Of a DNA stretch of 64,000 nucleotides, positions 1 to 64,000 are shown piece by piece. The DNA is from Antedon mediterranea (taxonomy: Eukaryota > Echinodermata > Crinoidea > Comatulida > Antedonidae): the NCBI RefSeq assembly GCF_964355755.1, contig NC_092675.1:23972412-24036411 (forward strand). The letters run 5' to 3'. The notes below the pieces were generated by a model. The model ran no database searches. It had not been told where the DNA came from and saw only the letters and a list, made by a program, of their open reading frames with translations. The position numbers and the translations under genes were made by a program. The stretch's first letter is position 1; each line of letters begins with the position of its first letter.

Positions 1-655
1 TGTACGCAAAGCTTCTGTTGCAGCTAACATGAAATCGTCATATGGGGTTCCCTTTACCTTTTTATTGTTGTTATTAGGCGTTAGATGCCTACCCGAAGAA
101 GTGTATTTTCCTATTCCTGTGGAATTCTTGCTAGTTTGAATAGCATCACAATCATCATCAACATCTTCATAATCAAAATAATCCGCATATTTATCAGTGA
201 TGTAAATTGACTTATTAGGCTCCTAAAAATTAAATAATATGTCATTACACTAAATATAAGCCTAAATTGAAATATGTCATTTACACTAACTATAGGCCTA
301 GGCCTAAATTATAAATGGGCCTACATTATAAATATACATATGGCCTACACCCTCAAATCCATTAGCATTACGTTGTTGTAATAGTGCTGGTAAAGCTAGA
401 CTGTACCGTAAACATACTACAAAAGAAGTTTTTAGTCGCGTGCAACGCGACTTACTATGTCGTTCGGTTGATCGGTCGGTCGGTTGGTAGGTCGGTAAAC
501 ACTAACATGTATATGTCCTTGTTACCTAATTACTTCAATGGCAAATGGTCTATGTTCTTTAATAGCAAAGTCAATTTTAGACTGCTTAAATAATTACCAA
601 ATTTGAAACGGCAAGCTGCTGCTGCTGAAAAATGTGTGGCAGCACGAAATGCATC
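1..655 (-). pseudogene. Decayed MADF-domain gene, unit A (cut by window start)
   Basis: On the minus strand, 1-222 matches the start of the last exon of the MADF gene at 36461-37953 (a D/E/Y-rich stretch, then the TEALRTA segment). A splice acceptor precedes it at about 223-226, and 598-655 is a remnant of the middle MADF exon with its donor. The rest of the middle exon is deleted at 655. Equivalent loci are 16090-16958 and 32400-33381; the unit B locus shows frameshifts in the part that lies outside this window here. Confidence 0.75.
448..525. repeat. GGTCGGTCGGTT-type short interspersed repeat
   Basis: A run of GGTCGGTCGGTT-like steps preceded by ACTATGTCG and followed by GTAAACACTAAC and a CCTTGTT stretch. 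The same layout recurs at 16751-16828, about 33072-33146, and independently at 56724-56800 in a tetraspanin intron. This points to a dispersed element rather than local slippage. Class unknown. Confidence 0.5.
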
Positions 656-1099
656 CTAAATTCACTGTCACTCTATTATGGGAAAGGCCGGTCCGGGACA
701 TTATTCGAGCGCTTTTTTTAACCATGTGAACAAAAAATAAGCGTATCAATACCGGAGTGGTGCAATTTAGAAGTCTATTCCATGAAGTAAATTATTCCAT
801 GATTATTCCGAAATGTTTCGCACTTCAACCTACGTGGGAACAATTAATATTTTTTTAAACATTACTGATAGTTGCCTTTACGTAAATTTATATATAGATA
901 CGATCTATTATGTTCATCCAATTCAATGGTGAACCCATTCAATACACTAATGGGCACAATTTGGGATTGACAGGCGTCCCGGGGGAAGGATCAACTTCTT
1001 ATAAAATATAACTGAGCAGTCAAGTTTCTTTCACTCAGTCAGTATAGCGGTATAGCCAGTTATATTATGATTATACAGTACCGGAACTAGTTACTCTGA

Positions 1100-1325
1100 G
1101 TTATTATAGTTGAAAATGATAATTTGAAAAAAATATATAATTTAATAAACCGTAATAAAATCAGTGAGATCTGCCATCCTCAACATAATACTATCTCTGT
1201 CTACACTATCAAGTTATTATAGTTGAAAATGATAATTTGAAAAAAATATATAATTTAATAAACCGTAATAAAATCAGTGAGATCTGCCATCCTCAACATA
1301 ATACTATCTCTGTCTACACTATCAA
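1100..1325. repeat. 113-bp direct tandem duplication
   Basis: The segment starting GTTATTATAGTTGAAAATG at 1100 is repeated at 1213 with no visible change. Each copy ends in the left terminus of the adjacent MITE (CTGTCTACACTATCAA). Unit B has it too (17403-17628); unit C has a single copy (from 35321), so the duplication arose after the A/B and C lineages separated. Confidence 0.85.
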
Positions 1326-1429
1326 ACTTTATGTACTCAATTATGGTAGTGATATGCCATCATTATGTCCATATATGGGCACGTCATCACATTTTTGATT
1401 ACATAAAGTTTGATAGTGTAGACAGACCT
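1306..1429. mobile_element. Tourist-like MITE (CTGTCTACACTATC family), unit A
   Basis: Short hairpin element: the left arm CTGTCTACACTATCAAACTT pairs with the right arm ending GATAGTGTAGACAG. It is ~125 bp, with CCATATATGG in the loop-side arm and TAA on the right flank. Other copies sit at 13581, 17609, 29893, 35416, 58131 and 63823. The last has clear TAA target duplications, as expected of PIF/Harbinger-mobilised MITEs. Confidence 0.8.
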
Positions 1430-2120
1430 TAAGAAAATAGCTATTCGGATTAAATATTGAATGATCATCAAGAAAAACTACAAAAAAGCAATTATTATGC
1501 AAATGCATTTAGACAAAAGCACAGTACTGTAATTAGAAATAGAACTAAGAGGATGTCCCAACTGTAAAATGTTTAAACAACAAACCTAAAACGATGAATA
1601 CAATTATCAATCTCGGATCAATAAACTATTGTAAAACGGTCCTTTATTGGAGAACCTTTGCTAAAACCAACCCGTTAATTCATTAATAAAAGAAAAGTTA
1701 ATTTCTTGTTCAGTAGGCCTAAATATCTCAATGTAATTCGAGCCAAATTGTTAATGAATAATCTTGCAGTATTACATAATGATCTGTTTAATCATTTGAT
1801 CGTGCTGGGAAGGAATGACAGGTTTAACACAGTTTGATACTCTATATCAATCATCTATAAAAATGGTAAAGACTGGTGAAAAACTCGACGTGAGCTTATA
1901 TAGTAACGCAAGGAAATCGACATGAGAAAACCTTCAGAAAAGCGATTGATTATTTTATTGTAACATTGTCATTAGGCCTATTACAGTATACAGTTCCACA
2001 CAATATTCTTAGTAAATTGAGTGTTTAAATTGCAAATCCATTTATTTATTTATTATTTATGAATGACGATTTTATCATTTATGAAGAAGCTGTAGTTGCG
2101 AGGGAAAAAATGTGGAACGT

Positions 2121-2465
2121 TTTGGTGGTGGTTGATTTATGTGGTGGATGATTATTGGTGGTGGCTGATTGGTTGGTTGTGGATAATTTGGCTGTGGGCT
2201 GATTTGGTGATGGCTGATTGGTTGATTTGGTTGTAGGCTGATTTGGTGGTGGCTGATTGATTGGTGGTGGCTAATTTGGTTGTAGGCTGATTTGGTGGTG
2301 TCTGATTGTGGTGCTGGCTGATTTGGTGGTAGATGATTTTTGGCGGTGGATGATTATTGGTGGTGGTTGATTTGGTGGTGGCTGATTATTGGTAGTGGCT
2401 GATTTATTGGTGGTGGTGGCTGATTTATTGGTGGTGGTGGCTGATTTGTTGTTGGTGGTGGATGA
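2121..2465. repeat. GGTGGTGGCTGATTT minisatellite, unit A
   Basis: Degenerate 11-21 bp steps of GGTGG-TGGCTGATT. Its right part encodes, on the minus strand, the Asn-Gln-Pro-rich C-terminal tail of the MADF protein; its left part lies beyond the stop codon. Copy number differs between units (one extra step in unit C). Confidence 0.85.
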
Positions 2466-3310
2466 TTATAAATATGAGGGGAATAGTTAAACTGAGAATT
2501 GCTTTGTTGCTCTTCGTCCTCATCAAGTATTCTAAATATCACCTCCTGCATTTGCTGAATCGCTTTGCGCTTAAGCCTAGGAGTTTTTATCTTTTTCAAC
2601 CACATTGCAAATAGTTTCCCCTGTTGCAGATCTTCATCATCGGCTCCTGTTTCATTCTTATTCGATGATGATGTAGTAGCTGTACGCAAAGCTTCTGTTG
2701 CAGCTAACATGAAATCCTCATGTGGGGTTCTCTCATTAATTGTCTTTAACTTTTTATTGTTTTTAGGTGTTAGATGCTTAGCCGCAGGGTATTTTCTTGT
2801 TCCTGTAGAATCCTTGCTAGTTTGAAGAGCATCACAATCATCACCAACATCTTCATAATCAAAATAATCTGCATATTCATCAGTGATGTAAATTGACACA
2901 TTAGGTTCCTGAAAAATAAAACAGATGACACCAACAATATGTTACCAAAATATACATAATTTATTGCAAAACAGATAGGTTGAAGGTTTAGGAAAAATGA
3001 AATTTCCCCAAAAGTCAAATTCTAATACTTGTGAGAAGGAAGAGAGGCGCGTACCCAAATGAAATAGCGCCGTATTACACTTACAGTGACTGTGGTATAC
3101 AGGAATTCCTAAAACTAGAAAAGGATTTTGTATTGTTTGTACATGATTATTTCAATAACAACATAGAGTCAAATGCGTCAATGGCAACTGCTAATAAACA
3201 TTGTAAACTTACAATTTTGTATATTTCTTACCAAATTTGAAACGGATAGCTGGCTAGCAAAATGTGTGGCAGCAAGAAATGTATCAAGTTGTTCAAAATA
3301 CATCCACTTA
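2354..3310 (-). pseudogene. MADF-domain Harbinger partner gene, 5'-truncated (unit A)
   Basis: The last exon (2354-2908) is fully open and nearly identical to that of the intact gene in unit C: an acidic D/E/Y-rich start, a BESS-like helix containing LFAMWLKKIKTPRLKRKA, and a Pro/Asn/Gln tail. A stub of the middle exon remains at 3232-3310 with its splice donor. The first exon and the 5' half of the middle exon, which together make most of the MADF fold, are missing. Compared with 36461-37953, 787 bp were lost between CCACTTA and CAACATG with TTA microhomology, and the minisatellite now lies upstream. Without a start codon or a full MADF domain this is very likely a dead copy, although the last exon shows no decay, so the loss is recent. 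Confidence 0.8.
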
Positions 3311-3358
3311 CAACATGTTTGTATTGCTCAGAATTTGATACCAATTTTTTTACAACAG

Positions 3359-5032
3359 CTCAAGTATACCAAAATGACTATAGTTGAGAACAGTGGTAAA
3401 CTGGATCGTACATTAATGTTATTTGTTGTATATTATTACGTTTATCCTATTCTTTATCACTGTGCTCAAGTATACCAAAATGACTATAGTTGAGAACAGT
3501 GTTAAACGGGATCGTACATTAATGTTTTTTGTTGTATATTGTTAAGTTTATCCTATTCTTTATCACTGTGCTCAAGTATACCAAAATGACTGTAGTCGAG
3601 AACAGTGTTAAACGGGATCGTACATTAATGTACGTTTTTTGTTGTATATTGTTAAGTTTATCCTATTCTTTATCACTGTTCTCAAGTATACCAAAATGAC
3701 TATAGTTGAGAACAGAGTTAAACTGGATCGTACATTAATGTTTTTTGTTGTATATTGTTAAGTTTATCCTATTATCACTGTTCTCAAGTATACCAAAATA
3801 ACTATAGTTGAGAACAGTGTTAAACTGGATCGTACATTAATGTTTTTTGTTGTATATTGTTAAGTTTATCCTATTCTGTATCACTGTTCTCAAGTATACC
3901 AAAATGACTATAGTTGAGAACAGAGTTAAACTGGATCGTACATTAATGTTTTTTGTTGTATATTGTTAAGTTTATCCTATTCTTTATCACTGTTCTCAAG
4001 TATACCAAAATAACTATAGTTGAGAACAGTGTTAAACTGGATCGTACATTAATGTTTTTTGTTGTATATTTTTAAGTTTATCCTATTCTTTATCACTGTG
4101 CTCAAGTATACCAAAATGACTATAGTTGAGAACAGTGTTAAACTGGATCGTACATTAATGTTTTTTGTTGTATATTTTTAAGTTTATTCTATTCTTTATC
4201 ACTGTGCTCAAGTATACCAAAATGACTATAGTTGAGAACAGTGGTAAACTGGATCGTACATTAATGTTATTTGTTGTATATTATTAAGTTTATCCTATTC
4301 TTTATCACTGTGCTCAAGTATACCAAAATGACTATAGTTGAGAACAGTGTTAAACGGGATCGTACATTAATGTTTGTTGTTGTATATTGTTAAGTTTATC
4401 CTATTCTTTATCACTGTTCTCAAGTATACCAAAATGACTATAGTTGAGAACAGTGTTAAACTGGATCGTACATTAATGTTTTTTGTTGTATATTGCTAAG
4501 TTTATCCTATTCTTTATCACTGTTCTCAAGTATACCAAAATGACTATAGTTGAGAACAGTGTTAAACGGGATCGTACATTAATGTTTTTTGTTGTATATT
4601 GTTAAGTTTATCCTATTCTTTATAACTGTTCTCAAGTATACCAAAATGACTATAGTTGAGAACAGTGTTAAACTGGATCGTACATTAATGTTTTTTGTTG
4701 TATATTGTTAAGTTTATCCTATTCTTTATCACTGTGCTCAAGTATACCAAAATGACTATAGTTGAGAACAGTGTTAAACGGGATCGTACATTGTTGTTGT
4801 ATATTGTTAAGTTTATCCTATTCTTTATCACTGTTCTCAAGTATACCAAAATGACTATAGTTGAGAACAGTGTTAAACGGGATCGTACATTAATGTTATT
4901 TGTTGTATATTGTTAAGTTTATCCTATTCTTTATCAATGTGCTCAAGTATACCAAAATGACTATAGTTGAGAACAGTGTTAAACTACATCGTACATTAAT
5001 GTTATTTGTTGTATATTGTTAAGTGTATTCTT
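3359..5032. repeat. 106-bp minisatellite, about 16 copies (unit B)
   Basis: Units start with CTCAAGTATACCAAAATGAC and recur at about 3359, 3465, 3571, 3681 and so on to about 4940, mostly 106 bp apart (one is 110 bp through a TACG insertion). Each unit contains an inverted repeat, ACTGTTCTCAA and TTGAGAACAGT, around a ~20-nt loop, so each can fold as a hairpin. Open frames across it are repeat artefacts. The duplicate is at 19662-21335. Confidence 0.92.
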
Positions 5033-7276
5033 TATTCTTATTAATTGTACTAAATTATTAAAAGAAACAGTAGTAAGCATAACATTTCCCCACTCCTACA
5101 TTAGCATGGTAGGACATTGTAATGGTCGCAGGTGGCTCAACTTTACTGCAATGGGATGGACATGGTCCTACTTCCACCTTACCATCCAATAGGATTCCAG
5201 TAAATTTCCTTTACTACCAATCATAATTCAGTAATTAAATGACCCCTTAAGTTAACAAGGAAATCAGCCTATCCCATTATACCGGTAGGCTTCGTCGTTA
5301 CAGGCGTACTGCGGTAATAGTTGAGAATTCTCAACTAGCCAATTTGGTATATTTTATATACCTGTCACAACATGTTACCTCTTCGAATCCGAGGTGTTTT
5401 TTGGAAACGTAATAAGTACACAACCATGGCCCAACTTATTGCATCATCAACAGCCAATGAAACGCCTTGGATTGGATTGGTATTTTAATATATTTAATAT
5501 TTAAAAATATTGTGACGAATTCCCAAACATAATTAATATTATAGGCCAGAATAAAATACACGTTGTTGTTATTATGATTGTACTACAATATAAGTCACAC
5601 GGTATATTGATTTTTTGAACGAGTTCTAACGCATAGTATGAGGATTGACAAATATTTCTTCTTTTTCTCTTTCATGATTTAACACGCATTGACATTTGAA
5701 AATAAATTGTGCGATATTAGCATGAATAAATATTATTTTTGTCATTAAATAAGACCGTATAAATAACAACTCAAATAGATGAAATTAGTATAAATATAAA
5801 CTACAACATCTTGATTTTTATTGGTATTAGTGTTTGTTCAGCAAATTGCTAGTGCGGCGTGCTATCGGGGTTTTTTCTGCGTATTAAATTTTGGCCCTCC
5901 GGCATTTTAATTATGTTAAAGTAATTTAATAAATTAAGATTGTAGGTCTATGTGTAAAACCCTGAGTTTTTTTCCAATTCCTAAATACCAATTGTTTCAT
6001 AACATGAACGCAATACATTGATGATCAGAGGTGTGACAACAAATATTCGAATTAAAGAAAAAGCCTGAAGACCCACATCATCAGAAAATGAACTTAATAG
6101 TATGAACGTTTACACCAAGACATTTTATCAAAATTAAAAACCGTAGCTAACTTTGTGAAGCGTTTCATTAGTTAATTAATTTATTAATTTGTCCATGGTT
6201 AATATTTAAAAAGTTGAAAACAAGAAATAGCCTAACAAATACAGAACCATTTATAACTAATGTTGAAAACACAGATGGAATATTTATGCTTGGTCACATT
6301 TTAAGGCTTGAATAGTGCATTTTAGCAGCTCTAAAATATTTTCAGTACGCCGCGGAGTGTGACCAACGGGTCTTTTCACAACTTTATTTAACGACTTTAT
6401 TTATCTACTAAACTGTGGCCTTACAAATTATTTTAATAAACTGAGAGAAACTGCAGCAAATCGTGGTCAAATTTATTTTAATTACTGTACAGTACTATTA
6501 TAGCTTGTTTATGCAAGAAAGACATTACTAATTATTTATAAAAGAGAAAATTTTCATTATGAAATGTTAGTCGTAATCCCAGTCCCAAATACCCATTGTA
6601 TTGTCGAGTCAGCTAGCCGTAGAAGCTTTCGTGACGTGATACAGTTTCCCAATGTTTCCGCGCAAAAGAACCATTTCCGCTACACAATTATACTGTACCT
6701 CGTTTATGTGTGACGTTTTCACATCCGTGTTGGTGATATCGTCGCGACTCTCTCCTAGCTCCGATCTCTCGACGGTATACTCTTCATTGTTTATTATATT
6801 ATTGTACTACCGTTGATTGATCATACTTTTTTGGCCTAGGCCTAGTATTATTGAATTTGGCAATTTAATATGTAAGTATGGAGTATTATATATCATAAAT
6901 ACTGTAGGCTTAACCACCCAACCACCCTTTTCAATGTACCATTAGTATAATATACAGTACCAGCTAGTGGTATTGTAACAAGATTCTTTCCCTGATATAT
7001 TGATATACAGTACTAAGTTGGAATTTACATGCATTGTGAAATAGCTCTATTTCCTCAATATATTAAAACTAAAGTCACATGTCTGATAGAGTCAGATGGA
7101 TGGTTGATGGTATGGTGCTATTGTTGCATTATTTGTTGTCTTTTTTTGACTTTCTATATAGGCCTAGTTTAATTTTTTTTTTTATAACTTACAGGAAAAA
7201 ATAGATATTTTTTTATATTCATCAGAAATAATACCATAATAACGTTTTGTATTTTTTGTTTCTAGCTCGATTGAAA
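5033..7276. other. Intergenic, upstream of MS4A-like gene (unit B)
   Basis: No coding exon was recognised. A perfect 20-bp palindrome, TAGTTGAGAATTCTCAACTA, lies at 5318-5337 and looks like a derivative of the minisatellite hairpin arms. The part nearest the gene (about 6580-7200) differs markedly from the unit C copy (22880-23520) by small indels and substitutions. It should contain the promoter and any non-coding first exon, but I could not place a start site. Confidence 0.5.
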
Positions 7277-10200
7277 ATGAATTCTCAACCAACCGTTTGT
7301 GTCGCCCAACCTTATTATGGCCATCAAAACCTGCGCAAATGTTGTCCACTTCAGTGCTCCAAAAAAGCACAGTGGGTTTTTGGAATTCTCATGATATTGA
7401 CAGCAGTTACTTCTGTTGCATTTGGCATTGCTTCTATTGTTATGCCAACATTCATTTATGGATTCTTTGGTAGTGGACTGTGGGGTGGGGCAGTAAGTAT
7501 GGACTTCATTATCTAAATTTGTTAATTAGGTTTACACACATCACCAGTAGGTGATATTTCTTGCAAATGATAGGGCTTTAAAACAATCTTACTTATTTTT
7601 AATTTACAGTAAAACTCTTCATTAGGAGACCTATTCAGCAGAAACCTCTATTAATTATAGGGACATTTTCTTGTGAAACAAATGACTATACATTGTTTAC
7701 AAAGTTAATTTACTACAATATAGTAGCTTTACTCAAATAATTTTGGAATTTGTCCTTGCCTATGAATAACAAACAAAATATGCAAAAACATATAATTTGT
7801 CATAATGAGGAATTATATGTTTTTTTACATTGTCCATGTAGTTTAGTCAGTGACTGAAGAACATAGAACTAACTTTATTTTTCAGATTGTCTTCACAGCT
7901 GGAATATTGTGTCTGTGTTCTAGTAAAACCGACAACAAATGTGTTGTAAGTATTATTTTGTCATTAATTGTTTACAATTTTGTTTACTTAATTTTAGAGA
8001 TGAACTCTGACAGAATTCACTGAGACATGTAACTTTTAATACCATCCTACCAACTCAATATACATTTCAATTCAATTATTTATTATTGTCAAGCACTCTG
8101 GCTTGAAATAAAATATGACAAAATGGGAATTGATTGATTCCCATTCCCACTTCAGAGCAGTATTTATTGCCAGTTAAGTTACAATGTTTAAACTGGTCAA
8201 CTTTAAGCCTAGTATGTTGAATTGGTACAAATTGTACTTTCTTTCAGGCTGTCAGTGCTCTTGTGATGAACATTATCTCAATCTTGGTGGCTATTGATCA
8301 GATGACATTGATGAGTATAGCTGCTGGAAGTGAGTACGATTATGAAGATGAAGATCGTTGTCATTGGAATTATTTTTCACACTTTCAGTATGAAGACTGT
8401 GTAGGTATTTTCAAAACATTTGTAAATCCTTGAATCCAAAAAAATCAGCTGTGTGAGATCAACGATACAAATTAAAGCCATTATGGCTTATTGTAATGAA
8501 ATCCACACACAATCAAATGTTATATTATAATTTATAATAATTGTAAATACAGTGTAATATGTTGTGTAAAATAAAACTGTAACTGAATTATTACTTGTAG
8601 TCAAACAAAAAACTATATCTGTTATGAAAGTAGGACGACCACATTCATTCACGTCCGTATTCATAAACGTTTCCCCAAATAAGTAGTAGCAAAAAGTAGT
8701 TTTGACGCGAATTCAACAAAATATAGGTTAACAAACACAAGGAGACACTTTTTTGTCATCTTTCGGTAAAACTAAGTGCCTTGTGTTTAAACAATTAGGC
8801 CTATGTGTTGACTATTACCATCTTGTTTATGCACACCTCATACATTATACGAAGTGGATAACTTCAAAAAATCTATTAGTAGGCCTTAGCTTTTTTCCAT
8901 TGATGTACTGTAATAAGTTGGGCTCTATAATATGGTACCAACAGCTTAAATCAGGGTTTTTTTTTAATCCTTAGTTACTTTCATTTGGTCCATCAGAAAT
9001 AAAGTTACTTGCTCATTTTTAGTCATTTTGTCTTTTTTAGGCGGCAGAAGTAGCTATAGATGGAGTGCTAATTGCTATTGGTGCTGTTGAACTTGGACTT
9101 GCAATCACTTGTGTCTGTCTGTTGTCTGTATCTGTTTGCTGTTCAGGCACCAGGCAAACAATTGGGGTAATAACATTTTTCCATATATTTGACCAACCTG
9201 AAATACGTACTTGAGCTTTCAACCCTTAACCTACAAAAGGGACTTTACGAAACACGACGGGAAGCCACAGGACAGTGCTCATGAATAATGTATGCATGAG
9301 CTTTAATTAAGTGGGCGGAGCTTAGGGTGAAATTCTGTCGTCTTAACTTTTTGAGGACGATAAAGTTGCCATTTTCCCGTTTACAGAAAACGACTAGAGA
9401 TAATGTACACATATCCTTAAATAGATAGTTCAAAATACACTTAAAAGTGGAAATTTCAAAACTCTAAACAATATTTGAACTTCTAATTTAATTGTTTAAT
9501 GAAATAACATTGTTATTTGGTTAAAATGGCTGTATTAAAAGCGCGTTTGAATGCGAGGGTCCTAGCTAGAAGGCTAGGCCTATGCTGTTCCACCAGAACC
9601 AAGCGATTCAGAAGGAGGAAGAAGACAGGTGAGCGCAGAGGGAGATACTGTCGGTCTTGAGTCGTCTTCGCGCAAGGGTGGATTGACTGTATATGATTTT
9701 ACGCTCTAGCGAACATAAGATATTTGTTGTCCTTCCCTAAAGTCTCATGCTTACAGAGTGAGAATAGCATCCCATGCCTCACTTCCACTCACTTTGTTTC
9801 ATTCTCAGAAAAAAAAGTTGCAGGCTCAGGTCAATAAGCCTGACAGATAATTAGAAAGATCAATAGTAGCTTAGTGGGGTTAATTTTATCGTAAGGTGAC
9901 TCCTGACGTCATTAGGTTATACAGTAGTATGTTATTGTTATGCTAAATCTTTCTTCTTGTCAGAAAACAGAACAGAACAGTTTTGTGATATCTGAGTTTG
10001 TTTAGCTTTGCTTCAATGGCTATTATTTGCTGTTACATTTAAAGAAATCAGTGTTTATTGAATTGAAATGGGAATACTGCATCATTGTGTTTTGGTCAGC
10101 TAGTTTTCATTTTATGTGTTTATTTGACCAACAAACCATAATATAAAATATTCAGATGAATTGGTCAGGGACTGCTAAACAATGATCTTAACTAAAATAA

Positions 10201-11057
10201 ATTTATAGTAAACAATATATTTAGACGATATAGTATATATTCACAAACTAACTGTGATATTTTTTTTTTCAGATGATCCAGCAGCCTTTGTTACTGCACC
10301 ATGGAGGTTCCAGTGCTGCAGCAACCCCAGGTACTAAACATGGTCTTTATTACAGATACAAATTTTGCAATGACAAGCACTCATATTTAGTACAACTGCT
10401 TTACTACTTTAATGTAATAAGTTACTTATTCTACTGAAAGTAGTATGTGTTCATTGTCACTTGCCAATTACTCAAATGACAGTCTTGAACTTTCTAAAAT
10501 AAGGATAGTGATGTAATGCGTGAAAATGTGAAAATCTTATTAGAAATTCTTTATGATGACCTACCAGTATGTTTTACTTCAAAATTTAATTCCTGAAAAT
10601 GATATACTGTAAAAGGTATCACTTTTCGACATGAGTGATACAGTTATCACTATTTACTGGTAACATACCTACAATTTAAAACACATCACCAATGCTAGTT
10701 GTACAATTTTTGTTACTGGCATTTAATGACATGTTGTTCTCTTTTCCAGTTTTCCCACCACAAACTCACTTTGTTACACCATCTGGTCAAATGTATGTTC
10801 ACCAGCCACCGCGAATGCAACAATATGCTGCTTCTCAATCACAGCAGCTACCAACTGGTAATCAGCAACAGTATCCAGAAGCCAGCAATCCTCAGGGAAA
10901 ACCCTTTGATCAGCAGTCTGGTCAGCCTACCGGTGCTGCTCCACCTCCTCAACAGTACCAAGCAGATCATCTACTTCAACAGAACCCTGCTGGTGGGGAA
11001 GCCAGACATGAGGGAATTAACCCTCACTTTCTGCCACCTTACAGTGAAAATAACTAA
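7277..11057 (+). CDS. MS4A/CD20-like four-transmembrane protein (unit B copy)
   Basis: Six coding exons: 7277-7492, 7886-7945, 8248-8400, 9041-9166, 10273-10330 and 10750-11057. All have GT-AG ends and phases that join, giving 306 residues. Four hydrophobic segments (about residues 33-55, 66-83, 93-117 and 152-176) surround features typical of the MS4A family: SGLWGG before TM2, a MNIISILVAI-type TM3, and an acidic outer loop with two cysteines between TM3 and TM4. The N-terminus is Cys/Pro-rich and the last ~120 residues are a Pro/Gln-rich cytoplasmic tail. MS4A proteins sit in the plasma membrane, often as oligomers linked to receptor or calcium signalling; the role here is unknown. Start chosen at the ATG just after the TTTCTAG acceptor-like site, so an untranslated exon probably lies upstream. 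Polyadenylation signals lie near 11745. It differs from the unit C copy at residues 19 (R/Q), 33 (W/L) and in TM2 (F/L). Confidence 0.8.
9526..9660 (+). other. Arg-rich 44-codon ORF inside MS4A-like intron 4 (unit B)
   Basis: ATG-started frame with a strongly basic product (many Arg/Lys), starting ATGGCTGTATTAAAAGCGC and including an internal ACAG|GTGAGC that would make a good splice donor. It could be an alternative first exon of the MS4A-like gene, since exon 5 begins in a compatible region, or chance. The same frame is intact at 25838-25972, which is uninformative because the copies are so similar. No function is assigned. Confidence 0.25.
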
Positions 11058-12528
11058 ACTGTTTTGGTTTAAATACAGTATATGCTCTGTTTTATAAGCT
11101 TACTTGTACATAGACATCCATTTTAAAATTTAGTTTCCATTTTGTCATGCTTGTAAATTTTCATTATACTTCGCATGCACTATAGGTAGAGTATTAAAAA
11201 ATGAATTGCAGTTGGACATGCTTTTTGTCATATATACCAGTACATTACTTGATATACAAAATTATAGATAATCTTATACCCAGGCATATACTGTATCACA
11301 TATCAGCTTACCCAGAAAAATCCAGTAACCACAGTTTCAACCATTCACAAATAATAGACGTATTCGGCTGATCAATCGCAAACACTTCGCAGTTTATATA
11401 TGCATATAAACAGTGAGTTTGACGAGCTAGATCTGTTTGAATTTCTGATTTTAGAAACTAGTTGAAATGTTAAAAAATTAGTGTTGATTTAAAGGTGAAT
11501 ATATTACAGGAACTGTTATATAAATGTTACTTAAAAAAATAATAAGATTATATTTTACTCAGACAAGATGATAGTGATAGTGTTTAGTGATTTACACTCT
11601 AAAGTGTAGATATTTTTTATTACCTATGGTGATTGGTTATTTTAACATGCTTTATAAAATGCAACATGTTTCACTGGTCACCATATACTGTACATTTTAT
11701 TTCAGTAGTATTTGCACATATATGTTTTATTATTTTTGATTGGAAATAAAATAAATAAATCACTACTGTCCCAAATAAAACAATAATATTACAAAATTGT
11801 GTAGAGATAATTGTTGACCAGTTGAGAATGTTGCTTAACATATAAATCTATTTTAAATAGTATTTTTAATGGTAAAAATGTGTTGTTTTTGTGTAGTGTA
11901 CAACACTTTTGATGAATAAAGCTGATCCATTTTTAGCATTCATAAACTTTCTTTTTAAGTTTCTTAATAACTTGTTGCAGTCCTGTAAAACATACATTGT
12001 ACAGTATAGTATATAAAATATCTGATTTCTTCTTCTAGTATGATGTTTGTTTGCAGACGACTTGTTCTCCATTGTTCAGAGCTCTCTATCAATGTATGCA
12101 TTGATGTTCATGAGCTAATGACGATTGCTTTTATAATATTTAAAACCATGGACCTAAATTAGATTTATGTGGGTCCATGAATTGAAGGGTCGAAGAAGTC
12201 TTTTATACCTCCCTGATTTACCATTTGAATTTAACCCAACAAAATGACAATTACGACTAGTCTTCATGGTATTCAGGGAAGAGTGAAATTGGACTCTTCT
12301 CTAATTGGCCTACCACATTATAATATGTCGAAATAGGCAAAATTCAGCATATATAACTTATTTTCAGGTCGTCGCGGTTTTTTTTTTTTTTTTGGTGTTT
12401 AGTAAATGTTCATAAAACGCACTCTAGCAGGTCTACTGTTTTTATGTGGTCATTATATTAGAAATGCATCATTTTAAAATGACTGAACCCTGATAATCCA
12501 CAAAATGATTATAGGGCTCCTAGTTTTG
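11058..12528. other. 3' flank of MS4A-like gene (unit B)
   Basis: AT-rich, with several AATAAA signals (about 11745-11760 and 11918) that probably end the MS4A-like transcript, and a poly-T run near 12380. No exon was seen on either strand. Confidence 0.5.
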
Positions 12529-12529
12529 G

Positions 12530-12670
12530 TTTGACTTAATATTAGTAGAAAGAAAAATATTTTGGCACATATGGCGTTTCATACGTATACTAATTGAGCT
12601 TGTAAACTCGGACAAAAATCGAAATAAAAAATAAATAAATAAAAAAAGACAATAAATGCAGTCTTTCTTA
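12530..12670 (-). repeat. Dispersed repeat shared with 59808-59955 (unit B)
   Basis: Read on the minus strand this matches 59808-59955 over ~140 bp, including ACGTATGAAACGCCATATGTG and ACTAATATTAAG. That locus is unrelated single-copy DNA, so this is an interspersed element. The class is not recognised. Confidence 0.6.
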
Positions 12671-12722
12671 CGATTATGTGTTTTAATATTAGAGCGCTTA
12701 CATTTTTGAAAAAAACTTTTGC

Positions 12723-12772
12723 GTCGATCCATAGAGATATTATAGTGACTATAATATCTCTATGGTCGATCC
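12723..12772. repeat. 37-bp perfect palindrome flanked by an 8-bp direct repeat (unit B)
   Basis: 18-bp arms CCATAGAGATATTATAGT and ACTATAATATCTCTATGG around a single G (12729-12765), with GTCGATCC directly repeated on both sides. The layout resembles a tiny hairpin insertion with an 8-bp target duplication, the size used by hAT transposons. Duplicate at 29035-29084. Confidence 0.75.
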
Positions 12773-13121
12773 TAATGCATCTTGATTAACAAGAAACAAA
12801 ATGAGTGTGTAGACGTCAAAATCTCGCATATTTTTACATTTTACTATTCACATAAAGACTATATACTATATTAAATCATGGTTACCTCCATGCTTCTATA
12901 ATGTAAACTTTACGAATTTGTTTTCAAACGGAGAGTGATGTACCGTACTTTTATAAGCCTATTTGAATGATGGCGATATGCTTTGAATTAGGGACCGTCT
13001 TATCAATTTGAGAAACTCTCCTTACTCGCTCATTTTGATTACAAATTCAGCCAGGACAGTTTTATATTGTTCAATTATTTTCAATTTATCAGCTAGTACG
13101 GTCATCTTTTGATATATTGAC

Positions 13122-15478
13122 ATGGATCATGTATTACTAATGAAAGTAACCAGTATTATGTGTATAGTAGAAGCTGTACAACGCAAGAAGAAAGCTTTAA
13201 ACAGACTGCAAAAGAAACGTAGTGTTTGGGTAAAACCATGGATAGAACGCCGACAATTACACCATGGAGCATATTATGACCTTTTAAAAGAACTGGAGGC
13301 AGAGGATATAAAAAGAGACAAATATTTTCCACACATGGACAAATCATCATTCGATGATATTTTGGAAAAAATAACTCCCTTAATAAAAAGAGAGGACACA
13401 CATATGAGAAAAGCAATTTCCCCAGAAGAGAGATTGGCTTTAACGCTTCGTTTTTTAACATCAGGTAAGAATGTCGAATTACTTAGCTTCTTGCTTTCTC
13501 TCCGATCTAGCTAGCCTAGAATCCGGTCTATAAAAATAAACCTCATATATCTTGCTTTTACAGTATAGATAGATATGTTAAGCTCTGTCTACCCTATCGC
13601 ACTAGTTGACAATAAAAATGTGTGATGTGCCCAAATATGGTAGCGTTATGACATTGTGTCCATATATGGGCACATCACGTTTTCTGTTGTCACATAAAGT
13701 TTGATAGTGTAGACAGATCGCTTTTCTGGATCTGTAATTTTCTAAACATCAGATCTAAACTGCTAAAATAATCAGTTACAACAACGTATTTTACTTTAAA
13801 CTGCATGATGTTTTCATTTTTAGGGTTTTATTGTATGTTATTGTATTGTTATATGCTGGTTGAAAAATTAAAAGAAACACAACGGCATAAATACGGATAG
13901 ATTAGTACAGTATTCGGTGTAATTGCGGGTACAAATATATTTAGCTTTTTTGGTATTTGACTCCAGAAGCGTATTGACCAAACTGTGATGAATAGATTTA
14001 AATCCCCCTACCTAGTTTTTAGAATGCATGTGGGTATATTTTTCCAATGCCATCCGATCAACAAAAATTATATACCTCCATGTTACAACTCACATAGTCA
14101 TAGTTTACACGAGCAGACAACGTTGTGCATAGGTTTCGTTATTCAAATTTACATCTGAAGTAGTTTATAAATGTAGACTGTGCACTCAACAAAAAATGCT
14201 CATAAAAAGACCCGATTGAAATATCAAAATAAATGATTTCTTTTGTCTAGGAAACACATATCAAGATATGGAGTGTCTTTATAGAGTTCCACGGAGCACC
14301 TTGAGTAAATTGATTCCTGAAACATGCAAAGCCATTTATGATGTGCTGAAAGAGGATTACTTAAAGGTATAGAATAACATTAATATTTATTTTTATTCAC
14401 ATGAACCTGCACTAGTCCGTGTAGCACCCCCCCCCCCCCACTAATTATTATAAGCTGTTATTGTGCGAGATATAACCATGGAGCCCTGACTGAGTGATCA
14501 CTGGTTGGTGCTGTCTGATGTTAAATGTGATATGAAAATAAAAGTAAAAAATGCTTTGAAGAATCCGCATCCGGATTTTTATATATAAGTTTACGTTTCT
14601 AAAAAAAATTTAAATTATGTCATTACAATGACCAAATACACTATACATGTTTTTATTGCAATTACATAGGTTCCTGAAACAGAAGACGATTGGCTAAAAG
14701 TAGCTGAAGGTTTTAAAGAAAAATGGCAGTTTCCCAATTGTATTGGAGCACTAGACGGACAAATTATACAAATAAACCCACGGCCTGGATGGGTATCAAT
14801 GTATAAAAACAATTTCAGTATTATTCAAATGGCATTAGTTGATGCAGACTATAAATTCATATATGTTGATGTCGGCTGTAGAGTGGATGATGGTGGAGTA
14901 TGGCATGGGTGTTCGTTGAAAAAAGCTCTTGATGACGGTACGATCAATATTCCAGGCCCACAATGCCTTCCTGGAAGGGAGAAACCAATGCCTCATGTAA
15001 TAGTGGCTGATAAAGTTTTTCCTTTGAAAGAAACTATTATGAAACCTTATCCATCAAGAGGAATAAGTAAGGAAAAGAAATCTTCAACTACCGTCTTTCA
15101 AGGGCAAGGAGGACAGCGGAGAATGCTTTTGGAATCCAGACAAATCGATTCCGTGTATTTCAGCAACCATTTAGAGCACACCCTAATAACGTAAGGTCAA
15201 TGGTTTTAAGTACGTGTGTACTTCACAATTATTTACTCACCAAGCCCAGTTCAAGAAATATATACACATTAAATAATCTCGATGTAGAAAATATAAAAAC
15301 TGGAATAGTGACTGAAGGAAGTTGGCGAAGAGGTCCAACCCCAAATGGAATAGCTCCTTTAGAATCACAATGTGGTAACAGGGCTGGTGGTCCGGCTAAA
15401 CTTGTACAAAATGAGTTTTGTGACTATTTTAATGGAAATGGTAAAGTTGAATGGCAGTGGAGAGTTGGACTAGAGTAA
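13122..15478 (+). pseudogene. PIF/Harbinger transposase (HARBI1-like), frameshifted copy (unit B)
   Basis: Three exons, 13122-13464, 14251-14366 and 14670-15478, match the open copy at 29434-31794. The third exon lacks one A in the AAGGAAAAAG tract near 15075, which shifts the frame before the RLSRARRTAENAFGI motif and so removes the catalytic glutamate. The final ~90 codons reopen in another frame (15200-15478). Otherwise it is almost unchanged, with the DDE_Tnp_4 hallmark GALDG still present in exon 3, so inactivation is very recent, or the missing base is a sequencing error in a homopolymer. A MITE sits in intron 1 (13581-13722). Confidence 0.85.
13581..13722. mobile_element. Tourist-like MITE in transposase intron 1 (unit B)
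   Basis: AGCTCTGTCTACCC at the left and GATAGTGTAGACAGATCGCT at the right form imperfect terminal inverted repeats, with TTA on the left flank and CCATATATGG inside. Same family as 1306-1429. Confidence 0.78.
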
Positions 15479-16089
15479 CATTGTAAACATAATGTCACAA
15501 ACGTACAATTTTGTATATTTCTCGCCAAATTATAAAGCGACCCATTTCCAACATGTGGGTCAGATCATGGAGGATACCTCCATAGTCAGATACTGTAAAA
15601 TAAAATGGTTGTAAAACAGTTGTAAATTATATTTAATCAAATTATGTATTTAATGAAAGACAACTTCGTGAATTGTGCTTTTTGTTGTTCATTTGTTGGC
15701 GTCAGGTAACGGATTGATTCAGACAAAATTTAATTTGCTATAATTATACAATATTTAATTTTAGATTATTTTATTATTATTATTTAAGATTACAGTACAG
15801 AATCGGGAGAAGTTAATGTAATTAAGCCAGCAAGAAGAAAACAATTATACATTAAATAATTTACACAAATGTACAGTATTATAAAATGTATTAAACTTTT
15901 CTTTGGTTTATATAATGGTTTGGTAATAATACTTTAATAAGACAATCTACAGAACACTCTGAATAAATGTTGAATAAATGTTATTCTTAGAAGGATACGA
16001 ATTGATTGATTATTGGTGGTGGTGGTTGGTTAGGTGGTGGCTGATTATCGGTGGTGGTTGGTTAGGTGGTGGCTGATTTATTGGTGGTA
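15479..16089. other. 3' flank between transposase and decayed MADF gene (unit B)
   Basis: The two genes converge here, transposase on + and MADF on -. No exon was seen. GGTGG-type minisatellite steps begin near 16009 and mark the 3' end of the MADF pseudogene. Confidence 0.5.
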
Positions 16090-16958
16090 GTTGCTAATAA
16101 ATCTGATGAGAATATTTAAACTGAGAATTGTTTTGTAGCTCTTCGTCCTCATCAGGTATTCTAAATATCACCTCCTTTGTTGAATCGCTTTGCGCTTAAG
16201 CCTAGGAGTTGTTATTCTTTTCAACCACATTGTGAATAATTCCCCTGATGCAGATCTTCATCATATTGGCTCCTGTTTCGTTCTTAGATGATGATGTAGT
16301 GGCTGTACGCAAAGCTTCTGTTGCAGCTAACATGAAATCGTCATATGGGGTTCCCTTTACCTTTTTATTGTTGTTATTAGGCGTTAGATGCCTACCCGAA
16401 GAAGTGTATTTTCCTATTCCTGTGGAATTCTTGCTAGTTTGAATAGCATCACAATCATCATCAACATCTTCATAATCAAAATAATCCGCATATTTATCAG
16501 TGATGTAAATTGACTTATTAGGCTCCTAAAAATTAAATAATATGTCATTACACTAAATATAAGCCTAAATTGAAATATGTCATTTACACTAACTATAGGC
16601 CTAGGCCTAAATTATAAATGGGCCTACATTATAAATATACATATGGCCTACACCCTCAAATCCATTAGCATTACGTTGTTGTAATAGTGCTGGTAAAGCT
16701 AGACTGTACCGTAAACATACTACAAAAGAAGTTTTTAGTCGCGTGCAACGCGACTTACTATGTCGTTCGGTTGATCGGTCGGTCGGTTGGTAGGTCGGTA
16801 AACACTAACATGTATATGTCCTTGTTACCTAATTACTTCAATGGCAAATGGTCTATGTTCTTTAATAGCAAAGTCAATTTTAGACTGCTTAAATAATTAC
16901 CAAATTTGAAACGGCAAGCTGCTGCTGCTGAAAAATGTGTGGCAGCACGAAATGCATC
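16090..16958 (-). pseudogene. Decayed MADF-domain gene (unit B)
   Basis: Minus-strand last exon, about 16525 down to 16090, aligns with that of the intact MADF gene: same acidic start, the HLTPNN and DDFMLAATEALRTATTSSS segments, then the AMWLK region. It is broken by a 2-bp insertion in the GGAGCC..GATGAAGAT stretch (unit C has the original length) and a 1-bp loss soon after. The middle exon survives only as 16901-16958. Its position, converging on the transposase with ~0.5 kb between, is what a Harbinger element's second gene would have, so this was probably the transposase's original partner. Confidence 0.75.
16751..16828. repeat. GGTCGGTCGGTT-type short repeat (unit B)
   Basis: Copy of the element at 448-525. 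Confidence 0.5.
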
Positions 16959-17402
16959 CTAAATTCACTGTCACTCTATTATGGGAAAGGCCGGTCCGGG
17001 ACATTATTCGAGCGCTTTTTTTAACCATGTGAACAAAAAATAAGCGTATCAATACCGGAGTGGTGCAATTTAGAAGTCTATTCCATGAAGTAAATTATTC
17101 CATGATTATTCCGAAATGTTTCGCACTTCAACCTACGTGGGAACAATTAATATTTTTTTAAACATTACTGATAGTTGCCTTTACGTAAATTTATATATAG
17201 ATACGATCTATTATGTTCATCCAATTCAATGGTGAACCCATTCAATACACTAATGGGCACAATTTGGGATTGACAGGCGTCCCGGGGGAAGGATCAACTT
17301 CTTATAAAATATAACTGAGCAGTCAAGTTTCTTTCACTCAGTCAGTATAGCGGTATAGCCAGTTATATTATGATTATACAGTACCGGAACTAGTTACTCT
17401 GA

Positions 17403-17628
17403 GTTATTATAGTTGAAAATGATAATTTGAAAAAAATATATAATTTAATAAACCGTAATAAAATCAGTGAGATCTGCCATCCTCAACATAATACTATCTC
17501 TGTCTACACTATCAAGTTATTATAGTTGAAAATGATAATTTGAAAAAAATATATAATTTAATAAACCGTAATAAAATCAGTGAGATCTGCCATCCTCAAC
17601 ATAATACTATCTCTGTCTACACTATCAA
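17403..17628. repeat. 113-bp direct tandem duplication (unit B)
   Basis: Identical arrangement to 1100-1325. Confidence 0.85.
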
Positions 17629-17732
17629 ACTTTATGTACTCAATTATGGTAGTGATATGCCATCATTATGTCCATATATGGGCACGTCATCACATTTTTG
17701 ATTACATAAAGTTTGATAGTGTAGACAGACCT
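17609..17732. mobile_element. Tourist-like MITE (unit B)
   Basis: Duplicate of the hairpin element at 1306-1429, with the same arms and the CCATATATGG core. Confidence 0.8.
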
Positions 17733-18423
17733 TAAGAAAATAGCTATTCGGATTAAATATTGAATGATCATCAAGAAAAACTACAAAAAAGCAATTATTA
17801 TGCAAATGCATTTAGACAAAAGCACAGTACTGTAATTAGAAATAGAACTAAGAGGATGTCCCAACTGTAAAATGTTTAAACAACAAACCTAAAACGATGA
17901 ATACAATTATCAATCTCGGATCAATAAACTATTGTAAAACGGTCCTTTATTGGAGAACCTTTGCTAAAACCAACCCGTTAATTCATTAATAAAAGAAAAG
18001 TTAATTTCTTGTTCAGTAGGCCTAAATATCTCAATGTAATTCGAGCCAAATTGTTAATGAATAATCTTGCAGTATTACATAATGATCTGTTTAATCATTT
18101 GATCGTGCTGGGAAGGAATGACAGGTTTAACACAGTTTGATACTCTATATCAATCATCTATAAAAATGGTAAAGACTGGTGAAAAACTCGACGTGAGCTT
18201 ATATAGTAACGCAAGGAAATCGACATGAGAAAACCTTCAGAAAAGCGATTGATTATTTTATTGTAACATTGTCATTAGGCCTATTACAGTATACAGTTCC
18301 ACACAATATTCTTAGTAAATTGAGTGTTTAAATTGCAAATCCATTTATTTATTTATTATTTATGAATGACGATTTTATCATTTATGAAGAAGCTGTAGTT
18401 GCGAGGGAAAAAATGTGGAACGT

Positions 18424-18768
18424 TTTGGTGGTGGTTGATTTATGTGGTGGATGATTATTGGTGGTGGCTGATTGGTTGGTTGTGGATAATTTGGCTGTGG
18501 GCTGATTTGGTGATGGCTGATTGGTTGATTTGGTTGTAGGCTGATTTGGTGGTGGCTGATTGATTGGTGGTGGCTAATTTGGTTGTAGGCTGATTTGGTG
18601 GTGTCTGATTGTGGTGCTGGCTGATTTGGTGGTAGATGATTTTTGGCGGTGGATGATTATTGGTGGTGGTTGATTTGGTGGTGGCTGATTATTGGTAGTG
18701 GCTGATTTATTGGTGGTGGTGGCTGATTTATTGGTGGTGGTGGCTGATTTGTTGTTGGTGGTGGATGA
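18424..18768. repeat. GGTGGTGGCTGATTT minisatellite (unit B)
   Basis: Same as 2121-2465. Its right end encodes the Pro-rich MADF tail on the minus strand. Confidence 0.85.
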
Positions 18769-19613
18769 TTATAAATATGAGGGGAATAGTTAAACTGAGA
18801 ATTGCTTTGTTGCTCTTCGTCCTCATCAAGTATTCTAAATATCACCTCCTGCATTTGCTGAATCGCTTTGCGCTTAAGCCTAGGAGTTTTTATCCTTTTC
18901 AACCACATTGCAAATAGTTTCCCCTGTTGCAGATCTTCATCATCGGCTCCTGTTTCATTCTTATTCGATGATGATGTAGTAGCTGTACGCAAAGCTTCTG
19001 TTGCAGCTAACATGAAATCCTCATGTGGGGTTCTCTCATTAATTGTCTTTAACTTTTTATTGTTTTTAGGTGTTAGATGCTTAGCCGCAGGGTATTTTCT
19101 TGTTCCTGTAGAATCCTTGCTAGTTTGAAGAGCATCACAATCATCACCAACATCTTCATAATCAAAATAATCTGCATATTCATCAGTGATGTAAATTGAC
19201 ACATTAGGTTCCTGAAAAATAAAACAGATGACACCAACAATATGTTACCAAAATATACATAATTTATTGCAAAACAGATAGGTTGAAGGTTTAGGAAAAA
19301 TGAAATTTCCCCAAAAGTCAAATTCTAATACTTGTGAGAAGGAAGAGAGGCGCGTACCCAAATGAAATAGCGCCGTATTACACTTACAGTGACTGTGGTA
19401 TACAGGAATTCCTAAAACTAGAAAAGGATTTTGTATTGTTTGTACATGATTATTTCAATAACAACATAGAGTCAAATGCGTCAATGGCAACTGCTAATAA
19501 ACATTGTAAACTTACAATTTTGTATATTTCTTACCAAATTTGAAACGGATAGCTGGCTAGCAAAATGTGTGGCAGCAAGAAATGTATCAAGTTGTTCAAA
19601 ATACATCCACTTA
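18657..19613 (-). pseudogene. MADF-domain Harbinger partner gene, 5'-truncated (unit B)
   Basis: Open last exon at 18657-19211 and a middle-exon stub at 19535-19613. It has the same 787-bp deletion as the unit A copy, removing the start codon and most of the MADF fold. It differs from unit A by one visible amino acid (K to R in the MWLKKIK segment). Confidence 0.8.
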
Positions 19614-19661
19614 CAACATGTTTGTATTGCTCAGAATTTGATACCAATTTTTTTACAACAG

Positions 19662-21335
19662 CTCAAGTATACCAAAATGACTATAGTTGAGAACAGTGGT
19701 AAACTGGATCGTACATTAATGTTATTTGTTGTATATTATTACGTTTATCCTATTCTTTATCACTGTGCTCAAGTATACCAAAATGACTATAGTTGAGAAC
19801 AGTGTTAAACGGGATCGTACATTAATGTTTTTTGTTGTATATTGTTAAGTTTATCCTATTCTTTATCACTGTGCTCAAGTATACCAAAATGACTGTAGTC
19901 GAGAACAGTGTTAAACGGGATCGTACATTAATGTACGTTTTTTGTTGTATATTGTTAAGTTTATCCTATTCTTTATCACTGTTCTCAAGTATACCAAAAT
20001 GACTATAGTTGAGAACAGAGTTAAACTGGATCGTACATTAATGTTTTTTGTTGTATATTGTTAAGTTTATCCTATTATCACTGTTCTCAAGTATACCAAA
20101 ATAACTATAGTTGAGAACAGTGTTAAACTGGATCGTACATTAATGTTTTTTGTTGTATATTGTTAAGTTTATCCTATTCTTTATCACTGTTCTCAAGTAT
20201 ACCAAAATGACTATAGTTGAGAACAGAGTTAAACTGGATCGTACATTAATGTTTTTTGTTGTATATTGTTAAGTTTATCCTATTCTTTATCACTGTTCTC
20301 AAGTATACCAAAATAACTATAGTTGAGAACAGTGTTAAACTGGATCGTACATTAATGTTTTTTGTTGTATATTTTTAAGTTTATCCTATTCTTTATCACT
20401 GTGCTCAAGTATACCAAAATGACTATAGTTGAGAACAGTGTTAAACTGGATCGTACATTAATGTTTTTTGTTGTATATTTTTAAGTTTATTCTATTCTTT
20501 ATCACTGTGCTCAAGTATACCAAAATGACTATAGTTGAGAACAGTGGTAAACTGGATCGTACATTAATGTTATTTGTTGTATATTATTAAGTTTATCCTA
20601 TTCTTTATCACTGTGCTCAAGTATACCAAAATGACTATAGTTGAGAACAGTGTTAAACGGGATCGTACATTAATGTTTGTTGTTGTATATTGTTAAGTTT
20701 ATCCTATTCTTTATCACTGTTCTCAAGTATACCAAAATGACTATAGTTGAGAACAGTGTTAAACTGGATCGTACATTAATGTTTTTTGTTGTATATTGCT
20801 AAGTTTATCCTATTCTTTATCACTGTTCTCAAGTATACCAAAATGACTATAGTTGAGAACAGTGTTAAACGGGATCGTACATTAATGTTTTTTGTTGTAT
20901 ATTGTTAAGTTTATCCTATTCTTTATAACTGTTCTCAAGTATACCAAAATGACTATAGTTGAGAACAGTGTTAAACTGGATCGTACATTAATGTTTTTTG
21001 TTGTATATTGTTAAGTTTATCCTATTCTTTATCACTGTGCTCAAGTATACCAAAATGACTATAGTTGAGAACAGTGTTAAACGGGATCGTACATTGTTGT
21101 TGTATATTGTTAAGTTTATCCTATTCTTTATCACTGTTCTCAAGTATACCAAAATGACTATAGTTGAGAACAGTGTTAAACGGGATCGTACATTAATGTT
21201 ATTTGTTGTATATTGTTAAGTTTATCCTATTCTTTATCAATGTGCTCAAGTATACCAAAATGACTATAGTTGAGAACAGTGTTAAACTACATCGTACATT
21301 AATGTTATTTGTTGTATATTGTTAAGTGTATTCTT
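19662..21335. repeat. 106-bp minisatellite, about 16 copies (unit C)
   Basis: Duplicate of 3359-5032 with the same unit order and the same private variants (for example the TACG insertion), so the whole block was copied with the large unit rather than expanded separately. Confidence 0.92.
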
Positions 21336-23587
21336 TATTCTTATTAATTGTACTAAATTATTAAAAGAAACAGTAGTAAGCATAACATTTCCCCACTCCT
21401 ACATTAGCATGGTAGGACATTGTAATGGTCGCAGGTGGCTCAACTTTACTGCAATGGGATGGACATGGTCCTACTTCCACCTTACCATCCAATAGGATTC
21501 CAGTAAATTTCCTTTACTACCAATCATAATTCAGTAATTAAATGACCCCTTAAGTTAACAAGGAAATCAGCCTATCCCATTATACCGGTAGGCTTCGTCG
21601 TTACAGGCGTACTGCGGTAATAGTTGAGAATTCTCAACTAGCCAATTTGGTATATTTTATATACCTGTCACAACATGTTACCTCTTCGAATCCGAGGTGT
21701 TTTTTGGAAACGTAATAAGTACACAACCATGGCCCAACTTATTGCATCATCAACAGCCAATGAAACGCCTTGGATTGGATTGGTATTTTAATATATTTAA
21801 TATTTAAAAATATTGTGACGAATTCCCAAACATAATTAATATTATAGGCCAGAATAAAATACACGTTGTTGTTATTATGATTGTACTACAATATAAGTCA
21901 CACGGTATATTGATTTTTTGAACGAGTTCTAACGCATAGTATGAGGATTGACAAATATTTCTTCTTTTTCTCTTTCATGATTTAACACGCATTGACATTT
22001 GAAAATAAATTGTGCGATATTAGCATGAATAAATATTATTTTTGTCATTAAATAAGACCGTATAAATAACAACTCAAATAGATGAAATTAGTATAAATAT
22101 AAACTACAACATCTTGATTTTTATTGGTATTAGTGTTTGTTCAGCAAATTGCTAGTGCGGCGTGCTATCGGGGTTTTTTCTGCGTATTAAATTTTGGCCC
22201 TCCGGCATTTTAATTATGTTAAAGTAATTTAATAAATTAAGATTGTAGGTCTATGTGTAAAACCCTGAGTTTTTTTCCAATTCCTAAATACCAATTGTTT
22301 CATAACATGAACGCAATACATTGATGATCAGAGGTGTGACAACAAATATTCGAATTAAAGAAAAAGCCTGAAGACCCACATCATCAGAAAATGAACTTAA
22401 TAGTATGAACGTTTACACCAAGACATTTTATCAAAATTAAAAACCGTAGCTAACTTTGTGAAGCGTTTCATTAGTTAATTAATTTATTAATTTGTCCATG
22501 GTTAATATTTAAAAAGTTGAAAACAAGAAATAGCCTAACAAATACAGAACCATTTATAACTAATGTTGAAAACACAGATGGAATATTTATGCTTGGTCAC
22601 ATTTTAAGGCTTGAATAGTGCATTTTAGCAGCTCTAAAATATTTTCAGTACGCCGCGGAGTGTGACCAACGGGTCTTTTCACAACTTTATTTAACGACTT
22701 TATTTATCTACTAAACTGTGGCCTTACAAATTATTTTAATAAACTGAGAGAAACTGCAGCAAATCGTGGTCAAATTTATTTTAATTACTGTACTATTATA
22801 GCTTGTTTATGCAAGAAAGACATTACTAATTATTTATAAAAGAGAAAATTTTCATTATGAAATGTTAGTCGTAATCCCAGTCCCAAATACCCATTGTATT
22901 GTCGAGTCAGCTAGCCGTTGTAGAAGCTTTCGTGACGTGATACAGTTTCCCAAAAGAACCATTTCCGCTACACAATTATACCTCGTTTATGTGTGACGTT
23001 TTCACATCCGTGTTGGTGATATCGTCGCGATCTCTCTCTCCCCCCCCCCCTCCCCCTTTCCCATGGAAAGTGTGGTGGCGGTATACTCTTCATTATTTAT
23101 TATTATTATTGTACCACCGTTGTTGATTGATCATACTTTTTTGGCCTAGGCCTAGTATTATTGAATTTGGCAATTTAATATGTAAGTATGGAGTATTATA
23201 TATCATAAATACTGTAGGCTTAACCACCCAACCACCCTTTTCAATGTACCATTAGTATAATATACAGTACCAGTGGTATTGTAACAAGTTTTTCCCTGAT
23301 ATATTGATATACAGTACTAAGTTGGAATTTACATGCATTGTGAAATAGCTCTATTTCCTCAATATATTAAAACTAAAGTCACATGTCTGATAGAGTCAGA
23401 TGGATGGTTGATGGTATGGTGTTATTGTTGTTGCATTATTTGTTGTGTCTTTTTTTTACTTATCTATATAGTTTAAATATATTTTTTTTAAACTTACACT
23501 ACAGGAAAGAATAGATTTTTTTTTATACTCATCAGAAATAATACCATAATAAAGTTTTGTATTTTTTGTTTCTAGCTCGCTTGAAAA
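21336..23587. other. Intergenic, upstream of MS4A-like gene (unit C)
   Basis: Counterpart of 5033-7276. The palindrome is at 21621-21640. From about 22785 to 23520 it differs from unit B by several small indels and a C-rich replacement (a run of C near 23040), while both sides are almost identical to unit B. Confidence 0.5.
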
Positions 23588-26500
23588 ATGAATTCTCAAC
23601 CAACCGTTTGTGTCGCCCAACCTTATTATGGCCATCAAAACCAGCGCAAATGTTGTCCACTTCAGTGCTCCAAAAAAGCACAGTTGGTTTTTGGAATTCT
23701 CATGATATTGACAGCAGTTACTTCTGTTGCATTTGGCATTGCTTCTATTGTTATGCCAACATTCATTTATGGATTCTTTGGTAGTGGACTGTGGGGTGGG
23801 GCAGTAAGTATGGACTTCATTATCTAAATTTGTTAATTAGGTTTACACACATCACCAGTAGGGGATATTTCTTGCAAATGATAGGGCTTTAAAACAATCT
23901 TACTTATTTTTAATTTACAGTAAAACTCTTCATTAGGAGACCTATTCAGCAGAAACCTCTATTAATTAAAGGGACATTTTCTTGTGAAACAAATGACTAT
24001 ACACTGTTTACAAAGTTAATTTACTACAATATAGTAGCTTTACTCAAATAATTTTGGAATTTGTCCTTGCCTATGAATAACAAATATGCAAAAACATATA
24101 ATTTGTCATAATGAGGAATTATTTTTATATGTTTTTTTACATTGTCCATGTAGTTTAGTCAGTGACTGAAGAACATAGAACTAACTTTATTTTTCAGATT
24201 GTCTTGACAGCTGGAATATTGTGTCTGTGTTCTAGTAAAACCGACAACAAATGTGTTGTAAGTATTATTTTGTCATTAATTGTTTACAATTTTGTTTACT
24301 TAATTTTAGAGATGAACTCTGACAGAATTCACTGAGACATGTAACTTTTAATACCATCCTACCAACTCAATATACATTTCAATTCAATTATTTATTATTG
24401 TCAAGCACTCTGGCTTGAAATAAAATATGACAAAATGGGAATTGATTGATTCCCATTCCCACTTCAGAGCAGTATTTATTGCCAGTTAAGTTACAATGTT
24501 TAAACTGGTCAACTTTAAGCCTAGTATGTTGAATTGGTACAAATTGTACTTTCTTTCAGGCTGTCAGTGCTCTTGTGATGAACATTATCTCAATCTTGGT
24601 GGCTATTGATCAGATGACATTGATGAGTATAGCTGCTGGAAGTGAGTACGATTATGAAGATGAAGATCGTTGTCATTGGAATTATTTTTCACACTTTCAG
24701 TATGAAGACTGTGTAGGTATTTTCAAAACATTTGTAAATCCTTGAATCCAAAAAAATCAGCTGTGTGAGATCAACGATACAAATTAAAGCCATTATGGCT
24801 TATTGTAATGAAATCCACACACAATCAAATGTTATATTATAATTTATAATAATTGTAAATACAGTGTAATATGTTGTGTAAAATAAAACTGTAACTGAAT
24901 TATTACTTGTAGTCAAACAAAAAACTATATCTGTTATGAAAGTAGGACGACCACATTCATTCACGTCCGTATTCATAAACGTTTCCCCAAATAAGTAGTA
25001 GCAAAAAGTAGTTTTGACGCGAATTCAACAAAATATAGGTTAACAAACACAAGGAGACACTTTTTTGTCATCTTTCGGTAAAACTAAGTGCCTTGTGTTT
25101 AAACAATTAGGCCTATGTGTTGACTATTACCATCTTGTTTATGCACACCTCATACATTATACGAAGTGGATAACTTCAAAAAATCTATTAGTAGGCCTTA
25201 GCTTTTTTCCATTGATGTACTGTAATAAGTTGGGCTCTATAATATGGTACCAACAGCTTAAATCAGGGTTTTTTTTTAATCCTTAGTTACTTTCATTTGG
25301 TCCATCAGAAATAAAGTTACTTGCTCATTTTTAGTCATTTTGTCTTTTTTAGGCGGCAGAAGTAGCTATAGATGGAGTGCTAATTGCTATTGGTGCTGTT
25401 GAACTTGGACTTGCAATCACTTGTGTCTGTCTGTTGTCTGTATCTGTTTGCTGTTCAGGCACCAGGCAAACAATTGGGGTAATAACATTTTTCCATATAT
25501 TTGACCAACCTGAAATACGTACTTGAGCTTTCAACCCTTAACCTACAAAAGGGACTTTACGAAACACGACGGGAAGCCACAGGACAGTGCTCATGAATAA
25601 TGTATGCATGAGCTTTAATTAAGTGGGCGGAGCTTAGGGTGAAATTCTGTCGTCTTAACTTTTTGAGGACGATAAAGTTGCCATTTTCCCGTTTACAGAA
25701 AACGACTAGAGATAATGTACACATATCCTTAAATAGATAGTTCAAAATACACTTAAAAGTGGAAATTTCAAAACTCTAAACAATATTTGAACTTCTAATT
25801 TAATTGTTTAATGAAATAACATTGTTATTTGGTTAAAATGGCTGTATTAAAAGCGCGTTTGAATGCGAGGGTCCTAGCTAGAAGGCTAGGCCTATGCTGT
25901 TCCACCAGAACCAAGCGATTCAGAAGGAGGAAGAAGACAGGTGAGCGCAGAGGGAGATACTGTCGGTCTTGAGTCGTCTTCGCGCAAGGGTGCATTGACT
26001 GTATATGATTTTACGCTCTAGCGAACATAAGATATTTGTTGTCCTTCCCTAAAGTCTCATGCTTACAGAGTGAGAATAGCATCCCATGCCTCACTTCCAC
26101 TCACTTTGTTTCATTCTCAGAAAAAAAAGTTGCAGGCTCAGGTCAATAAGCCTGACAGATAATTAGAAAGATCAATAGTAGCTTAGTGGGGTTAATTTTA
26201 TCGTAAGGTGACTCCTGACGTCATTAGGTTATACAGTAGTATGTTATTGTTATGCTAAATCTTTCTTCTTGTCAGAAAACAGAACAGAACAGTTTTGTGA
26301 TATCTGAGTTTGTTTAGCTTTGCTTCAATGGCTATTATTTGCTGTTACATTTAAAGAAATCAGTGTTTATTGAATTGAAATGGGAATACTGCATCATTGT
26401 GTTTTGGTCAGCTAGTTTTCATTTTATGTGTTTATTTGACCAACAAACCATAATATAAAATATTCAGATGAATTGGTCAGGGACTGCTAAACAATGATCT

Positions 26501-27369
26501 TAACTAAAATAAATTTATAGTAAACAATATATTTAGACGATATAGTATATATTCACAAACTAACTGTGATATTTTTTTTTTCAGATGATCCAGCAGCCTT
26601 TGTTACTGCACCATGGAGGTTCCAGTGCTGCAGCAACCCCAGGTACTAAACATGGTCTTTATTACAGATACAAATTTTGCAATGACAAGCACTCATATTT
26701 AGTACAACTGCTTTACTACTTTAATGTAATAAGTTACTTATTCTACTGAAAGTAGTATGTGTTCATTGTCACTTGCCAATTACTCAAATGACAGTCTTGA
26801 ACTTTCTAAAATAAGGATAGTGATGTAATGCGTGAAAATGTGAAAATCTTATTAGAAATTCTTTATGATGACCTACCAGTATGTTTTACTTCAAAATTTA
26901 ATTCCTGAAAATGATATACTGTAAAAGGTATCACTTTTCGACATGAGTGATACAGTTATCACTATTTACTGGTAACATACCTACAATTTAAAACACATCA
27001 CCAATGCTAGTTGTACAATTTTTGTTACTGGCATTTAATGACATGTTGTTCTCTTTTCCAGTTTTCCCACCACAAACTCACTTTGTTACACCATCTGGTC
27101 AAATGTATGTTCACCAGCCACCGCGAATGCAACAATATGCTGCTTCTCAATCACAGCAGCTACCAACTGGTAATCAGCAACAGTATCCAGAAGCCAGCAA
27201 TCCTCAGGGAAAACCCTTTGATCAGCAGTCTGGTCAGCCTACCGGTGCTGCTCCACCTCCTCAACAGTACCAAGCAGATCATCTACTTCAACAGAACCCT
27301 GCTGGTGGGGAAGCCAGACATGAGGGAATTAACCCTCACTTTCTGCCACCTTACAGTGAAAATAACTAA
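23588..27369 (+). CDS. MS4A/CD20-like four-transmembrane protein (unit C copy)
   Basis: Exons 23588-23803, 24198-24257, 24560-24712, 25353-25478, 26585-26642 and 27062-27369 give a 306-residue product parallel to the unit B gene, with four membrane segments and a Pro/Gln-rich tail. All splice sites are conserved. Protein differences from unit B that I can see are few: Q for R near residue 19, L for W near residue 33 and L for F at the start of TM2, all in the region beside the diverged upstream patch. Both copies therefore look functional, with possibly different promoters. The family assignment rests on topology, the LWGG motif before TM2 and the cysteine pair in the outer loop; TMEM176-type relatives are an alternative. 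Confidence 0.8.
25838..25972 (+). other. Arg-rich 44-codon ORF inside MS4A-like intron 4 (unit C)
   Basis: Same frame as 9526-9660, with the potential donor ACAG|GTGAGC retained. Not assigned. Confidence 0.25.
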
Positions 27370-28840
27370 ACTGTTTTGGTTTAAATACAGTATATGCTCT
27401 GTTTTATAAGCTTACTTGTACATAGACATCCATTTTAAAATTTAGTTTCCATTTTGTCATGCTTGTAAATTTTCATTATACTTCGCATGCACTATAGGTA
27501 GAGTATTAAAAAATGAATTGCAGTTGGACATGCTTTTTGTCATATATACCAGTACATTACTTGATATACAAAATTATAGATAATCTTATACCCAGGCATA
27601 TACTGTATCACATATCAGCTTACCCAGAAAAATCCAGTAACCACAGTTTCAACCATTCACAAATAATAGACGTATTCGGCTGATCAATCGCAAACACTTC
27701 GCAGTTTATATATGCATATAAACAGTGAGTTTGACGAGCTAGATCTGTTTGAATTTCTGATTTTAGAAACTAGTTGAAATGTTAAAAAATTAGTGTTGAT
27801 TTAAAGGTGAATATATTACAGGAACTGTTATATAAATGTTACTTAAAAAAATAATAAGATTATATTTTACTCAGACAAGATGATAGTGATAGTGTTTAGT
27901 GATTTACACTCTAAAGTGTAGATATTTTTTATTACCTATGGTGATTGGTTATTTTAACATGCTTTATAAAATGCAACATGTTTCACTGGTCACCATATAC
28001 TGTACATTTTATTTCAGTAGTATTTGCACATATATGTTTTATTATTTTTGATTGGAAATAAAATAAATAAATCACTACTGTCCCAAATAAAACAATAATA
28101 TTACAAAATTGTGTAGAGATAATTGTTGACCAGTTGAGAATGTTGCTTAACATATAAATCTATTTTAAATAGTATTTTTAATGGTAAAAATGTGTTGTTT
28201 TTGTGTAGTGTACAACACTTTTGATGAATAAAGCTGATCCATTTTTAGCATTCATAAACTTTCTTTTTAAGTTTCTTAATAACTTGTTGCAGTCCTGTAA
28301 AACATACATTGTACAGTATAGTATATAAAATATCTGATTTCTTCTTCTAGTATGATGTTTGTTTGCAGACGACTTGTTCTCCATTGTTCAGAGCTCTCTA
28401 TCAATGTATGCATTGATGTTCATGAGCTAATGACGATTGCTTTTATAATATTTAAAACCATGGACCTAAATTAGATTTATGTGGGTCCATGAATTGAAGG
28501 GTCGAAGAAGTCTTTTATACCTCCCTGATTTACCATTTGAATTTAACCCAACAAAATGACAATTACGACTAGTCTTCATGGTATTCAGGGAAGAGTGAAA
28601 TTGGACTCTTCTCTAATTGGCCTACCACATTATAATATGTCGAAATAGGCAAAATTCAGCATATATAACTTATTTTCAGGTCGTCGCGGTTTTTTTTTTT
28701 TTTTTGGTGTTTAGTAAATGTTCATAAAACGCACTCTAGCAGGTCTACTGTTTTTATGTGGTCATTATATTAGAAATGCATCATTTTAAAATGACTGAAC
28801 CCTGATAATCCACAAAATGATTATAGGGCTCCTAGTTTTG
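27370..28840. other. 3' flank of MS4A-like gene (unit C)
   Basis: Same content as 11058-12528: polyadenylation signals and a poly-T run near 28690. No exon seen. Confidence 0.5.
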
Positions 28841-28841
28841 G

Positions 28842-28982
28842 TTTGACTTAATATTAGTAGAAAGAAAAATATTTTGGCACATATGGCGTTTCATACGTAT
28901 ACTAATTGAGCTTGTAAACTCGGACAAAAATCGAAATAAAAAATAAATAAATAAAAAAAGACAATAAATGCAGTCTTTCTTA
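28842..28982 (-). repeat. Dispersed repeat shared with 59808-59955 (unit C)
   Basis: Duplicate of 12530-12670. Confidence 0.6.
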
Positions 28983-29034
28983 CGATTATGTGTTTTAATA
29001 TTAGAGCGCTTACATTTTTGAAAAAAACTTTTGC

Positions 29035-29084
29035 GTCGATCCATAGAGATATTATAGTGACTATAATATCTCTATGGTCGATCC
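29035..29084. repeat. 37-bp palindrome with 8-bp flanking direct repeat (unit C)
   Basis: Palindrome at 29041-29077, identical to the unit B copy and also flanked by GTCGATCC. Confidence 0.75.
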
Positions 29085-29433
29085 TAATGCATCTTGATTA
29101 ACAAGAAACAAAATGAGTGTGTAGACGTCAAAATCTCGCATATTTTTACATTTTACTATTCACATAAAGACTATATACTATATTAAATCATGGTTACCTC
29201 CATGCTTCTATAATGTAAACTTTACGAATTTGTTTTCAAACGGAGAGTGATGTACCGTACTTTTATAAGCCTATTTGAATGATGGCGATATGCTTTGAAT
29301 TAGGGACCGTCTTATCAATTTGAGAAACTCTCCTTACTCGCTCATTTTGATTACAAATTCAGCCAGGACAGTTTTATATTGTTCAATTATTTTCAATTTA
29401 TCAGCTAGTACGGTCATCTTTTGATATATTGAC

Positions 29434-31794
29434 ATGGATCATGTATTACTAATGAAAGTAACCAGTATTATGTGTATAGTAGAAGCTGTACAACGCAAGA
29501 AGAAAGCTTTAAACAGACTGCAAAAGAAACGTAGTGTTTGGGTAAAACCATGGATAGAACGCCGACAATTACACCATGGAGCATATTATGACCTTTTAAA
29601 AGAACTGGAGGCAGAGGATATAAAAAGAGACAAATATTTTCCACACATGGACAAATCATCATTCGATGATATTTTGGAAAAAATAACTCCCTTAATAAAA
29701 AGAGAGGACACACATATGAGAAAAGCAATTTCCCCAGAAGAGAGATTGGCTTTAACGCTTCGTTTTTTAACATCAGGTAAGAATGTCGAATTACTTAGCT
29801 TCTTGCTTTCTCTCCGATCTAGCTAGCCTAGAATCCGGTCTATAAAAATAAACCTCATATATCTTGCTTTTACAGTATAGATAGATATGTTAAGCTCTGT
29901 CTACCCTATCGCACTAGTTGACAATAAAAATGTGTGATGTGCCCAAATATGGTAGCGTTATGACATTGTGTCCATATATGGGCACATCACGTTTTCTGTT
30001 GTCACATAAAGTTTGATAGTGTAGACAGATCGCTTTTCTGGATCTGTAATTTTCTAAACATCAGATCTAAACTGCTAAAATAATCAGTTACAACAACGTA
30101 TTTTACTTTAAACTGCATGATGTTTTCATTTTTAGGGTTTTATTGTATGTTATTGTATTGTTATATGCTGGTTGAAAAATTAAAAGAAACACAACGGCAT
30201 AAATACGGATAGATTAGTACAGTATTCGGTGTAATTGCGGGTACCAATATATTTAGCTTTTTTGGTATTTGACTCCAGAAGCGTATTGACCAAACTGTGA
30301 TGAATAGATTTAAATCCCCCTACCTAGTTTTTAGAATGCATGTGGGTATATTTTTCCAATGCCATCCGATCAACAAAAATTATATACCTCCATGTTACAA
30401 CTCACATAGTCATAGTTTACACGAGCAGACAACGTTGTGCATAGGTTTCGTTATTCAAATTTACATCTGAAGTAGTTTATAAATGTAGACTGTGCACTCA
30501 ACAAAAAATGCTCATAAAAAGACCCGATTGAAATATCAAAATAAATGATTTCTTTTGTCTAGGAAACACATATCAAGATATGGAGTGTCTTTATAGAGTT
30601 CCACGGAGCACCTTGAGTAAATTGATTCCTGAAACATGCAAAGCCATTTATGATGTGCTGAAAGAGGATTACTTAAAGGTATAGAATAACATTAATATTT
30701 ATTTTTATTCACATGAACCTGCACTAGTCCGTGTAGCACCCCCCCCCCCCCCACTAATTATTATAAGCTGTTATTGTGCGAGATATAACCATGGAGCCCT
30801 GACTGAGTGATCACTGGTTGGTGCTGTCTGATGTTAAATGTGATATGAAAATATAAAAGTAAAAAATGCTTTGAAGAATCCGCATCCGGATTTTTATATA
30901 TAAGTTTACGTTTCTAAAAACAATTTAAATTATGTCATTACAATGACCAAATACACTATACATGTTTTTATTGCAATTACATAGGTTCCTGAAACAGAAG
31001 ACGATTGGCTAAAAGTAGCTGAAGGTTTTAATGAAAAATGGCAGTTTCCCAATTGTATTGGAGCACTAGACGGACAAATTATACAAATAAACCCACGGCC
31101 TGGATGGGTATCAATGTATAAAAACAATTTCAGTATTATTCAAATGGCATTAGTTGATGCAGACTATAAATTCATATATGTTGATGTCGGCTGTAGAGTG
31201 GATGATGGTGGAGTATGGCATGGGTGTTCGTTGAAAAAAGCTCTTGATGACGGTACGATCAATATTCCAGGCCCACAATGCCTTCCTGGAAGGGAGAAAC
31301 CAATGCCTCATGTAATAGTGGCTGATAAAGTTTTTCCTTTGAAAGAAACTATTATGAAACCTTATCCATCAAGAGGAATAAGTAAGGAAAAAGAAATCTT
31401 CAACTACCGTCTTTCAAGGGCAAGGAGGACAGCGGAGAATGCTTTTGGAATCCAGGCAAATCGATTCCGTGTATTTCAGCAACCATTTAGAGCACACCCT
31501 AATAACGTAAGGTCGATGGTTTTAAGTACGTGTGTACTTCACAATTATTTACTCACCAAGCCCAGTTCAAGAAATATATACACATTAAATAATCTCGATA
31601 TAGAAAATATAAAAACTGGAATAGTGACTGAAGGAAGTTGGCGAAGAGGTCCTACCCCAAATGGAATAGCTCCATTAGAATCACAATGTGGTAACAGGGC
31701 TGGTGGTCCGGCTAAACTTGTACAAAATGAGTTTTGTGACTATTTTAATGGAAATGGTAAAGTTGAATGGGAGTGGAGAGTTGGACTAGAGTAA
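29434..31794 (+). CDS. PIF/Harbinger transposase (HARBI1-like), open copy
   Basis: Exons 29434-29776, 30563-30678 and 30985-31794 with GT-AG borders and matching phases encode 422 residues, within the 350-450 usual for PIF/Harbinger transposases. The N-terminal half is the helical region seen in HARBI1 relatives (the TLRFLTSGNTYQDMECLYRV area spans exons 1-2). Exon 3 is a DDE_Tnp_4 nuclease: GALDG with D182, then acidic residues near D226/D227 (VDVGCRVDD) and D267 (ADKVFPL), and RTAENAFGI with E304, followed by RFRVF and VLHNYL. Such transposases cut and paste elements with short inverted repeats and 3-bp TWA target duplications, usually with help from a separate Myb/MADF-type protein; that partner is present on the opposite strand downstream. 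The ATG at 29434 was chosen as the only start giving a complete frame. The gene is uninterrupted, so it may be active or recently so. Confidence 0.88.
29893..30034. mobile_element. Tourist-like MITE in transposase intron 1 (unit C)
   Basis: Duplicate of 13581-13722, with the CCATATATGG core. Confidence 0.78.
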
Positions 31795-32399
31795 CATTGT
31801 AAACATAATGTCACAAACGTACAATTTTGTATATTTCTCGCCAAATTATAAAGCGACCCATTTCCAACATGTGGGTCAGATCATGGAGGATACCTCCATA
31901 GTCAGATACTGTAAAATAAAATGGTTGTAAAACAGTTGTAAATTATATATTTAATTAAATTATGTATTTATTGAAAGACAACTTCGTGAATTGTGCTTTT
32001 TGTTGTTCATTTGTTGGCATCAGGTAACGGATTGATTCAGACACAATTTAATTTGCTATAATTATACAATATTTAATTTTAGATTATTTTATTATTACTG
32101 TATTATTTAAGATTACAGTACAGAATCGGGAGAAGTTAATGTAATTAAGCCAGCAAGAAGAAAACAATTATACATTAAATAATTTACACAAATGTATTAT
32201 AAAATGTATTAAACTTTTCTTTGGTTTATATAATGGTTTGGTAATAATACTTTAATAAGACAATCTACAGAACACTGTGAATAAATGTTGAATAAATGTT
32301 ATTCTTAAAAGGATACGAATTGATTGATTATTGGTGGTGGTGGTTGGTTAGGTGGTGGCTGATTATCGGTGGTGGTTGATTAGGTGGTGGCTGATTTAT
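31795..32399. other. 3' flank between transposase and decayed MADF gene (unit C)
   Basis: No exon. Small differences from unit B; the GGTGG steps start near 32332. Confidence 0.5.
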
Positions 32400-33381
32400 T
32401 GGTGGTAGTTGCTAATAAATCTGATGAGAATATTTAAACTGAGAATTGTTTTGTAGCTCTTCGTCCTCATCAGGTATTCTAAATATCACCTCCTTTGTTG
32501 AATCGCTTTGCGCTTAAGCCTAGGAGTTGTTATCCTTTTCAACCACATTGTGAATAATTCCCCTGATGCAGATCTTCATCATTGGCTCCTGTTTCGTTCT
32601 TAGATGATTATGTAGTAGCTGTACGCAAAGCTTCTGTTGCAGCTACCATGAAATCGTCATGTGGGGTTCCCTTTACCTTTTTATTGTTGTTATTAGGCGT
32701 TAGATGCCTACCCGAAGAAGTGTATTTTCCTATTCCTGTGGAATCCTTGCTAGTTTGAATAGCATCACAATCATCACCAACATCTTCATAATCAAAATAA
32801 TCCGCATATTTATCAGTGATGTAAATTGACTTATTAGGCTCCTAAAAATTAAATAATATGTCATTACACTAAATATAAGCCTAAATTGAAATATGTCATT
32901 TACACTAACTATAGGCCTACATTATAAATGGGCCTACATTATAAATATACATATGGCCTACACCCTCAAATCCATTAGCATTACGTTGTTGTAATAGTGC
33001 TGGTAAAGCTAGACTGTACCGTAAACATACTACTAAAAAAGAAGTTTTTAGTCGCGTGCAACGCGACTTACTATGTCGGTCGGTTGATCGGTCGGTCGGT
33101 TGGTAGGTCGGTAAACACTAACATGTATATGTCCTTGTTACCTAATTACTTCAATGGCAAATGGTCTATGTTCTTTAATAGCAAAGTCAATTTCAGACTG
33201 CTTAAATAATTACCAAATTTGAAACGGCAAGCTGCTGCTGCTGAAAAATGTGTGGCAGCACGAAATGCATCAAGTTGTTCAGAATACATCCACTTAGATA
33301 CATATACACCTGTAAGTTCACTTTTACGTTTGCTTTTTCTTTACCGTAGTAAACTGTTTATTTTTGTCTGTAGGTCATGTA
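32400..33381 (-). pseudogene. Decayed MADF-domain gene (unit C, least deleted copy)
   Basis: The last exon runs from about 32840 down to 32400, and the full-length middle exon remnant is at 33214-33381 with both splice sites. The YVSKWMY and EQLDAF segments of the MADF fold are readable, but the middle exon has lost about 7 bp in the segment matching RTYYSRE, giving a stop, and the last exon has a 1-bp loss before the AMWLK segment. No first exon was found upstream. It is a pseudogene here too, but keeps 222 bp that units A and B have lost. Confidence 0.75.
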
Positions 33382-33493
33382 CTGTAAAATGAAAACCTCG
33401 TGAAAATGCGATTTCATCTTTCACCTCATTATTTGTACCATCGCACTAATAGACATTCATTCTACATTTCGTAACTCACTACCAATTGGCATT

Positions 33494-33909
33494 CTAAATT
33501 CACTGTCACTCTATTATGGGAAAGGCCGGTCCGGGACATTATTCGAGCGCTTTTTTTAACCATGTGAACAAAAAATAAGCGTATCAATACCGGAGTGGTG
33601 CAATTTAGAAGTCTATTCCATGAAGTAAATTATTCCATGATTATTCCGAAATGTTTCGCACTTCAACCTACGCGGGAACAATTAATATTTTTTTAAACAT
33701 TACTGATAGTTGCCTTTACGTAAATTTATATATAGATACGATCTATTATGTTCATCCAATTCAATGGTGAACCCATTCAATACACTAATGGGCACAATTT
33801 GGGATTGACAGGCGTCCCGGGGGTAAGGATCAACTTCTTATAAAATATAACTGAGCAGTCAAGTTTCTTTCACTCAGTCAGTATAGCGGTATAGCCAGTT
33901 ATATTATGA
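33494..33909. other. Gene-free stretch left of Helitron (unit C)
   Basis: Matches 651-1070 of unit A. No gene seen. Confidence 0.5.
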
Positions 33910-35292
33910 CTAGCAATTATACCCGCCCCAGGGCGGGTTTCAAAATTAGTTTACAGCCTTCTCAGTACATAACACCCGACGCCAGTATCTGTCTATACTC
34001 ACCAACATCGACCCCTCAACAACACCCCATACTCTTTCTTAAAAACAAAATCTTCCCAGTGATGGACAAATTCAATTCAACCTAAGCTTCGAATTGAGAG
34101 GAGTATTCATAACTACGATGGGTCTAATAATGGTTGTAGTACGTTGTAAATTGTGTAAATGAATAGGTGTCATATTGGCTGATAATTAAAATTTGTAATT
34201 TAGATACTGCGGGCACCCAGCCTTCTTTCTCCTTTCACCACCCCAGCCACCATCAACAAACCTTAACTCCTCGCCTGGACAGTTCAAATTTAGTAACTTT
34301 TCGTAGTACAATCCAATCATATAGGCTACTTCATTACGCTAGTATTTTCGCTCCTCCGCCCCCTACTGCACTAAACCCCAGTACAAATTATGTTATTATC
34401 ACTCCCAACCCATAATCCCTCAGTGGCAGTTTTCAAATACAGTTTCGGTCATGGTGATAGGCCTACATCCCCACCCCAACCTCCCATCCGCTTCCCAGGG
34501 ATGATTAAATACTTTAACATTTTCCAACCACAATTCTGGTGTAAGCAAAATCCCCACTATCCCCTGAACCCAAACCCTATCACCCAAACCCTATCTCCCA
34601 ACCCCACTCTCCCACAATGGGCGTTTTTCCCTTGGAGGATTGGTGGTGTAGTTGAACACAGTAACAGTAAACAACGTTTGTATGTTCACACAAGAATGGA
34701 TGTTTTTACTGAGACAATCCAAGAGACGATACATAGCTGGATATGGTTAAAGTACTTTGCTAAATGTGTAAATGAATAGGTGTCATATTGGTTAATGAAT
34801 AAAATATGTATATCTATATACGCCTTGCTGAGGATAATTAAAATACTGTAAAACTTTTGTAGTATAATTTTACAATTCAATAGCCTACAACCCCGAGCCC
34901 TAGCGAAAAATGACATCACAAAGCACCACACCACCCCCGCCCACCCCTCCCACCCCTCCCACAAAAAACCCAGGAGTCAGGGGAATTATTTAAAATGTAG
35001 TTTAAAACCTTCCGGGTACAATTGCCATCATTTTAATACCCCATACGTATGGTTACGTGCAGAAACAGAAATTTTTATAACGAACAAACATCGAAAGTGG
35101 GGGGTTTGACCACATTTTGGTCCCTAACTTGGATCCTAGGTGGCGGATGATGTTGAAATATAGCTTAGAACATTCCCGGTACAATTGCGGTCATTTTAAT
35201 ACCCCATATGTAAGATTATGTGCAGTAACAAAATTTTGTATAACGAACAAACAAACAAACAGACAGACAAACTCTCTCACTTATAATATAGA
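33910..35292 (-). mobile_element. Non-autonomous Helitron, 1383 bp
   Basis: Present only in unit C; units A and B keep the uninterrupted site ATTATGATTATACAG (about 1066-1080 and 17369-17383). Read on the minus strand the insert starts with TC (TCTATATTATAAGTGAGAG) and ends with CTAG. A GC-rich hairpin, ACCCGCCC TG GGGCGGGT, lies 11 bases before the end. The element sits between A and T with no target duplication. These are the diagnostic Helitron termini. It has no Rep/helicase coding capacity; frames inside are chance. It contains internal direct repeats: AATGAATAGGTGTCATATTGG at about 34157 and 34769, and a ~90-bp segment with TTTTAATACCCCATA at about 35030 and 35194. Confidence 0.88.
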
Positions 35293-36228
35293 TTATACAG
35301 TACCGGAACTAGTTACTCTGAGTTATTATAGTTGAAAATGATAATTTGAAAAAAATATATAATTTAATAAACCGTAATAAAACCAGTGAGATCTGCCATC
35401 CTCAACATAATACTATCTCTGTCTACACTATCAAACTTTATGTACTCAAATATATGGTAGTGATATGCCATCATTATGTCCATATATGGGCACGTCATCA
35501 CATTTTTGATTACATAAAGTTTGATAGTGTAGTATAGACAGACCTTAAGAAAATAGCTATTCGGATTAAATATTGAATGATCATCAAGAAAAACTACAAA
35601 AAAGCAATTATTATGCAAATGCATTTAGACAAAAGCACAGTACTGTAATTGGAAATAGAACTAAGAGGATGTCCCAACTGTAAAATGTTTAAACAACAAA
35701 CCTAAAACGATGAATCAATTTTCAATCTCGGATCAATAAACTATTGTAAAACGGTCCTTTATTGGAGAACCTTTGCTAAAACCAACCCGTTAATTCATTA
35801 ATAAAAGAAAAGTTAATTTCTTGTTCAGTAGGCCTAAATATCTCAATGTAATTCGAGCCAAATTGTTAATGAATAATCTTGCAGTATTACATAATGATCT
35901 GTTTAATCATTTGATCGTGCTGGGAAGGAATGACAGGTTTAACACAGTTATCAATCATCTATAAAAATGGTAAAGACTGGTGAAAAACTCGACGTGAGCT
36001 TATACTGTAGTAACGCAAGAAAATCGACATGAGAAAACCTTCAGAAAAGCGATTGATTATTTTATTGTAACATTGTCATTAGGCCTATTACAGTATACAG
36101 TTCCACACAATATTCTTAGTAAATTGAGTGTTTAAATTGCAAATCCATTTATTTATTTATTATTTATGAATGACGATTTTATCATTTATGAAGAAGCTGT
36201 AGTTGCGAGGGAAAAAATATGGAACGTT
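35293..36228. other. Gene-free stretch right of Helitron (unit C)
   Basis: Matches unit A from 1071 but with a single copy of the 113-bp segment. It contains the MITE at 35416-35545. No exon seen. Confidence 0.5.
35416..35545. mobile_element. Tourist-like MITE (unit C)
   Basis: Same family as 1306-1429. The right arm carries a small GTATA duplication (GTGTAGTATAGACAG). Confidence 0.78.
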
Positions 36229-36594
36229 TTGGTGGTGGTTGATTTATGTGGTGGATGATTATTGGTGGTGGCTGATTGGTTGGTTGTGGGTAATTTGGCT
36301 GTGGGCTGATTTGGTGATGGCTGATTGGTTGATTTGGTTGTAGGCTGATTTGGTGGTGGCTGATTGATTGGTGGTGGCTAATTTGGTTGTAGGCTGATTT
36401 GGTGGTGTCTGATTGTGGTGCTGGCTGATTTGGTGGTAGATGATTTTTGGCGGTGGATAATTATTGGTGGTGGTTGATTTGGTGGTGGCTGATTATTGGT
36501 AGTGGCTGATTTATTGGTGGTGGTGGCTGATTTATTGGTGGTGGTGGCTGATTTATTGGTGGTGGTGGCTGATTTGTTTTTGGTGGTGGATGAT
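36229..36594. repeat. GGTGGTGGCTGATTT minisatellite (unit C)
   Basis: Homologous to 2121-2465, with one additional 21-bp step that adds NQPPPPI to the protein tail. Confidence 0.85.
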
Positions 36595-37953
36595 TATAAA
36601 TATGAGGGGAATAGTTAAACTGAGAATTGCTTTGTTGCTCTTCGTCCTCATCAAGTATTCTAAATATCACCTCCTGCATTTGCTGAATCGCTTTGCGCTT
36701 AAGCCTAGGAGTTTTTATCTTTTTCAACCACATTGCAAATAGTTTACCCTGTTGCAGATCTTCATCATCGGCTCCTGTTTCATTCTTATTCGATGATGAT
36801 GTAGTAGCTGTACGCAAAGCTTCTGTTGCAGCTAACATGAAATCGTCATGTGGGGTTCTCTCATTAATTGTCTTTAACTTTTTATTGTTTTTAGGTGTTA
36901 GATGCTTAGCCGCAGGGTATTTTCTTGTTCCTGTAGAATCCTTGCTAGTTTGAAGAGCATCACAATCATCACCAACATCTTCATAATCAAAATAATCTGC
37001 ATATTCATCAGTGATGTAAATTGACACATTAGGTTCCTGAAAATAAAACAGATGACACCAACAATATGTTACCAAAATATACATAATTTATTGCAAAACA
37101 GATAGGTTGAAGGTTTAGGAAAAATGAAATTTCCCCAAAAGTCAAATTCTAATACTTGTGAGAAGGAAGAGAGGCGCGTACCCAAATGAAATAGCGCCGT
37201 ATTACACTTACAGTGACTGTGGTATACAGGAATTCCTAAAACTAGAAAAGGATTTTGTATTGTTTGTACATGATTATTTCAATAACAACATAGAGTCAAA
37301 TGCGTCAATGGCAACTGCTAATAAACATTGTAAACTTACAATTTTGTATATTTCTTACCAAATTTGAAACGGATAGCTGGCTAGCAAAATGTGTGGCAGC
37401 AAGAAATGTATCAAGTTGTTCAAAATACATCCACTTAGATACATAGACACCATCTGTACCCTGTTCACTCGCCTTAACTTTTGCCTTTTCTCTACTGTAG
37501 TACGTCCTAAAACTGTTTATTTTTGTCTGTATGTCAGTTGCTGTAGAACGAAAATGGGGAAAAATGTAAATTAAGACAACTTCTAAACTATTCAACTTTG
37601 TATGTAGGCTTTGTTTGTATAAATATCTGTATTACAGCTCGTAAATCGATTGAAACGACATGAGGTCCTTGGGGACCTCTGGCTCCTATTATCGGATTGG
37701 CACTGTTTGTATTAGCCTACCACCTTATTTTTAAGGATATGACAATATTGTATAGATAGTCAAGAATAATATACTGAATGAAAAAAAGCAAGTTCAAATG
37801 TTACGCACCAGTTACTCCAAACTTGAGAGCAATCTTGTTCAACGCTGCTTTTCGTTTATCTTTGTCCTTGTATTCTGGCATCTGAATATTCCATAACACT
37901 TCTTCTTGTCGATAACAATCTATCAATTCTGTTGTCAATTTCAGTTTTGCCAT
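36461..37953 (-). CDS. MADF-domain protein, probable Harbinger accessory gene (complete)
   Basis: Three minus-strand exons: 37809-37953 (ATG at 37953), 37359-37540 and 36461-37036. They join in phase with GT-AG borders to give 300 residues. Residues ~10-95 form a MADF (Myb/SANT-like) DNA-binding domain: LIDCYRQEEVLWNIQMPEYK, then KRKAALNKIA, TDIQTKINSFRTYYSRE and YVSKWMYFEQLDTFLA. Next come an acidic linker, a BESS-like helix near residues 215-245 (LFAMWLKKIKTPRLKRKA followed by IFRILDEDEE) and a repetitive Asn-Gln-Pro tail generated by a minisatellite. MADF-BESS proteins bind DNA and other proteins in the nucleus; PIF/Harbinger elements commonly pair such a protein with the transposase for nuclear import and end recognition. 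The nearest transposase (29434-31794) lies ~5 kb away with a decayed MADF gene between them, so this may be an extra or captured copy. Confidence 0.82.
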
Positions 37954-38273
37954 TTACACATATATACAGTATATAAATAGATTTGGTTGAGTTAATTAAT
38001 CTGACTAATTATAATTACTGAAAGCAATAGATGATATTCACTGGTCACCACGAGTCTACAATGTTTATTGCTCGCTTCCAAATATCTGCAGTTGTATCAT
38101 TCTTCCATGGGGAGTTGTATTGACTGATGTTTCTTATCAACTTCAGTGTGATCAAACTTTTATTCCAGCATGACCTTCAGCTTCTTTGTGAATACAAAAG
38201 GCTATAAAACACGGCTACCATTTACAACATGTTTGTATTGCTCAGAATTTGATACCAATTTTTTTACAACAGC

Positions 38274-38920
38274 CAATCAGCTGGCCAAAATGCATGGCTT
38301 GGCACGTCATGTAGGGATCGACTTCTATTCACTCGAATAAAATATAACTGAAACATCTAAATAATACATGAACATTTACTAGTAAAAAGACAAAAAATGG
38401 TTACATTTCAACCAAAAACCCATTGGATAGCAACCAATTTGAATGTTTTTTCAGGTAAATAATTTTGTTTTTCAATTAAATTTTTGAATGAATGACTTGG
38501 AACATCAACATGGCATTATAACAAACAAATTTGAAAACAAAAATGAATTTACTTCTTTCTCGGCACAGTTTAATATCAACAATGATACCTAATTAACTAA
38601 TACAGTACTAGCTAGAATCATCAATTCAACGTGTGAGAAGCAAAAGGGGGGAAAAAGGCCTACACGACGGCGTTCGTCACATTTTAATGAGAGACTTGCG
38701 GGCGTTCATTAATCATCCATGTGACCAAAACCTGTAATGTCGCTAATTTGTTACACGCATGATTGATTTTTGTTGTTGTTCTTGTTGACGACGACGTATG
38801 GCTATGCAGCGCAGCACCCAGTGTGTGACGAGTGTATGTGTAGTAGGCCTAGCCTAGGCCTTCGAAGCTTAGCTGTAACTTATTATTAAAAAATAGGATA
38901 ATTGGAGCTCAACCGCAACA
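38274..38920. other. Right flank of the array, upstream of TMEM244-like gene
   Basis: Single-copy DNA. CTAGGCC-type palindromic low complexity near 38845 and a more GC-rich stretch (38780-38880) just before the next gene probably hold its promoter and 5' UTR. No coding exon was seen. Confidence 0.45.
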
Positions 38921-41900
38921 ATGTTAGATAGCATAGTAAGTACCGTTAACCCATTGACCCCTAAGTTTATTTTGCTCCCCTGGGACCCAAAAAGCATATG
39001 TCATATAATTAACCCTAACTTTTTTTCTAAACACAGACATTAAAAAAATTAAAAAACAAAAATAATTCAAAGGACATTTTATTTCCAAATATGTTATCAA
39101 ATTTGTGTTACAACTTATTTTGGCGGAGTATGGATTATGCAAATTTTAGAAATATTTTAGGAAAATTATTAAAAATTTGTAATTTATCTTTGACTACCAA
39201 ATGCACAAAAATTAATAAATATTTCATAATAAAACTCATCTCTTCATCAGAACCTATTTCTTCTCTTCAAAATAAGACCAAACTTGACCATTATGAATGA
39301 CCGGTTTCGAAATTATGAAGAAATTAGTAGACTGACTCATCCGACGATGACCATATGGGGCCTAGGCCTATCGGGAGCCGCCCCGAGAGCGTCCTCGCCG
39401 CTGTTTGTTCACCGGGAATGTTAAAAAAAACATCCCGAAAGCGACTTGGAATTCGCGATTCCCACGCGCACCGGCATCCCTCGGGAGCTTAGTCCGCTGT
39501 TTTAGACGTGTAACTTGCAGAAAATTTGACGAAAATGCGTCGAAAACTTATGAAATTAAAACAAGTTTGGTATCAAAATGTTTGTCAAAAGTTATGCTTC
39601 AATAAACTGACCTTTGCGCAGAGTTTGAACAAATATTTCATGCCCATAATGCATCTGACATGTCAGGGTTCATATTACAATCAAAGGTAAACAATATGGC
39701 GCGGCCCTCATGAGGACATCTTCACGACTTTTCTCCGGTAGAAAAATCACATTTTTACATGGAAATATGACGATTTAGACACTGTAACTGATACATAATC
39801 TTTATTTATTATACATTTATTGTATACAAGCTTCAAAATAGTGATTATTAGAAATAAAGATGGATTTTAGACGATTTTACGTTGTATGTTTAGGCCTAGA
39901 TTCATTCAACGCGCCTGTCGCGTTTCGAACAGCGTGCTTCGAAAAACGGTTATATTTTCGAATTTTATTTTCAAACTAACTTCAACAATTGTTTTTATAT
40001 ATTTAGAAGCATATTTTTAAAAAAAAAGTTGTGAGTATTTTGTATAATTTGTTGTTACGATTCATGCACAGCAAACTGCGCATGTAAATTCGATTTACTT
40101 TTTTTTTGTTGAAAATTTGTTTACAATGACCTTGACTTTTAACCTTTTGAGCGCTTTAAGCGCTTATCGTGGTGAATCGGTTAAGGCCAAGCCTATGGTA
40201 GGCCAAACCTATAAAATTAAGTCCTAGGCCTACACTGTAACTTATTATTAACAGCAGACAGGAGAAGGAGGCCTCCCTTCGGCCCTCTAAATCTAGCAGC
40301 TAGGCCTAGGCCTATTTTATAGGGGACCTAGCTAGGCACGCCAGACGCCTAGTAGGCTTAGCTAGGGCTACCTACCTAGCCTACTAACACGGCGGTATGA
40401 GAATGCGTAAATATGTAGGACTAGCTAGCGACATTATTACAGGACAGTGCAGTACAGTAGTAAGTAAGTACAGTACAATGATGATTGTTTAGGCTAGTTC
40501 AACATCTTTTTAGATATGTTCACACAAATATATTAAAGATGTATTGTCCTCCTGAAAAAATAATTCTTACACAATTTTTTGTTGAGTATTCCATTTTAGT
40601 GTAACATAATAATTATCCAAATAGTTGACCAAAAATTGGATCGAAAAAAAAAAAGGTATTTACCTGAAAAAAATGTAATTTAAAGCAAAAAATGGTCATT
40701 CCAATGGATTTTTGGTTGAAATTAACCATTTATTTTGTCATTTTATAAGTAAAAACATTTTTTTTCTATGAAAGTGATTAACTTTATTAAAACTACAAAA
40801 TAACATATTCAAAGTCCGATTTAATTAATCTTCAATTTTCATGTTTTTTTTGGGGACAATACATCTTTAACTTTTTAGTTTGGCCTAAAAATGGGTTCAA
40901 CCTAAATTATTATTAATATATTTAATTTATATTATGTTTTTTATAATAATGTAGGATGTAGTTATAAACATTGTGTTTTGTCAGCTGTCATTTTATGGTT
41001 TATTCTACATGGTTGCAAGTCTAATGCATGGCATATTTGTGTAAGTATTTTAAATTCCAATTCATCTTTTATTTGTCAAATTCATATAGGCCTATTAGTA
41101 TTATAAATCAGAAAGTCTTTGGTAATACACTGCATAACTGATAAAACATTTAAAAATACGTATTTTATTATTCTAGAACTTTAATTTAATACTTAACAAT
41201 GTACACAAAAGATCTTAAGATAAAGTATGTTGCATAATGAAAGATAAGGCTCTCCTGCCATCTGTGGTGTTTGTGGTCTGTTCCAACAAAAAGCCTTCCT
41301 TTTATTTATTATACTTTTTAATTTGTTATTCATTCAGATTAATCATTCAGAGATTATTGTATATGATTATAGTGTTGACTTTTTTTGTGTTTCTGTGTTT
41401 CTTCACCTTCAATCAATTGTATCAAATTAATTTCCTGGCCCTGTGGACTAAATTATGACATTTTTTAAGTACAGTACTGTAATACTTTTTTTAAGAAATA
41501 ATTTTTATTTAAACCAAATTGTTTACACGATCTATAAGACAATTTTTGTGAACAAATAGTTTATTATTAATGTAATACAAAATCATTTTGTTTTTGATAT
41601 TAATGAAATATTTGTGCACACTATTATTGACCACCACACCTAGTACTTTCTGATAGCTATTATTTATCATCACCAGTTACTTCTCTTGTCTTGCTCTACA
41701 CTATTTTATGCCATTTTACTCTGTTATGCATAGGATGGTTATTATATGGCAATTGTAAACTTATTCTATTTAGTAAATTGTGTTGATGATATTAAATGGT
41801 GTACAGTATGTATTATAAAAATATAATTTGGCTGTGACAAAATCGTATCTCATTTTTCAGTTTAGATGATTTTGATGGTAAAATACCGTTTCATGTCGAC

Positions 41901-43900
41901 AGTTTCCAAAGTATGTTTAGTAATGCAACAACAACCTGGAACCAACCAATATTTCTAGGTAAAAACATAATTATTAAATAATGTGGTGTTGTTGTTTATA
42001 TACAAATAACTACCCTCTAATACAGTAGTTTGGCTCTTGCCAGATAATAATCCTAAAAGTTTACTTAAATTGAATTATTATTTTGATTTAGATTATTTAC
42101 AGTATGCTGTCAATCTAAATCAAAATAGAAGATATTGAAAGATTTGTATTTTAATTTTAATTAATGAATTACTTTTATATTGAAATGTTTTTTTCTTTTT
42201 ACTCAGCTGATTTATTGTCTTTAGAGTGTACGTGTTTGATCAGTCCATTGGCTTTCATCGTTTTCCTCTATGAAAGGATTTGGGATTTTGCAGTTACAAC
42301 TATTCTTCTACATGTTCTTATAGTTTGTATTGGTAAGTATATTTTTACTCGGTGTACCCGAGTCTAGGACTCTTTCATCTTCTCCTTTTCCATCCGACAC
42401 TATTGATTAAAAAGTGCGATTTATAAAATACTACTCCTCCCTTATTCGTTGTAGTATTGAGCTGAGATTTGGCATGAATATACTACAAGGGCATGTCCTC
42501 AAAGCTATAGCAGGATTTTTAAATTTCAAACCGGATGCAGTCATATGACGTCTCGAAGATGGTACCGTATAGCCGTATAAACTATTTGGTAGCGAGGTTA
42601 TTGATGTGTATGTGACGTCACATCCTGTCTTATGACGTCATTACAGCTTCTTTTGCTGTACCCAGAGTATCGTACATTCATGCTTGTTTATCATTGCTGT
42701 CTGTTGACAACTCGCACAAGAGCATCTGAAACATGATCTTCAATAGAAATACTTTCTTACTGTAGCCTATAACATTTAAATATAGAACAGCCTTCTTTCC
42801 AACTTACTGCAGCCTCCTTTAATATCCAGACTTATTGTAACTATTATTCAGTATACTTGCACAACATTTAACAAATATCCCAATCAAATCAAATATTTAT
42901 TGACTTGTAAAATAGTAATGGTGATACAGTTACTATTAGTATTTAAGGAAATCAATTAATTTAGTACAGTACCTTTCATTTTCACCATTTTACCATCCAG
43001 TATTAGCTGCCACTGTAGCATCCAGTACTGCAGCCTTCATTGCAAAGCAAACATTCAGCCTGAACCTTGCCACTTTCAATTCATGCAACCACATTTAGAA
43101 TCCAGCCAAGATCATGCCTGCTACAGCTGAGCACTGTACTCTTTATGCTTGCAGTGGACTGTTTTTAGGTGCTTACTTGAAAGTACGCTTGTTTATTAAG
43201 GATTTAAATATTGAATATTGAATTTATAAAAAGCAAATGCGTTGCCTGGCAATGTACTTATTCGGTTTTTGTTCAACCACCTCAAAATTAAAAACAGCAT
43301 GCTTCAATAACTCCCTTGTACTTGTAGCGAGTGAGTGGCCGAGCGGTTAAGACAGTGGAACCGTAATTACATAGCCATAACATCGGCAGCCTGGGGTTCG
43401 AGGCTCACTCACTCCATGGTTCTGGTCGTAGAACGAGTCTTCTCGGATAAGGACTATAAACCGTAGGTCCAGTGTACACATCTAGCTCGTTTCCACTTTA
43501 AAAAACCTAGTACATCTTTCGAGACGAGTAGGGGGTTACCCCGGTGTATTAGTACATCACAGCCACTGATCATAACTGGGACCTCTGGGAGACCAGTCTT
43601 TGACTGCAGAGGTCGCCCAGTATAAATATATATTTCAATTTCAATAGCCTTGTGGCCAGACACTGTACGTAGCTAGTGAGTTCCTAGGTTCTGCATGTTT
43701 GAGAAAGTTTCACTTCTAACGACTAAAATAAATATTTGTTTCAATTGTTTGTCTTTGCAGTTAATTTATCTATCCCTACGGTATGGGAATGGTGGGTGAG
43801 TATATTAATAGGCCTTGTCAGCATGATATTTATTGGAGAAGCTTTAAATGCCTGTTTTCATCGGAAAAGTTCTAACAAAGAACAAAACAAAGAAAAGTGA
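38921..43900 (+). CDS. TMEM244/SYS1-like membrane protein
   Basis: Exons 38921-38935, 40955-41040, 41861-41958, 42207-42332 and 43761-43900 join in phase to 154 residues (SYS1 is ~156). There are four hydrophobic segments: INIVFCQLSFYGLFYMVASL, the LECTCLISPLAFIVFL region, FAVTTILLHVLIVCIVNL and WVSILIGLVSMIFIGEAL. ERIWDFAVTTILLHV and the following WEWW resemble the WDYA..VTILHV..WW pattern I recall from vertebrate TMEM244; SYS1 is the sister family. SYS1 works at the trans-Golgi as the membrane receptor for the Arfrp1/ARL3 GTPase, while TMEM244's role is little known. The C-terminus is basic and hydrophilic. The first coding exon is only five codons (MLDSI), chosen for its GTAAGT donor in the correct phase; this is the least certain part. 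Introns carry a MITE and GC-rich or CTAGGCC-rich patches. Confidence 0.8.
39360..39760. other. GC-rich patch in TMEM244-like intron 1
   Basis: CpG-containing sequence, unlike the AT-rich surroundings, with a 66-codon chance frame at 39405-39605 and no good splice context. It could be a repeat or a regulatory island. Not assigned. Confidence 0.3.
40195..40440. repeat. CTAGGCCTAG-type low-complexity DNA
   Basis: Dense overlapping TAGGCCTAG / CCTAGC / GCTAGG palindromes, also seen at 38845, 39360, 54765-54870 and most strongly 61100-61400. They look like a genome-wide compositional habit rather than a gene. Confidence 0.6.
40536..40867. mobile_element. MITE, AAGATGTATTGTCC family (short form)
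   Basis: Terminal inverted repeats AAGATGTATTGTCC and GGACAATACATCTT flanked by TA on both sides, ~330 bp, in TMEM244-like intron 1. The TA duplication suggests Tc1/mariner mobilisation. Three longer relatives lie at 45279, 52978 and 58515. Confidence 0.75.
42546..42640. promoter_or_regulatory. Cluster of CRE-like TGACGTCA sites in TMEM244-like intron 4
   Basis: Full palindromic TGACGTCA at 42613-42620 and 42633-42640 and a near-site TGACGTCT at 42546. This is the consensus for CREB/ATF binding. It may be a property of an embedded repeat, since GTACCC-AGAGT-like motifs bound the stretch at ~42355 and ~42660. Confidence 0.35.
43328..43645 (+). mobile_element. tRNA-derived SINE, copy 1
   Basis: The head resembles a Ser/Leu-type tRNA: A-box GTGGCCGAGCGGTTAAG and B-box GGGTTCGAGGC. 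A conserved body follows (ACTATAAACCGTAGGTCCAG, then CTTTCGAGACGAGTAGGGGG), ending in an AT-rich tail. Two further copies lie at 47020 and 49174. It sits in TMEM244-like intron 4. Confidence 0.85.
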
Positions 43901-44232
43901 ACCAGATGTAATAACATTTGTCTTCTGCATGTATTTTCCATTTGATGTAATAACAATTTTGAGTAAAATTTTTTTGTTGTTGTATATTTGAAATGGAAAC
44001 TGAAATAGATCCAGAAGCTAAATAAGGCAATTACGTATAATAGGGAGCTTTACAATGGCTGACGGCCCGGACTATATAATGTGTTTCATTGTGCAGGGAT
44101 AATGGGATGTTTGTCCTCGCTCCTCACCTCGACACAGGTTTGATGTTTTCTAGATCCAGACAACAACCTGACCTAGTCGTTGTTCCTCTCGTTGCAAATC
44201 GAAAGGTTAAAATTTAGGTTAATTTTCAATAA

Positions 44233-44440
44233 ATCAGGCCTTGTCTATTAAAGTGAGCGAGTGTGATCACTCACCTAGTGACCTAATACACTCCTAAACT
44301 GCCCTAGAGAAATGCAATTTACAACACGCTTAAATTTGGTAAACTTTTACACGCCAAAATACAAACAGCACCCCTGAATGTATTGGGGAGTGCAATTTGT
44401 AATCTATATAACCTATAATTTTCAAAAGACAAGGCCTGAT
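44233..44440. mobile_element. Small MITE with ATCAGGCCTTGTCT ends
   Basis: Perfect 14-bp terminal inverted repeats ATCAGGCCTTGTCT and AGACAAGGCCTGAT bound 208 bp without coding potential. Target duplication not clear. Confidence 0.65.
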
Positions 44441-45278
44441 GAATTATAGAAAGAACTTGATATTTAATTTTGTTGTCTTATCTTTTCTTTTACACAATAT
44501 ATACAGTAGGCTCCTACTAAGTAGGTCTAACTAGTCAATCTTTACGTATTTTTTATACTTAACTGTACTTATTTAAAACTGAATTTATTTTAAATTTAAA
44601 ATTATCAGATGTAGCAACACAAGACGTCTTTCAAATTGCAAATAGATCTAATGAAAGAAAAAAGTAATAATTGTCTAGAGATTACCAACGAAAAATAGGC
44701 CTGATACTGTATACAGTATCTTGGAAATATTCAGTATAGATGTTTCAATCATTTTATAGGCAGTAATTAGTGATACATTGTCAGAAAAAGTTGATAGCAA
44801 CACATATTTTTATAGACCCAATCAAATTAATTTCAATGTTACCATGCTGTATATTTTTATATTAAATATCTCTTTTTTTGGTACAACTTCGTCGTTACCC
44901 TGCCTTGTTTTAATCTAGATCGGTATTTCTTGAAGGACTAAAGTTTTAATGATGATTGAAAAGGCAAATGAATTTTAAAGTATATTTCTTGCCTATAGCT
45001 TACCTAGATAAACCGACATGAGCCGTTTCCTCACTTCGTGGACAAAATATGGAAGTGGAACAGTGGAGTGGTTTTGGTGGAACACCCTACCTGTAAATGG
45101 GACAATCCGCTACCACGGCTCTAGAGCTATTCCACTGCGCTGGGCCGGTAGACTTAGGCCATGCTTACTGTGTGGCTTATTAGGCCTAGCCTAAATCGTT
45201 AAGTTTGTGAATGAAGGCTGACGTCCTAGTGATGAGACCCAGGCCATAACCTGTATATAATATTAGATGCTTTATTTA

Positions 45279-45819
45279 AAGATGTATTGTCCCTTTGACT
45301 AATTCCAACAAAATTATGAAAAAAATATTTCGGAAAAATGTGGGTCATTTTGAAGTATCTAAAAATTATTAACTTTCACCAAAAATTTGTCGGAAAAAAA
45401 ATCATTTAACTGAAATACAGACGTTTTTTTGTTCAAAAAATAACTTTGACTTCCAGTCAAAGTTTTCGATCAAAACATATCTCATAATGCAACGCGCTTG
45501 TTTGGCTACTGTGTATGCATAATCATAAAACTTCCTCGCAATCTATGTGAAAACACCTTCTCAACCATGACGGGTTGTAAACAATCCTAATTAACATCAT
45601 GCATACTCGTGGTTTGAAATCTTTGTTTACTTTTGTTCGCGACGATTTTCCAGATGAAATGTAATAAAATTAAATTACCTGTTAATTACGTAAACTGGTT
45701 GTTTTTTGGCTCAAATTTTCGACTTAATGTGAATAACTTTAATATTACTTTGATATGGCCAATTTAAATTTAGAATATTTTGAACTTCATTTTTTGTGTT
45801 TCAAGGGACAATACATCTT
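45279..45819. mobile_element. MITE, AAGATGTATTGTCCC family (long form)
   Basis: Ends AAGATGTATTGTCCC and GGGACAATACATCTT inside TTAA-like flanks; ~540 bp. The interior matches 52978-53475 in the same direction and 58515-59103 reversed, including AATCATAAAACTTCCTC and ACGATTTTCCAGA. No coding capacity. Confidence 0.8.
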
Positions 45820-46681
45820 TAAAATAACAAGTTTGCAAATATAATTTTACTGAAATTCACTTTACTATTCTCAGAACATCATCGCGAGATTATACTGTAT
45901 TCTCGGCCACGGATTTTGGTAAACTTTTGCAGTGTCATGACGTCATACGTCCTCTTGTATACTTTATCCAGTCGCCTAGCGCATGCGCATGTCATAACAA
46001 TGACGTAATAGGGTAGTAGTCATCATAGTCGACGTGAAAAACTAAAAGCAAATTGCACATTTAATAATATCTTAGATTTACATAGCGCCTAATGTTCCAT
46101 CAATTTTTGTAAGAATGGTTATTATTATTGAAATGTAAAGTCATGAGTGTACAGTATATTTTCTATTTTATTGGACCAATGTGGTAACAGATATGGTCTT
46201 TAAATCGGGTGTGTCTTTAATACTGATGTATTTCCCCGTCCGCATGCTCTTATTTTCGGTAGCAGGCGTACGCCGTAGTCTGCTAGTAGTAATTAGCTAA
46301 GTATTTTACATTTATATAATTTGTCATTGGTTTCGTTTGGAAATAAGAAATGAAAATGTAAAGTTTTATTATCATTGTTAAAAAAAGTCATTTTACTTAA
46401 AAGCATTGATCATCCTCAAGAACGTCAATTTATCATAAATGTATTGAATGACGAATTATAGTTAAACTTACCGGTATAAACAAATGTCCATTAGTGATTA
46501 GTTTAATTAGATTAGACAATGTTACTATTTCATTATTTCATTTTTGTTCAACCATAATCATAAAATAAATATTGAACATAAAACTTAATACGAAGGTAAA
46601 TATTTACTAAATAGTCACATTTATATATACTGTAATATATTCGAAAACCATTTATTTGCGAGGAGACAGTTGAGGATAAAT

Positions 46682-48753
46682 ATGTATTTTACTGTGCTCT
46701 TTTCGGCTGTACTCTGTATTGAGCCTGCTTTTGCGAGTTCTCAATTATATACAGTGGTTTCACAACGTTCTCTTCTGGGCTGGAGTTACCAGCTTCTTAA
46801 CATCGATCGTGCTGGATGTTTGTTGGCTTGTTCCAGGAAAGTTTACTGTTGGTCTGTTAACTACAGTAAACAGAATCGTTTGTGTCAAATGAATACAAAT
46901 GTACAAGACAAAGCATCTACAGCAGATTTTCAACAAGATCTTTCATATGAATATATAGAGAAGGTAGGCCTATAGTTACAGAACTATTTAAACTTTACTT
47001 CTTATTAACATCATCATTGAGCGAGCGAGTGGCCGAGCGGTTAAGAAGACAGCGGAACCGTATTTACGTAGCCATAGCATCAGCAAGGGTTCAAGGCTCA
47101 CTCGCTCCATGGTTCTGGTGATGGACCAAATCTTCTCGGATAGGGACTATAAACCGTAGGTCCAGTGTGCACCTCTAGCTCATGTGCACTTTAAAGAACC
47201 TAGTACATCTTTCGAGACGAGTAGGGGGTTACCCCGGTGCACCAGCAACTGGTCATAACTGAGCCCTCTTTGACTGAAGAGGTCACCTAGTATAAATAAA
47301 TAATACAGTACAAACTTCAACAATTATTATAATGAACTCATAGAATTTTAACAGTCTTTTATTGTATAAATTGTATTTCTTATTTAGGTATTGGATGACA
47401 GCTTGAATCACCGTGAGTATAATCAATTTTTCTTTGATAGACTACAAGTTTCAAACATGTTTTGAGTAAGAACTACAGCATGTCCTATAGCTGTTCCTTA
47501 GCCGTTATTCTTATTTTTTACTGCCAAGAAAAACTTTATAACTAAATCCACAAAGTAAATTGGCAGAAAACTAAGTGTGTGTTTTTTTACCAACCAGAAC
47601 AACAGGAAGACAAACGTAGTTGCTGTGCTGTTACACGATCTAAATTTCAATATAGCTTCCGGCCAGAAATTATTTCAAGAGTTGAAAACTAAAAATTATC
47701 TCGAAAATCACTCATAACTCTGTTAATTTAGAAATGCCGCAAGTTTAGATTATTTAATAAAAAACGTTTTTAACTAACCTCTTTTAAGTCACATCGACCA
47801 TAATTGTCTTTTTTTCAGATGATGTTTTTTCTATTTTAACTATTTCTACTTACGAAGTAGCATCCAGTACGTGTACCAATAACTTAGGTTCGCTTGCATC
47901 GTATGAACAACTTTACAACGCGTATCAACCACGTATGGACAACTGTTTCGAAGGATGGCTGATTAGTGGTGAGATAGCCTTCATCGAAATCAGCGGAGAC
48001 AAATGCACATTGAATTCACCAGATCAACGAAGTAATGTTTTCCCAGACAAAACATATGAAAGTGGCTATTATTGTTACAGAGGATATAATCAACTATTAG
48101 GTTTATTTGATTATATTCCGAAAACCCAACGAATTATAAGGCTAACCGGTTTAAATTCAGATAAACTGAACGGCAGTGAAGCTGAGGCAAGATGCAGTGA
48201 CGGTGGTACTGGTGGTCGGCTGGCGACTCCTTTTGAGGTTTTTAACGCATCATACTCACTAGGTGTTGATCTTTGTACAGATGGCTGGTTCTTGAGAGGA
48301 TTGGCGGGAAATCCTTGCTCGGGGAATACTCCATCGACATTTTGGCTTTATCCAACTGGTAACTTCATTTGGTTACAAGATCCATCAACAGAATGGTTTG
48401 CAATGTGTTATATTCCTTTACCAAACCATAGTATCACGTATCAAGATCCATTTCCCTCTCATCGTGTGATGTACGTACGCGGAATTGAAAGATACCAGCT
48501 TACGTACCAGGATGCTAAGGATAGATGCTCTGGTTACACTGATGGAGCACTGGCAACAAGTGAACAAGTAGAGGCGTCACAATTAGCTGGTTATGATTGC
48601 TGTAACTATGGCTGGGTTGATCAAGGAACAAGGGTCATGTATCCTGTAACGCATTATATAGCACATGAGTGCGATATTAATAATGCGCGGTCAGCGGGTG
48701 CTAATTCTAAATACGACGGGTTTTGTTACATTGCTGCCCCTACCCGGAAATAA
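46682..48753 (+). CDS. Secreted PAN plus three Link-domain protein
   Basis: Exons 46682-46963, 47388-47412 and 47819-48753 join in phase to 413 residues. It opens with a signal peptide (MYFTVLFSAVLCIEPAFA, cleavage after AFA). Residues ~22-94 are PAN/apple-like, with the spacing CLLACSRKVYCWSVNY..LC. Three Link modules follow (about 115-191, 223-301 and 331-409). Each shows the pattern C-x-G-x-LA(S/T)-x-E-x(5,7)-A ... C-x(1,3)-GW ... C ... C, for example GGRLATPFEVFNAS with LCTDGWF, and GALATSEQVEAS with CCNYGWV. Link modules bind hyaluronan or other glycans in TSG-6, aggrecan and CD44, so an extracellular matrix or glycan-binding role is likely. All three modules share one exon, unlike the usual one exon per module. 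AATAAA lies at 48858. An upstream in-frame TTG was rejected as start. Confidence 0.8.
47020..47305 (+). mobile_element. tRNA-derived SINE, copy 2
   Basis: Same head and body as 43328-43645, in intron 1 of the Link-domain gene. The anticodon-side region is slightly altered (AAGAAGACAG) and ~30 bp of the body is missing. Confidence 0.85.
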
Positions 48754-49173
48754 CTTATTCAGAAACTGGTAATACTTGGGTTAAATAAGCATTAGTTATT
48801 TGTATCCAAGGACGCGTGCTCCCGCATTTGACATTCTCGAATGAATAGCTAATTAAGAATAAATTAAATAAAATATTTTAAAAGTTGTTTTATAAAATCG
48901 TTATAAACTTTGTCAGCATAATTCATGTTTATATCACTAATATTATAAAGAAATAAAAAATGTACATTTTCAGTAATTATTTAACTTTGAACATTTATAT
49001 CTCAATATCTTATGTCTATATCCGAACCTTTGTTTAAAAAAGTTAAAATGTTATAAATATTTGACTTTCATAAACTTAAAGTTACTTCTTTTATGGTTGA
49101 ATATGTTACTGGTTTACTACCAAAGTCTGTTTCAATGTTATTTTCAAATCGTTTATTAGATCATACCTATAAC
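48754..49173. other. 3' flank of Link-domain gene
   Basis: AT-rich, with a polyadenylation signal at 48858. Nothing else recognised. Confidence 0.5.
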
Positions 49174-49490
49174 ATGAGTGAGTGAGTGGCCGAGCGGTTA
49201 AGACAGTGGAACCGTAATTACGTAGCCATAATATCGGCAGGGGTTCGAGGCTCACTCACTCCATGGTTCTGGTGGTAGAACGAGTCTTCTCGGATAAGGA
49301 CTATAAACCGTAGGTCCAGTGTACACATCTAGCTCGTGTGCACTTTAAAGAACCTAGTACATCTTTCGAGACGAGTAGGGGGTTACCCATGTGTATTAGT
49401 ACATCACAGCCACTGATCACCAACTGGGCCCTCTGGGAGACCAGTCTTTGACTGAAGAGGTTACCCAGTAAATATAAATGTCAATCAATT
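49174..49490 (+). mobile_element. tRNA-derived SINE, copy 3
   Basis: Closest to copy 1, with the same A-box, B-box and conserved body. The tail is AAATATAAATGTCAATCAAT. Confidence 0.85.
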
Positions 49491-49667
49491 AATCAACATA
49501 AGAAATCCACATAAATTGTATGTTCCGTTTGTTAAACTTAGAAAAAGCCAGTTTTTTATTACTTATTTAGGACCAACGTATTGGAATAATCTAATAATAA
49601 TACAACTACCATAAATCATTTATATACTGTAAATTCATTTAGAAAGAATATAAAAACCCTTTATTTA

Positions 49668-50330
49668 CCTCCGCCAAGGAGGTACATGTAATCGGTAGCG
49701 TGTGTTTGTTTGTTTGTTAGCAGGATAACTCAAAAAGTAATTACAAGATCTTTACCAATGAATATACAGATAGATATGTGGTCAAGGACCATTCCATTAC
49801 ATTTATTGGGACCATGGTCCCAATTTTGGACCACTTTTTATTAGTATACTTTTCAGACCTGCTAGTGTTAAAAAAGATAAAACAGAATTTGTCAAAAGCC
49901 GGCGAGAAGTCTTAAAGTAACAAGTAAACTGAAATTGCATTTTCTCGAGAACTACTACTTGTCCAAAAAACTTTTTTTGTACAAGAGGCAAAAGTTATAA
50001 TTTGTGATTTGTAATTTTAAAACATAATTTGATTTAATGTGCACGTTTTTTGATGCGAGTAGTTTAAAAACCCTATTTCTTTTCAAATTCACTCGTTTGA
50101 TTTTCGCGTTGCTGTTCTATTGTTAGTCAACTGAAGCTATCGTTAATTGAAAGGCTTGTTATATAACCATTACACCAAACTCGCATACACATGCTTGTAG
50201 TGAAATTAGCCTAAATCACAAACAGATTAAGACACACACAAATATATATATATTTTTTTACCGGAGAATTCTTATGTAGGAGAATTTTACAGAGGCGGAG
50301 GTATGCACTCTCGGAGTGTCTTTCTAGTTT
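49668..50330. mobile_element. Interspersed repeat with CCTCCGCCAAGGAGG start
   Basis: Begins CCTCCGCCAAGGAGGTACAT, has a TTTGTTTGTTTGTTAGCAGG stretch, and ends GGCGGAGGTATGCACTCTCG followed by GTGTCTTTCTAGTTT. I recognise this pairing as a repeat common in marine animal genomes but cannot name its class. No coding capacity. Confidence 0.6.
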
Positions 50331-51200
50331 ATCTTGTTACCAAACCTACTAATTAATGTGTACGGTACTGTTCTTATTTAGTTTTATTATTATTTTAGGG
50401 GTCATTGTGAGACAAATTTTACTTTTAATTTTGATCCCTAAGATGGTTTTATATAAATTGTTGATTATTGTTTATTGAATTATTGTTTGTAATGACCATC
50501 TTAAATAAATGTTTATTGAAACTTGATATACCGTACTAATGAAATGTATTAACGTATTCGGAAACTATTTTATTTGAGATACGCGAGAGACAAGTTGAAA
50601 ATCATAAAGTTTACATAACATTGCCGTATTTTTAAAATTCATACAATAGGTATAGTATTAGAAGAACAAAATACGCCTTTTTTTAAAGTACAGTCCATCA
50701 TTAAGTAGATTAGTGATTAGTTGAACAGTCTACCTTATTACAATTTGTCAATATAATTAATGTTATAAGAAATGAAAACAAATTGTTAATAACAATATTT
50801 ATACAATTTAGAAAATTACTCACTTTTATTATTGTCATACAGTATGGTTGTTTATATAATAACTTTTTAAAGATATATCATAAGTGTATTAGTGATTAAG
50901 TTAAATTAAGTATTTAGATCAATGGAAATGAAATGAAATATAAAGAAAAGAAAAAGGACTCTTTTATTACTATCTTATTGTTGTTTATACCATAATCATA
51001 AATAAGTAATTAGCAAACTTACACACAGAGAATTTATATCTCAACAACGATGAGCAATGTTTATTACCTCTATACCTAATGTACGGTATACATTAATATT
51101 TTATTTGCATATGGCATACCCAGCACAAGATATCCACATCTTCTCGGGATTATGCCTTCCTCCATAGCCTATATATATACGGTAGGTCTTTGCCTGATTT

Positions 51201-51208
<8 letters not shown>
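50331..51208. other. AT-rich intergenic DNA
   Basis: No exon on either strand. A segment at about 50395-50530 ending AAATAAATGTTTATTGAAAC may be a retroelement tail. Confidence 0.4.

Positions 51209-51252
<44 letters not shown>
51209..51252. repeat. (TA)n microsatellite
   Basis: About 22 TA steps directly beside the 3' end of the Penelope-like fragment. Another short TA run lies at 52111-52131 beyond its other end. Confidence 0.95.
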
Positions 51253-51257
<5 letters not shown>

Positions 51258-51286
51258 ATAACAGCAGAAAACTTGGTTACTTCATT

Positions 51287-51359
51287 GTTTTAATCACTAC
51301 AAATTTGTTTCGTACGACCAGCATGTAGCTGGCCGCACTCTTCAGGTGAAATATAAAAC
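51287..51359 (-). ncRNA. Hammerhead ribozyme (type I, Penelope-like element)
   Basis: On the minus strand the core CTGAAGA (C3-U4-G5-A6-N7-G8-A9) is followed by an 11-bp stem II, GTGCGGCCAGC with GCTGGTCGTAC (two G-U pairs, TACAT loop). Next come GAA and a very short stem III made by ACAAATTTGT. The cleavage base is A at 51298, with the cut falling between 51298 and 51297. Stem I closes with TCAC/GTGA, an internal loop, then GTTTTA/TAAAAC. All universally conserved hammerhead positions are present. Minimal stem III and an internal loop in stem I are typical of the ribozymes known in Penelope-like elements and retrozymes. It lies just 3' of the endonuclease frame, where the element's terminal repeat is expected. 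Confidence 0.88.
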
Positions 51360-51433
51360 ATAAGTGACACAGTTGTCTCATAGTGCTTAATAGAAGTGAG
51401 TCATCGGGAAGTCGTATACAATAGCCTATTGTT

Positions 51434-52078
51434 TTAGATAAACTGTTTGGATCTGCAATTTAGTAAGAATTTTTTCCTACGTCTACAAGTAGAGACTAAC
51501 TCGTTCTTACGGTTCAGTGAGCATAGCTCTGGTTGACATATAATAACATACTTTTCATATATACATAAATTACATCTTTTGTTAATATTTGAGTAAGGTT
51601 TGCATTTCTTTATAATTTTCCATTTAATTGAGTAATTTGTTTTAGAGTCTTTAGGCCTAAGTGTCCATATATATTTACTGAGTTCCGTTGCATTTCTTAG
51701 TTTTTCGTTCCGGAATGAAGACGTATGGTTTCTGTATCTAGTTTTAAACTGGTTTTCAGTTAGTCCGACATATGTTTCTTCTTTTGATGAATCTTCTCTC
51801 TTTACTGTAGCTTGGTAAACTACACCTTTTGTTAGGCAGTTACCTGGGAGCGGGCATTCATTGGGATTGCGGCAGTTACATCCGCTTGTTTTCGCGTTGG
51901 TTTCAGTAGACTTTTCTTTGGCTATCACATATTTGTTGTGTGCGTTAATTACTTTGTCTACGCTGGGCATGCAACTATAGCTTAGTTTCAAGGTATTTTT
52001 GTTAAATATTTTTCTGAGCTTGTTGCCGGCAGGAAAACAATCTTCTACCTCTAATGCTCTACCTTGGTATTGAGCACT
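51434..52078 (-). pseudogene. Penelope-like retroelement, 3' fragment with GIY-YIG endonuclease
   Basis: Continuous minus-strand frame of 214 codons, open from just after a TAG at 52079-52081 and with no ATG. It contains FPAGNKLRKIF, LSYSCMPSV, a Cys cluster (CNCRNPNECPLPGNC), then a GIY-YIG nuclease core beginning VVYQATV and YVGLTENQFKTRYRNH, ELSKYIW, CNLC and a final STCRRRKKFLL. This order is that of the C-terminal endonuclease region of endonuclease-bearing Penelope-like elements. The reverse transcriptase upstream is absent, so the copy is 5'-truncated, as reverse-transcribed insertions often are. A host GIY-YIG protein such as SLX1 is unlikely given the Cys cluster and the adjoining hammerhead ribozyme. 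The nuclease part has no internal stop, so the insertion looks young. Confidence 0.88.
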
Positions 52079-52131
52079 CTATCCAAACGGTCTGAAAATT
52101 TTAACCTGAATATATATATATATATATGTAT

Positions 52132-52977
52132 ATATAATTCTCTTTTCTTTTGTCCATCCAACAATCATCATAATCCTTTTTTTTTGTCTTGTGTGAGTTC
52201 ATCTCACGTTTATTTAAATTCTCATTGGTGAATATATTATATACATATAAGTACATTTGTGACAATTAAAAGTAAGTGTTTAAAGTAGTTAAAATAGGCC
52301 TACAGGTATATTTACATAATAAGATGCTTGAATTCAGTATTAACCATATTTGTTTTCATTTAAAATTTTAGTTACGATGTTAATTAAAATGTAAAAATGA
52401 GAAATGGCGGTAAAATACATGGTTCAAATGTTTTTGTTAAACTATCTTATTTGTGATCTTATTTGTGTTCGATAGAGAGGCTATAAACTCAGAGGAGGAA
52501 AATGTAGTATCCTCCCTTTTCACCAAATAAAAAGGATGAAATGAAAAAAGAGGAATGCAAAAGTTTGAAAGTTAGATATTTAGAATGATAGCGTGCAATG
52601 ATATAATATTTAATTTTAATCTTAAAGCTCTCTGTGCTTATTTGAGTTTCTCCGGGTACAAGGGATTAACTATTAATTTGATTCATATTTTGTCAACATA
52701 TTTTGAATTTTGCTTTGTGTAAATAAATAAATGAATGAATCTTAATTTTTTTACCTTATCATTTCTGTATACTATTTTGTATTGTTACTGCTATGGAGGA
52801 AAATAAATGTCTTTTGAAATGAAATGAAAAATTGAAGTAAGCTGGGCCTATTCTATATTTGAAAACCTTTAAGAGACAGAAGGCAGTTCCTTAATTACGT
52901 TATTCTTATTTTTCTTTATTACCATGAAGAACATACAGACCTTACCTAAAAAAATTCACGAAGTAAATGGCAAGCTA
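52132..52977. other. AT-rich intergenic DNA
   Basis: No gene recognised. A stretch ending GTAAATAAATAAATGAATG near 52740 looks like a retroelement 3' tail. Confidence 0.4.
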
Positions 52978-53475
52978 AAGATGTTTTGTCCCTTTGACTA
53001 ATTCAAAAAAAAATAAAAAATAAAAGATTTCGAAAAAAGTTGGTCATTTTTAAGGATTTAAATAGTTATTAACTTTCACCAAAAATCATTTAACTGAAAT
53101 ACAGACGTTTTTTGTTCAAAAATTAACACATATCTCATAATGCAACGCACTTGTTTTGCTACTCTGTGTGCATAATCATAAAACTTCCTCACGATCTGTA
53201 CACCTTCTCAACCGTGACGAGTTGTAAACAATCCTAATTAGCATCATGCATAATGCATACTCGTGGTTTAAAATCTTAGTTTACTTTCGCTCTCGACGAT
53301 TTTCCAGACGATCAAATCAATCAAATTTATTTTACCTGTTAATTACATAAACTTGTTGTTTCTGGCTCAAATTTTCGACTTATGGTGAATAACTTTAATA
53401 ATACTTTAATATGGAAAATTTAAATTTAGAATATTTTGACCTTCATTTTTTGTGTTTCAAGGGGAAATACATCTT
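52978..53475. mobile_element. MITE, AAGATGTATTGTCCC family (long form)
   Basis: Same interior as 45279-45819. Ends are mutated (AAGATGTTTTGTCCC at the left, AAATACATCTT at the right), TA flanks retained. Confidence 0.75.
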
Positions 53476-54522
53476 TAAAGTAACTTACCCAGTAGCATGA
53501 AGACAAACAATATATATAGACCTAATCAAATTTAAATAAACGTAAGTTCATTTATAAGGTTAACATTTAAAGTACGTTACGATTCACAAGACGATTACTC
53601 AACATTTTGATACAGCGTGTCTGTCTAAACAACGAAGTCTATAAAATGTATTGTCCTCCAAAACACGAAACATTAGCATGAATAAAATAACATTTTGTAG
53701 ATAATAACGTTATTCACCTTTGCTGAAAAAACGCAAAACATTATTGATTTTGCTTATAAAAAATCTTTTTTGTAATCTCCTGCAGTCGAGAGACGTGTTT
53801 TTTCCGGAGCTCGGTACCCGATATTTTTAAATTGTTTGACACGCCAACCGGCTTAAATGACTGTTTGATGTTAACTTTCTTTTCCTTTTGTTACTGATTG
53901 TAGAAAAATTAAAAGCAGTCAAACACATCGATAATACATACTTTTGTCAGGAGCCAGCAATGATGTTTTTGAATGAATTAAAAAAATTTCCGATTATTAA
54001 GGAAACACGTAACAGTTTACTTGGGGGTTTTTTTTGCCATGATTTTAATGGATTTTTCCTTCTATTATGGTAATTATTGATTTACATTAGCATGTTGTGG
54101 AATGATATTGGCTACCGTAGCTCTCTTGGATGGAGATGATGCCAGAATAACCATGTGTTGAACTGTGTATCCAATAAGGAGTCCAATCAGGGAGATTGTG
54201 GGCTCAGGATAAGTAAACCATTATGTTTTCAATCTCGGTAAGTACAGGCCTAATACGATTTGCCTTCGATAAGATGGTATCTAATAACGAATGAATGAAT
54301 TATGAATCTTCATAATTAAATTACTGTCTTTTCCAATAAAAATGTTTGCGCGTACGTAAGTACGCTCTCAAAAAGAATAATATAAGAAGAAGAAGAACAA
54401 GCGTAGAACGCCGTTAAACTCGCGTTATGTTTTTGCGTCGAGCAGCAAGTTTTGAAGTTGAACGTTGTAGGCCTATAGTTATTTGTCCACCACGCCTAAT
54501 ATCCTAATATTGAACAAGAATC
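53476..54522. other. Upstream region of the tetraspanin gene
   Basis: A 61-codon frame at 53888 starts with a non-ATG codon and has no similarity I recognise. The 150 bp before the start codon (54340-54522) are relatively CpG-rich and probably contain the promoter. Confidence 0.4.
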
Positions 54523-57500
54523 ATGGTTAATTGTAGTCGTATACTGCTAATATTCGTTAATCTTATCATTCTGGTGAGTTTAAAATTTTACTTTAAAGTT
54601 AAATTGTTTTAAACTGTGCTGGATGCATCTGTGCATCGTGTGGCCCCAGCCCAGCAGTCAGTTATCAGTATATTGATTTAATAGTCCTACTTTGCAGACT
54701 TTGGGTACGTAATATCCGCTCTTTCGTTAACAGTTTCAAGAAAAGATTAGATCAAAGTGGGGTTATGTAGCCTACCTAGGGCCTAGGCTAGGCATAAATA
54801 GGCTAGGCCTTAGGCTAGGCCTAGGTCTGACCATTTGCCATTACTATCAAATAAGTATACCTAGGCCTAATAATAGACAAAGGCTTACCTTTTATTATAC
54901 GGAATTAGTGATTAACTTTATTAAACTAGAAAATGACCCATTCAAAGTCTGATTTTACTGACAATACATCTTTAACTGTTGAAAGGGATATCCAAGTCTA
55001 TATAACACGCTCAGTCTCAGATATATTATTATTGTATTAATTAAATTACAGATAATTGGGATATGTGCAATTGGCATGTCTTGGTATGTTTTATCTCACT
55101 CGACTAATTTACCAGCTGAGTTACAGTTTCTACAAGGAGCAAAGGTATTGGAATGAATAGTCGTTTATATCATGTTTATGTTAATATACGTATTCATAGA
55201 CATAACTGGACCTTTTATTTACTACAGTTTTATATATGTGCTCTAGCCAAAGATCCGGTAAGCCTAATTTAGGCTTACCTTTAAACTATGGTGGTTCAGA
55301 TACTTTGCCGATTGCATCAATGCATTACTTTAAATAAAACATTGTCGTTCGTCGCGATGTATTTCTGCTGATGATGTTACCCCGAAATGCCGGTGAAGTC
55401 TACTGTCGTGATTGGATAATAGTCATCATTCATCCCAGACAAATCAGAACCAGTTTTAAACCATGGACACCGACCGATGATATCTGAACATTGCCGATTT
55501 GACTGAGACGGAGGTCCCGATTTCGTCGGTTACTTCTGCCTCCAATTTTATTAGAACTTAAATTTAACATTTTCATTATTCTGGCCTATATTATTATTAT
55601 AATATTTTAATGATGGTCTTCGATTAGGCCTTAACGTGTTTTTTTTTATAGAAATAAGGTTCCGACATACTGTACAGTTTCAGAAGGGGCTCTTCATGGT
55701 GCCTACGCGCATGCGAAAACTAATTTGATAATATATAGCCGTAACCGTACTATATACATTTTGACAATTCTGTTACCTCTTTTGTCAGATTGTTACATTT
55801 GCTGGCTTAGTATTAGGAGCATTTTTGTTTGTAATTGGTGAGTCGTCATTTTTTTTCATGATATTTATTAAATTAATTGTACTGTAATAATACAGTTCAT
55901 GCTTTTTCAATATGCTTATAGCTATCTAGGCCTAAATGCTTTGCACGACTGTGGATCATGATCAATTATAAACAACAACAAATAGATAACAATGACAATT
56001 TCAAATTATTTTACATTTATGCGTTCGATTTTTTGAAAAGTTATTTTTATTCTTGTCTGAACACAATCGCATGATAATATATACACGCAGTTGTGGTGTG
56101 TCGATTGTATTGCTGAGAATACTACGGTAATATGCCTATAGTTTATTATGTTTAGATTCAACCTGTTAGTGGCGGTTTCATCGCTGTTTGTTGATAACTG
56201 AATAAAATAAAAAAAATAATAAATAAAAATATTATAGAGGTTAACGGATGATAGCCACTGACACATTTGTTAATATTTAGTTTTTTATATTGCCGCAATT
56301 GATTTGACCTAATAGCAAAGATAGCCTACTAAAAATTAGTACTGATTTAATTTTGTTTTTAATGATCAACGAAGGCCTTACTGGTGGATTTGGAGCTGCT
56401 GTACAGAATGTTACTCTGTTAAAAACAGTAAGTATGTCCTGTTTAGTCTACAAAAAAGTGTTTATTATTAGATGATTACGAGAACAAAACCCCGGCTATC
56501 AAAACATGTGAATTAGTCATATAAATTTCATAATTTCCAAGTTACTCTCAACAAGTAGGCTTACCTCTCTCGATCCGCCTCTGGTTCGTGTTTAGGGCCT
56601 AATACATTTTAATTCTTTTTACTATTTTTTTCCAGTACATATTCATACTCTCACTTGTAGTGACATTGCAGTTGGCAGTAGGGATCTATATCGCCGTGAT
56701 GAACGAAGAGGTAATCAGATTCACTATGTCGGTCGGTTGGTCGGTCGTTTGATCGTAAACAATAACTAGAGCACGCGAGTATATGACCTTGTTTTTATTG
56801 TATATACATTTAGATAAGTCAGAATAGCCTAAGCATTGGAACGTCAAGAAATCTTCACTGTTTTCCAGCACTGGTTTTTATTGCTTGTAAGGGGTGGAAT
56901 TTCTTCAGCTCCATTAAGCAAAATTAAAACAAAATAATGCACGATCTTATTTTCAGAAAGTTCTTCTGGAAGTCTGGAAGAAAATGGATGAAGTCAGTAT
57001 AGATGTGGTTCAATCACAGGTATTCAATTTCTATTTAAATTCTTATTTTACAGAATTTTGTAAGGACAATACATTGCGGTTTGTCTCCAAAGAAAGCTGT
57101 AACTTCTGATCAACCATACACCGATACCAATTAATGATAAACCATAATTATAAAAATATACCAGAAATGATCTAGGCCTACCTTTTTAACATTGATGATG
57201 TGTAATAAACAATCAAGAAAAGTTAAACAAATATTTACTTTTGTTTTTGAAAATCTGCATGTAGGGCCTATTATTTTTAAATCGTTTCCTAAACTAAATA
57301 ACTTATTGTGTTCAGATGAACTGCTGCGGATTCAATAGTACATCAGAATATTCACCAGGATCTGTTCCAGACTCCTGCATCGACCCGGATTCTGAACAAC
57401 TGTATGACGTAAGTAAACAACTGCACGGCACTGTAATCTCTGTCCACACCCACTCTTGTTAGAAGAGAGTTAGAATCCGAGTTACAACCTCCGTAAGTAC

Positions 57501-59419
57501 GTGTGTGTCGTTGTTAACCCGATATAAAACCGATAGGTTTCATAATGTATTGAAGAGCGGTAAATAACTTCCACAACTCAACAATTGTGAACTAAACTAA
57601 ACAAACTGTACTGTTTTCTAATGAGGTTTCACTAAATTTCTAAAATGATGGGAAAATTAGATGAAATTAGGGCTGAAAGATACGATTTTTGAGCGCAATA
57701 AATAAATTACGTTCCTGCAAATAGTATCTCTATCTCTCTCAATCTCTACACAATAAAATCAAGGAAAAAAACTTGTGTAAAAAAAATTCACTCTCAACAT
57801 TCCTCTGATAGTATTATTTTTCACCCGGTCCCTTTTATACATGCGATATACAGGAAAGGAATAACATTCTTTGTAGACATTTTAGAAGTTTCTGTGTACT
57901 GTGTGATGCAAAATTGTAGGAGACTAACTTTTTTTTAACTTTTAGGTATCGTGTTACACACGACTTTGGGACCTCATTAATGATAATCTACTAACCTCTA
58001 GCATAGCAGTATCGGTTGTGTTTCTTATTGAGGTAGGCCTAAATATAATAATAATTGTATACTGAATAATATTATTCTATAACCGAATTGGCGGGGGCGT
58101 TAACATTTTAAAGATGAACAAAACATTTAAAGCTCTGTCTACACACACTAAACTTTATGTGACAAAGCATGTGATGTGCCCATATATGGACATCTATTGT
58201 AGCTTAAGAATTGAACAATTTTCCTCAATCGATATCGATTGAAAATGACTTATTTAACAATATTGTTTTCAACAGGTTTTTGCGATTTTGTTTGCGGGAA
58301 GAAATGTAAAACATATCAAAAATCGAATATCTTATACCAAAGGTGATTGATATATAATGATTATTAACTTACTGTATAGTGTTGTAACAGAGAACAAATC
58401 GAATAACTTATAAATAGATTAGTCAAAAATGTTGGTAACGCAATTTCTTGGTACACACCTTTAAGCTTTATGTTATAATCCACTGTAAACATATTTCTGA
58501 TGTGTGTATCGTTAAAGATGTATTGTCCCTTGAAACACAAAAAAATGAAGGTCAAAATATTCTAAATTTAAATTGGCCATATCAAAGTAATATTAAAGTT
58601 ATTCACTTTAAGTTGAAAATTCGAGCCAAAAACAACAAGTATACGTAATTAACAGGTAGGCTAAATTAGTTTGATTACATTTCGTCTGGAAAATCGTCGC
58701 GAGCGAAAGTAAACAAAGATTTCAAACCACGAGTGCACATTATGCATATTCTAATTAGGATTGTTTACAACTCGTCACGGTTGAGAAGGTATTTTCACAC
58801 AGATCGTGAGGAAGTTTTATGATTATGCATACAGAGTAGCCAAACAAGCGCGTTTCATTATGGGATATGTTTTGATCGAAAACTTTGACTGGAAGTCAAA
58901 GTAATTTTTTTAACAAAAAAACCTCTGTTTTTCAGTTAAATGATTTTTTTTTTTTCAACAAATGTTTGGTTATAGCATGGAGAAATAAGTTAATCTCCAT
59001 GGTTATAGTTAATAACTATTATGATATTTCAAAATGACCCACCTTTTTTCGAAATCTTTTATTTTTTTTGTTTTTGGAATTAGTCAAAGGGACAATACAT
59101 CTTTAACTAATACTATCTTTAATGTTATTGTCATTTATCATTAACCGTTTTGAGTGATCGTCCGTTCTGGATCATAATACTCATGCGAACATTGGATGTA
59201 ATGTCCTATAAGATTGATTCCCACTATCGACGCACGCAACACACCAAGTATGTAACGCAACTTAAGTGATTTGACGAATCACAAACGATAGATTATTTGA
59301 ACTGTCGTTTTTTGGTCAACTCGTTTGCGTTGCGCTACGTCCTATGAGTGTGCTGATATGCTTATTTTAATTATTTTCCATTTATATTTTCAGGTATAAA
59401 AACTGCTTGGGAGTTGTAA
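54523..59419 (+). CDS. Tetraspanin
   Basis: Eleven coding exons: 54523-54573, 55052-55144, 55228-55257, 55789-55837, 56375-56427, 56636-56710, 56957-57019, 57316-57408, 57946-58032, 58276-58342 and 59394-59419. All are in phase, 228 residues. It has four membrane segments (TM1 ILLIFVNLIILIIGICAIGM, TM2 IVTFAGLVLGAFLFVIG, TM3 YIFILSLVVTLQLAVGIYIA, TM4 ending VVFLIEVFAILFAG). A large outer loop follows KVLLEVWKKM and carries the family signature CCG (MNCCGF), then PDSC and VSC, i.e. the four-cysteine pattern. Short cytoplasmic tails. Tetraspanins organise plasma- or endosomal-membrane microdomains with partner receptors and integrins; which subfamily cannot be told. The exon 5 acceptor (AACGAAG) has a poor pyrimidine tract. 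Exon 3 is only 30 bp. AATAAA follows the stop at about 59439. A MITE, a GGTCGG repeat and half a Tourist-like MITE lie in introns. Confidence 0.9.
54765..54870. repeat. CTAGGCCTAG-type low complexity in tetraspanin intron 1
   Basis: Overlapping GGCTAGGCCTTAGG-like palindromes. Just downstream (about 54905-54980) is a remnant of the AAGATGTATTGTCC MITE family, with ACAATACATCTTTAA. Confidence 0.55.
56724..56800. repeat. GGTCGGTCGGTT-type short repeat in tetraspanin intron
   Basis: Same layout as 448-525: ACTATGTCGG, GGTCGG steps, GTAAACAATAAC, then GACCTTGTT. Confidence 0.55.
58131..58205. mobile_element. Half of a Tourist-like MITE
   Basis: AGCTCTGTCTACACAC start with a TAA flank, ACTTTATGTGAC, then CCCATATATGGACAT. 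The right arm is missing. Confidence 0.65.
58515..59103. mobile_element. MITE, AAGATGTATTGTCCC family (long form, reversed)
   Basis: Reverse orientation relative to 45279-45819, with intact ends and TA flanks. Lies in the last tetraspanin intron. Confidence 0.8.
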
Positions 59420-60787
59420 TCTGTCACCAACACTTTCAATAAACAAATATATAAAATATATAAATATATAACATATTTCATGTATTTCATATTAATTTAT
59501 TAGGCCTAAAGGTTAAAAATATTGGCACAAATGTCAAGCCAAAAACAACCATAATATGTAATTAAATTGTGTATATTATTGAAGTTTGCATTTAATTGTT
59601 ACCAAAATAAGAAAAATGTGCACCTTTGTAAGAAATACGATACAAATAAATGTTGACATTTACTTTAGCTGGTCCCAAGTTTCATTACCGGTAAATGTAG
59701 GCCTCTATATTCGCTTTGACCAAAGTTATTGTTCAAAGACAAAACATATATTTGCTTTCGACCTGCGACGATCGACGACCTGCACCTACTTATTTAGACT
59801 TGCTCCAAGTCTGTATTTATTGTCTTTTTTATTTCATTCAACACGTCGTCGTTTTGATTTTTGTATTTGGAGTATCCAACTCAAGTAATACACGTATGAA
59901 ACGCCATATGTGCAAAAATATTTATATTTTTACTAATATTAAGACAAAACTCCGTCTGGAGCCCAGACTACTACTTATTATTTGTCGTCGGTTGTCGTCT
60001 GTGATCCAGAAAACAGCCAAAACCGTGTCGAGGAGAGGAGGAAGAGAGCTGTGAAAAGCACGCCACATCTTTCCCACATCGTGATTATTAAATATATGAC
60101 GTTTAATATCTTGTTTTTTTTGATCGTCGTAAATCGAATGTGGCTTCCTAATATTATTTCAATTCATTTAGATGCCTTCAGAAACGGATGGAAGGATCGA
60201 AGAACAAATTAAAATGATATAACAATATACTGCCACTCACATTTATTAGGTTTTTATTAGCTATTATTTTCATTTTCAATTAGTTTCAAATTGACAGTAG
60301 ATTTATATGAAATAGTTTCTTTGTTAATTTTGTCTTTACAGTATTTTCATATGTTATATATGTTGCATCGTGTATAATTTACTGGTATCTCATTGTAACG
60401 GCCAATAAAACTCGTTCCCGAAAAGTGTTCTTCACGAGGTAATTAATTATACACAGTGTAGTAAAAAAAGAAAATAAACTTAATGTTAGTAATTGTAGTA
60501 GTGTTTGACTTGCCATTAAAAAACTGATTAGGCAATATTCATTGATATATTTTCTTTAAAAATAAAATAACGCTGAGTGGAGAATCTTGATTGGTTGAAA
60601 ACTGATTTTCCTGTTTACTTTTTGACCAATCAAATTTGCTAGCGGTGATGTAATCTTGATCTTCAATGCGGAAATAAAGAGAGTAATAAAATCACAAACG
60701 TCTCGTTTGCATCCAGCCAGGGTAGTTACTCTTATTTTGTAATAAAAAACCTGTAGTAAAGTAATTGTTTTTAATTTGTAAACGATA
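59420..60787. other. Intergenic between tetraspanin and HINT3-like genes
   Basis: AT-rich. Contains the dispersed repeat at 59808-59955. Overlapping small frames here lack splice signals and similarity. The region just before 60788 should carry the HINT3-like promoter; no motif stands out. Confidence 0.45.
59808..59955 (+). repeat. Dispersed repeat shared with array units
   Basis: Matches the reverse complement of 12530-12670 and 28842-28982. Shared landmarks are GTCTGTATTTATTGTC-like, ACGTATGAAACGCCATATGTG and ACTAATATTAAG. Confidence 0.6.
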
Positions 60788-63082
60788 ATGGATGAAGAAA
60801 GGGTTAATACGTTAGAGAAAGATGAAGAAGACGATGATTTCGATAAATATGCACCAGAGAATCGATCTTCTACTACAGCAGGCAGTAGCCTCACTCACCC
60901 CGGATCTGTGGTGTTTGACGAGGACCACACGCCAGTAACCCGTGGAGGTGCTTACGAAATTTTGGTTAAGAAAAGTTGTGTGTTTTGTAAAATTGCTCAT
61001 GAAGACGAAGGGAGATTTTTTGCTAAGCCTGTTTTTCAAGTAAGCCTTGCCCATGCGAACTGAGTTCCATCATTTAAGTATTTAAGTTTAAATAAAAAGC
61101 AGAGGCCTACCTAGTCCTAGGCTAGGCCTACTAGGCCTTGGACGTCCTAGCTAGGCTAGACTAGACTAGCTAGGCCTAGGCTAGTAATAGTAGTAGGCCT
61201 AGGCCTAGACTAGTTAGAGAGGAGGAGGTCTAGCCTATCTAGGTAGGCCTAGGATAGTTAGGCCCTAGGCCTAGTACTTTAATAGGGTTGTTAGCCCGTA
61301 GTAGATAGAAATAGACTAGGAAAAGTTCAATGCTACCTAGCCTAGTAATAATAGTAGTAGGAGTAGCCAAGCAGTAGAGCCTAGGCCTAGCCTATAGCCG
61401 CATACTATTCTCCAAAATACATAAACCACACAGCTGCCAAAAAAATGACCTCACAATTGCGTGGTTCAGTTTATTTAAGCTAAGGGTTATTTAACAAAGT
61501 CACAGACAAAGTCCTACTATGTACTAATAACAAGACTTTAAAAAGATCCTGTAAAAAACCAAAGCAGATCGACAAATACATTTACTATCTAATGTATATG
61601 ATGTTAATTATTGGTACATTTTCCAGAATACAGAAGTGACCGTGTTTTCTGACATAAGTCCTGCAGCCAAAGTTCATCTTTTAGTAATACCAAACACTCA
61701 TATTGCCAGTGTACGAGATTTGAAGAAAGAACATATTCCATTATGTAAGTATTAAGAACCTACAATAACATTTTTGTTATTCTTTTATCATTATGTTATT
61801 GGAAACTGATTGATTGATAATCAATTATGTGCCTATATTTTAATCACAGAGGCAAGCAATTTCAGAGCTTTTTTTTTTTTTGCAATACAATTAAAAGGTA
61901 AACTTTACTGGTACGAATAGTTTTACAATGTATTAGGGATGTATGATATCAGAACAATTGTATGATTAATTCCTAGTTTTAAATGTTCTTTATTTTTATT
62001 GTCAGATTTAGTACCCTACACAAGATCGGCATATGTATATTAAATCATTCATTGTTTTTTTTTTAAACTATAGTAGAGTACATGTTTGCTGCAGGGGCAG
62101 GTGGGCTGGAGATTTTAAGTGGCAGTATCAATGAAGCAAGGTTAGTTTATCAGTGTAACTGATTATAGGCCTTGCCAGTCTACTTTTACATATCAGTATT
62201 CCCCTGTTACTGGTTTTCCCATATCCCATCTCATCATCTGGTAGTTGCTACATTCGTTATTTGTCTTTCCCATTTTTTTTAAATAGTGCCATGAAACTAA
62301 ATTAACTAATAGCTCTCTCCTGTCAAAATGTCAGTAATGTTAATGCTCAATTTAGAAGTTATCATCTGCAAAAAGAAACTCAAAATTTATGTTAACTGTC
62401 TATTTCTTGGATTTATTGAGAGTAATTATTAATAATGATGTTTAAATATAAGTTTTTTATTGGCTTGATTGACTGTGTGTAATTTTGTATTTTCTATTGG
62501 CAATGTAAGTTGTTGTGCTCTCTTTTTGCTGTTGTCTATTCGCACAGACAACAAGGTACACTGTGCCAATAGAAAACTTTACATTAGAGTGGATTTGTGG
62601 CTTGGTGATTATGTAGTTTGTCTACCAATCCAAGTGTCCTGGGTTCAAGTCCTGTCATATGTCAGGATTTTTTCTAATGACAAATTACAACTCCACTTCC
62701 AAAGACTTGTAATAAGACTTTGTTTATGTAGAGCATCTTGTGTAAATGTTTGTCTTGTGAACAGAATTGCCACCTTTAAGAAGGATAGTGAATGAATTTG
62801 CTTATGATTATCCTTGGCAATATGTAAACAAACAAAACAAACAAAGATTTTTTTTGAAAAATATGTACCATGTATATTATCTATTGTAAAGTTTTCTTTT
62901 TGTAATATTGCACACCGTAGAGTGGACAGTTATTGCCTTTATTTACTCCTTACAGAGTTGGTTTCCATTGCCCACCATTTACAAGTATGAGCCACCTGCA
63001 TATGCATATTTTGTATCCAGAAACAAGCATCAGATGGTGGAACAAACTCTTCTTTAAGCCTGATTCGTATTGGTTCACTCTG
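60788..63082 (+). CDS. HINT3: HINT3-like histidine-triad hydrolase (3' end not found)
   Basis: Exons 60788-61039, 61627-61744, 62074-62140 and 62956-63082 join in phase to 188 residues so far. An acidic, disordered N-terminus (residues 1-60) precedes SCVFCKIA, then VFSDISPAAKVHLLVIPNTH, VGFHCPPF and the catalytic histidine triad SHLHMHIL (HxHxH), followed by SYWFTL. These match the HINT3 order, with CxFC at the domain start, GFH.PPF before the triad and a YWF end. HIT hydrolases cleave nucleotide phosphoramidates such as AMP-lysine; HINT3 acts in cytoplasm and nucleus. Exon 4 ends at GTGAGT, so a short last exon (10-20 residues expected) must follow. The only candidate in the window (63382) shows no family resemblance, so it probably lies beyond 64000. 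Confidence 0.85.
61085..61400. repeat. CTAGGCCTAG-type low complexity in HINT3-like intron 1
   Basis: The densest such tract in the window, ~300 bp almost entirely of CTAG, GGCC, CTAGGCCTAG and TAGTAG words. Confidence 0.75.
62490..62575. mobile_element. Small inverted-repeat element, copy 1
   Basis: TTTTCTATTGGCA and TGCCAATAGAAAA ends bound 86 bp. Inside is a hairpin, CTATTCGCACAG / CTGTGCCAATAG, with loop ACAACAAGGTACA (62536-62572). Lies in HINT3-like intron 3. Confidence 0.65.
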
Positions 63083-63240
63083 GTGAGTTTATATTCTACA
63101 AAAATTGACAAAAACATTTTGATTACAATTGCTAGTGATAGAAAGCCATAAATATGCTTCTGTTTGTGAAAATGATGTTATTATATTACTTTTTTGCTGC
63201 TATCTGTACATATCATTTTACAATAGACATTAATAAAAAT

Positions 63241-63450
63241 GAAACTCCATCATTATCATAGTTATCCTTAATGAGGAACCACATATCTTTATTTTTTTTA
63301 TATTTATATAATTATGTTGGTCACTCCTTTTGTTTTCCTTTTTCTCGTCTTTGTGTATTTGTTATCGTTCCTGTTTTTTAGGTGTTGAGGGCCTCATGCA
63401 TGTTAGCCCCGGCTGTTTTGAGTCACCCTCATTAAACAAAGCTTAATAAA
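63241..63450. repeat. Possible LINE 3' tail
   Basis: GTTGAGGGCCTCATGCATG, then CCCCGGCTGTTTTGAGTCAC and AATAAA-like end. The layout resembles 3' tails of non-LTR retroelements, from memory of the general pattern; the class is not assigned. Confidence 0.35.
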
Positions 63451-63466
63451 TATGTGTAATTTATTA

Positions 63467-63537
63467 TTTTCTATTGGCACTTTTGACCATGTGTCTTATA
63501 TTCGCACAGTGTATCTTGTTGTCTGTGCGGATAGAAA
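63467..63537. mobile_element. Small inverted-repeat element, copy 2 (reversed)
   Basis: Same family as 62490-62575. The loop reads TGTATCTTGTTGT, the reverse complement of copy 1's loop with one change, so the two insertions are in opposite orientation. Confidence 0.65.
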
Positions 63538-63822
63538 ATAAAAGAGAGTCAATCGTGGCATCATCTCAATTTTACTTTGATTGAATCATTTTGTAATAAT
63601 TTGTAAATGTAATCACTATGTCTTAAAACAAATTAATGAAAACAATACACAGGTACTGTACTATCATAGGAGATCAGTTCCTCTATATGGTACCTGTGTT
63701 GTTTTCGTAAATTTGGTTAATAAAGGTGCTGACAAAACTACAGCTGAGGCAGCTTGCATCACACAAACCACAGTGAAAATTATAAACAATGTGTTTAGGT
63801 TTCTTTCCTTTGATTTTTCTAA

Positions 63823-63975
63823 AGCTCTGTCTACACATCAAACTTTATGTGACAAAAAAAATGTGATATGCCTATATATGGACATGATGATGTCATATTA
63901 CTACCATATTTGGTATATCAATACCATATTTGGGAATTTTTTTTGGCAAACTAATTTGATAGTGTAGGCAGAGCT
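63823..63975. mobile_element. Tourist-like MITE with TAA target duplication
   Basis: AGCTCTGTCTACACATCAAA at the left and TTTGATAGTGTAGGCAGAGCT at the right, flanked by TAA on both sides; ~153 bp. Internally CTATATATGG replaces the CCATATATGG of other copies. Confidence 0.82.
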
Positions 63976-64000
63976 TAAAACATTATTACACTGAATAATT

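Follow-up and report, generated by a model that had tools for sequence, protein, structure and literature searches.

A minimal type I hammerhead ribozyme in a probable Penelope-like retrotransposon insertion of the crinoid Antedon mediterranea

Hammerhead ribozymes have been described in the pseudo-LTRs of Penelope-like elements (Cervera and de la Pena 2014; Lunse, Weinberg and Breaker 2017; according to the accounts in PMC7761336 and PMC6155905), and dimeric cleavage by Penelope-type hammerheads has been reported (Lunse 2017, as cited in PMC7761336). The ribozyme of the anole element needs the protein of the element and does not cleave without it; ribozyme mutants nevertheless still insert (PMC11167929). 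For the Penelope elements of rotifers, snap-back self-priming has been proposed, and the presence of a tail on one of two inverted ends has already been published (PMC3846280).

The DNA analysed here, referred to as the window, is a 64,000-nucleotide stretch of the A. mediterranea genome. Sequence evidence confirms that its minus strand encodes a genuine Penelope-type hammerhead, for which cleavage is predicted. The explanation as a whole, to which we assign a probability of about 0.88, is that the minimal type I hammerhead from the pseudo-LTR of a Penelope-like retrotransposon with an endonuclease is located in a dead, 5'-truncated insertion. The parts of the ribozyme are the following:

51286–51360, minus strand: hammerhead ribozyme, type I, with a minimal 3-bp palindromic stem III (from core, fold, genomic copies, and covariation)
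51345–51339, minus strand: core CTGAAGA (RNA CUGAAGA)
51338–51328 with 51322–51312, minus strand: stem II, GTGCGGCCAGC/GCTGGTCGTAC, 11 bp including two G-U pairs, loop TACAT
51311–51309, minus strand: GAA of the core
51308–51299, minus strand: stem III, ACAAATTTGT, only 3 bp
51298, minus strand: A17, with cleavage predicted between 51298 and 51297
51349–51346 with 51297–51294, minus strand: inner stem I, TCAC/GTGA
51360–51354 with 51292–51286, minus strand: outer stem I, TGTTTTA/TAAAACA

The positions C3-U4-G5-A6-N7-G8-A9 and G12-A13-A14, the pair A15.1-U16.1, and H17 are all present on the minus strand. The unconstrained minimum-energy fold of the RNA is exactly that of a type I hammerhead, a three-helix junction open at stem I, with a stem III of 3 bp. 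The energy of the fold is -25 kcal/mol, compared with a mean of -13.3 for shuffled sequences (z -4.3), and none of 200 shuffles was equal or better. The first-pass annotation had described the conserved positions, an 11-bp stem II with two G-U pairs, a minimal stem III, and a two-part stem I, and all of these are present. Its placement of the motif at 51287–51359 on the minus strand also stands, but not the extent, because the outer stem I widens the motif to 51286–51360.

A pattern search of the 354-Mb genome, by which copies of the window's family were counted, detected 126 copies of the ribozyme stretch with up to three mismatches, and none of the reversed control pattern; the further copies that the first-pass annotation had proposed to look for therefore exist. 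At least 151 matches to the endonuclease frame exist in the genome, and hammerheads of differing sequence are positioned downstream of endonucleases in more distant families. Six families have been compared: that of the window (A), and families B to F, the last of which consists of one locus, L068. The endonucleases of families B, C, and D are 65%, about 59%, and about 42–45% identical to that of family A, and copies of family E are also found near a second, Pfam-positive type of GIY-YIG endonuclease. Because the relatives were selected through their core and three pairs of stem I, the covariation result is favoured; stem II was not used in the choice. In the structural alignment, which consists of equal-length segments assembled by hand from the helices, 95.4% of the cells pair across the six families and seven of the eleven pairs are altered on both sides. 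The covariation score is 0.770, compared with 0.209 in shuffles, none of 500 of which reached 0.770, and with 0.230 at most in slid controls. In stem II, two of the four pairs covary. Within this hand-made alignment of relatives selected by core and stem I, the helices are thus maintained by compensatory changes. The catalytic core positions are identical in the six families while the sequences of the stems vary, although this invariance is partly due to the search, because the families were found by the core pattern. The flanks preceding the ribozyme align little or not at all between families, indicating that the ribozyme motif has been kept while its flanks drift.

The hammerhead of family E (GCACTGATGAAGGGCTAGTGTTGCCCGAAAGCTCTGC) has about 1361 copies genome-wide with up to two mismatches, often adjoining (TA)n. 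Some of the copies form direct pairs 200–310 bp apart, and they occur near the Pfam-positive GIY-YIG endonuclease; examples are located at C1:9774056 and 9774331, C2:11173294 and 11173508, and L071:5299. A further hammerhead-like motif, CACCTGATGATGGGCAATGCCCGAAACATGTTGTG, at L068:899 (plus strand) has an 8-bp stem I and three tRNA matches nearby.

The ribozyme of the window belongs to an insertion with the following features:

51434–52048, minus strand: GIY-YIG-like endonuclease portion (the C-terminal 204 aa) of a Penelope-like polyprotein; copy truncated at its 5' end, RT part absent
51245–51285, minus strand: spacer between the ribozyme and the tail-less 3' end, where reverse transcription is presumed to start (site 1, about 54 nt past the cleavage site); runs into (TA)n
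52048–52054, no strand: junction of the two inverted arms, from comparison with the reference
52054–52112, plus strand: opposite inverted arm, consisting of the tail only (GCTCTACCTTGGTATTGAGC...), without a ribozyme, head-to-head with the endonuclease arm
51203–51250, no strand: (TA)n microsatellite at the 3' insertion edge; a second (TA)n is present at the other edge, about 52110–52136

The open frame extends from 51434 to 52078, and its homology to other copies begins at frame residue 11. The first-pass annotation had placed the ribozyme just 3' of a GIY-YIG endonuclease frame. The order is correct, with the frame ending at 51434, 74 nt upstream of the motif; the endonuclease, however, is better described as GIY-YIG-like. 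Longer versions of the polyprotein, of 649 aa in L071 and 760 aa in L073 (family B), contain the motifs FYPSI, YRDD, and NYLDVT, followed by GVVY...YVG...R...H. Because the polyprotein of the window's family has no meaningful match in Pfam, NCBIfam, or PDB, its identification as RT and endonuclease is based on these motifs and on a weak BLASTP match (E 3e-4), which coincides with the GIY-YIG motif, to another endonuclease of the same genome, which itself passes the Pfam GIY-YIG cut-off. The endonuclease part of the window alone was predicted by AlphaFold with a mean pLDDT of 44.

A full-length copy from family B (L073:3703–6421) is bounded by direct pseudo-LTRs at 3703–3970 and 6154–6421, which are 268 bp long and 100% identical. 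Each pseudo-LTR holds one ribozyme (3882 and 6333), and the 5' end of the element is 179 nt before the first of them. The second ribozyme that had been sought in full-length elements is thus present in the sister family. The copy lies at the (TA)n midpoint of a palindromic repeat, with AACTTATTTGATCTTGATTTATAT on one side and its reverse complement on the other. No intact direct pseudo-LTRs were seen around copies of the window's own family. Further properties of Penelope elements found here are 5' truncation, head-to-head inverted copies, an optional tail, and an AT-rich target. At many loci, the ribozyme and the endonuclease have been copied together with a constant distance between them. 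A hammerhead on a Penelope-like element, as initially annotated, is the best reading by its core, fold, covariation, and position after the endonuclease, and by the family B pseudo-LTRs, the tail, and the head-to-head copies.

Judged from its sequence, the copy in the window is a dead, 5'-truncated insertion that retains 204 endonuclease codons. It matches the reference only up to position 2137, where many other copies also end. The opposite arm corresponds to reference positions 2136–2218 on the plus strand, with a BLAST end at 52136 that includes (TA)n, and its tail has an exact match at C6:24024467 (plus strand). The tandem or terminal-repeat arrangement that the first-pass annotation had associated with the ribozyme is not seen in the window, whose copy makes up one of the two arms in a head-to-head composite. 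Insertions in the window (51185–51203), in L071 (about 2880–2920), and in L073 (about 3560–3640) are flanked by one and the same (TA)n repeat (TAAACAAATCAGGCAAAG...), which suggests that one repeat family has been repeatedly used as a target.

In intact elements, the ribozyme would be present in each pseudo-LTR and hence between the units of a transcript spanning repeated units, so that cleavage would split the units of a multimeric RNA. The predicted cut 5' of 51297 would be poor in a monomer, because stem III has only 3 bp, and may be better in a dimer, which the self-complementary ACAAAUUUGU would allow, or with the protein of the element. The palindromic stem III gives an intermolecular stem III of 10 bp, and the energy predicted for the dimer is -60.8 kcal/mol, compared with 2 x -25 kcal/mol for two monomers; the earlier suggestion of cleavage as a dimer is therefore plausible in silico. 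Cleavage aided by dimerization or by protein is expected from the structure and from published Penelope ribozymes. Our best guess is that the role of the ribozyme is to cut tandem transcripts, either by dimers or with the help of protein.

The 3' ends of the composites inspected are mostly at reference position 2137 or about 2216–2218. The cleavage position in the reference is 2083, by counting, and the 3' ends are about 54 or about 135 nt beyond it. These ends beyond the ribozyme, together with the 5' end 179 nt upstream of it in family B, indicate that the reverse-transcribed RNAs were uncut there, which agrees with the insertion by ribozyme mutants in PMC11167929. There would thus be two start sites of reverse transcription, about 54 nt and about 135 nt past the cleavage site, and the use of the second would yield the tail. 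That all inspected inserted copies come from RNA uncut at the ribozyme could also mean that the ribozyme was active in an ancestor and is now inactive, and that the stem-loop persists solely because the Penelope protein uses it as a signal for binding or for starting reverse transcription. The absence of protein-free cleavage and the insertion of ribozyme-dead RNA in PMC11167929 are compatible with such a loss of activity. So is the stem II of families B and D, which has a U-U mismatch at its base; the hammerheads may therefore differ in activity. However, a plain hairpin needs no C3, G5, A6, G8, A9, G12, A13, A14, or H17, and the core is invariant in six families while the stems differ, even if the core-based search partly selects for this invariance. 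We therefore regard inactivity as unlikely.

Many copies are head-to-head pairs with the ribozymes facing outward. Tails were counted from the positions of ribozymes and tails, in family A for 103 ribozyme copies, made up of the matches listed (out of 126) and three others. Among these copies, 20 pairs of family A have been identified, 17 with one tail, one with two tails, and two with none. The two arms of the sole pair with two tails are not identical in sequence. In family B, for which the listing with up to two mismatches is complete, all 12 pairs have one tail. Exactly one tail is thus present in 29 of the 32 pairs of families A (among the matches listed) and B. Since the frequency of tails per arm is about one half, independence predicts one tail in only half of the pairs (pooled P 1.2e-6 against independence). 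A tail-less ribozyme arm is opposite a tail-only inverted arm in 10 cases in family A (among the matches listed, the copy in the window included, with one nested exception) and nine in family B. The tail rule is more interesting than the ribozyme itself. A published count of tails per composite was not found in a literature search that did not cover key older papers.

The head-to-head composites might have been generated by snap-back self-priming of one cDNA rather than by two initiations. The arms are often identical, with 0 differences at 1363 and 1262 compared sites in two pairs, which would be expected of snap-back copying and suggests that both arms may derive from one shared RNA. However, unrelated young copies differ at as few as three sites, and in two other pairs the arms have four differences; the identity of the arms is therefore weak evidence. 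Furthermore, snap-back predicts a common 3' end and nearly equal truncation points, whereas the single tail is the rule and the arms of several composites are truncated hundreds of nucleotides apart. The one-tail rule and the unequal truncation argue against snap-back, which we consider improbable, and for two initiations, one per DNA strand, in line with the both-strand cutting and extension described in PMC11167929.

The odds appear even that the insertion of Penelope-like elements involves two coupled target-primed reverse transcriptions, one per strand. These would start by rule from two different sites located 3' of the hammerhead, and a single RNA, held by a protein dimer, would probably serve both. 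With a regular start at two different sites, the tail would be the mark of the second site and not optional noise, and head-to-head composites would be the normal product instead of snap-back artefacts. In the window, two initiations into the (TA)n site would have produced the arm with the endonuclease and ribozyme from site 1, and the short inverted arm, consisting of the tail only, from site 2.

It is very unlikely that the motif is a non-autonomous retrozyme-like repeat adjoining an endonuclease relic by accident. Hammerhead repeats of about 170–400 nt are known in many animals (PMC7229834), and some copies of the abundant family E form direct pairs; nevertheless, the co-copying with the endonuclease at a fixed spacing, and the same order inside direct pseudo-LTRs around a full frame in family B, speak against an accidental neighbourhood. 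Retrozymes are non-coding hammerhead repeats of a few hundred base pairs in tandem, whereas the ribozyme described here has been copied with a coding frame, and this classification was rejected.

Rfam models gave no hammerhead match in the window, neither at the gathering level nor with permissive E-values. The first-pass annotation had named a covariance score below threshold as a refutation, and the score is below threshold. The comparison set consisted of the window ribozyme and the sister-family hammerheads of the same genome, and the models had no match on the latter either; therefore, the test does not discriminate for the minimal subtype. A search of genomes with RF00008 produced no match, and neither did its control. 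Rfam models appear not to cover the minimal Penelope hammerhead subtype, and a covariance score is a detection tool and not a defining property of a hammerhead. Chance likeness of a stem-loop to a hammerhead, for which the missing Rfam match and the weakness of the bare core pattern (0.37 occurrences expected per window) might be cited, is ruled out by the covariation result and has a negligible probability, given the fold energy, the occurrence of the motif at the corresponding position in sister families, where its pairs show compensatory changes, and the full descriptor (stem I and stem II of at least 4 bp, stem III of at least 3 bp), which has one match in the window and two in total over 400 dinucleotide-shuffled windows (about 0.005 each).

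Elsewhere in the window, a dispersed repeat that begins like a tRNA (GTGGCCGAGCGGTTAAGA) occurs twice, at 47018–47239 and 49175–49393, and is probably a tRNA-derived SINE; ARAGORN called no tRNA in it. An open frame of 321 aa at 47788–48753 on the plus strand encodes extracellular link (Xlink) domains (Pfam E 2.9e-34).

The ribozyme extends the published pattern to another animal genome and indicates that Rfam misses hammerheads of this subtype. The many young copies allow tests of how Penelope-like elements insert and of the function of the ribozyme. They indicate that the RNAs which gave rise to insertions had not been cleaved at the ribozyme, and that start sites nearly always differ between the two ends of a double insertion. 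Like the minimal Penelope hammerheads in the published accounts consulted, that of the window is of type I, has a tiny or absent stem III, is part of a pseudo-LTR, and has a conserved core. It differs from those accounts in its two-part stem I (4 bp, an internal loop, and 7 bp), and from the other five families of this genome in its stem II of 11 bp instead of 3–7 bp. In Poseidon_Ac of Anolis carolinensis (Frangieh et al. 2024, PMC11167929), similarly, the ribozyme is closely followed by two internal start sites of reverse transcription, by which a tail is defined, the targets are AT-rich, and insertion does not depend on cleavage. The overlap of the ribozyme with the start of the reading frame is a feature of the anole element, and the protein of the window's family, unlike that of Poseidon_Ac, has no Pfam GIY-YIG match. 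The Penelope elements of Adineta vaga (PMC3846280) share the direct and inverted pseudo-LTRs, the head-to-head arrangement, the optional tail on one inverted end, and the 5' truncation. However, their copy number is low, whereas A. mediterranea contains enough young copies to show that the single tail is nearly constant.
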